A stretch of DNA of 51,641 nucleotides from Deltaproteobacteria bacterium (GTDB taxonomy: Bacteria; Bdellovibrionota_B; Oligoflexia; Oligoflexales; Bog-1112). Positions 1 through 51,641 of this stretch are shown piece by piece. Position 1 is the stretch's first letter, and each line of letters opens with the position of its first letter. Where the stretch lies: positions 1 to 51,641 of the forward strand of contig CANIBL010000013.1 of the NCBI GenBank assembly GCA_947466225.1, read 5' to 3'. The position numbers were made by a program, and so were the translations under genes. The notes beneath the pieces are model-generated. The model was given only the letters and a program-made list of their open reading frames with translations. It was not told the origin of the DNA and ran no database searches.

Positions 1-45
1 AGCCTAGATCGCTCTATGTTAGAAAGCTTTTTCAGGCATTGTCCC

Positions 46-181
46 AAATTCTTGTTTATCGTCATATTCAAAAACACCCTCCAATCAAAGGGTTCGTCCC
101 ATAGCCTCTGTTTTTCCTTTGTAGAAAAAATCAACAAGTCCCTTGTCCCCCAAATCTTTGCTTCTTAACCGAACAGCATTG
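46..181. repeat. Left copy of a long inverted repeat shared with the right end of the window
   Basis: The spacer downstream of ftsB (1-221) has no convincing gene. It holds two blocks that recur, reverse-complemented and in the same order and spacing, near the right end: positions 46-66 match 51548-51568 over 21 bases, and 135-181 match 51434-51480 with only a few mismatches. The DNA between the blocks is similar in length but poorly conserved. Directly after the second block, a GCATGAC stub at 182-188 looks like the end of the CGTCAT/ATGACG palindromic element that sits complete in the right-hand copy. This could be a decayed mobile or MITE-like element, or a conserved untranslated RNA; the sequence alone does not decide. 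Confidence 0.7.
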
Positions 182-221
182 GCATGACAGAATGTATGAG
201 GAGCCCCTCTCGAGCGAACAT

Positions 222-518
222 CTAATCCTCAAACAGTAGCATTTGTTCGCCTTTTTCCGTGATGCGGTACTTGTCGCGTAATAGCTTGTGTACATATTCG
301 GGAGAGGATTTGGTGCGGGCGATTTCACTCTCCAATCTGCTGATGTCACTGGACAAAGTATTGACCGTATGCGCGAGAACCTTTTGGCTCTCGCGTAGCG
401 AAAGATAGGTGCGCCAAGAGGTTTCTCCCCGAAAGGTACCGATGGCCAACACTGCCATCACAAATCCCATCAGCAGGAGAAAATAGGGCGGCTCTGTCCA
501 AGAGCGAAACGAGATCAT
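222..518 (-). CDS. ftsB: FtsB/DivIC-like septum formation initiator
   Basis: A 98-residue single-pass membrane protein of the FtsB/DivIC family, which joins FtsL and FtsQ in the divisome and helps activate septal peptidoglycan synthesis. It has a short cytoplasmic N-terminus, one hydrophobic segment at about residues 12-28, then a coiled-coil-like stretch (about 35-70) rich in Leu/Ser/Glu with heptad spacing, and an acidic tail. Length and layout fit the family (about 90-110 residues). The start lies 3 bases after the uvrD stop, so the two are very probably cotranscribed. FtsB-like genes more often follow eno, so the neighbourhood is unusual. The family shows little sequence identity, so the call rests mainly on architecture. 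Confidence 0.72.
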   Translation of the reverse strand: MISFRSWTEPPYFLLLMGFVMAVLAIGTFRGETSWRTYLSLRESQKVLAHTVNTLSSDISRLESEIARTKSSPEYVHKLLRDKYRITEKGEQMLLFED

Positions 519-521
519 GGG

Positions 522-2702
522 TTATCTCCAGCTCACACGTACCGGGTTGAGGTGCTCTAGGGAAACCGTACGGGTACCAAATTCGTGAAACTCGACTCGG
601 GCCTGTCGAAGGCCCCAGTGATCTTCAATTTGCACGATTTTGCCTTTGCCAAACGTAGGATGATAAATCATCTGTCCACTGGCCATGGAATCCACTGATG
701 TATTGTCCTGATCCTGGCTTTGGATTTCTTCCGTTGCTCCCATGCGATTTAGCAATCGCTTGGCAAAGGGATCCATGGTGACCAACGCTTCCGGCAGTTC
801 TTTCAGGAACCGAGACGGGGCATGACTCGACCACTTGTTAAAGACCTTTCGCTTTCGCGCAGCAGAGAGGGTGAGCTTTTCTCGAGCTCGGGTAATGCCC
901 ACGTAAAAGAGCCGTCTTTCCTCCTCTACCTTGAGGGGGTCTTCTAGGCTGTTGGTATGAGGGATCAGACCATCTTCGACGCCCACAATATAGACTCGTT
1001 TGAACTCTAAGCCTTTTGCTGCATGGAGCGTCATCAGGGTGATGGCAGGTTTGGAGTCGTCGTCTTCTGAGTTTTCGACACTTTCCAATAGACTAATATC
1101 TTGTAGCCAGCCTACGAGAGTGGCGTTGTCCTGCTGTTCCTCATACAAAGCTAAGGCTGAACCCAATTCATAGATGTTTTCGAGTTTTTCCTGCATTTTG
1201 TCTGGAAATTTCTTAATGAGATAACTTTTGTAATCCACCGCTTGCAAGAAGTATTCTACCACGTTGGAAAGAGATCCTTCGAAACAGGCTTTTTGCAGTC
1301 GGTCGAGGAGGGTCACAAACTCCATCCATTTTCCGGAAATGCGAGGTAGGTTCATACTGGCGCACGCACGCGCAGCAACCATGAGCGAGCAGTTTTGCTC
1401 GCGACAAAAGGCCTCAAGCTTCGCCACAGCTTGTTCCCCGAGACCGCGAGTGGGGACCTGGGTGACGCGCTTGAAAGCTACGTCATCGTTCTCGTTCACC
1501 AACAAGCGAAAATATGCCACGATATCCTTGATCTCAGCTCGATCATAGAATTTCACCGCACCAAAGAGTCGGTAGGGGATGCCTTGTTTGCGCAAACTGT
1601 CTTCGAGGATCCGAGACTGAGCATTGGTTCGATAGAATACCGCTACATGGGGGTACTCAAAGATATTGCGTTCCTTCTGAATCTTTTCCGCCAGCCACCA
1701 GGCTTCCATTTCCCCTTCGTATTCCAAATGAAACTCGATGGGAGCCCCCGCATGATTGGCGGTCCACAGGTGTTTCTTGGCACGTGATTGATTGTGCAAA
1801 ATTAGTGCGCTGGCAGCTTGGATAATGGTGGAGGAGCTGCGGTAGTTTTGCTCCAGGTAAATCTGTTGGGCCCCAGGAAAAATATCCTGAAATCCCAAAA
1901 TGTTGGACGGGTCAGCGCCGCGCCAGCTGTAGATGGACTGATCGTCATCTCCGACCACAAATAGGTTCCTCTCCTCGTTCACCAAGAGGGAAATGAGCGC
2001 GAATTGGGCCGGGTTTGTATCCTGATACTCATCTACCAAGATGTAGCGGTAGCGTTTGCGTAGGGCATCTCGTACCTGAGGCTGTGTTTTGAGTAAAATG
2101 ATCATGTTCATAAGCAGATCATCAAAATCCATAGCGTTTGATGTTGCCAACAGCTCTTGGTAGCGCCGATACACTTCCATCCCATGCTCAGGAAAGAGCC
2201 CTGCGTGGTCGCGACTCTGAGCGTGGACCTCCCCTGGCGTGAGGCCTTTGTTCTTTACCTGCTTAATCGCATGGCGATATTCTTGCGCCGAGTGATCCTG
2301 ATCCTTGATCAGGAGCTCTTTCATAATCCGGTTGATGGCACTCTTTGCATCTGACTCATCATAGATGGTGAACTGAGAGGTGTACCCCAGCAAATGGGCA
2401 AACTCACGCAACCACCGCACACAAGCCGAGTGAAACGTCGAGATTAGAACGAAGCGGGCTTCGGGGGAGAAGCGCTCCACCCGCTCGCGCATTTCCTTGG
2501 CTGCCTTATTGGTAAAGGTTACCGCAAGAATCGAGAGAGGACTCACTTGCTGCATAAGTAAATAGGAGATGCGACTTGTAATGACGCGGGTTTTCCCGCT
2601 ACCGGCGCCTGCAAAGACCACCAGCGGGCCTTGGGTATGGAGCACCGCTTGTTTTTGGGGCTCGTTCAATGTGGATAACAGGGTCTCGATTTCCGCTCGC
2701 AT
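522..2702 (-). CDS. uvrD: UvrD/PcrA-type superfamily 1 DNA helicase
   Basis: A 726-residue 3'-5' DNA helicase of the UvrD/PcrA/Rep family, acting in nucleotide-excision and mismatch repair and in removing proteins and RecA filaments from DNA. The SF1A motifs appear in order: Walker A AGAGSGKT (31-38), motif Ia TFTNKAAKEM, motif II DEYQDT (about 225), motif III DDDQSIYSWRGA, motif IV EQNYRSS, motif V TLHAAKGLEF and motif VI FYVGITRARE. The C-terminal 50 residues (HPTFGKGKIV onward) form the Tudor-like domain that binds RNA polymerase in PcrA/UvrD, which argues against Rep. Full length for the family. It lies 9 bases after glmS and 3 bases before ftsB. Confidence 0.95.
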   Translation of the reverse strand: MRAEIETLLSTLNEPQKQAVLHTQGPLVVFAGAGSGKTRVITSRISYLLMQQVSPLSILAVTFTNKAAKEMRERVERFSPEARFVLISTFHSACVRWLREFAHLLGYTSQFTIYDESDAKSAINRIMKELLIKDQDHSAQEYRHAIKQVKNKGLTPGEVHAQSRDHAGLFPEHGMEVYRRYQELLATSNAMDFDDLLMNMIILLKTQPQVRDALRKRYRYILVDEYQDTNPAQFALISLLVNEERNLFVVGDDDQSIYSWRGADPSNILGFQDIFPGAQQIYLEQNYRSSSTIIQAASALILHNQSRAKKHLWTANHAGAPIEFHLEYEGEMEAWWLAEKIQKERNIFEYPHVAVFYRTNAQSRILEDSLRKQGIPYRLFGAVKFYDRAEIKDIVAYFRLLVNENDDVAFKRVTQVPTRGLGEQAVAKLEAFCREQNCSLMVAARACASMNLPRISGKWMEFVTLLDRLQKACFEGSLSNVVEYFLQAVDYKSYLIKKFPDKMQEKLENIYELGSALALYEEQQDNATLVGWLQDISLLESVENSEDDDSKPAITLMTLHAAKGLEFKRVYIVGVEDGLIPHTNSLEDPLKVEEERRLFYVGITRAREKLTLSAARKRKVFNKWSSHAPSRFLKELPEALVTMDPFAKRLLNRMGATEEIQSQDQDNTSVDSMASGQMIYHPTFGKGKIVQIEDHWGLRQARVEFHEFGTRTVSLEHLNPVRVSWR

Positions 2703-2711
2703 GGGGGTCCT

Positions 2712-4547
2712 TTACTCTACCGTCACAGACTTGGCTAAATTTCGGGGTTGGTCCACGTCGGTACCGCGTAGCACCGCAATGGAGTAGGCGAACAGTTGAA
2801 GGGGAATTACGGAGAGTATGGATTGAAGATCCTCTTGTTCAATCTGAGGACAGGCCAACACATCCTGGCAGAGGGCAGCAAGCCGTGTGTCGTCTTTGCT
2901 TCCGACGCCGATGACCTGTCCCCCTCGAGCTCGGACTTCTTCGATATTCGATAGCATTTTCTCGTAGTGACTGTCTCGTGGGGCAAGGGCCACGATAGGG
3001 ATGTGTCGATCGACCAAGGCGATCGGACCGTGCTTGAGCTCCCCTCCGGCGTAGCCTTCTGCATGAATGTAGGAAATTTCTTTGAGCTTCAAGGCCCCTT
3101 CCATGGCGATGGCAAAACTATTGCCTCGTCCAATGAAGAGGGAGTTGGTCGCAGTGAAATATCGTTGTGCCACTTGCTCGATGGCGCTTTCCTGTTGCAG
3201 CGCTTGTTCCGCAAGTGCCGGGAGGCGTTGTAGGTAACTGCGCTGCTTTTCCAGCTCCTCTTGTGAGATATGGCCTCTGCGCTGGCCGAAGTCCAAGGTG
3301 AAGAGGAATAAGTCCAAGACCATAGCTACAAAGGCTTTGGTGGAGGCAACCCCAACCTCAGGCCCTGCGTTCATATAAAAGGTAGCATCTGAGGTGCGGG
3401 GAATGGAGGAGAAGGGTACGTTACAAATGGAGTAAATGGGGCAACCGGCTTGCTTGGCAAACTTCACACTGGCAAGTGTATCCAGGGTTTCACCGGATTG
3501 GGTCATGGCGATCACCAGTGTCTCGTTATCGAGATAGGGCGTGCGGTAGCGAAACTCACTGGCAAGCTCTACGGTAACGGGTATATGAGCCCACTTTTCG
3601 AGGAAGTAGCGTCCGAGTGAGCCGGCAAGATAGGCTGTCCCGCATCCGACGATGTGGATACGCTTGATTTTCTCTAAAGAAAACTTCGACAGTCCCAAGA
3701 CGCTATCTTGCAATTTGAGGGTGCCGGAAAGGGAGAAGGCTTTCTCCAATGTAGTACGAATGACAGAGGGTTGTTCGTGAATTTCCTTCAGCATGAAGTG
3801 CCGAAAGCCGTTTTTTTCTGCGGTAGAATCGAGTTTCGGTAGTTTTTTTCGTTCTGCTTGTAACGGGTTCCCTGCAAAATCGCGCAACTCGATAGCATCT
3901 GCCGTAATTTTGGCGATTTCACCGTCCTCCATAAAGATCATCTCTTGGGTATGGGGGAGTAGAGCCAATGCATCGGAGGCAAAGAAGTTCTCGGTTTTTC
4001 CGCAGCCGAGGACCAGGGGGGAGGAATTCTTGACTACATAGAATACGCCTGGTTCTTTGGCTGTCATCACTGCAAAGGCGAAAGCGCCCTCCAGCATGGG
4101 AATCACCCGCATCACCGCTTTGTCTAGGGAATTGTCTTTGGCATATTCCCGGTGGATAAGGTGAAGAATGACCTCGGTATCAGTTTCAGAGGCAAATACG
4201 GTACCAGCTTCTAACAGTCGGATTTTGAGTGCTTGGTAGTTCTCAATAATTCCATTGTGAATCAGCGCAAATCCATCATGGGTGTGAGGGTGCGCATTTT
4301 CAAACGAAGGTGCCCCGTGGGTGGCCCATCGCGTGTGGCCCATTCCCATTTTGGCTTTGGTAGACAGACGCCCCAGTTGGTCTTCGAGGTGAAATAGTTT
4401 GCCTACGGATTTCGCTACTTCAATTTCGCTATCACCCAATACGACGATACCGGCAGAGTCGTAGCCCCGATACTCAAGCCGTTTAAGCCCATCGTAAATC
4501 ATGGTAGAACAAGACTGGCTCCCAACATATCCCATAATGCCGCACAT
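2712..4547 (-). CDS. glmS: Glutamine-fructose-6-phosphate aminotransferase (isomerizing)
   Basis: Makes glucosamine-6-phosphate from fructose-6-phosphate and glutamine, the first committed step to UDP-GlcNAc for peptidoglycan and LPS. It begins MCGIMGYVG, so Cys2 becomes the N-terminal nucleophile after Met removal. The class-II glutaminase domain (about 1-220) shows GHTRWATHG and the NGIIENY loop. Two SIS isomerase domains follow (about 290-430 and 460-595), with GCGTAYLAG, TQSGET and GRGNSFAIAMEGALKLKEI. The tail NLAKSVTVE carries the conserved lysine. 611 residues, full length. It is transcribed with uvrD and ftsB and lies downstream of a glmU-like gene, forming a hexosamine pair. No leader suggesting a glmS ribozyme was recognised in the 157-base gap, which instead holds a palindromic repeat. 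Confidence 0.97.
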   Translation of the reverse strand: MCGIMGYVGSQSCSTMIYDGLKRLEYRGYDSAGIVVLGDSEIEVAKSVGKLFHLEDQLGRLSTKAKMGMGHTRWATHGAPSFENAHPHTHDGFALIHNGIIENYQALKIRLLEAGTVFASETDTEVILHLIHREYAKDNSLDKAVMRVIPMLEGAFAFAVMTAKEPGVFYVVKNSSPLVLGCGKTENFFASDALALLPHTQEMIFMEDGEIAKITADAIELRDFAGNPLQAERKKLPKLDSTAEKNGFRHFMLKEIHEQPSVIRTTLEKAFSLSGTLKLQDSVLGLSKFSLEKIKRIHIVGCGTAYLAGSLGRYFLEKWAHIPVTVELASEFRYRTPYLDNETLVIAMTQSGETLDTLASVKFAKQAGCPIYSICNVPFSSIPRTSDATFYMNAGPEVGVASTKAFVAMVLDLFLFTLDFGQRRGHISQEELEKQRSYLQRLPALAEQALQQESAIEQVAQRYFTATNSLFIGRGNSFAIAMEGALKLKEISYIHAEGYAGGELKHGPIALVDRHIPIVALAPRDSHYEKMLSNIEEVRARGGQVIGVGSKDDTRLAALCQDVLACPQIEQEDLQSILSVIPLQLFAYSIAVLRGTDVDQPRNLAKSVTVE

Positions 4548-4591
4548 TGTATCTCTCCTGCTTGGTTAAAAGCTGCCTCGCTTCGTCTTCT

Positions 4592-4680
4592 CGTCATCCC
4601 CAGTGACCGTAGGTCACGTCGAGGCTTCCCCCTCGATCGTGGAAGATGCTCATACGGCCGAAGCGACCTGGACATGACGG
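4592..4680. repeat. Palindromic intergenic repeat (CGTCAT...ATGACG family)
   Basis: An 89-base element between glmU and glmS opens with CGTCATCCCC and closes with GACATGACGG. It has internal palindromes (GTGACCGTAGGTCAC) and the core words CTCGATCG, GATGCTCATACGGCCGAAG and CCTGG. Related elements lie at 15349-15467, 26582-26640, 51374-51432 and 51615-51641. The outer CGTCAT/ATGACG ends could close a long hairpin. It may act as an mRNA stabiliser or attenuator between glmU and glmS, but its spread suggests a REP/MITE-like dispersed family. Confidence 0.8.
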
Positions 4681-4704
4681 AAAGGGCAGCGATCGATCAT
4701 TTCC

Positions 4705-5490
4705 CTACGACTTCAAGTATGTGCGGATTTCTTCCAGTTGCTCCTGGGTGTTGACACCCAGAAAAGGCTTCCACAGAGGAGAAGCCACCGCACAAACACG
4801 ATAATTTTCTGTTACAGCCAATGCAAAGCAGTCCGTCAAATAAAATTCCTGCTGGGCATTGTGATTTTGGAGTTTTGCGAGCAGAGAAAATAGCACCTGT
4901 GTGCGGGCAAAGACGATCCCGGTGTTGCACAGCCGCTGAGTTTTCTCCTCAGGCGAAGCATCCTTTTCCTCTACAATACGTTGAAAGCGGCCGTCGGGCC
5001 CGCACAAAATGCGCCCATACCCGTATGGGCTTGGGGGCGAGAAACCCAATAGGGCCAAATCCGCGTCCTTTTCTTGTGCCGTTTGTAGGAATTCTTGTAA
5101 GGTGTCGCTTGATACACCGGGCATATCCCCATTGCAAATGACAACGTACGCGCTGGTTGCGGGCGTGCCTCGATATAAAGCCGGGGGGGCATATGCGCTA
5201 CTTTGTACCCCTGGGAAGAGGCAGGCAAAGCTGGCTACAGCCCCCGCAGTACCGTTCCTCTCGGATTGGATGCAAGCTTCGACTTCAGGGTGTTGTGCCA
5301 GAAAAGGTTGAAAAGGCATTGTCTCTGGGCCGATGACAAGGGCGATCCGTTGAATACCTGCCTGCTGCAGGGCGCTTCGTACGTATTCCACCATGGGGGT
5401 AGTGCCCACCAAATGGAGTACTTTGGGCAATGGGCTTCCCATTCGTTTGCCTTGCCCTGCAGCCAATATAAGTCCAGTAATACTTTGCAT
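4705..5490 (-). CDS. glmU: GlmU-type N-acetylglucosamine-1-phosphate uridylyltransferase, pyrophosphorylase domain only
   Basis: A nucleotidyltransferase with the GlmU N-terminal signature GLILAAGQGKRMGSPLPKVL near residue 5, plus NGDMPGV (the NGD metal/UTP site), EKDASPEE and NTGI. These are the uridylyltransferase features that make UDP-GlcNAc from GlcNAc-1-phosphate. At 261 residues it is about 60% of bifunctional GlmU: the left-handed beta-helix acetyltransferase domain is absent and a stop follows the Rossmann domain. A separate glucosamine-1-phosphate acetyltransferase would be needed elsewhere. I prefer the ATG at 5490, with GAAGGA about 8 bases upstream, over a GTG at 5508. Upstream of glmS in the same direction. 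It could instead be a paralogue of a complete GlmU. Confidence 0.8.
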   Translation of the reverse strand: MQSITGLILAAGQGKRMGSPLPKVLHLVGTTPMVEYVRSALQQAGIQRIALVIGPETMPFQPFLAQHPEVEACIQSERNGTAGAVASFACLFPGVQSSAYAPPALYRGTPATSAYVVICNGDMPGVSSDTLQEFLQTAQEKDADLALLGFSPPSPYGYGRILCGPDGRFQRIVEEKDASPEEKTQRLCNTGIVFARTQVLFSLLAKLQNHNAQQEFYLTDCFALAVTENYRVCAVASPLWKPFLGVNTQEQLEEIRTYLKS

Positions 5491-5614
5491 GGAAGATTCC
5501 TTCTTCACTCAAGAGTGGACGTTTACGCCCCCAATAGCGTACTATGCCGGAAGAAAGCAGTTGTACCTTGTAGCTTTCGCCATGCCAAGCTTTCGAAAGG
5601 GTAGGTAACAATCC

Positions 5615-6361
5615 GTGGGGCTATTCCAAAAAATACGAGATTTCCAGGCAAAGCGGCAACAAAGTGCTGTGGAGAAGAACGAAAAGCATGTGCATAACGC
5701 CAAAGCCATTCGAGAGGATCGAGTGGCGGCGATTGAGTTCTTTTGTTCTCAAAAGGATCCCCATGTCGCCATCCCGGCTTTGCTCAAGCGATTTGGGTTT
5801 AGCTTGGACCATGGTATCTACGATGCCAGAGAAAAAGAGCAGGCGTTTGAGGGGATTATCCGACACGGTGCACAAGCATTGCCCATTGTCCGCAACCATT
5901 TACGTTCGACAAGCCTCATTGCATGGCCTCTCAAAATTATTGAACGACTGGCAACGCCGGCTGAAATGACGGAGGCCTTAGAGGGGTGCTTGAACTATAC
6001 CGATGTCTCCCTCGATCCGGATCAAACGGATAAAAACTACGATATCCTGTGCCATTTGCGGGATTATGCGATACAGCAACCCCATGAAAAAATGGCGATT
6101 TTCCTACAGGCCCACGATGAACGCATTCGCTATGCTGCCGTTGAGGTGCTGATTCATCAGCCCTACCAGGTTGAGGTGGTGCGATTGATAGAGCCGTTTC
6201 TCTTGGACCATTCCGCGGAAAACACGCGGTTGCACCAAATTGTCTTGGACACCTACGTTGAGCATAAGTGGAAGGTACTCGAGCCAGAGCGACTGGTGAA
6301 AGCCGGGGTGCCGTTGGGTTTTTTTCTTTCCCTGGATGGGGTTTTGACCCCGAGAAGTTGA
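5615..6361 (+). CDS. HEAT-repeat-like helical protein of unknown function
   Basis: A 248-residue soluble protein starting with GTG after an AAGGGTAGG-like ribosome site. The N-terminal 35 residues are basic and helical; the rest reads as consecutive helix pairs with HEAT-like spacing (DPHVAIPALLKRF, HGAQALPIVRNHL, DERIRYAAVEVLIHQ, VVRLIEPFLL). No catalytic motif or membrane segment was seen. Such repeat proteins usually act as protein-protein scaffolds, and the partner is unknown. It is divergent from glmU and immediately upstream of rpmH, a position more often held by dnaA or rsmG-region genes, so it may be lineage-specific. Confidence 0.7.
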   Translation: MGLFQKIRDFQAKRQQSAVEKNEKHVHNAKAIREDRVAAIEFFCSQKDPHVAIPALLKRFGFSLDHGIYDAREKEQAFEGIIRHGAQALPIVRNHLRSTSLIAWPLKIIERLATPAEMTEALEGCLNYTDVSLDPDQTDKNYDILCHLRDYAIQQPHEKMAIFLQAHDERIRYAAVEVLIHQPYQVEVVRLIEPFLLDHSAENTRLHQIVLDTYVEHKWKVLEPERLVKAGVPLGFFLSLDGVLTPRS

Positions 6362-6473
6362 GGTTGGCCTTGCCAGTACGGGGGATCTTTGGTAGGCTCT
6401 CCGCCATCTATGGAGTACCATCTGCCGTTTTTGGTAGGTTTTCCTGTAATTTTCGTAAAGTAGAGACAAGCCG

Positions 6474-6623
6474 ATGAAACGTACGTACCAACCCAGCGAA
6501 TTGAAGAAACTGCGCACCCATGGTTTTCGCGAAAGAATGTCTACCGCCAACGGCCGTAACGTCCTTCGTCGTCGCCGCGCCAAAGGCCGTGCTCGACTTA
6601 CCCCTGTTGCTTACACAAAGTAA
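6474..6623 (+). CDS. rpmH: 50S ribosomal protein L34
   Basis: A 49-residue protein beginning [12 protein letters not shown] and continuing [17 protein letters not shown] and [11 protein letters not shown], the near-invariant L34 sequence of the large ribosomal subunit. It is very basic and of standard length. It heads the rpmH-rnpA-yidD-yidC-jag-mnmE block and ends 34 bases before rnpA, as in most bacteria. The preceding 110 bases presumably hold its promoter; I could not pick a single convincing -35/-10 pair there. Confidence 0.97.
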
Positions 6624-6657
6624 TTTTGTGAAGACAATCGGTCGAGAGGAGGAATCC

Positions 6658-7029
6658 ATGTCTGCTCTTCCATCTCTCCCAACCAAAACCGGTCGATTGA
6701 CGTGTAAAGCCCAGTTTGATCGCGTATTTGGTTCTTCACGTAAACGGGTGAAGAAAGAAATTGTGATCTTGGCTGCCCCAGCTCCTCAGGAAAATGGCGT
6801 CTGCATCGGTAGGCGTCTGGGTTTGGTAGTCAGTCGCAAGGTGGGAAATGCCGTACATCGCAACCGAATCAAACGTCGGTTGCGCGCTATTTTTCGCCAA
6901 ATGCCCCCCGACCTTGGGGCAAATCAAGACATGGTGGTAATCGCGCGTCCTCTCATTCGCGAGAGTGGCTTTGCGGAGCTAGAGCATAGTGTACTGGCAG
7001 CGTTGGCCTCTCTGCCGCGTCCTACCTAA
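6658..7029 (+). CDS. rnpA: Ribonuclease P protein component
   Basis: The 123-residue protein subunit of RNase P, which binds the catalytic RNA and the 5' leader of precursor tRNAs. It has the early RLTCKAQFDRVF segment and the diagnostic RNR motif in SRKVGNAVHRNRIKRRLR (about residues 62-80). I place the start at the ATG at 6658, directly behind a strong GAGAGGAGG site; longer in-frame extensions would overlap rpmH and lack conserved sequence. It lies 34 bases downstream of rpmH and 9 upstream of yidD. Confidence 0.95.
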   Translation: MSALPSLPTKTGRLTCKAQFDRVFGSSRKRVKKEIVILAAPAPQENGVCIGRRLGLVVSRKVGNAVHRNRIKRRLRAIFRQMPPDLGANQDMVVIARPLIRESGFAELEHSVLAALASLPRPT

Positions 7030-7038
7030 AGGGCTTTC

Positions 7039-7302
7039 ATGCAACATCGCACGCACGTAGGTCGGCATTTCCGCTATTTTCAGGCTGCCTTGGCCATTCG
7101 GGATCTCCTCCTTGGTGGAGTGCGTGTGTACCAACGCTGGGTCTCGCCTTATTTGCCGCCTCGTTGTCGATTTTATCCAACCTGCTCTGAGTATGCTGCG
7201 ATTTGCTTGCAGCAAAACTCTCTTGCCCGTGCTTGCCTGAAAATTAGTCTTCGGGTGGCAAAATGTAACCCCTTTCATACCGGTGGAGTGGACATACCTT
7301 GA
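7039..7302 (+). CDS. yidD: YidD membrane protein insertion efficiency factor
   Basis: An 87-residue YidD homologue that assists YidC-dependent membrane insertion. Key features are the amphipathic helix YQRWVSPYLPPRCRFYPTCS, with the conserved RCRFYPTCSEYA Cys pair, and the ending RVAKCNPFHTGGVDIP, which matches the family's third Cys and C-terminal G-G-x-D-P signature. The N-terminal 25 residues are a slightly long, polar extension. Its stop overlaps the start region of yidC, consistent with translational coupling. Confidence 0.95.
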   Translation: MQHRTHVGRHFRYFQAALAIRDLLLGGVRVYQRWVSPYLPPRCRFYPTCSEYAAICLQQNSLARACLKISLRVAKCNPFHTGGVDIP

Positions 7303-8951
7303 ATATGGACCGTAAAAGCATTGTAGCCATTGTCTTTTGTAGCCTTTTCTATTTTGGATACGAATATTATTTGAACCAAAAATATCCGAATCGATTCGCC
7401 AAATCTGTGGGGCAAACCGATGTGCCGGTTGTTGCGACCCCCGCCTCTTCTGCCTCTCCGCTTGGAGCCGGTTCTACCGTGCAAGGCCCTGGGGTGCAGA
7501 TAGAGACTTCGCCTACAACTTCTGCCCTTCCCCAACTTTCTGCAGAAGAGCTGACGCTAGAAAACACCACCAGTCGATATACCTTTTCTCAGCAAATGGG
7601 TAGCTTGCAACAGGTCGTGCTGAAGGAATATAAAAACGATGCGCGCAACGGTCCGTTAACTCTCCTGGAAACCGAGTTCATTCTTCAACCGGTGTTGCCA
7701 GGCGAATCCCAGCTACATGTGGGTTTTGCAGCACATCGCATCTCTTCGACCTCCATTGCATTTACCCGCTCAACGCCCGAGTGGATCTTGGAACATCGAT
7801 ACACGATTCCAGCTTCTGGATATGGACTTGATCTCACCTGTAGCTGGGAGAATCGGGGGGAAGTATCTCGGAATTTGGATTCCATCGTTAAGGTGAGCGA
7901 AGATATCGTGTTTCATCGACCCAAAAGCAGTCTATTGCCAGGGGCGCCGTCTGGACGCCCAGCTGTGGTGAGTACCATCAATGGCAAGACCGATTGGGAA
8001 GATGTAGAGAAGTACTGCAAGGATGGAGATAAAAAAGAGCCTTTGTTTGCTGGCGCTAATCAAAATGTGGATCTCGTGGGTTTTGATAAACACTATTTTC
8101 TTGCTGCCATTCTGCCGCAGTCTGGCAACCTGACCTTGCAAATCGACAAGCAACCCGGCACGTATACGACCCATTGCCCCCTAATGGTCACGCAATCTGT
8201 GGCGCAGGGCAGTGTAGGTGGACATCAAAAAATCGAGATGGCATTTAAAGGGTGGATGGGGCCTAAATCACCTGATCTGCTCAAAGCCTATGATGCCAAA
8301 TTGGAGCATGCTGTTGACCTCGGGTTTTTCAACATGATTTCCCGCGCGCTGCTACAATCTCTGAATTTTGTGCATGGCTTGGTGCATAACTGGGGATTGG
8401 CCATCATCCTCTTTACAATTTTTCTGAAATTTTTGTTCTATCCTTTGACGCGTCAAGCTGCCGTTTCCATGAAGCGGATGCAAAAATTCAATCCTGAAAT
8501 GAACCGCATTCGAGAAAAGCTAAAGGACGATCCCCAACGTCAGCAGCAAGAAATCATGAAATTTATGTCGACGCATAAAATCAATCCAATGAAGGGGTGT
8601 TTGCCTATTTTGCCTACAATCCCGGTTTTCTTTGCTTTCTATCGTGTGCTCTCTACTTCTATCGAGTTGCGTCATGCGCCTTTTGCTGGGTGGATCCAAG
8701 ATCTTTCTGCTGCAGATCCTTATTATATTACGCCGCTTTTGTTGGGTGGCTGTATGTTTATACAACAAAAGCTGACGCCAACAACTGGGTTAGATAAGAC
8801 CCAAGAAAAGATGATGCTGATTATGCCGGTGGTGTTTTCTGTGATGATGCTCACCCTGCCGGCGGGCTTGGTCGTCTATATGTTGACCAACACACTCGTA
8901 TCCATTGCACAGCAACGATGGCTCAATCGAAAGCTGGCTCAACTCGTATAG
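7299..8951 (+). CDS. yidC: YidC membrane protein insertase
   Basis: A 550-residue (or 548) Oxa1/YidC insertase that inserts proteins into the inner membrane with or without SecYEG. The N-terminal segment (MDRKSIVAIVFCSLFYFGYEYY) is the first membrane helix. A large periplasmic beta-sandwich domain spans about 60-340, after a Pro/Ser/Thr-rich linker. The conserved C-terminal insertase core follows, with WGLAIILFTIFLKF, the MQKFNPEM cytoplasmic hairpin, NPMKGCLPILPTIPVFFAFY and LPAGLVVYMLTN. The long periplasmic domain is typical of Gram-negatives. The start is ambiguous: TTG at 7299 has the better-spaced GGAG and overlaps the yidD stop, but ATG at 7305 gives the usual MDRK start. Confidence 0.97.
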   Translation: MNMDRKSIVAIVFCSLFYFGYEYYLNQKYPNRFAKSVGQTDVPVVATPASSASPLGAGSTVQGPGVQIETSPTTSALPQLSAEELTLENTTSRYTFSQQMGSLQQVVLKEYKNDARNGPLTLLETEFILQPVLPGESQLHVGFAAHRISSTSIAFTRSTPEWILEHRYTIPASGYGLDLTCSWENRGEVSRNLDSIVKVSEDIVFHRPKSSLLPGAPSGRPAVVSTINGKTDWEDVEKYCKDGDKKEPLFAGANQNVDLVGFDKHYFLAAILPQSGNLTLQIDKQPGTYTTHCPLMVTQSVAQGSVGGHQKIEMAFKGWMGPKSPDLLKAYDAKLEHAVDLGFFNMISRALLQSLNFVHGLVHNWGLAIILFTIFLKFLFYPLTRQAAVSMKRMQKFNPEMNRIREKLKDDPQRQQQEIMKFMSTHKINPMKGCLPILPTIPVFFAFYRVLSTSIELRHAPFAGWIQDLSAADPYYITPLLLGGCMFIQQKLTPTTGLDKTQEKMMLIMPVVFSVMMLTLPAGLVVYMLTNTLVSIAQQRWLNRKLAQLV

Positions 8952-8967
8952 CAAGAGGAGCGTGGAC

Positions 8968-9693
8968 ATGGCACTTGTAGTAGAAGCAAAATCATTGCAA
9001 TTGGCTCTCGTAAAAGCCGCAAGTCAACTCGGAGTGACCCAAGCGGAGCTCGGTTACGAAATTACCGCAGAGAAGCGGGGATTTTTGGGGCTATTCGGCG
9101 GGCAGGTTACCCTTGAGGTTTGGAAGAAACGGGCACCTCGTGCAGGAGGGTCTCGTAGAGAAGAGGGGCGTGAGCCTCGTCGGGCCCCTCATGTTCCACG
9201 CGAGCGTGTGCCGGCGGCAAATCCACAAGAGCTCAGTGTATTGGGAAAAGAGCTGCAGTCTGCCTGTCAAAAGATGTGTGGATTTTTTGAGCCAGAGCCA
9301 GTGTCGGTTCTTTTGACGGTATCGACGGATCACATTAGTCTCGATATTCAAAGCGAGACGCTTCGAGCACAGTTTGCGCATAACGGGAAATTGCTGGATG
9401 CATTTGAACACATTCTCCATAAAATACCTAAAGACCGCACGAAATCTTTCCGATTGTTCGTGGATGTAATGGGTACAAGAAAAGCGCGAGAAGGGGAGTT
9501 GCTGACGGTAGCCCAAGAAACTTCCGAGAAGGTGTTTCAAAGCAAACAACCGGTGGTGTTAAACTATCGCAATGCCTATGACCGCAAGGTGATCCATATG
9601 GCCTTGGATCAAGACCCTCGTGTTTATACGCAATCTGTAGGGCATGGTCCTAGTCGTAAGCTTATGGTTGCCCCTAATAAGAACTATGTTTGA
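8968..9693 (+). CDS. jag: Jag/KhpB RNA-binding protein (Jag_N-KH-R3H)
   Basis: A 241-residue Jag/KhpB-family RNA-binding protein. The Jag-N domain (about 1-55) has the hallmark AEKRGFLGLFGGQVTLEV. An Arg/Pro-rich linker follows (about 57-85), then a KH-II-like domain (about 90-165), and an R3H domain with VMGTRKAREGELLTVAQE...VVLNYRNAYDRKVIHMAL, where the R-x3-H pattern (RKVIH) is visible. The family binds many mRNAs and sRNAs and affects cell elongation and division. The start ATG follows AAGAGGAG at the proper distance. It lies 16 bases after yidC. Confidence 0.93.
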   Translation: MALVVEAKSLQLALVKAASQLGVTQAELGYEITAEKRGFLGLFGGQVTLEVWKKRAPRAGGSRREEGREPRRAPHVPRERVPAANPQELSVLGKELQSACQKMCGFFEPEPVSVLLTVSTDHISLDIQSETLRAQFAHNGKLLDAFEHILHKIPKDRTKSFRLFVDVMGTRKAREGELLTVAQETSEKVFQSKQPVVLNYRNAYDRKVIHMALDQDPRVYTQSVGHGPSRKLMVAPNKNYV

Positions 9694-9696
9694 CAG

Positions 9697-9731
9697 TTTT
9701 TTACTGGGGAACCACCTGCGCAGTTTCCCCA
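9697..9731. repeat. Short palindromic repeat, TTTACTrGGGAA family (copy 1)
   Basis: Right after jag, an imperfect palindrome reads TTTACTGGGGAACCA, then GCGCAG, then TTTCCCCA. It matches, in the other orientation, the palindrome at 35938-35974. A half-site (GGTTCCCCAGTAAA) lies at 9906-9919, pointing toward this copy. The 256-base jag-mnmE gap holds both and no gene I can support. The hairpin could act as a weak terminator for the rpmH block, but recurrence at another locus points to a dispersed element. Confidence 0.6.
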
Positions 9732-9905
9732 AACCCCTCCTTGCCGGGGGCTGGGAGAAACGAGAGCATAGGAAAGAATCCCACAAGGAGACACGGCCGG
9801 CACTCAGATAGAATCTTCCCACCTCTCAAAATCGCAGATTGAGCTCACGTTACGGACATCCCATTCTGTCGCTGCGATTTGTGACCCGTTGGGCCCCTTC
9901 TGTCT

Positions 9906-9919
9906 GGTTCCCCAGTAAA
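9906..9919. repeat. Half-site of the TTTACTrGGGAA palindromic repeat
   Basis: GGTTCCCCAGTAAA, 30 bases upstream of the mnmE start, is the reverse complement of TTTACTGGGGAACC at 9700-9713. The two sites form an inverted pair about 200 bases apart, bracketing the spacer upstream of mnmE. This may be what is left of a second, truncated copy. Confidence 0.5.
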
Positions 9920-9949
9920 GAGACCAGTAAAAAAAAGAAAAGTATATCC

Positions 9950-11317
9950 ATGACAACACTACCCCCTGATCAAGCTCCCATCGTAGCCCTTGCCAGCGGA
10001 CGAGACGCTGCTGCTATATCTATCCTTCGCGTTTCCGGAGTGGGATGCCACGAGATCGTTAAGGCCCATCTGCGTACACGTATGGATCCAGCATGGCCGG
10101 CTCGTGCGTTGCAGCTTTGTGAGTTTGTCGATGAAACTGGACGTGTGCTCGATGCACCGATGGCAGTGTTTTTTTATGGGTCTCATTCCTATACGGGGCA
10201 AGATAGTGCAGAGATTTACCTGCATGGTAGTCCCTATGTGATACGTACATGTTTAGATGTCCTGTTTCGAGCTGGTTGCAGACAAGCAGAAGGAGGAGAG
10301 TTTACCCGTCGGGCTTTCTTGAGCGGAAAGATAGACCTTGCTACGGCAGAGGGCATTGATGCCTTGATTCACTCAGTATCAGAACAACAGTGGATGGCAG
10401 CGCAGCAACTGACCACCGGTGCTCTCCAAGCTACGGTAGCTGAACTGCGTATGACTTTGCTCCAAACCTCTTCTTTGCTAAATGCCATGATCGATTTTCC
10501 GGAAGAAGAAGAAACCTCTCGTTTACAATTGGAGCAGATTTTACCGAGCGTGCTCGAGGTAAAGGCACGCATGGACACCTTGGTAGACAGCTACCAAAGC
10601 GGCGCTATTACTCGCAACGGGCTCCAAGTTGCCATTGTAGGTCCTCCCAACGCAGGGAAGTCTACGTTGCTCAATACGTTGTTGCAGTACGAGCGAGCCA
10701 TTATCAGTCCGGAGCCGGGCACTACCCGAGATTTTCTCGAAGAGTCTTTACTCCTCAATGGACGCGTGGTGCGGCTCATCGACACGGCCGGAATTCGAGC
10801 AGCCCCAGAGTCTGTAGAGAGTATGGGGATTGAGCGCTCTGTAGCGCAAGCGCAGCAGGCGGATGTGGTCTTATTTCTCTTTCCCGCAGATACGGTTAAT
10901 GTCGATCAATTGCTTGCGCAATGGGTGGAGAAACTCCAGCCCAAGCAGTATATTGCGCTCCTCACCCAGATCGATGTGCGAAAGCCGAGTTCAAGTGCTG
11001 AAAGCTGGCTCACCCTCTCTTGTCACACTGGAGTCGGGTTGGATCTTTTGAAGGCTAAATTGATTGAGTTAGTCGATTTCCATGTCACCCAGAGCCGAAG
11101 CCGAGATTGTTTTATCAGCAATCGAAGGCACTTACATGCGATGAGTCAGGCTCGAGACAATCTGGATACTTATCTTCAAAGCTGGCAAGAGGAGGGGGAA
11201 GATTGTTTGGCATTCGAAATTCAGCAGGCTGTTTCTCATCTCGAAGCCATCATTGGAAAAATTACCCCCGATGAAATCTTGGACTCCATTTTCTCCCAAT
11301 TTTGCATTGGGAAGTAA
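9950..11317 (+). CDS. mnmE: tRNA modification GTPase MnmE
   Basis: A 455-residue MnmE (TrmE), the GTPase that with MnmG installs the cmnm5/nm5 group on U34 of certain tRNAs. The N-terminal folate-binding domain shows ASGRDAAAISILRVSG and GEFTRRAFLSGKIDLATAEG. The inserted G domain has GPPNAGKST (about 228-236), EPGTTRDF and DTAGIR (G3). The C-terminus ends FCIGK, with the catalytic Cys of the C-(I/L/V)-G-K box. I start at the ATG at 9950; longer extensions run through the repeat region with no family sequence. The preceding AAGAAAAG is a weak ribosome site. Last gene of the rpmH block; mnmG is not in the window. Confidence 0.96.
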   Translation: MTTLPPDQAPIVALASGRDAAAISILRVSGVGCHEIVKAHLRTRMDPAWPARALQLCEFVDETGRVLDAPMAVFFYGSHSYTGQDSAEIYLHGSPYVIRTCLDVLFRAGCRQAEGGEFTRRAFLSGKIDLATAEGIDALIHSVSEQQWMAAQQLTTGALQATVAELRMTLLQTSSLLNAMIDFPEEEETSRLQLEQILPSVLEVKARMDTLVDSYQSGAITRNGLQVAIVGPPNAGKSTLLNTLLQYERAIISPEPGTTRDFLEESLLLNGRVVRLIDTAGIRAAPESVESMGIERSVAQAQQADVVLFLFPADTVNVDQLLAQWVEKLQPKQYIALLTQIDVRKPSSSAESWLTLSCHTGVGLDLLKAKLIELVDFHVTQSRSRDCFISNRRHLHAMSQARDNLDTYLQSWQEEGEDCLAFEIQQAVSHLEAIIGKITPDEILDSIFSQFCIGK

Positions 11318-11341
11318 GGGAGGTTTGACTCCCGCCTTTTT
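11318..11341 (+). terminator. Possible rho-independent terminator after mnmE
   Basis: Directly after the mnmE stop, GGGAG and CTCCC pair around a short loop and are followed within three bases by CTTTTTC. The stem is only 5-6 bp, so the call is tentative. Its place at the end of the rpmH-mnmE block and the orientation change downstream support it. Confidence 0.45.
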
Positions 11342-11481
11342 CGTAGAGAAAGCACTCAGTTTGATTGAGCTTCTATACTTTCGGAAAAATCAGGTCGCAA
11401 AAACCAATCTAGAATCTTCGATCAGCATACGTGTATAGTACCACTATTATGGGAGTGAGGATGTAACCCCTTCTGCAAATA

Positions 11482-11913
11482 TTACCGAAATCGCACATGA
11501 GAGATCCAATGCCGGTTCATGGCAGCTTGTAAATACCAGATGGAAAAAAAAGGAATGAGAGAGAGAAATGTTGCAAGCCAAGGAGATGTAACGCCCTCTT
11601 TGTTTTCTTCCTCCATCGCGCGAATTTTTGCTGCAAGACAATAATACATGCCCATATGGAGGCCTGGAATGAGTACCATCCAGCTATAGCGTCGTAACGG
11701 CAGGGGAATTTGTCGAGTGTGAAAGCTGATTTCAGATAACACGCGGGTAAACCAAAACCACTGAGACATACCCAGTGTCAGAATAGACAGGCCTGCATCT
11801 TCCAGAGAGTTTCGATAGATCCCCAACCGCAGTGCGCCTTTGTGGGCCAAATGCAAGTATGCAAGATGGGGTTCAGGTGAAGAAAATTCGAGGGCCTGGG
11901 AGGATTCCAGCAT
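11482..11913 (-). CDS. Small multi-pass membrane protein, DUF4234-like
   Basis: A 143-residue protein with three hydrophobic segments (about residues 45-68, 85-106 and 118-138). It has a polar N-terminus and basic connecting loops, including RQIPLPLRRYSW. The arrangement and the LTLGMSQWFWFTR segment recall the DUF4234 family of small bacterial membrane proteins, whose function is unknown; the resemblance is weak. I use the ATG at 11913 with a GAGG site; the upstream extension is not membrane-like and would overlap the divergent mutase gene. Divergent from the phosphohexomutase, with 93 bases between the starts. The 140-base gap to mnmE has no gene. Confidence 0.5.
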   Translation of the reverse strand: MLESSQALEFSSPEPHLAYLHLAHKGALRLGIYRNSLEDAGLSILTLGMSQWFWFTRVLSEISFHTRQIPLPLRRYSWMVLIPGLHMGMYYCLAAKIRAMEEENKEGVTSPWLATFLSLIPFFSIWYLQAAMNRHWISHVRFR

Positions 11914-12006
11914 GAAAACCTCATGTTGATTTCTCGTGTAGCTTGATCTATTTTCTTCCAGTATATCATTGGTTTTCCTCCGATCAAAGTTCCCCAGAGA
12001 AACAAT

Positions 12007-13749
12007 ATGAAACTTGATTCTTTCGTTTTGCAACAAGCTACCCAATGGGCAACTTTGCCTATCTTTGATATGGATACACGAGCAGAAGTGGCCCACTTAT
12101 TAGAAAAACAGGATCATCGAGCTTTGACCGATCGCTTCTATCGAAATTTGGAGCTCGGTACAGGTGGGTTGCGCGGCATCATGGGGGCCGGCACAGCCTA
12201 TATGAATGTATATAATATTCGAAAGGCAACGACAGCCCTCGCATTGTATATGAAGACGTGTTTTCCCGGAAAACCACTGTCTGTCGCCATTTCCTATGAC
12301 TCTCGCAATCGTTCTGATTTTTTTTCTCATGCCGCCGCCGAGGTGCTGGCCCATCATGGCATCACGGCGTTGATCACAGAGCAAATGCGTCCAGTCCCCT
12401 TTCTTTCCTTTATGGTACGGCATTTTAGATGCCAAGCGGGCATTTGTATCACGGCAAGTCACAATCCACCGGCCTACAATGGGTATAAGATATATTGGCA
12501 AGATGGAGCACAGCTTACACCCCCTCATGATGAAAATCTCATCCGGCAATATGAATCCCTGGTAGACTATGGTGCTTTGCCTTATATGGACTTTGCACAA
12601 GGACAACAAGCAGATCTAATTCGCATCATTCGATCCGAATTAGATGAAGCGTATTTTAGCAAAGCCAAGGCCTTTCAGTTTTTTACGGGCAATGCGGACT
12701 CCATTTCCATCGTATATACGTCGCTACATGGAACCGGTATCTATGTTGTGCCGGAGGCCTTGAAACGGTTTGGGTTTTCTCGCGTACATGTCGTGAAAGA
12801 GCAAGCGATCCCAGATGGTGACTTCCCTACCATTACGTCACCCAACCCTGAGGAACCCTCTGCCTGGGAGTATGCAACAAAATTGGCGCAAAAAGAGCGA
12901 GCCGATCTTGCGTTTGCTACAGATCCTGACAGTGATCGCATTGGGGTTTTGGTTCGACATGGGGATCAGTATCTACGGCTTAACGGGAATCAAATTGGAA
13001 GTTTGCTTACGGAGTATGTCCTCGCAAGTAAGAAAAAAAATCAAACCCTCCCCCCCAATGGTCTTATGGTGACCACCATTGTGACCTCCGACTTACAAAA
13101 AGACATTGCGACTCATCATGGGGTAGCCTGGGAGGAAACGTTGACTGGGTTCAAGTGGATCGGAGATCGAATCGAAGCCTATGAGTCAGGTACTCGTACC
13201 CCATATCGAGAATTTCTGTGTGGGGGAGAGGAAAGCTTTGGGTTTTTAGCTGGGCATTTTGTTCGGGATAAAGATGCGGTCTTGAGTTGTGTGTTGTTTG
13301 CCCAAATGGCAGCGGAGTATAAAGAAAAAGGCCTGTCTTTGGTCGAGGCGTTAGATGCCTTGTACTTGCGGCATGGATTGTATCATGAAACCTTATCAAC
13401 TTTTACTCGAGAGGGAAAAGAGGGCGCTCAACAAATCAATGCTGCTATGACCCATATGCGTATGTCCCCGCCCAAGGCTTTAGCTGGAATCAAGATAAGG
13501 GAGATGCGAGATTATTTGCAGCCGCAAAGGGATATCGCGTTATCCAATGTACTGCAGTTTTGGTTGGACGATGGAAGCAAGATTAGCATTCGTCCCTCAG
13601 GAACAGAGCCAAAGATCAAAATTTATCTTTCTCTGAAACGAGAGGCTTCCTTTTTATCGGTGGAGAACCTGGCAGAAGAAAAAGAAGGGCTGACTCATTT
13701 AGGAAAAGAGATCGAGACAGCCTTTATCGGCTCTTTGCAATTTTCGTAA
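12007..13749 (+). CDS. Phosphoglucomutase/phosphomannomutase (alpha-D-phosphohexomutase, PgcA/PGM2 type)
   Basis: A 580-residue alpha-D-phosphohexomutase that moves phosphate between C1 and C6 of hexoses. The four-domain signature is complete: ELGTGGLRGIMGAG near residue 50, the active-site serine loop TASHNPPAYNGYK (about 155), the Mg-binding loop DPDSDRIGV (about 305), the sugar loop GGEESFGFL (about 410) and the phosphate loop RPSGTEPKIKIY (about 535). Length and the GTGGLRG start match the PgcA/PGM2-type bacterial enzymes rather than short PgmB or GlmM. It could feed glycogen, UDP-glucose or LPS sugar synthesis. It stands alone, 55 bases before the carboxylase gene. Confidence 0.92.
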   Translation: MKLDSFVLQQATQWATLPIFDMDTRAEVAHLLEKQDHRALTDRFYRNLELGTGGLRGIMGAGTAYMNVYNIRKATTALALYMKTCFPGKPLSVAISYDSRNRSDFFSHAAAEVLAHHGITALITEQMRPVPFLSFMVRHFRCQAGICITASHNPPAYNGYKIYWQDGAQLTPPHDENLIRQYESLVDYGALPYMDFAQGQQADLIRIIRSELDEAYFSKAKAFQFFTGNADSISIVYTSLHGTGIYVVPEALKRFGFSRVHVVKEQAIPDGDFPTITSPNPEEPSAWEYATKLAQKERADLAFATDPDSDRIGVLVRHGDQYLRLNGNQIGSLLTEYVLASKKKNQTLPPNGLMVTTIVTSDLQKDIATHHGVAWEETLTGFKWIGDRIEAYESGTRTPYREFLCGGEESFGFLAGHFVRDKDAVLSCVLFAQMAAEYKEKGLSLVEALDALYLRHGLYHETLSTFTREGKEGAQQINAAMTHMRMSPPKALAGIKIREMRDYLQPQRDIALSNVLQFWLDDGSKISIRPSGTEPKIKIYLSLKREASFLSVENLAEEKEGLTHLGKEIETAFIGSLQFS

Positions 13750-13804
13750 TTCTATTCGATTGCTTTGATCAATAATAGATGTTGTTGTTGAGGAAGGTAT
13801 TTTT

Positions 13805-15349
13805 ATGAGTGTAGCCTCTGACTTTGATGCATTGCAGCAGAAACGCGAAAAATTACTGGAGGCAGGGGGGCTGCCTCGCATCGAGCATCAACACAAACAA
13901 GGAAAATTGACAGCAAGAGAGCGTGTGCATTTGCTCTGTGACCCGGGAAGCTTCTTTGAGGTTGATGCTTTTGTTGAGCATGATTGCCACGATTTTGGCA
14001 TGGAAAATCGAAAATTTTTGGGCGATGGGGTTATCACGGGCTGGGGGCAAATTCAAGGTCGTCGAATTTACCTCTTTTCTCAAGATTTTACCGTACTAGG
14101 CGGCAGCCTTTCTGGGGCACATGCCAAAAAAATCTGCAAAATATATGAGCTTGCCATTCAAAATCGCTGTCCGGTAATTGGGATCAGCGATTCTGGGGGG
14201 GCCCGTATTCATGAAGGTGTTGTGAGTTTGGGTGGATATGCTGATTTATTTTATCGCAATGTACAAGCAAGCGGTGTCATTCCTCAGCTGTCTTTGATCA
14301 TGGGGCCTTGTGCTGGGGGTGCTGTGTACTCACCGGCCCTTACCGATTTTATTTTTATGGTGGATCAAACCAGCCATATGTTCATTACCGGCCCTGATGT
14401 GATTCAAACGGTAACAGGTGAAGTCATTTCTTTTGAGGCTCTTGGAGGTTCTACCACGCATACCCAAGAGAGCGGGGTTGTAGATCTTCGGTTTCCCGAT
14501 GAAGTATCAGCGTTACAAGCCGCTCGAAAATGGTGTGAGTATGTGGCAACCGACATACTTCCCTTTACGCCTTTAGATGAAACTGTGGTTACAGAGCGGC
14601 AGCGCATCCTCAACAGCATCATGCCAGACAATCGGATGTCACCCTATTCCATGCAGTCTGTGATTCAAGCTGTGTTCGATCCGGATTCTTTTTGGGAAAT
14701 GAAACCGGAAATGGCAGGAAATTTGATCGTGGGATGGGCTCGACTCGAGGGTAAAACCGTGGGGGTGATCGCGAATAATCCGGAACAGCTTGCGGGGGTC
14801 TTGGATATTGGCGCTTCGGTAAAAGGTGCGCGTTTTGTGCGATTCTGTGATGCCTTTCAGATTCCTTTGGTGACCTTTGTTGATGTGCCGGGGTTCCTGC
14901 CTGGTAGCGATCAAGAGAAGGGGGGCATCATTCGACATGGTGCTAAACTCTTGTATGCTTTTTGCGAGAGCACGGTGCCTCGATTTACTGTGATTACCCG
15001 TAAGGCATATGGGGGCGCGTACGATGTGATGAATTCCAAGCATATCGGGGCTGATTTGAATCTGGCGTGGCCCACAGCAGAGATTGCTGTGATGGGGGCG
15101 CAAGGGGCAGCGCGTATTATTTTTCGTAGCGAGATTCAGACGGCAGAGGACACGAAAGGCAAGGAAAAAGAAGTGGTCGATGCCTATGCGGCAAAATTTG
15201 AAACACCCTATATTGCGGCGTCAAAGGGATTTCTTGATGCTGTAATTTTTCCGGAGGAAACCCGGCGCTATTTGATTGAAGGCCTGTATCAATGCGCGGG
15301 TAAGCGTGCGGTTATGCCGATGCGTAAGCATGGGAATATTCCGCTGTAG
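13805..15349 (+). CDS. pccB: Acyl-CoA (propionyl-CoA) carboxylase beta subunit, carboxyltransferase
   Basis: A 514-residue biotin-dependent carboxyltransferase of the PccB family. It transfers CO2 from carboxybiotin to propionyl-CoA (and often acetyl-CoA), yielding methylmalonyl-CoA. Visible features are [18 protein letters not shown], the [11 protein letters not shown] oxyanion region, [17 protein letters not shown], the [13 protein letters not shown] loop, [11 protein letters not shown], and [14 protein letters not shown] with the Asp/Glu-rich biotin-site segment. Full length for PccB. No alpha subunit is adjacent; the only one in the window (28664-30616) ends a different operon and might serve both. 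Start ATG follows GAGGAAGG. A palindromic repeat cluster begins at its stop codon. Confidence 0.92.
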
Positions 15350-15467
15350 ATCGAGGAAGATCCGCGACGCTCTCGATGGGAGCTGGGGACGACGGCGTTT
15401 TGATCGAGAGAAAGGAGACCTCGTCATGTCTAGGCCGAAGGCCATATAGGCATCTGCCTCGAAATGG
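15349..15467. repeat. Two oppositely oriented copies of the CGTCAT...ATGACG repeat
   Basis: Just past pccB, one variant copy runs on the minus strand (from CCGTCGTCCCCAGC at 15395 back to TCTTCCTCGATC at 15349). A second, partial copy runs on the plus strand from CGTCATGTCTAGGCCGAAGG at 15422. The cores GGCCGAAGGCCATATAGGCATC and CTCGATC match the elements at 26582 and 51374. The inverted arrangement could fold into a large hairpin and help end pccB transcription. Confidence 0.65.
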
Positions 15468-15602
15468 TTTTTCGCTGCTAGCGGCATAAATCCATTTAAA
15501 TCGGATGGAAATATTACGTGTCTTACCCTGAATTGTCAGGTAGAAATTCACAGGGAAAAGGGCCAGGCGTGCTCATGACTACTGTCTTTTAGGAGAAGAC
15601 CT

Positions 15603-16032
15603 ATGAAGAAATATCTATTCAGCTTTGCGATTGGTTTGTCCTTTCACACTGCATATGGAAGTCGAACTATCAACCATCCTACTTGCCGGGTATTCATAAC
15701 AGACGAGGCGCCGACAGGCTTTAGGTATAAAAGGACTTAGAGAGAGCGCCATACGATCTCTAACGGAGCGTGGGTATGCGGTTAGTGTCTTCGGTGATTT
15801 GAATGACGCTAAAAATAGGGAGGAAAATCTATGGCTGAAAATAAATAAGAATAGCCGGGTGTTGTCGATGAGAACGATGCAGCTCAACTTGATTCAATTT
15901 TCGGGCCCAGGGTTGTTGGAGGAGGAAATACTTGCTGCTCCTACCGGTACAGCATTATTTGATTTTACTTGGATAGCGTCCAGTTGCGCTGCCATTAAAA
16001 GCCTCCCTCGGTGTGCCAAGTCAAATAAGTAA
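15603..16032 (+). pseudogene. Frameshifted secreted protein of unknown family
   Basis: A signal peptide (MKKYLFSFAIGLSFHTAYG) opens at the ATG at 15603, behind AGGAGA. It continues as RTINHPTCRVFITDEAPTGF before a stop at 15738. From about 15715 a second frame stays open to 16032 and reads as a natural continuation (GIKGLRESAIRSLTERGYAVSV, then LWLKINKNSRV, FDFTWIASSCAAIKSLPRC). Restoring one frame gives about 142 residues: an exported protein with a predicted alpha/beta pattern and a conserved-looking Cys-containing C-terminus. I infer a single-base indel between about 15715 and 15735, either real decay or a sequence error. The function is unknown. The second frame cannot start well alone, having no ribosome site at its first ATG. 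Confidence 0.6.
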
Positions 16033-16102
16033 AGATACCTATCCGATTTTATCCCAAATCAAACTGCGATGGGCATGTCCCTCGATGGAGGAAAACCTGT
16101 CA

Positions 16103-16573
16103 TCAGCTATGAATCTGTTGGGCCAAATAGTTTTGGTAGCCGATGTCTTGGATTAAAAACAACTGTGCTTCCAGCCAATCCACATGGTGCTCTTCTTCTT
16201 CCAAGATATGCTCGAGCATTTCTCGAGTGCCTGGATCGTTGTGCGTAAAGCACAGGGTGATGCCGCGTTTTAAACGAGGAATGGCCTCTTCCTCTAGCTT
16301 CAAATCAGACTCAAGTTGTTGTTGCACCGTTTCGCCGATATGCAGTTTGCCTAGCTTTTGCATATTTGGCAGTCCTTCTAGAAAGAGGATCCGATCCGTT
16401 AGATCTCGCGCATGTTTCATTTCATCGATGGACTCTGCATGAATCTTTGCAAACAATTTCATGTAGCCCCAATTTTTGCACATACTGGCATGCAAAAAAT
16501 ACTGATTGATCGCTGTCAATTCACCAGCCAACACTTCATTGAGTAACTCGATAACTTCGGGATGTCCCTTCAT
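16103..16573 (-). CDS. bfr: Bacterioferritin
   Basis: A 156-residue bacterioferritin, a heme-containing iron-storage cage protein with a di-iron ferroxidase site. Residues fit the family: MKGHPEVIELLNEVLAGELTAINQYFLHA (with the ferroxidase Glu18 equivalent), CKNWGYMKL, SIDEMKHARDLTDRILFLEG (Glu/His ligands, with Met52-type heme ligation from the ESIDEMKHA region), and EEEEHHVDWLEAQL (second Glu and His). I start at the ATG at 16573, which begins exactly at the family N-terminus; longer extensions are the reading-frame tail of the upstream gene. The start overlaps the stop of the exonuclease fusion by 4 bases (ATGA), so the two are coupled. Confidence 0.95.
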   Translation of the reverse strand: MKGHPEVIELLNEVLAGELTAINQYFLHASMCKNWGYMKLFAKIHAESIDEMKHARDLTDRILFLEGLPNMQKLGKLHIGETVQQQLESDLKLEEEAIPRLKRGITLCFTHNDPGTREMLEHILEEEEHHVDWLEAQLFLIQDIGYQNYLAQQIHS

Positions 16574-18249
16574 GATGGAGCCTTTCCTTCCTGACGCATA
16601 CGCGTGGATAAAATACCGTGCTTCTTTGCTTCTTTTCCTGCGAACATGGCCCACAAGACGCTGGCACAGAGAGAGGGGTTTTGATGCAAAATGGGAACAG
16701 CAGAGTCGCTAGAGGACTGTTGCACAGACTGCATCAGACGTTGGCCCTCTTCGGTATCCTGCAACCAGGTTTCCCAGGATCCTGTGACGAGAATCGGTTC
16801 TCCAAGCTGAAGATGAGATACCGGATATACCAGCCAATCTTGTTGTTCCAATCGTCTGCAGCTTATAACACCGCTCACTTTTAAAAGGGAAGCGTATTTC
16901 TCTGTGACAGGGATTTTCTCCAAGAGCTCTAGCATCTGCAATTGGTTGGAGCGATGAGCGCGCTTTTTTTGGTTAAACAATAAGGACAGGGGATTGTGAC
17001 GACTTTTTACCTCTTGCTTCGCCTCTTGAAGTGTTTGGGTTAGCGTCGCTTCGATGGCTTCCATTTGCGCTTGGGTAAATGTGTAAATTTTCTTACGCGA
17101 AGGGCGTGATTCAAATGCGTAGGCGATTTCTTCTACTTGTTCTTGGGCTTTCCTTCGATCATAAATAGGGCCCAAGATCAAATCGGCATCCGTTAGATCA
17201 GAGCCGATCGCCAAGGTGGCGCGGCCATCTTCCAAATATCGGATAACAAAGAGTGTCAAGGCTCGCATGTGCCATTGTGGAGGGGAAAATTTCTCTTGCG
17301 GTAACCCGGCTTCTTCTAGCATGGCACAAAATAAGTTGGGATGTAGGTGGGTTTCCACGGTGTGGGCTCTTACCACATGTTTCAACAATTTTTTGGGGGT
17401 GTGGGCCGGCTGCACCAACCGGGAAAGATCTCGTTTCAAATTGGCTGCGCTGCTTGCAAACAGCAAGGTGTGCGTGCGGTCATACAGAGAGAATACCCCG
17501 CTTTGAGCTGGGAGATCGGCAATCGTTTCTGCGGGAACTGCCCAGCTGATGCGTGATAAGCTGTCATAGTCTCCTTGAAACCGAATGGCCTCTTCCAGGG
17601 TCTCAATGCCAATATCAGAAAATCGACCCAGAATTTGCTTGAACAGTTCCAACGTCAGATGGGTGTCCGCTTGTGCTCGATGGACCGTGTGAAGCTCGAT
17701 CCCGAGAAATTCGGCAAGCCCCCCAAGGTTTTTTCGTGGGGATTCTGGCCACATCTTCTCTCCCAGCAGGTGGGTGCAGAGGTAGAAGTTCTCCATGGTG
17801 ACATTTTGATGTTTGAGCGCAAAATACCGCAAGAAGGTGAGATCCCCCTGGGTATTGTGGCTCACCAGAATGCTATCTCCCAAAAAAGCCAAAAGCTCTG
17901 GTAAGATAGTAGCGATGACCGGTGCGTCTTTTACCATGGCTGGGGTGATGCCCGTCATTCTGCGAATCAGGCCTGGGATCGGTGTTTCGGGGTTTACCAG
18001 TGAGTAGAAGGTGTCGAGCACGACGCCCTTGTGGAACCGAAGAGCGAAGATTTCCGTAATTCCGTTGGCAGACGGATTGCCGCCTGTGGTTTCGATGTCG
18101 AAAACGATGAAGGTTGCCTCAGACAACGAATGGGGCAACAGAGGTGGCGCTTGCAAACGAGAGGCAGCCTGGAGGGAAATATTTTTCATCAAACTTTTCT
18201 TTAAGATAGGCAAAACCGGTACGGCTGAAGTGTAAAGCGGATAGGACAT
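16570..18249 (-). CDS. DnaQ-type 3'-5' exonuclease fused to a UvrC/Cho-like region
   Basis: A 559-residue fusion. The N-terminal DEDDh exonuclease (about 45-215) shows FDIETTGG (motif I), SHNTQGDLTFLR (II) and HRAQADT (III with the catalytic His). It resembles DNA polymerase III epsilon and PolC proofreading domains. After it comes a UvrC/Cho-like region: LPAQSGVFSLYDRTHTLLFA, then SSAANLKRDLSRL at the place of a GIY-YIG nuclease, followed by helical segments. The GIY-YIG residues are poorly kept (FAS-S in place of YVGK), so this half may be inactive. DnaQ-UvrC-type fusions are known in other bacteria (for example the mycobacterial Rv2191 type). The start is uncertain: 18249 has no clear ribosome site and an internal ATG at 18189 is possible. 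Confidence 0.78.
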   Translation of the reverse strand: MSYPLYTSAVPVLPILKKSLMKNISLQAASRLQAPPLLPHSLSEATFIVFDIETTGGNPSANGITEIFALRFHKGVVLDTFYSLVNPETPIPGLIRRMTGITPAMVKDAPVIATILPELLAFLGDSILVSHNTQGDLTFLRYFALKHQNVTMENFYLCTHLLGEKMWPESPRKNLGGLAEFLGIELHTVHRAQADTHLTLELFKQILGRFSDIGIETLEEAIRFQGDYDSLSRISWAVPAETIADLPAQSGVFSLYDRTHTLLFASSAANLKRDLSRLVQPAHTPKKLLKHVVRAHTVETHLHPNLFCAMLEEAGLPQEKFSPPQWHMRALTLFVIRYLEDGRATLAIGSDLTDADLILGPIYDRRKAQEQVEEIAYAFESRPSRKKIYTFTQAQMEAIEATLTQTLQEAKQEVKSRHNPLSLLFNQKKRAHRSNQLQMLELLEKIPVTEKYASLLKVSGVISCRRLEQQDWLVYPVSHLQLGEPILVTGSWETWLQDTEEGQRLMQSVQQSSSDSAVPILHQNPSLCASVLWAMFAGKEAKKHGILSTRMRQEGKAPS

Positions 18250-18275
18250 TTTCGCAATTGAGAAAGGAACACCTT

Positions 18276-18791
18276 ATGCACCCTCTTTCTTGGAACTCCC
18301 TGCAACCCTTTGGGGGATTGCCCTCCGGCGTTCAAGTCTACGTGGGTTTTTCTCAACATTCTGGGGGGCTTTCCCTGGGGTGGCGTGTAGAAGGAGATCT
18401 AGACCTTGTTCAATGGGAAACCCAAGCAGGGCAAGAAAATCTGTGGGAGCAAACGTGTTTCGAGGCTTTTTTTCAAACGACTGAACATCCGATGTACTAT
18501 GAGCTCAATGTAAGCCCCGAGAAAGAATGGAAGTTGTACCAACTTGCGGGGTATCGAACAGGTCGATGCTCTGTATCTGAGATCCCCTTGGCCTTACATG
18601 TGGACAGGACCCCGGCTCTCTTTCACCTGCAGGTTGATCTTTTGGGTAACTGGCCTTCGATACAGCGAAATGCCCTTACAGCCATCCTTTATTTGCAGGA
18701 AAGCCCTACGTATTGGGCCCATACTCATGCCCCCGAGCGCCCGGATTTTCACGCCCATTTTTCGGAGCCCCTCCTGGAGGCTTCCCAGTAG
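18276..18791 (+). CDS. DOMON-like domain protein
   Basis: A 171-residue protein without signal peptide. Its WEQTCFEAFF, YYELNVSPEKEWKLYQLAGYR and HVDRTPALFHLQVDL segments match the bacterial DOMON-like family (type-9 carbohydrate-binding-like beta-sandwich), which is common in Proteobacteria and of unknown role. I start at the ATG at 18276, preceded by AAAGGAACACC, rather than at the upstream TTG. It heads a plus-strand block (Nfu-like, FolE, YciO-like, LipB, zinc-ribbon) and is divergent from the exonuclease fusion. Ligand and role are not evident. Confidence 0.65.
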   Translation: MHPLSWNSLQPFGGLPSGVQVYVGFSQHSGGLSLGWRVEGDLDLVQWETQAGQENLWEQTCFEAFFQTTEHPMYYELNVSPEKEWKLYQLAGYRTGRCSVSEIPLALHVDRTPALFHLQVDLLGNWPSIQRNALTAILYLQESPTYWAHTHAPERPDFHAHFSEPLLEASQ

Positions 18792-18861
18792 GTAGACGTT
18801 GACTGGGCAGTGCGAATCTGTATGATCCCCCTGGTCCCAGGAAAAAACCCGAGGGATAGGA

Positions 18862-19098
18862 ATGGAAATAGACCCTATGATCGAAAAAATTCAAAAAATC
18901 ATCGAAGATGATATCAATCCTTATTTGGCCATGCACGCAGGTGGATGTGAACTGCTGGATATTGAGGACGGCGTCGTTACACTGCGCATGTATGGGGGTT
19001 GCTCTGGTTGCCCCTCAAGTCAAATCACGCTATTTAACGGCATCATTCCAATTTTAAAGGAAAAAGCCCCAGAAGTGGTAGACGTGATTCTGGGATAA
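18862..19098 (+). CDS. NifU-like (Nfu-type) Fe-S scaffold domain protein
   Basis: A 78-residue stand-alone NifU C-terminal domain. The family's CxxC is present in LRMYGGCSGCPSSQITLFNGI, after the usual INPYLAMHAGGCELLDIEDGVV. Such proteins bind a bridging [4Fe-4S] cluster across a homodimer and deliver it to target enzymes. Its location two genes from lipB is suggestive, since lipoyl synthase needs Nfu-type cluster repair in other bacteria; that link is an inference. Full length for this type, with no N-terminal A-type domain as in NfuA. Ribosome site GAGGGATAGG. Confidence 0.9.
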   Translation: MEIDPMIEKIQKIIEDDINPYLAMHAGGCELLDIEDGVVTLRMYGGCSGCPSSQITLFNGIIPILKEKAPEVVDVILG

Positions 19099-19119
19099 CC
19101 CCTCTCCAAGGAAAATTGC

Positions 19120-19686
19120 ATGGACCTTTCCAGCTTAACCGGTCATATCGAGGACCTGCTCACTGCTTGCGGCGAAGACCCAGAGCGAGAAGGACTCAAG
19201 CGTACGCCTGAGCGCTATTTGAAGAGCTTGGAGTTTTTTACTTCAGGATATCAAAAGGACCCGCAAGAAATAGCCAAACGGGGCTTGTTCCACAACCCTG
19301 TGGAGGACATGATTCTTGTGCGAAATGTGGAGTTCTACAGTCTGTGCGAACATCACATGGTGCCGTTTTATGGCGTCGTCCATGTCGGCTATATTCCCAA
19401 CGAAAAAATCATTGGGCTTTCCAAAATTCCCAGGATTGTCGAGGTATTTGCTCGTCGGTTTCAGGTGCAAGAGCGCATGACACGCCAAATTGCAGAGGCG
19501 TTAGAAACGGCCTTAGCCCCCAAAGGGGTTGGGGTTGTCGTCAAAGCGCATCATTTATGTATGATGATGCGAGGGGTGCAAAAGCAAAGCTCCTTTACTG
19601 TGTCTAGTTCCATGTTGGGGTGCTTTCGGGATTTGAAAACGCGAGAAGAATTCTTGGCACATATCCATTCTCCAGGCCCTGTTTGA
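19120..19686 (+). CDS. folE: GTP cyclohydrolase I
   Basis: A 188-residue FolE that converts GTP to 7,8-dihydroneopterin triphosphate, the entry to tetrahydrofolate (and related pterin) synthesis. Visible signatures are [19 protein letters not shown], the zinc/catalytic [43 protein letters not shown], and [14 protein letters not shown] with the second zinc cysteine. Complete length. It starts 21 bases after the Nfu-like gene, behind AAGGAAAA, and ends 10 bases before the YciO-like gene. Confidence 0.97.
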
Positions 19687-19696
19687 TCGGGGATCT

Positions 19697-20341
19697 ATGG
19701 CCTCTCATATTTATACGTATACGGATCCCGTCTCGCTCAAGCATATTTCCCAAGCTTGTGCGTGTTTGCAAGAAGACGGCCTTCTCGCCTATCCTTCCGA
19801 CGTAAACTGGGCGTTGGCGTGGAACCCTGCAAGTAAAAAGGCCCTGCAAAAGGTCCAGCAACTCAAGCCGTTTCACCCTCAAGCGCAATCCTTCAGTTTG
19901 CTTTGCAACTCTTTTGCCATGATTGCCAAGGTGGGGTGTGTCGAGCAATCTCACTATCGATTGTTGAAGAAAATTCTTCCAGGCCCCTACACGATTCTGC
20001 TCAAGAAAAACCACGATTTTTTTAAGTCTGTAAAAGACAAGCGTGCTGCTGTAGGAGCGCGTTATCCGAACTCCTGTTTGCTCGATGCATTGATCGAGGC
20101 TTTTGGGGGGCCGCTTGTGACCTCCTCTTTGGATTTTGCTCCCGAAAGCAAAAATCCTCCGACGTTTGGATACGAAGTTGAGGAACTCTTTGGACATGGG
20201 ATTGATCTCATCCTAGATCTAGGAGAAGAGGTATACCCGCAGCACACCACCATTATCGACTGCACGGAACTGGCGCCAACCCTCGTGCGACAAGGGATTG
20301 GTGCGGTAGAAGGACTGCCTTTATGCGAGCCTACATTGTAG
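19697..20341 (+). CDS. Sua5/YciO/YrdC-family protein (YciO type)
   Basis: A 214-residue YrdC-fold protein. YrdC/Sua5 makes threonylcarbamoyl-AMP for tRNA t6A37; the YciO branch is less well defined. YciO-like traits here are the length, the start with DGLLAYPSD (in place of the YrdC YPTET box), KILPGPYTILLKKN, AVGARYPNS and GGPLVTSSLD, and the final RQGIGAVEGL. Basic residues of the YrdC nucleotide pocket are only partly kept (QQLKPFHPQAQSFSLLC). Its 3' end overlaps lipB by 19 bases. It may be the functional TsaC if no other exists in the genome. Confidence 0.8.
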   Translation: MASHIYTYTDPVSLKHISQACACLQEDGLLAYPSDVNWALAWNPASKKALQKVQQLKPFHPQAQSFSLLCNSFAMIAKVGCVEQSHYRLLKKILPGPYTILLKKNHDFFKSVKDKRAAVGARYPNSCLLDALIEAFGGPLVTSSLDFAPESKNPPTFGYEVEELFGHGIDLILDLGEEVYPQHTTIIDCTELAPTLVRQGIGAVEGLPLCEPTL

Positions 20342-21018
20342 AACTGGGGGAAATGGCCTATCTAGAAGCGCTCTCATGGCAACAGATTGCCCATGAGCAG
20401 GTGTCTCGCCATGGGGCAGATCCAGTGCTGTTTTGTGTTGAACATCCGCCCGTCTTAACGTCCGGCAAACATGCCGCGGAGACAGACCTTTTGGTAAGCC
20501 ATGATCAGTTGGCACGCGAGGGGATTTCTCTCGAACAAGTAGAGCGAGGGGGGAAAATTACCGCACATATGCCGGGCCAGCTCGTGGTGTATCCCATCTT
20601 GCCTCTCTCTCGCATGCGCCTTTCTGTGCGGCAGTATATCTGCTCTCTCGAAGGGGCGATGATCAAAACCCTCGCGGCTTTTTCTATTGAGGCTGCTCGT
20701 CACCCAGAATATCCCGGTGTGTGGTGGCAAGGGCAAAAAATGGGCGCTGTTGGGGTGCGGATCCACAATCGCGTAAGTTTGCATGGCATTTCTTTGAACG
20801 TAAATAATTCACTTGGCCTCTTTCACAAAATCGTTCCCTGTGGTATCAAGGGCAACGCCGTGTGTAATATGGCCGCAGCACTTCCATCCGATATTCACGT
20901 ACAAGAAGTCAAAACTCTGTTGATCAGAGAGCTGGCTGCGCATCTGCAGCTGCTTACGGGTGCGTCTATGAATGTGGAAGAGTGGCAAGAGCGTGTCTAC
21001 AGTGGGAGCACAGAATGA
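20323..21018 (+). CDS. lipB: Lipoyl(octanoyl) transferase
   Basis: A 231-residue LipB that moves octanoate from acyl carrier protein to lipoyl domains of 2-oxoacid dehydrogenases and GcvH. Signatures are EHPPVLTSGKHA, QVERGGKITAHMPGQLVVYPIL (R-G-G-x-x-T-x-H-G/P-P-G-Q), KMGAVGVRIHNRVSLHGISLN, and IVPCGIKG with the catalytic Cys. In the usual HGPGQ box this protein has HMPGQ. Full length. It overlaps the YciO-like gene by 19 bases upstream and the zinc-ribbon gene by 4 bases downstream. Confidence 0.96.
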   Translation: MRAYIVELGEMAYLEALSWQQIAHEQVSRHGADPVLFCVEHPPVLTSGKHAAETDLLVSHDQLAREGISLEQVERGGKITAHMPGQLVVYPILPLSRMRLSVRQYICSLEGAMIKTLAAFSIEAARHPEYPGVWWQGQKMGAVGVRIHNRVSLHGISLNVNNSLGLFHKIVPCGIKGNAVCNMAAALPSDIHVQEVKTLLIRELAAHLQLLTGASMNVEEWQERVYSGSTE

Positions 21019-21287
21019 TAGAGCCTGAAGTGGTGGTTCCAAATAATGAAATCAAACCAAATCCTGAAAAGGTACCCTTGTTGCAACTAAGTCCTTGTTG
21101 CAAGGCGACGATTGAGAAGCACGCTTCGAATAACCCCATGTTGGTCTGCCCAGATTGTCGCAAGATGGTAAAGTGTTACCAAGACTATACGGCTTTCAAG
21201 CGATATGTGCAGTTTTGCTTGTCTCAAGGGCGTGAGATCCATATTGCTGAACACATTGGCTATCAAATCGTCACCTTTGCTAAGTAA
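21015..21287 (+). CDS. Small zinc-ribbon-like protein
   Basis: A 90-residue protein whose start overlaps the lipB stop (ATGA). It has a CC...CxxC arrangement: LSPCCKATIEKH followed 15-20 residues later by LVCPDCRKMVKCY, consistent with a structural zinc ribbon. The rest (YTAFKRYVQFCLSQGREIHIAEHIGY) looks helical. Role unknown; the coupling to lipB suggests cotranslation rather than a shared function. It converges with the gene at 21294, with only 6 bases between stops. Confidence 0.65.
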   Translation: MIEPEVVVPNNEIKPNPEKVPLLQLSPCCKATIEKHASNNPMLVCPDCRKMVKCYQDYTAFKRYVQFCLSQGREIHIAEHIGYQIVTFAK

Positions 21288-21293
21288 CTGCCC

Positions 21294-22229
21294 TTACCGC
21301 GGATGTTGAAAGAACAAGCTTTCATCTTCGTACTGGGACGCAACAAAGGTAGACCGCGTGTAAATAGTACCAACAACTGCACCGGAAGGTTCGGTTGCGG
21401 TTTGCATGAGTACATCATAAAGACGCGTGCCTACTGGTACCTTCTCCATCAAGTCCACCCGAAAATCTTGAGTTGAATCAGAGGGAATTAGTCCTTGTGC
21501 CTCTGCCGTTGGGCGTAGGATTAAGACATCGTCATAAGGCAAAACCGGGGTTTCAACCATTAGGCCTGTTCGGGTCATCTGGGCCATGGGCTGAAGAGTG
21601 AGATGCGTTGCTGGGGATTTTACATTCTCAAAAAAGTAGCTCAAGATTTTTAAGATGCAAGAGGTTGGGGGTTGGATATGGTTAGAAAAAGGAAACTGGA
21701 AGAAGTTGCGATTTGTGCCCTGTCCATCGAGAGAATGCATGACTTGAATGTTGAGCGACGGTTTACCGTCGACAAGGAATTTAAGGGCGGCCCCTGGAAT
21801 AAAACTCGTATTCGTAGGGGTTGTGGCCAGCGAGAGACGGGCAACTCCCAGGGCCCCAGAGTGGAAAATTCCTGTTAATCCCAAATTTTTAACTGGGACG
21901 TATTCGATCTTAGCAGCAACCCCAGTCCGATGGATCATTTTCTTGCGGCCGGCTTTCATCTCATCTGAAGGCAAATCAAAGGTCGGAAGTAAATGTGCTG
22001 GGCATAGGTTGCTACCGAAGCTGCCCAGCTGGGCGGCTCCAATGGATGGCAAGACATCATAGGGGGTATTGATGCGGCTCCACAATTTGGTGAGTTTGGT
22101 TTTGGCAGAGAATCGTTGATAGCGTGCAGATAATGGATGTGCCGCTTGTATATTTTCACTGGCTGATAAAGTGCTCGTGAGGCTGATGGCAACGGCCAAA
22201 AGACCTAGCCGCTTTGGGGTGAGGCGCAT
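21294..22229 (-). CDS. Exported protein of unknown function, possibly a distant catalase-fold relative
   Basis: A 311-residue protein with a signal peptide (MRLTPKRLGLLAVAISLTS, cleavage near ASA) and no lipobox. The middle has a G-rich pattern (HRTGVAAKIEYV, TGIFHSGALGVARLSLA, FIPGAALKFLVDGKPSLN, NRNFFQFPFSNHI). In spacing this recalls the start of the catalase core (H-x-x-G, R-F-S, G-x-A-x-K-F), but the proximal tyrosine motif is not seen, so heme binding is unproven. Ribosome site CAGGAG; a TTCGCA-16-TATAAT promoter lies just upstream. The stop faces the zinc-ribbon gene. Treat the function as unknown. Confidence 0.6.
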   Translation of the reverse strand: MRLTPKRLGLLAVAISLTSTLSASENIQAAHPLSARYQRFSAKTKLTKLWSRINTPYDVLPSIGAAQLGSFGSNLCPAHLLPTFDLPSDEMKAGRKKMIHRTGVAAKIEYVPVKNLGLTGIFHSGALGVARLSLATTPTNTSFIPGAALKFLVDGKPSLNIQVMHSLDGQGTNRNFFQFPFSNHIQPPTSCILKILSYFFENVKSPATHLTLQPMAQMTRTGLMVETPVLPYDDVLILRPTAEAQGLIPSDSTQDFRVDLMEKVPVGTRLYDVLMQTATEPSGAVVGTIYTRSTFVASQYEDESLFFQHPR

Positions 22230-22252
22230 ACAAACTCCTGCAACTATTTGAT

Positions 22253-22280
22253 ATTATAGGGGGAGTACATACTATGCGAA
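22253..22280 (-). promoter_or_regulatory. Sigma70-type promoter for the exported protein gene
   Basis: On the minus strand TTCGCA (22280-22275) and a perfect TATAAT (22258-22253) are separated by 16 bases, ending 23 bases before the ATG at 22229. The same TTCGCA-16-TATAAT layout precedes the TPR lipoprotein gene. A TTGACA sits 12 bases further upstream but is too far from TATAAT to pair with it. Confidence 0.5.
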
Positions 22281-22307
22281 GGGGTTTGTCAAGGAAAAGG
22301 AGGCTTC

Positions 22308-22931
22308 TTACAACTCTTGCAGAGCTCCGAAATCGATCGCTTTCATTTCTTTTGTTTCGGGTGTAGCCCACATAATATTTTCCTCATGTCGATCGTTGAG
22401 TCTAAGGCCATCTGCAGCAAGGGCAGCCTCTAATTTGTTGTAAAAGTCCATCACCCGATCAAACAGTTCCCTGCTCCACTCTTCTTCTTTTGGCATCTTA
22501 TGCAGTAAAGGGAAAACAGAAATATGTTGCTCCATATCCACCGCAATCGGTAGATTGCAAAACGCAGCAGAGTCTATACATTTATTTTGAGCCAGCATGT
22601 CTTTTTGAATTGGTTCAAGGTGGTTAGATTTATATACCTTTAGAGCGAATTCTTCCTCGCTCTTTGTTGCATGATAGACCTCGCCCTCGCTACCGCCTCC
22701 AAGTCGATAGTCAATAAGATAAGTCCCTGATTGCAGTACAATTGTAACCGATTTGACTGGTTGAATCGGGTTGTTCTCACCCTCTAGCTTGAAAAAAGCA
22801 TCATGCTGTGATTGCTTGAGTTGGTAAAGTGCTTGTCTTTGTTCCTCTGTAATAGCAAATGCGGATTGCGAAGTGAATCCACTCCAACTGAGTACAAGAG
22901 AAAGTAGAAATGGGGGCATTTTTCTTATCAT
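22308..22931 (-). CDS. Signal-peptide-bearing protein-kinase-like protein
   Basis: A 207-residue protein with a clear Sec signal peptide (MIRKMPPFLLSLVLSW, cleavage after SAFA near residue 25). The mature part has a kinase-like series: glycine loop YRLGGGSEGEVYHA, the ATP lysine in FALKVYK, a catalytic loop LNDRHEENIMW that keeps the Asp and Asn of H-R-D-x-x-x-x-N, and a DFG motif in KAIDFGAL. The protein ends five residues after DFG, so the activation segment and lower C-lobe are missing; the DNA beyond the stop shows no continuation in the same frame. Start ATG at 22931 has a GGAG site. Targets are unknown. It could act in the periplasm, be exported further, or be a degenerate pseudo-enzyme. 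Confidence 0.72.
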   Translation of the reverse strand: MIRKMPPFLLSLVLSWSGFTSQSAFAITEEQRQALYQLKQSQHDAFFKLEGENNPIQPVKSVTIVLQSGTYLIDYRLGGGSEGEVYHATKSEEEFALKVYKSNHLEPIQKDMLAQNKCIDSAAFCNLPIAVDMEQHISVFPLLHKMPKEEEWSRELFDRVMDFYNKLEAALAADGLRLNDRHEENIMWATPETKEMKAIDFGALQEL

Positions 22932-23063
22932 GGCGATTCTCCAAAAATAAGTCGAATAAAGATGTGGAGCGAGAGTGGGGTAAATAAGGGTAGAAATCAA
23001 AAACTTGGGGATATTTTCATAAATTTCAGCTGGTTATGTAGAGCAAATGAATGGCAGAGCCGC

Positions 23064-24362
23064 TTACTTCCGCGGCACATTCTTGCGAAACACTTCCCAG
23101 CCTTTTAAATACGTGAAAGCGGTTACCAGCTGGTGATCTCGGCGCAGCCCTTCTGACCAGCTTTGCATGGCTTGTTGGATGTGATTTTGTGCCCCTAGGT
23201 CGCTCAAGTCCTTGGACTGAATGTGGTAGGCCAAGTCCGCTTCCTTCGTTATGCCCTTTGCCGCTAGGTCAGGCAAAGTTTTCGCGGGGACCAAAATATC
23301 AGGGGTGATGCCCAGCGCTTGGATGGAGCGATCATTGGGGGTGAAATACCGGGCAATGGTGAACTTCAGCCCAGAGCCATCAGCTAAAGATACCAGTGTT
23401 TGCACACTGCCCTTCCCAAAGGATTGGGTTCCTAGAATAAGTGCACGCCCATGATCTTGCAACGCCCCAGCTACAATCTCCGATGCACTGGCAGATCCTC
23501 CGTTCATCAACACCACAATGGGAAACCCTACGAAGGTATTTTTCTTGTGGGCAAACTCTCGTTCTACTCGATCGGGATCTCGTCCCACTGTGGAAAGAAT
23601 AAGCCCACTTTCGATGAAGAGATCGGCTACGCTCACGGCTGCCTTCAGCAGCCCCCCTGGATTGTCACGCAAATCGAGAACCAAACCTTCTAGCCGATTG
23701 CGCAGCGGTTCCAACACTGCGGGGAGGTCCACATCTGTATGTTCTTGGAAGGTATCGATCTTCACATAGGGAATCGTCGGGGAGAGAAAGTGGGTATGTA
23801 CAGAACGAACTTGGATGATTTCTCGCTTCAGCCTAAATTCCAGCGGAGCCTTCTGATTTTTGCGCTGGATTGTGAGACGCAGTATGGAGCCAGGGACGCC
23901 GCGCATCATGTCTACAGCTTGATCCGGGTCTAATTTGGTCAGCGAAATTCCCTCGATGGCAATGATTTCATCGCGGGGCTGAATGCCGGCCTTCATCGCG
24001 GGGCTGTCTTCAATTGGGGAAATAATGATGAGCTTCTTGTTTTCTTGGCTTACATTGATGCCCACTCCCCCAAACTTGCCTTGGGTGTCAATGGTCAGCT
24101 GCTCAAACTCTTTCTGTGGCAAGATTACGGTGTGAGGATCTAACTTAGCTGTCATGCCACCGATGGCATTTTCAATAAGAGACTGGGGGGCTACCTTCGC
24201 TGGATCTACGTACAGCTTGTTGAGGTAGTAGTAGGCTTGAGCAAACGTTTCCAAGTTGCGGTAATAGGCGCTGGAAGTATCTGGAGCGGGAGGAAGAGAA
24301 GAAGCGGCATGAATGGCGGGTGTGAGCCATAGGAGCACAGGAAAAAATCGGAAGTATCTCAT
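23064..24362 (-). CDS. ctpA: C-terminal processing peptidase (S41)
   Basis: A 432-residue S41 serine protease of the CtpA/Prc family, active in the periplasm on peptidoglycan hydrolases and lipoproteins in other Gram-negatives. A signal peptide (MRYFRFFPVLLWLTPAIHA) is followed by an N-terminal helical region, a PDZ domain (GKFGGVGINVS to about residue 180, with SPAMKAGIQPRDEIIAIEG) and the S41 core: LRDNPGG, MNGGSASASEIVAGAL with the catalytic Ser, and GTQSFGKGSVQ with the catalytic Lys. Complete. Its ATG overlaps the stop of the upstream TPR lipoprotein gene (ATGA); in other bacteria a TPR lipoprotein (NlpI, LbcA) is the adaptor of this protease, so the pairing is meaningful. Confidence 0.95.
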   Translation of the reverse strand: MRYFRFFPVLLWLTPAIHAASSLPPAPDTSSAYYRNLETFAQAYYYLNKLYVDPAKVAPQSLIENAIGGMTAKLDPHTVILPQKEFEQLTIDTQGKFGGVGINVSQENKKLIIISPIEDSPAMKAGIQPRDEIIAIEGISLTKLDPDQAVDMMRGVPGSILRLTIQRKNQKAPLEFRLKREIIQVRSVHTHFLSPTIPYVKIDTFQEHTDVDLPAVLEPLRNRLEGLVLDLRDNPGGLLKAAVSVADLFIESGLILSTVGRDPDRVEREFAHKKNTFVGFPIVVLMNGGSASASEIVAGALQDHGRALILGTQSFGKGSVQTLVSLADGSGLKFTIARYFTPNDRSIQALGITPDILVPAKTLPDLAAKGITKEADLAYHIQSKDLSDLGAQNHIQQAMQSWSEGLRRDHQLVTAFTYLKGWEVFRKNVPRK

Positions 24363-25171
24363 GGTAGATCCTGAGTTTGGGGATAAGACGAGGATTTTGC
24401 TCGACTCAGCAGGGCTTGGGCTTGCTCTTTTACCGGAGTTGGCATCTTTTCTTCCTGTAGAAAACGCCTGACCGTCGCGATGGCTTTTTCCGCCTGTTTT
24501 TCTTCTATATAGAGTGTTGCCAAGGCTTTCACTGGCTCAAAGCAGGCAGGGCAGAGTTCGATAGATTTGGAAAGGTGCTCTGTTGCCTGCTGATTCCTAC
24601 CATTTTTCCCGTATAAAAGTCCAAGTCGATAGTGAGAGAGATAGTAGGTGGGATTTTCCGCCAACGCTTTTCGATAATCGGCTTCTGCGGAGGGGAAATT
24701 TCTCTCTTCCTCAAAGGCGAGACCCAAATTGTGGTAGATGCGCTCCCGATTTTCGTATTTTTCATCTGTAAGGAGGCGTTGTAAGACAACTTTAGCCTCC
24801 TTCGTTTGGTGGCCGGCTAGATAGGCTGCGCTTAAATTGAGTCCTACATCGGTGGCGGGATGCAATTTATAGGCTTTTTCTAGATATTCGATGGCACTTT
24901 GGGTCCGAGAGAAGAATAAATAGACGATTCCTGCCACCGCCAGCACTTGATATGCATCTGGCGACTCCCGCAATAGGCTGCGAATCTCTTGGAGGGCCGA
25001 CTCTTCTTGATTGTGTTCCAAGTGTGTCATGACCAAAGTGAGCTTTGTCTCCAGCAATTCTGCGCTTGCTTTATTGCTGGATTCTCCAGTGGTAGAAAGG
25101 CTTTGGCAGCCACCCAACATCCAGACTCCAACCCATGTTCCACCCAGGATCCAACGTCGTATCCATCGCAT
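24359..25171 (-). CDS. TPR-repeat lipoprotein, likely partner of CtpA
   Basis: A 270-residue lipoprotein: a basic start and hydrophobic stretch (MRWIRRWILGGTWVGVWM) lead into the lipobox LGGC at about residue 22. The mature part is a series of tetratricopeptide repeats (AIEYLEKAYKLHPATDVGLN, NLGLAFEEERNFPSAEADYR, HYRLGLLYGKNGRNQQATEH, LATLYIEEKQAEKAI). It is fused in translation to ctpA by a 4-base overlap. NlpI and LbcA, TPR lipoproteins, deliver substrates to Prc/CtpA in E. coli and Pseudomonas, so a similar adaptor role is likely (inference). PilF/PilW-like proteins are the main alternative, and those genes often lie near rodZ, as here. Start ATG 25171 has AGAGGG upstream. Confidence 0.75.
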   Translation of the reverse strand: MRWIRRWILGGTWVGVWMLGGCQSLSTTGESSNKASAELLETKLTLVMTHLEHNQEESALQEIRSLLRESPDAYQVLAVAGIVYLFFSRTQSAIEYLEKAYKLHPATDVGLNLSAAYLAGHQTKEAKVVLQRLLTDEKYENRERIYHNLGLAFEEERNFPSAEADYRKALAENPTYYLSHYRLGLLYGKNGRNQQATEHLSKSIELCPACFEPVKALATLYIEEKQAEKAIATVRRFLQEEKMPTPVKEQAQALLSRAKSSSYPQTQDLP

Positions 25172-25243
25172 AGAGGGTCCCTCTTTTACACAAGCACCAT
25201 CTTTGTGACTGGAAAAAAGATGCGCCGATCGGTATTTTTTCCT

Positions 25244-25271
25244 ATTATACCAGCAAAGCGCATCGTGCGAA
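25244..25271 (-). promoter_or_regulatory. Sigma70-type promoter for the TPR lipoprotein-ctpA operon
   Basis: On the minus strand TTCGCA (25271-25266) and TATAAT (25249-25244) are 16 bases apart, about 73 bases upstream of the ATG at 25171. It lies in the 122-base gap shared with the divergent rodZ gene. The motif pair and spacing are the same as at 22253-22280. Confidence 0.5.
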
Positions 25272-25293
25272 GAGAAGAGCGGAGGGGCTTCAC

Positions 25294-26253
25294 ATGTCAA
25301 GTCGAAAAAAAGAGGAGAAGCTGTGTCCAGAACAACTGACGGAACAAGCAGAAGCTGTGGGCCGTCAAATTCAGCAAGACCGGCAGGAGGCAGGTTTCTC
25401 CCGGGAGGAAATCGAGCACTTGACGAAGATATCCCCCTTTTTTCTTGAATCGTTAGAGGCAGGGTCGTTTCTGATTCTGCCGGGAGAAGTCTTTTGCAAA
25501 GGCTTTATTCGCAATATCTACCGAGTATTGAAAAAAGATCCACAAGTTGTGATCGGGGAAATTGAAGCGGTTTTTGTTTTAATCCGCCAAATGCAGGTGC
25601 CTACGGAGCGAAAGCGAAGCTACTCCCATGAGCGATCTTTGGGGCCGGTTCGTAAGTCTGATCGTTCTCGGGTGCGATATTGGAGCTTGGCTGCTTTATT
25701 GGTGCTTATCGGTACAACGTTGATTTGGCGTATTCGCCATGTCAGGCCGGCGATCGAGCCTACAGCGTTGTCTACCACCTCTGAACCGGTGACAGCGGTA
25801 CCGCCAGCGCCAGTGGTAGCCGGTACGCCTGCTTCTGCTGGGGCAGTGGCGCTGCCGTCAACTTTGCAGCCGCCAGCTGTGCTTCCAACCGTGGATCTGG
25901 CGGCTGCCATCCAAACTCCAATCGTTCCCCTACCCCCCTTACAGCCGGTAGCTGCTGTTGAAGCGGCTGCGCCTGCAGTGCTTCCCGCTCCTTCTGCTTC
26001 GCAGCTCACCATGATGGTACGTGCCCCTGTGGGGATTCGGCAAAAAATTGACGGTCAAGATTCTCTATCGAAGGAATATGCCCAAGGGGAATACCAATTT
26101 GCTTTTCAAGATAAAGCGGAATTTGTGGTGCAAGATGCAGCGGAGGTTTCCTTTACCTTTGATTCTAAAACCATCGAGACTTTGGGGAAAAAGAAAGAAA
26201 TGAAAAAAATCACCTTTGTTAACAGCAAGCAAGAGAGAACCCGCATCGAGTAG
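25294..26253 (+). CDS. rodZ: RodZ-like cytoskeletal scaffold protein
   Basis: A 319-residue RodZ-type protein, which links MreB filaments to the elongasome and sets rod shape. A cytoplasmic helix-turn-helix (about 18-90: VGRQIQQDRQEAGFSREEIEHLTKIS, GEVFCKGFIRNIYRVLKKDP) is followed by a single membrane helix (YWSLAALLVLIGTTLIW, about 130-146). A long Pro/Ala/Val-rich linker (about 150-235) then leads to a C-terminal DUF4115-like beta domain (TMMVRAPVGIRQKIDGQ to the end). The stop leaves no helical tail. It is divergent from the TPR lipoprotein. Ribosome site GGAGGGG. Confidence 0.85.
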   Translation: MSSRKKEEKLCPEQLTEQAEAVGRQIQQDRQEAGFSREEIEHLTKISPFFLESLEAGSFLILPGEVFCKGFIRNIYRVLKKDPQVVIGEIEAVFVLIRQMQVPTERKRSYSHERSLGPVRKSDRSRVRYWSLAALLVLIGTTLIWRIRHVRPAIEPTALSTTSEPVTAVPPAPVVAGTPASAGAVALPSTLQPPAVLPTVDLAAAIQTPIVPLPPLQPVAAVEAAAPAVLPAPSASQLTMMVRAPVGIRQKIDGQDSLSKEYAQGEYQFAFQDKAEFVVQDAAEVSFTFDSKTIETLGKKKEMKKITFVNSKQERTRIE

Positions 26254-26687
26254 TTCTCTGCTCAAAACTCCATTTTTTTCTTTTTCTGCCGAATCCTTTG
26301 ACAGGAAGAAGGAGCAGGCTTTGAGATAAAGCCTCTGCGAGGATGGGGGAGCTGTGTAAGCCTAGGATGGGCTCGAGTTGCCAGAACGGCATCTTGGATC
26401 TTCTCACCTTCTTTCCTACTAAACTTCCAATAAAATGTTCTTCTTTTCTGTGTTATCAATAGAAAAAATCAACGTTCCCACAACCCGTTCATTGACGAAT
26501 GCTAAGAAATTGTTTTTACTGGTAGTAGACTTTCTACCTCTTTAGCATGCTTTTGCCAGTTTTCAATGAAGAAGCCTTTTCCGTCGTCCCCAGGCCGAAG
26601 GCCGTATGGAGGCATCTCCTGCGATCTAAGGGGATGACGGTTTTCCACAAATTGTGATTCCTTATTTTTATATTTACGAGGGTTCTT
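26254..26687. other. 434-base spacer with one palindromic repeat and no gene
   Basis: Between rodZ and the XRE regulator I find no supportable gene. The first 200 bases have T-rich runs on the plus strand after the rodZ stop, with no convincing GC hairpin. A palindromic CGTCGT...ATGACG repeat occupies 26582-26640, and a single DnaA-box-like TTTTCCACA follows at 26641-26649. An ACGAGGG ribosome site precedes the next start. Confidence 0.6.
26582..26640. repeat. Palindromic intergenic repeat (CGTCAT...ATGACG family)
   Basis: A short 59-base member that opens CGTCGTCCCCAGGCCGAAGG, continues with CCGTATGGAGGCATCTCC and closes GGGGATGACGG. The opening CGTCGTCCCC pairs with the closing GGGGATGACG to give a 10-base stem with one G-T pair. 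The core words match the copies at 15422 and 51374. Confidence 0.8.
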
Positions 26688-27578
26688 ATGAAGAAAATGA
26701 CGGAAAATCGCTACCCCAACGCTGCTGTTCTGTTTCGTTTCTGCAAAGAAGCTCTTGCGCTTCGGTATGATGGCAATGTCAAGGTGATTGATCAGGATGT
26801 GGGCGCTATTTTGGGATATGATCCTGCTGATTGTAGTCATTGGAAGAAAGGGAAAAAAAACATACGCTCTCTTTCCACTTTTAAAAGCATTGCAGAGCAT
26901 TTGCGCATCGACGAAGGGATTCTGATCGATATCGTCGCGGGGAAAATTGACCTTGAAGAAGCCGTCTTTGAATACAAAGGATATGGCAACTTTTCAGCAA
27001 AAGGCCCATCCTTCGACGCGCTGCGTAAAGATTTTTTTAAAGCCCCAGAGCGGTGGCAAAAAGACGGGCACAGCCAAAATTTTGAAGAAATTTTTCAGCT
27101 TCATAAGAAAGAAATTGCAAAGACGGTTGAGCGATTGGTCCAGAGAGTCCGAGATCAAGGAGCGCCCACGGCTCTTCCAGAGTTGCTGGCTACATTCCCC
27201 GCTCTTTCTTTACAGGTAAATCCTACTCTAGGTAAATCCATTCAAACGGTTCAAGAGGCGGATTCCACCGTGATCTACGTGCAATCCCTGCCCATGCGCC
27301 CCTATGTGCGTTTCCTGGCGGCAAAGGCATTGTTCACGTTTCTTTGTGATCAACAAGATGCGATTCTGTCTCCAGAGTTGGGCGCCACAGAGGAAATTAG
27401 AGAGGTGCAAGCCAACATTTTTGCGGGCATGTTACTTGTGCCTCATTCTTTGTTAAAGAAAGAGGCCTCCTATCTCAATTGTGCTACGGATTTTATTCCT
27501 CAGTTGGCAGATCGATTTTGTGTATCAAAATCCTTGATGACCCAACAGTTTCGCGAATATTTGAAGGCTGTCGCATGA
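26688..27578 (+). CDS. XRE-type regulator with an ImmA/IrrE-like domain lacking the metal site
   Basis: A 296-residue protein. The N-terminal 90 residues form a helix-turn-helix-like domain (IDQDVGAILGYDPADCSHWKKGKKNIRSL, FKSIAEHL). The C-terminal half resembles ImmA/IrrE (M78) proteins: a beta stretch STVIYVQSLP, a helix at the place of the usual HExxH, then EEIREVQANIFAGMLLVPHSLL and a helix-turn-helix-like tail LADRFCVSKSLMTQQF. Where active members read RFTLAHELGH, this one reads RFLAAKALFTF, so both zinc histidines and the Glu are absent. It may work as a sensor or DNA-binding repressor without proteolysis. It overlaps the next gene by 4 bases. Confidence 0.7.
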   Translation: MKKMTENRYPNAAVLFRFCKEALALRYDGNVKVIDQDVGAILGYDPADCSHWKKGKKNIRSLSTFKSIAEHLRIDEGILIDIVAGKIDLEEAVFEYKGYGNFSAKGPSFDALRKDFFKAPERWQKDGHSQNFEEIFQLHKKEIAKTVERLVQRVRDQGAPTALPELLATFPALSLQVNPTLGKSIQTVQEADSTVIYVQSLPMRPYVRFLAAKALFTFLCDQQDAILSPELGATEEIREVQANIFAGMLLVPHSLLKKEASYLNCATDFIPQLADRFCVSKSLMTQQFREYLKAVA

Positions 27579-27751
27579 CGGAGCCCACTCAACCAGAGGA
27601 AAACTCCCCCGAAGAGTCTCTCGAGTGGCAACTGGATCAGTTGGCGAAAAATGACGTGATCGAGAGTGAGGGGCTCGATGCAAAAACCCGAGCGGATTGG
27701 ATTCGAGAGATTTTGTCTCGTTCTACAACGGATCCGAAGGCAAGCGTTTAA
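27575..27751 (+). CDS. Small acidic protein coupled to the XRE/ImmA-like regulator
   Basis: A 58-residue acidic protein (MTEPTQPEENSPEESLEWQL at the start, then KTRADWIREILSRS). The ATG overlaps the TGA of the upstream regulator, implying coupled translation. It has a disordered start and two amphipathic helical segments, with no Cys and no membrane segment. It could be a partner or antagonist of the regulator; the function is unknown. The last 29 bases overlap the 3' end of the convergent gene at 27723. Confidence 0.55.
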   Translation: MTEPTQPEENSPEESLEWQLDQLAKNDVIESEGLDAKTRADWIREILSRSTTDPKASV

Positions 27752-28661
27752 TCGGAGTCCCAGCTGATGTGATGGCAAGCATCTTATCCAGGTTTTCTTG
27801 AAAGAATGCTTGTAGATTGGGGTACTGGATTCGAAGTTGATAGGCCCAGAAAAGTTGCCGTCTTGGGTGCGGGTGGCCGGTGATGACCTGTAGAACCTCT
27901 CGCTCATCAGCAGAAAGATCGGGGGTTTCTCGATTCCATCGACTGGCACTTTCTTTTAGGGCTTGTTCGATTTGGATATGCCGGTCTTTTGCCTCAAATA
28001 AATCAATCTTCTGAGTTTCGCTCTCATACAACTCTACGTAGTGCTGCCAAGAGCCAACGAGCAATGCCAAACTTGGGATGCGCGTTTGAAAATGCCGTAT
28101 CAACAAGAGGGCTTGTTCTACCGGGTGGTTTTTGGCTACCAGCTGCGCTTCTACGTCCGTTTGCTTTTTTGTTTCTGGAGGGAGGGCATGGATGCTTTGA
28201 AACAGGTCGGACAAGTTTTTCCAAGAGGCCGCTTTTTTTCCCTGAGCCGGTGAAAGATCTTCTGCGGAGGGTAACAGGTGAAAAGAAGCGTGCATCTCTC
28301 GTGTAAATGGGTACACGATGGCATCCTGATGTGTGGGTTGGGATGCCGTTGCGAGTTTCCATTTTCCGATATCAAACTGAAAACCAATGGAAAGAGAAGG
28401 GGCATTTTGGCCGATAGAAGGGGCTTTGCCGAAGCGAAAGACAATCATGGATTTGTCACGTAGCACTTCTAGCGAGTGTTCGATTGCTTCTTTCGGATAG
28501 CCAAGCAAACTCGCTAAATCTGCTTCTGTGGTCACCACCTCTTGAAAGCCCGAGCTTCGACAATGGAGCAAGTAGAGTAACAAGCTATACTCGCAAGGCG
28601 CCAAGCGCGCCATGGCGAGGACTTTAAATCCGGATGCGCCTTTGAAAAGCTCAATATCCAA
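27723..28661 (-). CDS. Winged-helix-like protein of unknown function
   Basis: A 312-residue soluble protein. Residues about 20-75 look like a winged helix (CEYSLLLYLLHCRSSGFQEVVTTEADLASLLG...IEHSLEVLRDKSMIVFR), as in initiator or conserved regulator domains. The middle is polar and the C-terminal half is helical with many charged residues. No enzymatic motif was seen. It starts 2 bases after the stop of the biotin carboxylase gene, so it is probably the last gene of that operon. A role in regulating it is possible but not shown. Confidence 0.6.
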   Translation of the reverse strand: MDIELFKGASGFKVLAMARLAPCEYSLLLYLLHCRSSGFQEVVTTEADLASLLGYPKEAIEHSLEVLRDKSMIVFRFGKAPSIGQNAPSLSIGFQFDIGKWKLATASQPTHQDAIVYPFTREMHASFHLLPSAEDLSPAQGKKAASWKNLSDLFQSIHALPPETKKQTDVEAQLVAKNHPVEQALLLIRHFQTRIPSLALLVGSWQHYVELYESETQKIDLFEAKDRHIQIEQALKESASRWNRETPDLSADEREVLQVITGHPHPRRQLFWAYQLRIQYPNLQAFFQENLDKMLAITSAGTPIKRLPSDPL

Positions 28662-28663
28662 CG

Positions 28664-30616
28664 CTATAGCCCTTCTATATGTAGCATGATATATCCGGCT
28701 GGAATCTGCTGATGCGGTTCCACCAAGATTTGAGATATGGTTCCCGGATGCGGTGCTTTGATTTCAAATTCAATTTTCATCGATTCTATCACAAGTAGCG
28801 AGTCGCCTGCTTTCACGATAGCATTTTCTTGCACCATCACTTTTACCACTTTGCCAGGGACGGGTGCGGCTACGTTTCGATTTGCAGCCTGTGTGTGGAG
28901 GGTTGGCTGCCAACTCTCCAGCGTCCGTTGTTCTGTATACAAAAATCCGTTGCGTTGAAAGCCCCATAGAGTAGCCGTGGGCGTATCGACTTGCATACCA
29001 TAGCATACTGCGCCGTCTATGTAAGTGGTGGCATACTGACAATGTGATCCGGAGGGGTGCAGCCAGCTTGTCTTTATGCGAGGCGGAGCAGTATCTGTTT
29101 TCGGAAGCAAAGGAGCGGTGCGGGAAAAAATCTGTTGCGTCATGGCAGAAGGCGTTGGGTTTGAGGGGGTTGATACAGAACCAAAGTGGAACGCGTGTTT
29201 GTGACTCTCGAAGCAAGCTTGGGTCTTAGCGCGCCCTTCTTGCATTTTCTCCAACAAGCTTTCTCGTACAGACTCAAGAAAGTGGGTTGTGACGGGCGCT
29301 TTAATAAAGGGGGTCTGTGTGACGAGTAGATACAAAAATTCTCGGTTGCAAACGGAGCCGAAGAAGAAAGAATGCTGCAGGGTGAAGGCCATTCGCGCCA
29401 TACATACCTCGCGCGTCTCTCCCTGCACCACGATCTTGGCTACCATGGGGTCAAAAGAGGTCGAAATGGTATCGCAAAAGTCCACGCCTACTTCCCAGCG
29501 TACACCCAGGGTATTGGCGGGAAAGAATCCATATACGGGCCCTGAAGTGGGCAAATACTGCTGTTCTACATCTTCCGCATAGAGCCGCACCTCCAAGCTG
29601 TGCCCGCGAGGTTGGAGGTCTTGGAAGTGCATCGGTAGTGTTTCCCCTCGTGCCACGCGAAACTGCCACTCCACCAAGTCAAGTCCCCATACTTCCTCTG
29701 TAACCGGGTGTTCCACTTGCAATCGGGTATTCATTTCAAGAAAGTAAAAAGGTTGCTCTTCAGCTGCTTGAGCTTTTTCCGACCAATCGACAAGGAATTC
29801 CACAGTACCCAGGGAGGTATAGTTCATGTCTAGCGCTAAGCGCTTCGCTGCTTCATGCAACTTCTTGCGAGTTATGGGAGATAGACAAGGGGCTGGTGCT
29901 TCTTCGATGACTTTCTGATGCCGACGTTGCACGGAGCAATCTCGATCGCCTAAAATTACCACATTGCCGTGCTGGTCGGCAAGAATTTGGGCTTCCACGT
30001 GACGGGAGGCTTCGATGTAGGGCTCCAAAATCATCGCGCTATCGCCGAAGGCATTCAATGCCTCAGAGCGAGCGCGAGCCAGAGAAGACTCGAGTTTACT
30101 GCGATCTGTTACCAACCTCATACCTTTTCCGCCTCCCCCTTTAGCGGCTTTCAGCAGCAGGGGTCCTTCGGTTTGACGCAAGAATTGCTGTACGTCAGGA
30201 GAGGATAGATCTTCTACGAGTACCCCTTGGGTACAGGGGAGGTGGGATTGTATGGCATAGGCGCGTGCAACTGCTTTGTCTCCCATCAATCGAATGGCCT
30301 GAGGGGGCGGTCCGATCCAGGTCAAACCGGCTTGTTGCACTTTTTCTGCAAAGTTTCCATTCTCTGATAAAAAACCGAACCCAGGATGTATGGCGTCGCA
30401 GCCCATTTCTTTTGCTATGGCGATCATGCGATCTCCATCGAGATAAAGAGCCGCTGTCTCCAGGGGAACTTCATAGAATATGGAAATAATGGGTTGTAAA
30501 TAGAGAGGGCGTTTGCCGATTTCTACGATACATACGGCTTCTATGCCAAAGGTGCAGGCAGACTGGGCAATGCGTCGACAAATTTCGCCGCGGTTGGCAA
30601 TGAATACGCGTTTCAC
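28664..30616 (-). CDS. liuD: Acyl-CoA carboxylase alpha subunit (biotin carboxylase and biotin carrier)
   Basis: A 650-residue biotin-dependent alpha subunit of the methylcrotonyl/geranyl/propionyl-CoA carboxylase group. Domains in order: biotin carboxylase (about 1-445, with KRVFIANRGEICRRI, ATP-grasp KAAKGGGGKGMRLV, ILEPYIEASRHVE, EMNTRLQVEHPVTEE), a middle linker region, and a C-terminal biotinyl domain with the biotin lysine in VIESMKIEFEIKAP. The start is the GTG at 30616 with AGAGGG 7 bases upstream; the longer ATG adds 18 unconserved residues. The matching beta subunit is at 35980, with a decayed IS islet between. It may also serve the lone pccB. Confidence 0.9.
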   Translation of the reverse strand: MKRVFIANRGEICRRIAQSACTFGIEAVCIVEIGKRPLYLQPIISIFYEVPLETAALYLDGDRMIAIAKEMGCDAIHPGFGFLSENGNFAEKVQQAGLTWIGPPPQAIRLMGDKAVARAYAIQSHLPCTQGVLVEDLSSPDVQQFLRQTEGPLLLKAAKGGGGKGMRLVTDRSKLESSLARARSEALNAFGDSAMILEPYIEASRHVEAQILADQHGNVVILGDRDCSVQRRHQKVIEEAPAPCLSPITRKKLHEAAKRLALDMNYTSLGTVEFLVDWSEKAQAAEEQPFYFLEMNTRLQVEHPVTEEVWGLDLVEWQFRVARGETLPMHFQDLQPRGHSLEVRLYAEDVEQQYLPTSGPVYGFFPANTLGVRWEVGVDFCDTISTSFDPMVAKIVVQGETREVCMARMAFTLQHSFFFGSVCNREFLYLLVTQTPFIKAPVTTHFLESVRESLLEKMQEGRAKTQACFESHKHAFHFGSVSTPSNPTPSAMTQQIFSRTAPLLPKTDTAPPRIKTSWLHPSGSHCQYATTYIDGAVCYGMQVDTPTATLWGFQRNGFLYTEQRTLESWQPTLHTQAANRNVAAPVPGKVVKVMVQENAIVKAGDSLLVIESMKIEFEIKAPHPGTISQILVEPHQQIPAGYIMLHIEGL

Positions 30617-30846
30617 CGTATATCCCTCTGGTTGAATCTTATGGCGTCTGAAAAACCCCAAGTCTCGCATAAGTGAAGGGACAACAAAACCGATTATTTT
30701 TTATTGGTCTTTCTCTCACACAGCGGAAGAAATAAAAAATATGCATTTTAGGTTTGCTATCCACTATGAAACTGAAGTCGGTTGGCAATCGGCTGAATAT
30801 AAAAAAAAGGAACCATACATGAAAGTGCGAATGCTTTCTTTGCTAG

Positions 30847-31585
30847 GGTGTGTCTGACAAATTTCGCTCTAGTGTAGAATCTCCTCCCTCTTGGCGGGGT
30901 AAATGTTTCGGTGACACGAACTCAGCGCAGAACAGTTTAAAATGATTGAAGGTCTTCTTCCTAAAAAAGGCCGTTCCCGTAAGCAATGGCAGCATCACCA
31001 TCAGGTACTCAATGCAGGTGTTCAACATACAGCCGATTGCGACGTTGGAGTGTAATTCGAGCGAGTAAATCTGCTGCAGAAGCTAGGAAAAAGCTCTGAC
31101 ACCGAGTATCCAGACCAAGCTCTGTGTCGATCTCGAGGCGGCTTCAGTACAAAGGTCCACATTCTGTTCGATGGAAATGGTCTTTCGTTGCAAGCAGATT
31201 TGATACTGATCCAAACTCATGATTCCAAAGGGTTCCTCCCCTTTCTAGCCCAAGTTAAACTGCCTACAGATGGACCGGGGCCTCCTAGAGTCAGACCTAA
31301 AAGCCTTTGTATAGATAAGGCATAGAACATGAGATGAATCAGAAAATATCTCAGATCTAGAGGCATTTTAAGTAATATCCCCAGCAAGAGAAATCAACAA
31401 GATGAGCGTATCAATTTTGAGTCTGAATCGTATCGTAGCAGGAATAAAATAGAGAGATTGATCGGGTGGATAAAACAGAGAATGCGAGTCTTTTCCAGAT
31501 ACGAAAAATTGGCAACAAGATTTCTCTCTATGATTGATCTCGTTTTTATCTCTTTTATATTTAGGATGTGTTTTTCAGACTTAGT
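30847..31585 (+). mobile_element. Decayed IS5-family (IS427-type) insertion sequence with flanking CTAG repeats
   Basis: A 739-base remnant. The left end begins GGTGTGTCTGACAAATTT and the right end is CAGACTTAGT, whose complement ACTAAGTCTGAAAAA pairs with it at 10 of 15 positions. CTAG occurs directly outside both ends (30843-30846 and 31586-31589), matching the YTAR target of this group. Inside, HELSAEQFKMIEGLLPKKGR and QVLNAG give the transposase N-terminus (30922-31016). After a gap come EYPDQALCRSRGGFSTKVH, GNGLSLQADL and HDSKGFLPFL, then two stops and KYLRSRGIL, RNKIERLIGWIKQ and FSRYEKLATRFLSMI (to 31550). Stops and a central deletion mean it is inactive. The 350 bases from 31586 to 31935 hold no gene I can support. 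Confidence 0.8.
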
Positions 31586-31935
31586 CTAGAATTGAGCTGT
31601 GAGCTGAAGCTTGCGAAGTACCAACAATATAAAGAGGTTCCTGGCCTATAGGGCTCTAACAATTTGCGAATAAAAACTATTTTTTCCCTCGAATATTCTT
31701 CAACTCCATGAATACTTTGCCGATTTCAACTCAGCTTACTGGCAAAAGCCTTATAAACACAAAATATAATTCTTAGGCCGGAACAATAAGTACAGAGATC
31801 ATTATTGGTTAGCCTACAGATGCCATAAGAATGGAATCAAAGCATTGCAAAGGTGAGGTAATTTTATTAAAGAGTACGAGTGTAGATTCTCCACAATGAG
31901 GAGTCTAGACTCCTCGATCATGAAAAGAGGCTATC

Positions 31936-32894
31936 ATGTACGATGCAGCATCTATCGAAAAAAATCCAACCTATCAACAATCACAACTTACTCTCGGTTT
32001 TCATGGAGCTCGATTTTAGCTGCCGTAGCAGTGGCTGTAGTTTTGGGAATTCTTTTTCACCTCCTCGGCATTGGATTGGGATTGAATCTGTGGAAGATAA
32101 ATCCAGGAGGAACATCTCACGAGCTTGCAACAGGTGCAATTGTTTGGCTGGTAATGAGCAGCCTCATTTCTATGGTTGCAGGTGGATGGATAGCGGGACG
32201 TTTTGCAAACACGGGCTCAAAAGTCGACGGAGCATTGCACGGACTGGTAATGTGGGCCTTTGCTACCCTGATTTCCTTACTTTTGGTCGTATCCACAGCC
32301 GGAAAGCTTGCAAGTGGCACTGCATTTTTGCTCTCTTCTGCGGTGTCTTTAACTGGCCAAGGCTTAGAAACAATCGGGAAAAGCCCTTTTGTTAGCAGTT
32401 CACAGGTAAAAGACCTTGTCCAAGATTCTATCCCAGATGTTGCAAAGATAGTTTCTCAAACGGTCGATGAGGCACAAGAGCTTTTAGCTGAACTTGCGGT
32501 ACCCAGCAATAGCCAAGACAGGCTCCCTCTTGCGGGTGATATGAAGAAAAAGTTGAAAAGCGCTATTACAGAAATGTTTTCAGCTGATAAGGGAGATCGA
32601 AGTTCAGCGAAGCAAAAATTGGTCAATTTTCTTGAACTCAAACTAAACATTCCCTCCGATAGAGCGACAGCTACAGTAAATGGCTGGGAGAAAAATTTTG
32701 AAGAAGTTAAAGCTGAGATCGAAAAACAATCAGAACAAACCTGGCAAAAAGCTCAAGAGATTGCCGCACAGGTAGCTAAGGCAATTTCTAGTATGGCATT
32801 GATTTTCTTTTTCCTTCTATTGGCTGGAGCTATTTCGGCATTTATAGGGGGGCGATGGGGTGTCCTCTCTGTCAAAAGAGCCGAAAGTTATTAG
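31936..32894 (+). pseudogene. Frameshifted multi-pass membrane protein
   Basis: A gene of about 319 residues if one frameshift is repaired. The ATG at 31936, behind GAGG, opens MYDAASIEKNPTYQQSQL and TLGF. Here the T-run at 31998-32001 is one base short; adding a T joins it to SWSSILAAVAVAVVLG in the next frame, which runs to 32894. The protein has a hydrophobic segment at the start of the second frame, two more (SSLISMVAGGWIAGRF and ALHGLVMWAFATLISLLLV), a charged coiled-coil-like middle (EVKAEIEKQSEQTWQKAQEI) and a C-terminal membrane helix (ALIFFFLLLAGAISAFIGG). Related multi-pass proteins occur in other Proteobacteria; function unknown. The longer ATG at 31896 in the downstream frame lacks a good ribosome site. 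Confidence 0.75.
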
Positions 32895-33046
32895 GCTATG
32901 TCTGACAAATTTTTCGATCTAGTGTAGAAGCCCCTCCATCTTGGAGGGGTAAATGGTAGGGCGATACGAAATGAGAACAAAACAGTTTGAAGTGATTGAA
33001 GATCTTCTTCCTAAATCAATGACTGGATCACAATCAGGTACTCAAT
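32895..33046 (+). mobile_element. Left end of a second IS427-type element
   Basis: A 152-base fragment matching the left part of the element at 30847 in the same orientation: the end GCTATGTCTGACAAATTT, the leader (CTAGTGTAGAA...GGAGGGGTAAATG), the transposase N-terminus (VGRYEMRTKQFEVIEDLLPK) and the words ATCAGGTACTCAAT. It starts at TTAG of the membrane gene's last codons, again a YTAR target, so insertion was exactly at that stop codon. No right end was found before the hydratase gene. Confidence 0.75.
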
Positions 33047-33177
33047 ATTCGTATATAAGTGGCCATGAGGTGGATCTTTCCAGTCTACAAGATCTTGTTG
33101 GGGTAGAGGTCAAATGTGTATTTGACTCAGTCATAACCCGGGTGAGTACTACCTCGTTTGCAGCAGTCATCATATAA
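32953..33177 (+). pseudogene. Chimeric reading frame on the second IS fragment
   Basis: A 74-codon open frame. The first half is the IS transposase N-terminus. The second half (SGHEVDLSSLQDLVGVEVKC and FDSVITRVSTTSFAAVII) does not resemble transposase and looks like the end of another protein. It is most likely a fusion left by deletion, with no sign of a real ribosome site use. Confidence 0.45.
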
Positions 33178-33278
33178 CTATTGCGGGAGTGAGCCGACTG
33201 CTTGCAGCGTATATACACGAAATCAGGGCCGAAGTTTTCTCCCTGAGTTTGAGTAACGCTCTTTCTAAAAGAAACATG

Positions 33279-34094
33279 CTATTTCAATAAATCCTCAGGC
33301 ACTTCACAACACCAGGGTGATTGTTGTTTCGCAAAAAAAGCAGCGAATCCTTGCTGCGCGTCGCTGCTACTGCGTGCAGTTGCGATAACTTGCGCAGTAT
33401 GCTCACTTTGAGGATATACTGGGATAAGAAAGTGGGAAAGCAATGCCTTGGCGCTGCGTTGAGCTTGAGGACTGCAACGCAATAAGGCTTCAATTTCTTT
33501 ATGAAGAGTTGTCTCCAGAGTTTCTTTCGCAGAGGTGATTTGCACCAAGCCAATTTTTTTTGCTTGTTGAGCGGAAAACACCTGTCCACTCAAACATAAA
33601 CGTCGCAAGTGCCCTGCTGGAATTTTGCGTGCCAGGTACGGCATAATCACAGCGGGTAAAATGCCCAGTCGCACTTCACTCAAGCAGAATTTGCTTTGCG
33701 TTTCTGCGAGTACGTAGTCACAGCAGGCCAGCAATCCAACCGCCCCTCCATAGGCTGCGCCTTGGGTGACGCCGACTACGGGGAAAGGGCAGTGAGCAAC
33801 AGATTCAAATAGTGTTGTGAGCAACTTGGCTTCTTGTACGTTTTCCTCAAAGGACAGTTTCGCGGAGGCTTGCATCCAACTGAGATCTGCACCAGCAGAG
33901 AAGTGGGAACCCTTTCCTCGTATCACCAAAAGACGACAAGAGGCGCGTGTGCTGATCTCTTGTACTGCATGTGTCAAACTCAGAAGAAGCTCTCGATTCC
34001 AGGCATTCGCTACCTCGGGTCGGTTGAGTGAAAGAATGGCGATTTCATCCGCTGTTGGAGGTAGCGTTATATACCGAACTTCAACCTCACTCAT
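33279..34094 (-). CDS. liuC: Enoyl-CoA hydratase/isomerase (methylglutaconyl-CoA or isohexenylglutaconyl-CoA hydratase type)
   Basis: A 271-residue crotonase-family enzyme. It has NRPEVANAWN at the start, the oxyanion segment GSHFSAGADLSWMQ, the second oxyanion loop GAAYGGAVGLLACCDYVLA, and SKFCLSEVRLGILPAVIMPYL with the conserved glutamate region. This is the LiuC/AtuE pattern. In the leucine (Liu) pathway it hydrates 3-methylglutaconyl-CoA; in the terpene (Atu) pathway the equivalent acts on a longer chain. The ATG at 34094 overlaps the AtuA-like stop (ATGA). The next gene downstream in the operon (alpha subunit) lies beyond the IS islet. Confidence 0.85.
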   Translation of the reverse strand: MSEVEVRYITLPPTADEIAILSLNRPEVANAWNRELLLSLTHAVQEISTRASCRLLVIRGKGSHFSAGADLSWMQASAKLSFEENVQEAKLLTTLFESVAHCPFPVVGVTQGAAYGGAVGLLACCDYVLAETQSKFCLSEVRLGILPAVIMPYLARKIPAGHLRRLCLSGQVFSAQQAKKIGLVQITSAKETLETTLHKEIEALLRCSPQAQRSAKALLSHFLIPVYPQSEHTAQVIATARSSSDAQQGFAAFFAKQQSPWCCEVPEDLLK

Positions 34095-35908
34095 GGCGCT
34101 TCCACCCAATGCTGCAGTGCGGTTGGCAGCGGAACAGATTGACGCAACAGGGCTTGGGCAAAGGTTTTGCCTTGGGCGTCGCTTCGCAGTGTGCAGCTAC
34201 CGCCCCCCCCCAGGCTTTCTTCTAGCAGAAAGTTAAATCCACAGAGGGGTTCGACTTCATAGCGAATAACTTTTCCGAGACACAGCTCTTGAAACCAATC
34301 CTTCACCCGTTGTGCGGTGAGGTATTCTTGCAAAAAGGGATATAATTCCGGGCGCCGCGCACAAACCCCGATATTGGCAACATCTCCTTTGTCTCCGCTG
34401 CGCGCCAAACAAAGTTTGCTTAGGAGGATGGTGTGTGTGCCGCTTTTTTCGAAAGAAAGGCCCAGTGGTTTCGACGGAGCTTCTGCGATTTGAACAGCGT
34501 GAGGGATTGCGGTAAACGAACCTTTTTCTGTACCAGAAACCAAAATTTCTTCTTGTAGAGATCCATCTTGAAAATGGGCCACAATAGGGGTTACCCAATG
34601 TTTGGGCAACAAAGCAGGCCAATATCGAACGATGGCTTGAGGTTTTGCTACGCCTGCGACTGCAGCGACGCCGGGAGGGCCTCCCAAAATAAGAGAGGGG
34701 ATGAGTTTGGAAAATCGTTGCAGCACATCGGTCTGTTGGGCGCGGGCCCCTAAGCGCAGCATGATTTCGGATCCCTCATGGGTATGGCCGAGAGACCGAT
34801 GACAGGCATTCCACCCAAAAAATTCCGTGGAAGTTTCAAGAAAAGGCCCTTCGACTCGATTCCAAAAAATCTCCGCAAATTTCTCTGCTTTTTCTCGTGC
34901 TTCTGGTCCTGAAACCAAAAGAGAGCCCACACAGGTAAAGCCGTCTTCATACGCCATGGAGACCTTGTAAGAATCTGTGGGCGCTACGCCTCGAATCCCA
35001 AACACGCGCACGCGATCGGTACCTGCTGCTTCAAGTTGAATGGAGGTGAAATCTGCAACTACATCCGGGGAAATGTACGCATGTGGGTCTCCCATTTCGT
35101 AGAAGATTTGCTCTCGTACGGTATCCACAGAAACCAAGCCTCCGGTCTCTGGGTGTTTGGTTACGAAGAACGATCCGTCTTCGTGCATCTCTACGATGGG
35201 GTATCCAATTTGATCGAAGGAAGCTACTTTGCGCCAATCGGTGAAGTTGCCTCCGGTGCATTGACTGCCACATTCGATAATATGCCCAGCTACAATCCCC
35301 GATGCCAACCGATTCCAATCTTTCAAGTCCCATCCAAAGTGGTGGATCATGGGGGCAAGGGTGATCCCGGTATCGGTTACGCGTCCGGTGAGAATGATAT
35401 CAGGGTCCCATTTGCGCAGTGCTTCGGCTACTGGAACAGCCCCAAAGTATACGTTGGCAACTTCGATGCGATCTGCAACATCACCAAAATTTGCGCCGGT
35501 CTCCATGTTGCGAAAAGATACGCCTTGGTCTTGCAAGCGAGGGAGTTCTCCTACGATGCTGTCGCCATACACGAGTGCAATACGTACCGATACACCGTGT
35601 TTGCGCGCCAATTGCTCTACCATATGGGCACAAGCTTGGGGATTGATTCCCCCAGCATTGGTGATGAGCTTTACCTTTTTTTCCAATAGCAGTGGCAAAA
35701 TAGGATCGAGCATCTTGGTAAAATCACGAGCATAGCCTGCAAGGGGGTCTCGGGTGCGCTGTTTTTGTAAAATGGACATGGTGACTTCTGCAAGGAAGTC
35801 CATGGTAATATAATCGAGGGGCCCCCCTTCTAGCTGTCGACGTAGCGCATTTGGGTCATCGCCCCAATATCCACTGGCATTGGCAATGCGTAAGGGTTTT
35901 TTTTGCAT
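34091..35908 (-). CDS. AtuA-like protein (DUF1446 family)
   Basis: A 605-residue member of the DUF1446/AtuA family, found in acyclic-terpene (atu) and some leucine-type catabolic operons. The long N-terminal region shows RIANASGYWGDDPNALRRQL, TMDFLAEVTMSIL, LITNAGGINPQAC, GRVTDTGITLAPMIH and SGIVAGHIIECGSQCTGGNF. A smaller C-terminal domain begins at about residue 500 (LARSGDKGDVANIGVCARRP). The biochemical role of AtuA is not established. I use the ATG at 35908 with GGAGAAAA upstream. It is between the carboxylase beta subunit and the hydratase; a palindromic repeat precedes it. Confidence 0.85.
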   Translation of the reverse strand: MQKKPLRIANASGYWGDDPNALRRQLEGGPLDYITMDFLAEVTMSILQKQRTRDPLAGYARDFTKMLDPILPLLLEKKVKLITNAGGINPQACAHMVEQLARKHGVSVRIALVYGDSIVGELPRLQDQGVSFRNMETGANFGDVADRIEVANVYFGAVPVAEALRKWDPDIILTGRVTDTGITLAPMIHHFGWDLKDWNRLASGIVAGHIIECGSQCTGGNFTDWRKVASFDQIGYPIVEMHEDGSFFVTKHPETGGLVSVDTVREQIFYEMGDPHAYISPDVVADFTSIQLEAAGTDRVRVFGIRGVAPTDSYKVSMAYEDGFTCVGSLLVSGPEAREKAEKFAEIFWNRVEGPFLETSTEFFGWNACHRSLGHTHEGSEIMLRLGARAQQTDVLQRFSKLIPSLILGGPPGVAAVAGVAKPQAIVRYWPALLPKHWVTPIVAHFQDGSLQEEILVSGTEKGSFTAIPHAVQIAEAPSKPLGLSFEKSGTHTILLSKLCLARSGDKGDVANIGVCARRPELYPFLQEYLTAQRVKDWFQELCLGKVIRYEVEPLCGFNFLLEESLGGGGSCTLRSDAQGKTFAQALLRQSVPLPTALQHWVEAP

Positions 35909-35937
35909 CAGATTTTCTCCTAAATGGATCACATCAC

Positions 35938-35974
35938 TTTACTAGGGAAACTGCGCAGCTGGTTCCCTAGTAAA
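35938..35974. repeat. Short palindromic repeat, TTTACTrGGGAA family (copy 2)
   Basis: TTTACTAGGGAA and TTCCCTAGTAAA face each other around a centre that includes CTGCGCAG, giving a 12-bp perfect stem. It is homologous in the other orientation to 9697-9731. It sits in the 71-base gap between the carboxylase beta gene and the AtuA-like gene, and its hairpin could affect relative expression. Confidence 0.75.
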
Positions 35975-35979
35975 AAAAT

Positions 35980-37584
35980 CTACATTCGAAAAATCCCAAA
36001 CTGACTACGAGGCCACTCATAGTGCAAGGTTGCAGCGAAAGCTTTGGCCAACGTGGCGCGTGTGGCTCGAGGATCGATGACCCCGTCATCCCACAAACGT
36101 GCAGAGGCATAATACGCATGTCCCTCCTTTTCGTAGGTAGCGTGAATGCCACTGCGCAATGCGGCTTCTTCTTCTGCGCTCAGTTTTTTGCCACTACGGG
36201 CCAGCTGTTGGTTTTTGACTGTGAGCAGTACATTAGCAGCTTGCTCACCGCCCATTACAGAGATGCGCGCGCTAGGCCAACTAAACATAAAGCTGGGGTC
36301 ATAGGCGCGACCGCACATGCCATAGTTTCCGGCCCCAAAGCTACCGCCTAACAAGACCGTGACCTTAGGGACATCTGCATTGGCTACTGCATGCACCAGC
36401 TTAGCGCCATGTTTGGCGATGCCTTCATGCTCGTACTGCTTGCCGACCATAAAGCCCGTAATATTTTGCAAAAAGAGAAGGGGGGTGTTTTCTTGGCAGC
36501 ATAACTCGATAAAATGCGTACCTTTGAGCGCACTTTCTGAAAAGAGAACCCCATTATTGGCGATGATCCCCACGGGAATACCCTCGATATGGGCAAATCC
36601 GGTAACCAGGGTGGTGGCATAGTTGGCTTTGAATTCAAAGAAATCGGAGCGATCCACGATGCGCGCAATAATCTCTCGCACATCAAAGAACTTACTTAGT
36701 TGGGTCGGGAGAATCCCAAGAATTTCGTCGGTATGATAAGCGGGTTCAGCCGGGGTTTGGAGGCGAACAGAAGCACTTTTGTGGGGCCCGAGGTGCGCAA
36801 CGATCTCCCGCAAAAGAAAAATCCCGTGGGCATCACTTTCCGCCGCGTGATCGGAGACTCCGCTAATTTTTGTGTGAACATCTGCACCTCCCAACTCCTC
36901 CACGGTCACTTCTTCGCCGGTTGCGGCCTTTACCAACGGAGGGCCTGCGAGAAAAATACTCCCAGTCCCTCGCACAATCACGGTTTGATCCGACATAGCG
37001 GGGATATAGGCACCGCCGGCAGTACAGAAACCATGGACAGAGGAAATCTGTGGAATCTTTGCAGCACTCATTCGAGCTTGATTGTAAAAAATCCGCCCAA
37101 AATGGTCGCGATCAGGAAAAACCTCCGCCTGTTTTGGGAGAAAAGCCCCCCCGGAGTCAACCAAATAGAGACAGGGGAGGTGGTTTTTCTCTGCAATTTC
37201 TTGGGCGCGAAGATGTTTTTTCACCGTAATCGGGTAATACGTGCCGCCTTTGACTGTTTGGTCGTTGGCGACGATCATGCAGGTACGACCCCGTACTTGC
37301 CCGATTCCCGTGATAATTCCGCCGGCGGGTACCTCGTCGTCATAGAGCTCGTACCCAGCCAAAGGGGAAAGTTCAAGAAACTGTGTATCAGGATCGAGTA
37401 GTTGTGCAATGCGCTCTCGGGGCGGTAATTTGCCCTTGGCGTGCTCTCTGTCTCGAATGGCAGCATCAGGGCCACCTTGGATGTTGGCCATCAGGGCGTT
37501 AAACTCGCCCAGCTGGTGCAGATGATGGGCCTGATTTTGTTGAAAGGAGGCTTGAGAGGGCGAAATTTGGCTATCTATTTTCAT
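35980..37584 (-). CDS. liuB: Acyl-CoA carboxylase beta subunit (methylcrotonyl- or geranyl-CoA type)
   Basis: A 534-residue carboxyltransferase of the MCC/GCC beta type, about the length of LiuB. It carries [79 protein letters not shown] and [18 protein letters not shown], a combination specific to MCC/GCC and absent from the PccB at 13805. It carboxylates 3-methylcrotonyl-CoA (leucine) or geranyl-CoA (terpenes); the sequence does not tell which. The ATG at 37584 overlaps the mpl stop by 14 bases, so the catabolic genes are coupled to peptidoglycan recycling; longer extensions are mpl reading frame. Confidence 0.9.
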
Positions 37585-39022
37585 CGGCAGGTTCCACTTG
37601 GTTCTGGCACAGTCGATGGTGGATGCCCCCGACGCTGCCGGGCGACATGAAGATGACCACATCTTCAGCATGAATGTGGGCGCGAAGCCACGAGTATAGA
37701 TCGTCGAAGTTACTGAAAGCAAAACCTTTTTCTGGCAATGCCTTCGCCACTGCCTCAGGTTGAAACCGTTGATCTTCTGGGATTCTTGCATCGAGTGGAC
37801 AAGGGGCAATAAGCGCCACATCAGCCAAGCGTAAACTTTCGGTAAAAGCGGCTTGAAAGACATTGCGCCGTGCGGTGGCATTCTTGGGTTCAAAGACTGC
37901 CACCACCCGTCGATGAGGATAGGTGATGCGTGCCATTTGTAGGAGCTGTGTCATGGCGGTTGGGTGATGGGCAAAGTCATCGTAGATAGGGGCGCCTCGG
38001 TAATACCCCAGAAGCTCCATGCGGCGCTTGACACCCCGAAAGGACAGCAGCCCGGCTAAGATCCCTTCGATACTCTTTGCAAATGGCATTCTTTCGATGC
38101 AAGCCAAGACTTGGGCTGCATTGGCCAGATTGCGTTCTCCTTGAAGAGAGGTACGAAGACGTAGGTTGCCCCAAGTTTGCGTTTCGATATCGGCATACCA
38201 GATGGGGAGTTCCTCCCCTTGCGTAGCTGGTTCTACGCCAGTACCGAGTACGCGCACCAGGGCAGAGGGTGTTGTGCCATAGGCAGAAACAGACGTGACA
38301 ACATCGATAAGATCTAGCTCAGTTAAAACTTTGCGTATGCCTGGGTCGTCTACATTGGCAATGATATTGCGCGGGTCTTCTACCAGTTGTAGAAACTTGG
38401 CAAAGGTTTTTTCTACGGCTGCGAGAGAGGGAAAAATATCGGCATGATCAAATTCGATATTATTGAGGATCACATACGTCGGGTGATAGTGAAGAAATTT
38501 AGATTCTTTATCAAAAAAAGCCGTGTCGTACTCATCTCCTTCGATGACAAAGTAATTGCCGGCTCCTACGGAAAAACTTTGAGGGAAATTCCGGGGAATA
38601 CCTCCGATCAAAAATCCCGGCTCTTGTCCGAGGCAAGTTAAGAGATGCGCCAAGAGGGAGGATGTCGTGGTCTTTCCATGAGTGCCCGCTACAACGAGGC
38701 TTTCCTGGTGTCGCAAAAAAGCATCCCCGATGAGCTGAGGAAAACTGGTATACGTGCGACCTGTCTCTAAAATGGCTTCCACCTCTGGATTGCCCCGAGA
38801 CAAGGCGTTGCCAATTACGTACATATCAGCCGTTTCTTCGTGGATATGGGCAGCTGAATAAGGGGTTTTGATTGGGATTTGAAGTGCGGCTAGCATATCC
38901 GACATGGGGGGGTAGATCTGACCGGCTTCACTTCCGCTTACTTCAAATCCAGCTTCTTTACATAAACCAGCAGCTGAAGCCATGCCTGTGCCGGCGATCC
39001 CAGCAAAATACAATTTTTTCAT
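37571..39022 (-). CDS. mpl: UDP-N-acetylmuramate:L-alanyl-gamma-D-glutamyl-meso-diaminopimelate ligase
   Basis: A 483-residue Mur-ligase family enzyme that attaches the recycled tripeptide to UDP-MurNAc. It has [25 protein letters not shown] (UDP-sugar domain), the ATP loop [10 protein letters not shown] (about 107-116), [16 protein letters not shown] (the Mpl hallmark), [25 protein letters not shown] and [14 protein letters not shown]. MurC would have a different loop in place of [10 protein letters not shown]. The ATG at 39022 overlaps the LdcA stop by 4 bases. Full length. Confidence 0.94.
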
Positions 39023-39900
39023 GTGAGGGCGTTTCCTTTCTGCCAAACCAAGGTGGAGTTTTGAATTTCAGCGGTTGCTTGGATCCAAATCGGCAAATTT
39101 CGAGGTATATGTCCAAAATCACTGGATGAATAGAAGGGAGTCTGTGGCGTGCGACGCGCCATTTCTTGTTTTACTTCAAGAGCAGAAATCGAGCCGGGCA
39201 TCTCTGTTAGGGTGCCCACCACCACGGCTTGTACGCCGGCTAGCACTTGGCTCTGGAGAAATTGGTTCCATATGCGTAGAATTCGCCCTGGAGACTCGCT
39301 TATATCCTCGAGAAATAAAATCCCCCCCTCTAGCGAGCGGGGGAAATACGGGGTGCCGATGAGATTGCCCAATACGGCTAAGTTACCGCCAAAAAGCCAT
39401 CCTTTGATGGCAGGGTTTCTTTCTACAGGCTCGAGGGATTCGACCGCAATTTCCCCGGTTCGTGTTTCCCCCCGTAGGAGGGAAAAAATGGCATCGCGTC
39501 CCTGAGGCCAGGCGCGTGTCGCGGGTACAGGGCCGTGGATGCCGCTCCATCCCAGCTGGGTATATAAGGCACTATGTAAAGCCGTAATATCGGAGAATCC
39601 CACAAGGGTCTTGGGGCGAGTGTGGCGTAGCGCTTCCCAAGGAAGTAGGGGTAGAAGGTCACTGGCCCCTTGTCCCCCGCGGGCGCACAGAACAAACTCT
39701 ACATCGGGATCGAGTAATGCGTTTGTTAGGGTTTTGGCTCGGAGCGCGGCAGAGGCAGAGGTGATCGGCCAGCGCCAGTCTACCGGCATGGGTTCATGGC
39801 GAATCGTAAAGCCAGCTTGCTCCAACTCATAGATACGTTGTCCCATGAGGCCGGAGACCTCTCGGCTGGAGGGTTCGACAAGACGAATCACGCAAGACAT
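39019..39900 (-). CDS. ldcA: Muramoyltetrapeptide (LD-) carboxypeptidase, S66 family
   Basis: An LdcA-type cytoplasmic peptidase that removes the terminal D-Ala from recycled muropeptides, yielding the tripeptide used by Mpl, its partner in the next gene (4-base overlap). S66 features are VEPSSREVSG, CARGGQGASDLLPLLPW, the nucleophile region VGFSDITALHSALY, GGNLAVLGNLIGTPY, and LFLEDISESPGRILRIWN with the catalytic Glu. The ATG at 39900 with CGGAG gives 293 residues; upstream in-frame TTG starts (39981 or 39975, the latter with AAGGAG) would add up to 27 residues including an LPGD stretch, and cannot be excluded. Confidence 0.88.
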   Translation of the reverse strand: MSCVIRLVEPSSREVSGLMGQRIYELEQAGFTIRHEPMPVDWRWPITSASAALRAKTLTNALLDPDVEFVLCARGGQGASDLLPLLPWEALRHTRPKTLVGFSDITALHSALYTQLGWSGIHGPVPATRAWPQGRDAIFSLLRGETRTGEIAVESLEPVERNPAIKGWLFGGNLAVLGNLIGTPYFPRSLEGGILFLEDISESPGRILRIWNQFLQSQVLAGVQAVVVGTLTEMPGSISALEVKQEMARRTPQTPFYSSSDFGHIPRNLPIWIQATAEIQNSTLVWQKGNALT

Positions 39901-39968
39901 GGGATCTCCGGGTAAAATATAACTACGCGTATCGGGAAATGGTCTTTTTAGAACCAGTAGCGAAGGTT

Positions 39969-39996
39969 CCGACAAAGCCAACTCCTTCTCTAAAAT
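39969..39996 (+). promoter_or_regulatory. Possible promoter for the GT9 gene
   Basis: CCGACA (39969-39974) and TAAAAT (39991-39996) are separated by 16 bases, just upstream of AAAGGATT and the ATG at 40014. A start of transcription near 40003 would leave a leader of about 11 bases. It overlaps the possible longer start of ldcA. Confidence 0.35.
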
Positions 39997-40013
39997 ATAG
40001 ATAAAGGATTCAA

Positions 40014-41141
40014 ATGTATAACACCGACTGTTTTTTCTTCACTGGCTATAAACCATGTCAATTCAAACGCCCCTGTCCAAATTGTCCTCACTATAAGCCT
40101 GTAGGTAAGCGCATCGTGATCGTGAGCCTCGATGCCATGGGTGCGGTTCTGCGCTCTACATGTTTGTTGGAGCCCATTCTGCGCAAACATCCTGATGCGC
40201 ATATTACCTGGATCACGCTTCCGGGTTGTCGGGCTTTGCTCACGCACAATCCCCATATTCACCGATTGCTCGTGGTAGAAGCGGCAACTCTTGCGAGTCT
40301 TACCTACTTGCAGTTCGATATTTTGTATGCTGTCGACAAATCCATTGAAGCTGGTGCGTTGGCTGAGCAAATTCAAGCAAAAGAAAAATGGGGCTTTGGT
40401 CTTGCGCCAACTGGGGTGATTCGATGTTTTACTCCAGAAGCAACCTACGGATATCAATTGGGGTTAGATGATCAGTTGAAGTTCTACCAAAACCAACAAG
40501 CCGAAACCCAAATTCTCACAGAGGCCATGGGGTTAAAGTGGGAGCGCGATCCCTATATTTTGACGCTCCTTCCAGAGGAAAAACTTGAAGTGGGAAAGCG
40601 GCGCTCCGAAATGGCCGCTGCTCTCCCTGCAACTCCAACGGGATTTTTGGGGTATAATACAGGTTGTTCCCTTCTCTTTTCCTATAAGCGGTTTACCGTG
40701 GAACGAGCTTGCGCCATGATTGCATCCTGGCGGGAGCGGTTCCCTACATATGCGGTACTGCTATTGGGAGGACGAGAAGATACAGAGCGACAACGCTTGA
40801 TGAAAGCCGCATTTGCTCATGATCCATACGTGATCGATACTCCCACAGAGCAGGGGCTTCGATCCGGGATTTTGTGGATGGCAACAAGCGATGTGGTGTT
40901 CTCAGGCTGTTCTTTGGGGATGCATATTGCGATTGGTCTGCAAAAACAGGTCGTAGCTTGGTTTGGAGTTAGTTGCATACAAGAAATTGATTTGTATGAA
41001 CGGGGGGTGAAAATACAGTCCCCAGTACCTTGCTCGCCTTGTTGGAAAAAGACATGTAGCAATGAACCAAAGTGTTATGATGTAGTGCCTTTACAAGAAA
41101 TTACAACGGCTATAGAAACTTGTTTGCACGCCAGTGCGTAA
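40014..41141 (+). CDS. Glycosyltransferase family 9 protein (heptosyltransferase-like)
   Basis: A 375-residue GT9 enzyme, the ADP-heptose:LPS heptosyltransferase fold. It has an N-terminal Rossmann half (IVIVSLDAMGAVLRSTCLLEPILRKHP), typical HITWITLPGCRALLTHNP and RLLVV, and a C-terminal half with LLLGGREDTERQ, SDVVFSGCSLGMHIAIGLQKQVVAWFG. It has two Cys clusters: an N-terminal one (Cys6, 15, 21 and 24: CQFKRPCPNC) and a C-terminal CSPCWKKTC...C that many GT9 members share. The N-terminal cluster is less common and may bind metal. Acceptor unknown. It is divergent from ldcA and upstream of two lipoproteins. Confidence 0.8.
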   Translation: MYNTDCFFFTGYKPCQFKRPCPNCPHYKPVGKRIVIVSLDAMGAVLRSTCLLEPILRKHPDAHITWITLPGCRALLTHNPHIHRLLVVEAATLASLTYLQFDILYAVDKSIEAGALAEQIQAKEKWGFGLAPTGVIRCFTPEATYGYQLGLDDQLKFYQNQQAETQILTEAMGLKWERDPYILTLLPEEKLEVGKRRSEMAAALPATPTGFLGYNTGCSLLFSYKRFTVERACAMIASWRERFPTYAVLLLGGREDTERQRLMKAAFAHDPYVIDTPTEQGLRSGILWMATSDVVFSGCSLGMHIAIGLQKQVVAWFGVSCIQEIDLYERGVKIQSPVPCSPCWKKTCSNEPKCYDVVPLQEITTAIETCLHASA

Positions 41142-41189
41142 GATGATGGCAGCAAGCGAGTTCTTTTCTTGACGTAGGAGAACTTGTTT

Positions 41190-42764
41190 ATGCTGCGTAG
41201 TTTTTTTCTGATGTTACTCGTTATCGCATGTAACAGTTCCAGCAATTCCCCGGAATCGCCCTCATCCTCTGGTGCTGATGTACGGCAGGCAGCGCTCAAC
41301 TCGGGGGATGGAGGTGGGGATGCCACAGACGCAACAGAGGCCGAGATGGAGCAAATGAGCCCCGGTGCTTTGCAATCGCTATATAACCAAAGAAAAGAAC
41401 AAGACACGGCTGATCAGCAGGAGCTGGAGCTGAAGCAGGCTTTGTCTGCTGCGATGTGCCAACAGTACCAGCAGATCACGTCGGCTTGTGTTTCTCTTAC
41501 GCCATTGGTTGTGAGTCAATACAATCAAAGCATTGACTGCCAGGGCGGAATCACGGTGCAGTCGGCTACGCAGCAGGCGATACAGGTTACCGTGACAGGT
41601 GGCGCGCCAGGTCGATTTATTCTCGTCGCAAATAATCAAGCTACATTGACTCCATTTCAAACAACGCCGTTTGGGTCCGGTACTACGACGGTTACGTTTA
41701 TCCAAAAAGTAGGGCGTGCGATCGCACCCCCTACTTTCGGGGAGCTTTCTACACTCTATCTTGCTTCTGCCGCCGACAACGGAACGGTCCCTGATATCAA
41801 AAATTTCAAAAATTTTTCGATTCAAATAAACGGTAAAACTTTGATGCAAGGGGATTTGCTTCCATATCCTGATCCTGACTATAGGAGCACCCGCTACAAT
41901 GTACCGCTTGATGCTGTCACCCAGATGCGTCGCTCAGCTACCTGCTCCATGACGCAAAGTGATGTATCTGCGCTTACAAAAAAAATCAGCGATTCTGTTA
42001 CGAGTCAACAAGCCGTCGACCAAGAGAAAGCGTATGTGAAAAACAAGGCCGCTGGAGTTTCAACGAAAACTTCGGCCTCGTTGCTGGATAAAAAAACGCT
42101 CATATCTTCGATATTACAATATGAAGAAAGTCTGAATACCCGAGAGCCTGTGTTGGAAAAGACCCGTGATACACTCCTTAAATTAACCAACGTTTTGACG
42201 CAAAACCAAGATGTTGGATGTCATTACAATGACATCATCCAGTCGGTAAAAATTCGGATTAACGGTGCGCAAAACACGGAGCCAGAGTATGTAGGGAGAA
42301 ATTCTGATATCATGCCAAACCCAAAAGGCACGGGTGGTTGTAATGATTTCACGGTTGACTTTGGAAGCATTAAGCAAACCTTCAATCAAAACAATCAGAG
42401 TATTTACCAAGAGAATTTACTGGACTTTCCTCCGAATTCAGCAACGGTTGGCTCATTGTCTTTTATTCGGCTTAAGAAAAATCGAATCTGTTATAAAAAT
42501 GACGAAGATTTTCATACTTCCTACGTCATTCTTTCTACGAGTGATTACAAGGTATATGAGTTAAACATTTTCAACATCAATTCTGTTGAGGTTACGGTAA
42601 ATGGTGCTCTTATTTATCAAAATAACAGTTTAGGTCTCTCATTACGTGGGCCTGCCAAGCTTGGAGAAGGCAATTTTGTTTTGGAGTGGAGTGATAGCCT
42701 ACAGAATAACAATCCACTATGGACGGCATTTATGAACAAACAGGATTGCAACAACACAAAATGA
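41190..42764 (+). CDS. Large lipoprotein of unknown function
   Basis: A 524-residue protein with a lipoprotein signal (MLRSFFLMLLVIAC, Cys at residue 14) followed by a Ser/Pro/Asn linker. It shows two beta-rich domains, each with a Gly-rich repeat (FSIQINGKTLMQGDLLPY, EVTVNGALIYQNNSLGLSL), separated by a helical, Lys/Glu-rich middle (DQEKAYVKNKAAGVSTKTSASLLDKKTLI). Several cysteines suggest disulfides and a periplasmic place. No known domain was recognised. The ATG at 41190 has AGGAG at 11 bases; an upstream TTG is less likely. Coupled by a 4-base overlap to the next lipoprotein. Confidence 0.65.
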   Translation: MLRSFFLMLLVIACNSSSNSPESPSSSGADVRQAALNSGDGGGDATDATEAEMEQMSPGALQSLYNQRKEQDTADQQELELKQALSAAMCQQYQQITSACVSLTPLVVSQYNQSIDCQGGITVQSATQQAIQVTVTGGAPGRFILVANNQATLTPFQTTPFGSGTTTVTFIQKVGRAIAPPTFGELSTLYLASAADNGTVPDIKNFKNFSIQINGKTLMQGDLLPYPDPDYRSTRYNVPLDAVTQMRRSATCSMTQSDVSALTKKISDSVTSQQAVDQEKAYVKNKAAGVSTKTSASLLDKKTLISSILQYEESLNTREPVLEKTRDTLLKLTNVLTQNQDVGCHYNDIIQSVKIRINGAQNTEPEYVGRNSDIMPNPKGTGGCNDFTVDFGSIKQTFNQNNQSIYQENLLDFPPNSATVGSLSFIRLKKNRICYKNDEDFHTSYVILSTSDYKVYELNIFNINSVEVTVNGALIYQNNSLGLSLRGPAKLGEGNFVLEWSDSLQNNNPLWTAFMNKQDCNNTK

Positions 42765-43882
42765 AATCAAATCTCATCTTCTCGCTCTCTCTATTCGCTG
42801 CAGTATGGAGTGGGTGTAAAAACAGCAAGAAAACGTCGGATACAACCCTTTCGTCTGCTGGGGCAGGTGTATTTGGTGCCGAAATAGTAGAGACTATTGT
42901 GGAAACAGATACCACTGTTATTATCCCGCGAATCGATGCTGCCACATTACACGTATCCAATCTGCACGTAGGGAATTTTCAAAACAAAGGAGTGCTGCGA
43001 GAGGTGCTTTCCTTTGCTGCGGATCCTCGTACCACGTACATCACCTATAAAATCTGTCCGCTTGAGGTGACGCAAAAGGAATGCCCCAAAAATCAACTTT
43101 GTGCAAAAGGGGGGGAGTGTTGGGAGCAGGTTACCTTATATAACCGTGTTGAACTTAGTTATGTGGGAGGCGGGAAAATTAAGGTGTCGGCTCAAGCCTG
43201 TGTTGATGCAGAACGTGCTTTGACAGATGAAACTTGCGGGCCTGCAGAAGAAATATTTTATGATTCTGCCCGATATGAAGGGGAGTTGGCAGATCTTCTT
43301 GCTACGCGAGAGTATCTGTATTCGCGATTTCGCAACTATGCACTGCAGCTGCGTGGGGTTATGGACACATTCATGCGTGACGCTAAGGGGGAATTGGCGA
43401 ATAAAGATACTGGATGCTTGCAAGGAAATGCTGATGCTTACAAGGCATTACAAGCAAAGGTAGATGCAGTAGATATGTATTTGGCTGCACCGTTAGAGGA
43501 TGCGATGGATGCATTAAAAAATGATACGGGTGGAGTCGGATCAGCTGTGCTAGGCGGATTATCGACGACATGGAGCCAGATTAATAAAGGATTGCAGAAA
43601 TTTTGCGAAGCAATGGCGACCGCCACTGATTCGAACAAAACCTGCATTGTGTTGCAAGCCATCGGATCTGTTGCTAAGCAGTTCGCCTATATGATGTTAC
43701 CAAAAAACATGCTTACCAACTTGGTCACTGCAATCAAAGACCTCGAAGATCCAAGTACGCCACGTCGATGCACCTCCGAGGATATTTTCAATCAAAAATT
43801 TCTTGCCATCAATCAGGTTCAGCAATCTCTTTATAATCAAATCCAGCAAATCAATGAGAAACTAAAAAACTATGGATATTGA
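42761..43882 (+). CDS. Second lipoprotein, coupled to the preceding one
   Basis: A 373-residue exported protein. The ATG at 42761 overlaps the upstream TGA. The signal MKSNLIFSLSLFAAVWSGC has a lipobox-like end (WSGC, weaker than usual). The mature N-terminus is beta-rich with disulfide-prone cysteines (ICPLEVTQKECPKNQLCAKGGECWEQ), followed by a mostly helical region (from about residue 180) with a C-terminal coiled-coil stretch (INQVQQSLYNQIQQINEKLKN). No known domain. The two genes probably make one surface or periplasmic complex (inference). A hairpin follows the stop. Confidence 0.65.
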   Translation: MKSNLIFSLSLFAAVWSGCKNSKKTSDTTLSSAGAGVFGAEIVETIVETDTTVIIPRIDAATLHVSNLHVGNFQNKGVLREVLSFAADPRTTYITYKICPLEVTQKECPKNQLCAKGGECWEQVTLYNRVELSYVGGGKIKVSAQACVDAERALTDETCGPAEEIFYDSARYEGELADLLATREYLYSRFRNYALQLRGVMDTFMRDAKGELANKDTGCLQGNADAYKALQAKVDAVDMYLAAPLEDAMDALKNDTGGVGSAVLGGLSTTWSQINKGLQKFCEAMATATDSNKTCIVLQAIGSVAKQFAYMMLPKNMLTNLVTAIKDLEDPSTPRRCTSEDIFNQKFLAINQVQQSLYNQIQQINEKLKNYGY

Positions 43883-43884
43883 GG

Positions 43885-43926
43885 GTCGCCTGATGACGGG
43901 TTTTTAGGCGACGGCTCTCTTGTTTT
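43885..43926 (+). terminator. Possible terminator after the lipoprotein pair
   Basis: GTCGCCT (43885-43891) and AGGCGAC (43906-43912) pair over 7 bases around a 14-base loop, and CTCTTGTTTTTT follows. The loop contains GATGACGGG, a fragment resembling the end of the palindromic repeat family. T-richness is modest, so the call is tentative. Confidence 0.45.
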
Positions 43927-44011
43927 TTGGTATACTTGCCTTGTTTTGTGCAACAAGGCTTCAACTTACTTGTGTGCGTAGATGTTGTGATAAAGGACAA
44001 AGGACTTTCCT

Positions 44012-44737
44012 GTGAGAAAAAAGACAAAATCCTTCCTGCGGCTTATGCTTTTGGTTCTTCTCAGTGTTTGTGTGGATCAAGCCACGAAGCAATGGGCCCA
44101 ACAAACTCTTGTGGTATGGCAGCATGATACGGATATTGCGCAATATCACGGCAAGCGCGACATTCTCTACACATTGGGGCAATTTTCTTCCTCGGTCGTT
44201 TCTACGGATCCACAACCGGGGTATTTGTCTTTTGGGTTTTGTTATGTGCGCAATCAAGGCGCCGCCTGGGGGGTTTTATCGGATTTGGATGAGCGCATTC
44301 GGGTGCCCTTTTTCTACTTGGTCACCTTATTTGCGATTTTTATCATTTTACATTACCTGCAAACGACACCCATCCAGCAAAAGACGGCTCGGCTAGGGTT
44401 TACGTTGGTTCTCTCCGGTGCTATCGGGAACTTTATCGATCGCGTCCGACTTGGGTATGTAATCGATTTTTTAGATGTGAATTGGGCGCTGCCTTTGCCA
44501 TGGAAAGTCGATATTGCCATGGACTGGTTTACGGGAAAGCTTGCATTTCTCAATTTGAATTTACATAGTCAAGTCTGGGCCTATGATTTCCCGAAATTTA
44601 ACTGGGCAGATTCCATGATTACCATTGGCGTCACCCTTTTATTGATTGATATGTTGATTCTAGAGGGAATTCGCAAAAAGCGCCCTTCTATGGATCATGA
44701 AGAGGAAAGTACTCATGGATCAACGGCTGTTACGTAA
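44012..44737 (+). CDS. lspA: Lipoprotein signal peptidase
   Basis: A 241-residue signal peptidase II, which cleaves prolipoproteins ahead of the lipid-modified Cys. It has four membrane segments, the VCVDQATKQWAQQ start, YVRNQGAAWGVLS (the N-x-G-x-A/S-W/F-G region), SGAIGNFIDRVRLGYVIDFL with the first catalytic Asp, and FNWADSMITIGV with the second. It is 70-80 residues longer than E. coli LspA. The extra length lies in a first periplasmic loop (residues about 28-70) and in an insertion between IDFLDVN and FNWADS. GTG start with AAAGGAC upstream. It overlaps clpC by 23 bases and follows the two lipoproteins, its potential substrates. Confidence 0.93.
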   Translation: MRKKTKSFLRLMLLVLLSVCVDQATKQWAQQTLVVWQHDTDIAQYHGKRDILYTLGQFSSSVVSTDPQPGYLSFGFCYVRNQGAAWGVLSDLDERIRVPFFYLVTLFAIFIILHYLQTTPIQQKTARLGFTLVLSGAIGNFIDRVRLGYVIDFLDVNWALPLPWKVDIAMDWFTGKLAFLNLNLHSQVWAYDFPKFNWADSMITIGVTLLLIDMLILEGIRKKRPSMDHEEESTHGSTAVT

Positions 44738-47159
44738 TGCAACGACTAAAGTAGCGGAGCTCCTCCAACAGGCCATCTCTGAATTGGCGACAGCCAATCG
44801 GGGGGTGCTCACAGTTGAAATCTTGCTTATGGAGATTTTGGAGCAGAAGGACTCCATTGCCATTAAAGTTTTCGATGATATTGGGCTAGAAACCGATAAA
44901 GTGGTGCGCTCTCTTACCGATAAAATTCTGGAACATATGGCGCAACTTCCCTCGTTGCAATCCACCCATGGCACCGGCGCTATGCGCATTTCGCAAGAAG
45001 TGCAAACCATATTTGAAGCCGCTGAAAGAGAAAGAATACGCTTAGGGGATCTCTATCTTTCCACGGTCGCCTTGTTTCTGGCCTTTTTTGATGAAGCGCT
45101 CCCAACAAAATCCTTATTAGAAGAAGAAGGCATCCTGTACGAAGCGTGTAAAACTAGCGTGGCCACGCTCCGAGGAAAATCCAAAATCACCCAAAAAGAT
45201 GGGGAAAGTCGAACCAGTTATCTTGAAGAATATACCACTGACCTTACGGCATTGGCCCGAAAAGGCGCCTTGGATCCGGTGATCGGACGAGAAAAAGAAA
45301 TCTTGCGTGTCATTGAAATCCTTTCTCGCCGAAAGAAAAACAACCCAGTTCTGATCGGAGAGCCGGGTGTAGGAAAAACCGTAATTGCAGAGGGTCTTGC
45401 GCAAAAAATTGTACAATCTGCGGTGCCGCCCCATTTGCTCAATCGTCGAATTTTGTCTTTGGAAATGGCAACCTTGCTTGCGGGTGCCAAAATGCAGGGA
45501 GAATTTGAGGAGCGATTGAAGTTTATTCGAGATGAGGTAATCGCAGCAGCTGGAGATGTGATTCTTTTCATCGATGAACTGCATACAGTGGTGGGAGCGG
45601 GGCGAAACGCAGGGGGGCTCGATGCATCCAATATGCTAAAACCTGCTTTGGCAAAAGGGGTGTTGCAGTGTTTGGGTGCCACTACGTTCAAGGAATATAA
45701 GCAATACATCGCCAGTGATCGCGCTTTAGAGCGTCGTTTTCAGGTGGTACAAGTCGCGGAACCAATGTTGCCTGATGCCATCCAAATTTTGTTTGGGTTG
45801 AAAGTGCGCTATGAACAACATCACCAGGTCGAATATACCGACAAAGCCATTGATGCAGCGGTTGTTTTGGCAGATCGCTATATTCAAGATCGATTTTTGC
45901 CTGATAAAGCCATCGATCTTCTCGATGAGGCGGGCTCGGCAAAGCGAATGAAGCTACTTGCCAATACGAGCGCCACAAGGGAATTGGAAACCAAAAAACA
46001 AGAATTTGAAAACAAAAAACAAGATGCCTTTCAAAAAAACCAATTTGAGCAGATGGCCCAGTGTCAGATGGAGCTCGCCAAAATAGAAGCCCAGCTGCAA
46101 GAAATTCATAAGCAGCATGCACAAAGTTTTGGAGAGGATGAGAAAAAAGTTTCGGAAGAAGACATTGCAGAAGTGGTAAGCAAAACCACGGGCATTCCCG
46201 TGCAAAAGGTGGTGGAGAAGGAAGCCAAGAAGCTGCACAATCTCGAAGCGGCACTGCGACAACGTGTAATTGGCCAAGAGCATGTGTTGAAAAAAGTAGC
46301 GGATGCCATTCGACGCAATCGATCGGGTCTCCGACGCGCCTCTCGTCCCATCGCATCCTTCCTTTTTCTGGGCCCAACAGGGGTAGGAAAAACTGAGCTA
46401 GCAAAAGCCATTGCCTCTCAAGTTCTGGATGATGAATCCAAAATTATTCGTCTTGATATGTCCGAGTATATGGAAAAACACTCGGTGTCTAAACTGATCG
46501 GATCTCCTCCTGGCTATGTCGGATATGGGGAAGGAGGCCAGCTTACAGAAAAAATTAAGCAGCAGCCGTATACGATTTTACTTCTGGATGAATTTGAAAA
46601 AGCCCACCCGGATGTCTATAACCTTTTGCTTTCTGTTCTCGATGAAGGGTGGCTCACCGACGGAGAAGGCAATCGGGTCAGTTTTCGCAATTGCATCGTC
46701 ATCGGAACCTCGAATTTGGGATCTCACATTCTTTCGGATCGCAAGCGACCATTGGGGATCGGTGCGCAAGAAGAAGGGTTGAGCAAAGACGAAGAGTATT
46801 CGGCTATTCTCGCTGAAGTGAAGAAATACTTGCGCCCAGAGTTTCTCAATCGGTTGGATGAAATTGTGGTATTCAATCGATTGGGGAAAGAAGAGCTCGG
46901 TATTGTGCTTACGTTGCAATTAACGGATTTGCAAACCAGAGCCAAAGAGCGTGGGCTTACAATCGAGATTGATTCTCAGGTTCATCCCTATCTATTAGCT
47001 AAAATCGATACCACCCAATATGGGGCTCGACCCATTAAGCGAGCCGTAGAGACTTATGTGGAAAACCCTGTGGCAACTGTGATTTTGGATGAAGCATTGA
47101 CAGAAGGTGCTATTATTCAGGTCAAAGTTCAAAACAACGAGATTTATGTTTCTGCTTGA
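44715..47159 (+). CDS. clpC: ClpC-like AAA+ unfoldase
   Basis: An 814-residue Hsp100 protein. It has an N-terminal Clp repeat domain, two AAA+ modules (Walker A GEPGVGKT at about 220 with Walker B ILFIDELH; Walker A GPTGVGKT at about 555 with ILLLDEFEKAHPDV), a short middle domain with a UVR-like stretch (KKQDAFQKNQFEQMAQCQME) and the C-terminal GARPIKRAVE. The short M domain suggests ClpC rather than ClpB. The ClpP-docking loop reads RKRPLGIGAQ, a variant of the usual (L/I/V)-G-(F/L), so partnership with ClpP needs testing. The start at ATG 44715 has GAGGAAAG; it overlaps lspA by 23 bases. No clpS is visible. Confidence 0.88.
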   Translation: MDQRLLRNATTKVAELLQQAISELATANRGVLTVEILLMEILEQKDSIAIKVFDDIGLETDKVVRSLTDKILEHMAQLPSLQSTHGTGAMRISQEVQTIFEAAERERIRLGDLYLSTVALFLAFFDEALPTKSLLEEEGILYEACKTSVATLRGKSKITQKDGESRTSYLEEYTTDLTALARKGALDPVIGREKEILRVIEILSRRKKNNPVLIGEPGVGKTVIAEGLAQKIVQSAVPPHLLNRRILSLEMATLLAGAKMQGEFEERLKFIRDEVIAAAGDVILFIDELHTVVGAGRNAGGLDASNMLKPALAKGVLQCLGATTFKEYKQYIASDRALERRFQVVQVAEPMLPDAIQILFGLKVRYEQHHQVEYTDKAIDAAVVLADRYIQDRFLPDKAIDLLDEAGSAKRMKLLANTSATRELETKKQEFENKKQDAFQKNQFEQMAQCQMELAKIEAQLQEIHKQHAQSFGEDEKKVSEEDIAEVVSKTTGIPVQKVVEKEAKKLHNLEAALRQRVIGQEHVLKKVADAIRRNRSGLRRASRPIASFLFLGPTGVGKTELAKAIASQVLDDESKIIRLDMSEYMEKHSVSKLIGSPPGYVGYGEGGQLTEKIKQQPYTILLLDEFEKAHPDVYNLLLSVLDEGWLTDGEGNRVSFRNCIVIGTSNLGSHILSDRKRPLGIGAQEEGLSKDEEYSAILAEVKKYLRPEFLNRLDEIVVFNRLGKEELGIVLTLQLTDLQTRAKERGLTIEIDSQVHPYLLAKIDTTQYGARPIKRAVETYVENPVATVILDEALTEGAIIQVKVQNNEIYVSA

Positions 47160-47236
47160 ATCCCAACCTAAAATTCGCTATACCCCGTCGATCGCAGAAC
47201 TTTCCTTTTGTACGCCTCCAATGAAGAGTTTGCACC

Positions 47237-48178
47237 ATGTTGAAATTTGAAACGATTTCTTATGAAGCGTTGTTTGGGCCTACTCCACAAGCGGAGGCGC
47301 TTCAACGATTGCGAACCTCTCTTTTGGAAAGCGGTATTGTCGGCATTCGATTTGTACCGGGGTTTGAGGAAAAAGTAGCTGCGTTTATCGAAGCAGCGCG
47401 TACTTTTTCGGCGTTACCGATAGAAGTAAAAAGTCAGTATGCCCCCCAGCGAGATTCGGGAGATGTGTTAGGTTTTGAACTTGGAGCCGAAAAATACGAC
47501 GACCAACTTCCGGATGATAAAAAAGCGTCCTACTACGCATTTGTTCCCAATATTCCCAAAAACAAATGGCCCCAAGAGGTGAATCTTCAAACACCCTATG
47601 TAGAGTTGGGTACAGTCATTGCAGACACAGCTCGAAAAATTTTGCATCTCATTGGGTTAAATGAAGAAATTGGACTCGATTTGGATAAATTGGAGTTTCT
47701 AGGGCGTATGCTGCACTACCAAAAGATTGGAGACACTACCAATGGTAATCCCAATTGGGCGGGGGCTCATTACGATCATGGGGTATTTACCGGCCTTTTG
47801 CCCGCTTTTTACTTTGAAGAAGGCAAGCTTGTACCGGAGCCAGAAGAAGCGGGCCTTTTTATACGTCCACCTCGCGGCAAAACGTTCCATAAGGTTTGTG
47901 CCAAGGATACCAGCCTCTTGCTCTTTCAGGTGGGAGAGTTTGGCCAGCTTTTAAGCCATGATCGCATTCAAGCGACGGAACATGTAGTGAAAAAATCTCT
48001 TGGTGGTATCGAACGGTTTACGATGGCGCTCTTTGTGGATGCAAAACCAGATACTCGCTGTACATCTATCTCTACGTTGGCTCAAGATGGCCGCTACGCT
48101 GACAATCGAGCTCAAGATGGTAGCATTACGTATCAGCAATGGGGAGAGGCCTCCTTCGCTCGATACTTGGTGAAGTAA
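47237..48178 (+). CDS. Isopenicillin-N-synthase-family 2OG-Fe(II) oxygenase
   Basis: A 313-residue enzyme of the 2-oxoglutarate/Fe(II) dioxygenase superfamily (DIOX_N start, then the jelly-roll 2OG-FeII_Oxy domain). The iron triad is visible as HYDHG (AHYDHGVFTGLLP) and the distal His in IQATEHVVKK, with the 2OG-binding Arg in IERFTMALFV. The N-terminal part has the family's FVPGFEEKVAAFIEAARTFSALP. Substrate unknown. The gene stands between clpC and an HTH protein, with 77 bases and no obvious operon link upstream. Start ATG 47237; a weak AAGAG site. Confidence 0.8.
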   Translation: MLKFETISYEALFGPTPQAEALQRLRTSLLESGIVGIRFVPGFEEKVAAFIEAARTFSALPIEVKSQYAPQRDSGDVLGFELGAEKYDDQLPDDKKASYYAFVPNIPKNKWPQEVNLQTPYVELGTVIADTARKILHLIGLNEEIGLDLDKLEFLGRMLHYQKIGDTTNGNPNWAGAHYDHGVFTGLLPAFYFEEGKLVPEPEEAGLFIRPPRGKTFHKVCAKDTSLLLFQVGEFGQLLSHDRIQATEHVVKKSLGGIERFTMALFVDAKPDTRCTSISTLAQDGRYADNRAQDGSITYQQWGEASFARYLVK

Positions 48179-48234
48179 GGCGGCAGTTCTTGCCCACCTC
48201 AACAGAGAGGCAAGACTGCTACACTGGAAAGTAT

Positions 48235-48753
48235 ATGAAGGAATGGCTTTCCATCGTCGAGTACGCGCGACACTATCAAGTCTCTGACATGACAGTACGC
48301 CGCCGCATCAAAACCGGTCGGTTACAGGCTGTTCTTCGAGAGGGTAAGTACTACATTCCCGCTTCCCGCATGCGAGATTTTGCTTCGCCCCCGCCTCAAG
48401 AATCCCACTTTCATCAACCGCCGCCTATTTCGCCCCCCCGTCCTGTGCAGTCCTTTTTTCCTCCTGCTCAACCCCAGCCCCAGGCAGTAGCTGCACGATC
48501 AGAGGCCACTGCCACGAAAACCCAAGAGTGGTTTCTTCTCTGTCGCGAAATCCTAGTTAAATTGGCGGAGAAAGAGAAGTGGCTCGAAAAGCATATCGCA
48601 CTTAAAGAGAAGGCCCATGAAGCCACTGTTGCTCAGTTGCAAGTCGAGGGTCAAGCGCGAGAGGCTCACATCCGGCAACTGGAGCAGAAGGTTCAAGATT
48701 TACAGGTTTTTATCCAGCTTCTCGATGAAAACAAAAGCACGCTTCGCAAATAA
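48235..48753 (+). CDS. MerR/excisionase-like HTH protein with Pro-rich linker and coiled coil
   Basis: A 172-residue protein. The first 50 residues are a winged helix-turn-helix of the excisionase/MerR type (LSIVEYARHYQVSDMTVRRR, IKTGRLQAVLREGKYYIPAS). A Pro/Gln-rich linker (about 52-90) leads to a long coiled coil (about 100-170: EKEKWLEKHIALKEKAHEATVAQ, VEGQAREAHIRQLEQKVQDLQ). Such proteins often act as DNA-binding nucleoid or polarity factors; here the role is unknown. The ATG at 48235 has a weak ribosome site (GGAAAG). The longer in-frame start upstream overlaps the oxygenase gene. Confidence 0.7.
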   Translation: MKEWLSIVEYARHYQVSDMTVRRRIKTGRLQAVLREGKYYIPASRMRDFASPPPQESHFHQPPPISPPRPVQSFFPPAQPQPQAVAARSEATATKTQEWFLLCREILVKLAEKEKWLEKHIALKEKAHEATVAQLQVEGQAREAHIRQLEQKVQDLQVFIQLLDENKSTLRK

Positions 48754-48825
48754 AAAATTCTTACCTCATGTGGGTTTTCCTGTTGGAAAAGATAGGAAGG
48801 ATACGTCTCCTCCAAAAGTAGATTG

Positions 48826-49131
48826 CTACTTACTCACATAAAACTCTTCAAACAACGACCAGCAGTGTTCATCCGTGGAGTAGAAGGAGAGCACGATGCG
48901 CTTATCCGTCCAGTCTTTATATGTAGCGGTATTGTAGGTGTAGTAACGTAAGGTAAGAGATCCCATTTTTCCGCTAACCAAATTGTTTGGTACTGGCATA
49001 AATTCATCGAGATAGTAGCATTCTTGGGGGGAGTTTTTGAGGAAGGGCAATAACACCCCCTCATCCCCGCTGTGAAATAGCGTTTGGCAGGCCGGTATCG
49101 CGCTGAAAAGAAAAACTGCGAGCCATTTCAT
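48826..49131 (-). CDS. Small lipoprotein
   Basis: A 101-residue protein with a lipoprotein signal (MKWLAVFLFSAIPAC, Cys at residue 15). The mature part is polar with one more Cys pair (ECYYLDEFM, EHCWSLFEEF) and predicted beta strands (LTLRYYTYNTATYKDW). No family recognised. A TATAAT on the minus strand ends 4 bases before the ATG at 49131, which may be a chance -10. It converges with the HTH gene, 72 bases from stop to stop, and is divergent from ubiA. Confidence 0.6.
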   Translation of the reverse strand: MKWLAVFLFSAIPACQTLFHSGDEGVLLPFLKNSPQECYYLDEFMPVPNNLVSGKMGSLTLRYYTYNTATYKDWTDKRIVLSFYSTDEHCWSLFEEFYVSK

Positions 49132-49215
49132 TTTATTATACACCTGTTGGCTACCCCCGATTGCTTCTCTTGTTATCGGTATAACCCAAAAAATCTTGAC
49201 CTGGGATGTTCAAAT

Positions 49216-50094
49216 ATGGAAATAGCCAAACAAGTTAAGGTGATTGCAGCGGATATTGCGCTATCTCACACTCTCTTTGCCTTGCCTTTTGCTTTTTCTG
49301 GGCTCTTATTGGGCGGACTTTCACCACTTTCTTTTTCTCCTTTGATTCTTGCCAAATTTCTCTTGTGCATGGTCACTGCACGTTCGTTTGCTATGGGGAT
49401 GAATCGATGGCTGGATCACACCCTCGATGTCCAAAATCCCCGTACCCAGGCGCGTGCGATTCCAGCCCAAAAGTTACGACCGACTCAGATGTTGACCTGG
49501 AGCTGCCTCTTTGGGCTGGGATTTATTCTAGGGGCTTGCTGGTGTAATTCCACAGCTGGACTTTGCAGTCCAGCTGTGTTGGCGATTTTAGCCGGGTATT
49601 CCCTGATGAAGAGATATACCTGGGGGACCCATTGGTACCTGGGGGGATGTTTAGGGCTGGCACCGATCGCAGCCAATATTGCCATCCAAGGGCATGCGGC
49701 TAGTGTGGTCTTGTTGCTGGGTATCGCGATCATGATGTGGACCGCAGGCTTTGATATTCTCTATGCCACCCAAGATGTTGCCTTCGATCGACAGATGCGT
49801 CTTTACAGTGTGCCGGCTCGTTTCGGGCTTGCCTCCGCATGGAAAATCAGCGCCGGGTGTTTTACCGTCATGATTCTTCTTTTGTTTATGATCGGAAAAA
49901 ATATGCACCTCGGTACGCTGTATCAGCTAGGTATAGTCGGTGTTGGCTCGATGCTTGTCTATGAATTGGGGTTGGTTCGTTCGCTGTTGCAAGAGAGGCC
50001 GTCGCCCCAGCTAAACCGGGCATTTTTTACCATGAATGGTTGGGTAAGCGTAGGATTCTATATTATTTTGCAACTCGAAGTTATACTCAAATGA
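49216..50094 (+). CDS. ubiA: UbiA-family prenyltransferase (4-hydroxybenzoate type)
   Basis: A 292-residue polytopic membrane enzyme of the UbiA superfamily, which prenylates aromatic rings for quinone synthesis (or related lipids). The first Asp-rich motif is NRWLDHTLDVQNPRTQARAIP (N-x-x-x-D-x-x-x-D), the second is FDILYATQDVAFDRQMRLYSVP (D-x-x-Q/E-D-x-x-x-D). Between and after are about eight membrane segments. The position-specific Arg/Pro after motif 1 (ARAIP) is the 4-hydroxybenzoate/1,4-dihydroxynaphthoate group pattern; the sequence does not distinguish UbiA from MenA or MqnP. Start at the ATG at 49216; a weak GGGATG site precedes it. 30 bases before a lipoprotein gene. Confidence 0.85.
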   Translation: MEIAKQVKVIAADIALSHTLFALPFAFSGLLLGGLSPLSFSPLILAKFLLCMVTARSFAMGMNRWLDHTLDVQNPRTQARAIPAQKLRPTQMLTWSCLFGLGFILGACWCNSTAGLCSPAVLAILAGYSLMKRYTWGTHWYLGGCLGLAPIAANIAIQGHAASVVLLLGIAIMMWTAGFDILYATQDVAFDRQMRLYSVPARFGLASAWKISAGCFTVMILLLFMIGKNMHLGTLYQLGIVGVGSMLVYELGLVRSLLQERPSPQLNRAFFTMNGWVSVGFYIILQLEVILK

Positions 50095-50124
50095 AAAGAA
50101 TCATTTTTATGTGGAGGGAAATTC

Positions 50125-50832
50125 GTGGGGAAAATATGCTATATTCTTCTCTTCTTCTGCGGGCTGTATTCTTGTAAAAAGACCTCAGCAATTGAGCCAA
50201 CTCTAAATTGGACGAGTTACAATGCTTCTACCTTGATTTTCCTTGTTCCAGGAAATGATGTAGATCCAAGCGCCAGTAAGGAGAAACTTGCTGTATATTT
50301 TTCTGCATATCAGAATCAAATGAATGCAGGGGCTCTTTATGTGTCAGCGGTAGCTGGGGTACAAAATCAGGGGAACGCAGCAAAAGTTGCGCAACAAACT
50401 CGTACAGCTAAAGGTGCTTTGGATAAAGTGAAAGTGTTGAAGGATCCTCCACTTGTCCAGAATGATGCCCTTCAGGCTCAAACAGTAGGAGATGCGACCC
50501 TCGATCCAGCTCCCTCCTCTACTACACAACATCATGTACTGGCTGTACCTTATACTCCAGCCCTCACAACCCGAAAAAGTATACAACTAGCTAAGGGTGA
50601 AGAAATTTTTGCTATTTCGGCAGCGGAATGTGAAAAGTTGGGCATTGCCTTACAGATCCCCGGGCAAAGCGTTCCGATGTCGATAGCAGCGCTGTTACGG
50701 CTGCCGACAGAGGCCGTAGAGAAAATTTCGCAACAGGGTCTGTGGCTGTTGAGGGTAGATCGCAACATGCCTTCTGTACAATACCCATTGATTCGAGTGG
50801 AAGCGAGAGGTGGCACAACTATCGTGCAGTAG
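50125..50832 (+). CDS. Small lipoprotein of unknown function
   Basis: A 235-residue exported protein with a lipoprotein signal (MGKICYILLFFCGLYSC, Cys at residue 17). The mature part is Ala/Gln/Thr-rich with a low-complexity middle (AAKVAQQTRTAKGALDKVKV) and a C-terminal part with LRVDRNMPSVQYPLIRVEAR. It resembles the two lipoproteins at 41190 and 42761 only in type, not by recognisable sequence. The GTG start is behind TGGAGGGAAA. No known domain. Follows ubiA by 30 bases. Confidence 0.6.
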   Translation: MGKICYILLFFCGLYSCKKTSAIEPTLNWTSYNASTLIFLVPGNDVDPSASKEKLAVYFSAYQNQMNAGALYVSAVAGVQNQGNAAKVAQQTRTAKGALDKVKVLKDPPLVQNDALQAQTVGDATLDPAPSSTTQHHVLAVPYTPALTTRKSIQLAKGEEIFAISAAECEKLGIALQIPGQSVPMSIAALLRLPTEAVEKISQQGLWLLRVDRNMPSVQYPLIRVEARGGTTIVQ

Positions 50833-50880
50833 GCAAATCTCTCTCTTTCCCATCACGTCATTTTTCGACATCATGAAACT

Positions 50881-51342
50881 ATGTCGAACACGGTATGGCG
50901 TTTACTAAAACCCGGATCAGAATCTCTGCAATCTCAAGAAGGGCGTGCCTTTAGCTCTCTGTCTGAGTTGGTTGAAGCCATGAAAAGTGAGCAAACTTTG
51001 CCTACTTGGATCGTGCTTTCACCAGAGGCATTGATTGCACACTCCTCAACAGAACCTATTCGTTACAAAGAAATTTGTTTTGATCCCGATCGTTTGGAGG
51101 TAGAAATTTTTTCCGAAGAAACGCGCTGCACCCTATCCTTCAAAGAAGGACAACTCTTGAAGAAGCTACTCTCTGCAGCAGGTACCTGTGTATCTCGGTC
51201 GGAACTTTATACCCTGCTGTGGGGTACAGTAAAAGTGTCTGCTCGGACTTTGGACAGCCATGTCTCGCGATTGCGCGCCAAACTAGAAGGCGCTCAGATC
51301 GAAATTCTTACCGTATACGGAGATGGATATTTGCTGCGCTGA
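50881..51342 (+). CDS. Orphan OmpR/PhoB-type winged-helix DNA-binding protein
   Basis: A 153-residue protein. The C-terminal 85 residues are an OmpR/PhoB-type effector domain: LSFKEGQLLKKLLSAAGTCVSRSELYTLLWG, VSARTLDSHVSRLRAKLEG, and the wing ILTVYGDGYLLR. The N-terminal 65 residues lack the phospho-acceptor Asp pocket of a receiver domain, so this is not a normal response regulator. It may be a stand-alone transcription factor controlled in another way. No histidine kinase is nearby. The start codon ATG has no strong ribosome site. 48 bases after the lipoprotein gene. Confidence 0.75.
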   Translation: MSNTVWRLLKPGSESLQSQEGRAFSSLSELVEAMKSEQTLPTWIVLSPEALIAHSSTEPIRYKEICFDPDRLEVEIFSEETRCTLSFKEGQLLKKLLSAAGTCVSRSELYTLLWGTVKVSARTLDSHVSRLRAKLEGAQIEILTVYGDGYLLR

Positions 51343-51373
51343 GAACTTCTCTGAAAAAGAGTAATTTTTAGTT

Positions 51374-51432
51374 CGTCATCCCCCTCGATCGAGGGAGATG
51401 CCCATACGGCCGAGGCGGCCTGGGCATGACGG
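51374..51432. repeat. Palindromic intergenic repeat (CGTCAT...ATGACG family)
   Basis: A complete 59-base copy: CGTCATCCCCCTCGATCGAG, then GGAGATGCCCATACGGCCGA and GGCGGCCTGGGCATGACGG. Ends CGTCAT and ATGACG are inverted, and internal CTCGATCGAG is a 10-base palindrome. It directly precedes the right-hand copy of the long inverted repeat. Confidence 0.85.
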
Positions 51433-51433
51433 A

Positions 51434-51568
51434 CAATGCTGTTCGGTTAAGAAGCAAAGCTTTGCGGGACAAGGGACTTGGTAATTTTTGGGTATGGGAC
51501 AAATTTTGGCTGTTGATCGAAAGTCGCTTTTAGACGCTTTTTCAGGTTATGACGATAAACAAGAATTT
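51434..51568. repeat. Right copy of the long inverted repeat shared with the left end
   Basis: Two blocks, 51434-51480 and 51548-51568, match 135-181 and 46-66 in reverse complement; the DNA between is similar in length (about 67 bases) but little conserved. The adjacent CGTCAT/ATGACG element is part of the composite at both ends (complete here, a stub on the left). The remaining bases to the window end contain no gene. Confidence 0.7.
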
Positions 51569-51614
51569 CGGACAGCCCATGAAAGCCTTTGGTAACATCG
51601 ATAACGGAAATATC

Positions 51615-51641
51615 CGTCATCCCCAGCGACCGTAGGTCGCG
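51615..51641. repeat. Start of another palindromic repeat, cut by the window end
   Basis: CGTCATCCCCAGCGACCGTA followed by GGTCGCG repeats the opening of the 4592-4680 copy (CGTCATCCCCAGTGACCGTA), with compensating changes that keep the GCGACC/GGTCGC palindrome. The rest lies outside the window. Confidence 0.75.

What the first reader, a model, noticed from the sequence alone, without database searches (positions are those of the whole stretch)
22308..22931. Secreted minimal kinase-like protein that stops at DFG
The sequence shows a Sec signal peptide followed by a glycine-rich loop, an ALK-type lysine, a catalytic-loop Asp/Asn and a DFG motif, in that order. All residues needed for ATP binding and phosphotransfer are kept. 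However, the protein ends five residues after DFG, so the activation segment and lower lobe are missing. Exported kinases of this size are unusual in bacteria. It could be a periplasmic or effector kinase, a secreted pseudokinase, or a truncated relic. It follows ctpA on the same strand with 132 bases between.
Basis: partly seen in the sequence, partly recalled or inferred. Interest (0 to 1): 0.7.

Follow-up and report, generated by a model that had tools for sequence, protein, structure and literature searches.

The report
Exported half-kinase ending at DFG
A bacterium of a little-studied group carries an extra, apparently recently acquired gene for a secreted protein that is the ATP-binding half of a protein kinase and nothing more, one of several exported kinase-like proteins in its genome; whether it can phosphorylate anything on its own is doubtful and testable.

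Summary
In detail: on the minus strand, 22931..22308 encodes 207 residues with a Sec signal peptide, G78-x-G80-xx-G83-x-V85, ALK K98, D180/N185, and D200-F-G, ending five residues after DFG. It is a real protein-kinase homologue: 35.1 bits against a profile of 28 phylum kinases that excludes it, versus 11.9 for the best of 20,000 shuffles. An AlphaFold model built with a kinase alignment (pLDDT 73) matches protein kinases in the PDB. It is not a local frameshift: only 78 bases separate it from the next gene. No orthologue was found anywhere searched. The gene and its downstream partner sit in a junction that is at most 84 bp (some overlapping) in all seven relatives keeping both neighbours, so this is a lineage-specific insertion. 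The genome encodes at least five other kinase-domain proteins with export signals, plus type II secretion genes. Not every key residue is kept: the alpha-C Glu aligns with D111 and HRD reads L-N-D. Because SteC fragments that end slightly further past DFG are inactive, I favour an exported nucleotide-binding half-kinase that is inactive alone or partner-dependent. An active minimal kinase and a fresh relic remain open.

The parts
22308..22931 (-). Gene of the exported half-kinase, 207 aa (P0001); possible earlier TTG start at 23000
   Evidence: kinase profile 35.1 bits vs 11.9 best shuffle; Pfam Pkinase 75-202
22854..22931 (-). Signal peptide, residues 1-26 (MIRKMPPFLLSLVLSWSGFTSQSAFA|ITEE)
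   Evidence: read from sequence; heuristic flags 7 of 41 long window ORFs, this one included
22677..22700 (-). Glycine-rich loop, residues 78-85 (GGGSEGEV)
22638..22640 (-). Invariant lysine K98 (ALKVYK)
   Evidence: invariant in A1 and A4; not aligned in every row of A3
22377..22394 (-). Catalytic loop D180-R-H-E-E-N185
   Evidence: D and N invariant in A1, A3, A4
22326..22334 (-). DFG, residues 200-202; five residues follow, then stop
21294..22229 (-). Downstream partner of the inserted pair: exported 311-aa protein of unknown family, with its own promoter-like site (22280..22253, minus strand)
   Evidence: relatives in 16 of the 57 other genomes, not next to a kinase in the regions read; no Pfam or PDB match; promoter-like site
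21288..23063 (.). Inserted stretch between two conserved convergent neighbours; the junction is at most 84 bp, or overlapping, in seven relatives
23064..24362 (-). ctpA-like S41 protease, conserved neighbour upstream of the insertion
   Evidence: TIGR00225
20982..21287 (+). Small conserved ORF that directly abuts ctpA in relatives

Best explanation
A lineage-specific exported protein made of the nucleotide-binding half of the protein-kinase fold (N-lobe, helix E, catalytic loop, DFG), probably derived from the exported kinase repertoire of this bacterial family. After Sec export (and possibly release through the type II secretion system whose genes the genome carries) it probably binds nucleotide but is not an autonomous protein kinase, because the activation segment and the substrate-binding helices are absent; it would act by binding a target, by pairing with a partner or a second copy, or as a competitor of fuller kinases. 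Shown: ORF, motifs, homology, insertion, absence of a hidden C-lobe, sister exported kinases, type II genes. Inferred: folding on its own, ATP binding, export, lack of activity, role.
For: Kinase homology from glycine loop to DFG. Model from P0001 plus 21 kinase fragments: pLDDT 73.4 with strands b1-b3, helix C, b4-b5, helix E, b7-b8 in kinase order; all 50 listed PDB matches are protein kinases or kinase-like (RIO2, PRPK), E from 2.6e-05. Five further kinase-domain proteins with export signals in the same genome; compact exported relatives in other genera: L197 (232 aa), L191 (302 aa), L119 (374 aa). Insertion with low third-position GC, 0.385 against 0.45-0.56 in the other nine genes measured. 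GspC, D, E, F genes in the genome. Published precedent: SteC fragments ending 11-13 residues after the DGD Asp are inactive although such a fragment folds well enough to crystallise, while a fragment with helices F and G is active (PMC13395416); P0001 ends 7 residues after its DFG Asp.
Against: The alignment used for the model consisted of kinases, so the model is not independent proof of the fold; without it the prediction failed (pLDDT 39). D180, N185, K98 and DFG are all kept, which pure binding to a target would not require. No orthologue, so no test of selection on the short form. Export, ATP binding and inactivity are untested.
Confidence: 0.5

Rival explanations
1. A functional minimal kinase: the chain up to DFG is enough, perhaps as a dimer or with the N-terminal helix (residues 29-53) standing in for the missing lobe, and it phosphorylates targets outside the cell or in a host or prey cell.
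For: Glycine loop, K98, D180, N185 and DFG retained; other compact exported kinase-like proteins in the phylum, one ending about 40 residues after its DFG-like motif (L197); Pfam holds a 160-position kinase model, Kinase-PolyVal, that aligns with L191 up to its DG motif (weak, E 0.004); N-terminal helix and an extra strand predicted before b1.
Against: SteC fragments that end slightly later are inactive (PMC13395416); alpha-C Glu column holds Asp and HRD is LND; Kinase-PolyVal was not matched by P0001 itself at E up to 1; ATP is scarce outside the cytoplasm (general knowledge).
Confidence: 0.15
2. A relic: a longer exported kinase gene that recently lost its C-lobe by deletion and is on its way out.
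For: Orphan in one genome; the same genome holds kinase-homologous pieces in separate frames at contig C14 34572-35478, beside an intact kinase, so kinase genes do break here; low GC3.
Against: Intact ORF with signal peptide, ribosome-binding-like site and all core motifs; no remnant of the lost lobe in the 78 bases before the next gene.
Confidence: 0.3
3. Chance resemblance of an unrelated protein to kinase motifs.
For: Weak Pfam score below cut-off; failed single-sequence model.
Against: Colinear match to an independent kinase profile with E 1.6e-8 against 20,000 shuffles.
Confidence: 0.03

Closest known systems
Protein kinase domain, Pfam PF00069 (bacterial Ser/Thr kinases of the PknB kind)
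   Same: Glycine loop, K, D/N of the catalytic loop, DFG in order; profile homology
   Different: No activation segment, no APE, no helices F to I; exported; HRD reads LND; score below Pfam's cut-off
Minimal effector kinases with depleted C-lobe: SteC, OspG/NleH, HopBF1 (literature, PMC13395416, PMC9950578)
   Same: Small, reduced C-lobe, limited sequence similarity to eukaryotic kinases
   Different: Those are delivered by type III secretion and, for SteC, need helices F and G for activity; this one has a Sec signal peptide and stops before them
Kinase-PolyVal, Pfam PF18762
   Same: A short kinase model (160 positions) that, in relative L191, aligns from the glycine loop region to the DG motif
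   Different: P0001 itself did not match it; by its Pfam description it is found in polyvalent proteins, not described as exported
Exported kinase-domain proteins of the same genome and phylum (C4, C5, C24, C39 of G000; L119, L191, L197)
   Same: Signal peptide or lipoprotein signal plus kinase domain
   Different: All longer; identity to P0001 13-25% in the rows aligned

Membership tests
Protein kinase-like superfamily (PF00069) | Colinear glycine loop, invariant Lys, catalytic Asp/Asn, DFG | tested here: met
Protein kinase-like superfamily (PF00069) | Score above the curated family cut-off | tested here: not met
   17.5 bits against 31.7
Protein kinase-like superfamily (PF00069) | alpha-C Glu that pairs with the Lys; HRD motif | tested here: not met
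   D111 and L178-N179-D180 in alignment A4; the distant alignment leaves D111 uncertain
Protein kinase-like superfamily (PF00069) | C-lobe with activation segment and helices F-I | tested here: not met
   stop five residues after DFG, 78 bases to next gene
Protein kinase-like superfamily (PF00069) | Kinase fold | tested here: inconclusive
   kinase-order elements at pLDDT 73 with a kinase alignment; failed without alignment
Protein kinase-like superfamily (PF00069) | Phosphotransfer activity | not testable with these tools
   needs an assay
Minimal type III effector kinases (SteC, OspG, HopBF1) | Sequence relationship to one of them | tested here: inconclusive
   only one PDB sequence match, a generic kinase at E 0.67; effector sequences were deliberately not fetched
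Minimal type III effector kinases (SteC, OspG, HopBF1) | Delivered by type III secretion, no Sec signal | tested here: not met
   Sec-type signal peptide
Kinase-PolyVal (PF18762) | Match to the profile | tested here: not met
   absent from P0001's list at E up to 1

The most novel reading that the evidence does not exclude
A naturally occurring, exported protein in which the kinase fold up to DFG alone is a working catalytic or switching unit, the shortest form in an exported kinase arsenal of a barely studied bacterial phylum.
Probability: 0.13. Interest if true: 0.75.

Novelty: new variant of a known kind. Interest (0 to 1): 0.48.

Why it matters
It would set a lower limit for how much of a kinase can be kept and still be useful, and it points to a wider feature for which I found no description in the papers searched: many Sec- or lipoprotein-exported kinase-domain proteins in one bacterial phylum, where ATP and substrates outside the cytoplasm are a puzzle. 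Both are directly testable.

Tried and rejected
No homologue by protein search in the 58 genomes of the phylum, plasmids, phages, viral contigs and genome contigs; the collection scans need exact short peptides, so genus-level relatives could be missed. Single-sequence structure prediction was poor and its fold search meaningless. A scan with ctpA to name the organism or find a closer relative returned only Planctomycetota/Brocadiia records. A viral-contig scan with a kinase query found nothing; motif scans gave 54 stretches, many with kinase genes, that supplied the alignment. No type III effector sequence was fetched as a yardstick. Partner gene supplying the missing lobe: rejected, its relatives do not stand next to kinases in the regions read. 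Frameshift hiding a C-lobe: rejected, only 78 bases follow. Defence-system reading: PADLOC matches were weak and partial, best mad6 at E 0.0003. The relatives' loci from the genome search were not handed to structure prediction because its stated rule does not list them. Paper searches for exported kinases in this group found nothing on point.

Full report
What is there. The ORF lies on the minus strand (22931..22308, 207 aa). The mature protein after a Sec signal peptide begins near ITEE. Core motifs: G78-G-G80-S-E-G83-E-V85, A96-L-K98, D180-R-H-E-E-N185, I199-D200-F201-G202, then ALQEL and a TAA stop. A GGAG box precedes the ATG. ctpA ends 132 bases upstream; the next gene on the same strand starts 78 bases downstream and has its own promoter-like site.

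Is it a kinase homologue? Pfam Pkinase aligns residues 75-202 to positions 5-143 of 263 at E 0.003, below the curated cut-off, and PI3_PI4_kinase aligns over the catalytic loop to DFG. To test this without circularity, 28 kinase domains from this phylum were cut to the glycine-loop-to-DFG region and made into a profile without P0001: P0001 scores 35.1 bits (E 1.6e-8 for 20,001 sequences), the best of 20,000 shuffles 11.9 bits. Alignments with three and five exported or compact relatives keep the first and second loop Gly, the Val, the catalytic D and N and the DFG Asp invariant. A profile of such relatives matches 1122 distinct PDB sequences at E up to 0.01, the 60 listed being protein kinases, though that profile contains other members besides P0001.

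Fold. A single-sequence model failed (pLDDT 39). With 21 kinase fragments as alignment the model reached pLDDT 73.4, pTM 0.60, with secondary-structure elements in kinase order and an extra N-terminal helix and strand. The 50 PDB matches listed are all protein kinases or kinase-like proteins such as RIO2 and PRPK. The alignment steers the result, so this shows compatibility, not independent proof.

What is missing or changed. Nothing of the activation segment, APE or helices F to I is present, and the 78 bases that follow cannot hold them. In alignment A4 the alpha-C Glu column holds D111, the HRD triad reads L-N-D and the catalytic-loop Lys position holds H182, as in DxHxxN atypical kinases (general knowledge).

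Relatives and context. No homologue was found by sequence in 57 other genomes of the phylum or in the other collections. Synteny is telling: in the seven relatives that keep both neighbours, ctpA and a small conserved ORF converge with at most 84 bp between them or overlap; in the window 1776 bp and two genes are inserted there. The kinase gene has third-position GC 0.385 against 0.45-0.56 for the other nine genes measured. The second inserted gene belongs to a family of exported proteins seen in 16 of 57 other genomes at scattered places, not beside a kinase in the regions read.

A wider pattern. Kinase-domain proteins with Sec or lipoprotein signals recur in this family. In the window's own genome: contig C5 (682 aa lipoprotein and 381 aa), C4 (429 aa lipoprotein), C39 (445 aa), C24 (399 aa). 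In others: L119, L191, L197 and several 470-1000 aa lipoproteins. The signal detection is a heuristic that flags 7 of 41 long ORFs in the window, most of them plausible exported or membrane proteins. PF00069 matches at E up to 1e-6 number 11 in this 2.1 Mb genome and 21 in G004, against 2-14 in the other families of the order, mostly with larger genomes; a match is a region, not always a gene. The genome also holds type II secretion genes gspC, D, E and F, a possible way out of the cell; no link to this protein is shown.

How it most likely works. SteC is the best studied precedent found for a depleted C-lobe: its fragment 202-375 was crystallised, but fragments ending at 375 or 377, 11-13 residues after the Asp of its DGD motif, are inactive, and activity needs the region with helices F and G (PMC13395416). 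P0001 ends 7 residues after its DFG Asp. The parallel predicts a foldable, perhaps nucleotide-binding domain without autonomous protein-kinase activity. Retained catalytic residues in an orphan gene fit either recent origin from a fuller exported kinase or use in a complex. I put 0.5 on an exported half-kinase that is functional by binding or with a partner, 0.3 on a fresh relic, 0.15 on an active minimal kinase.

Taxon. 

Noticed in passing
21294-22229 (minus): Exported 311-aa protein, a family in 17 of 58 genomes and also inside larger exported proteins; the conserved pattern (RK.IH..G, PG.A.KFLVDG, NFF) recalled catalases to me, but no Pfam or PDB profile supports that.
   Followed up: partly
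L113 2403-3883, L114 1333-2825, L115 1289-2793, L195 526-2090: A conserved gene pair: a 233-245 aa kinase-like protein (Pkinase match stopping near DFG) directly followed by a PP2C-like phosphatase, in the window's genome and several relatives. The phosphatase label is read by eye.
   Followed up: no
G000 contig C14 34572-36786 (L155): Kinase pieces in different frames next to an intact 485-aa kinase: looks like a broken tandem copy.
   Followed up: no
L121, L122 (G005 contig C35): Four kinase-domain genes on one 40-kb contig, several with lipoprotein-like starts, on both sides of its ctpA.
   Followed up: no
L271 (G000 contig C17): Type II secretion cluster with two gspD-like and two gspC-like genes side by side.
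   Followed up: partly
L197 2145-2744: A second small exported protein of unknown family directly follows the compact exported kinase-like gene in G009.
   Followed up: no
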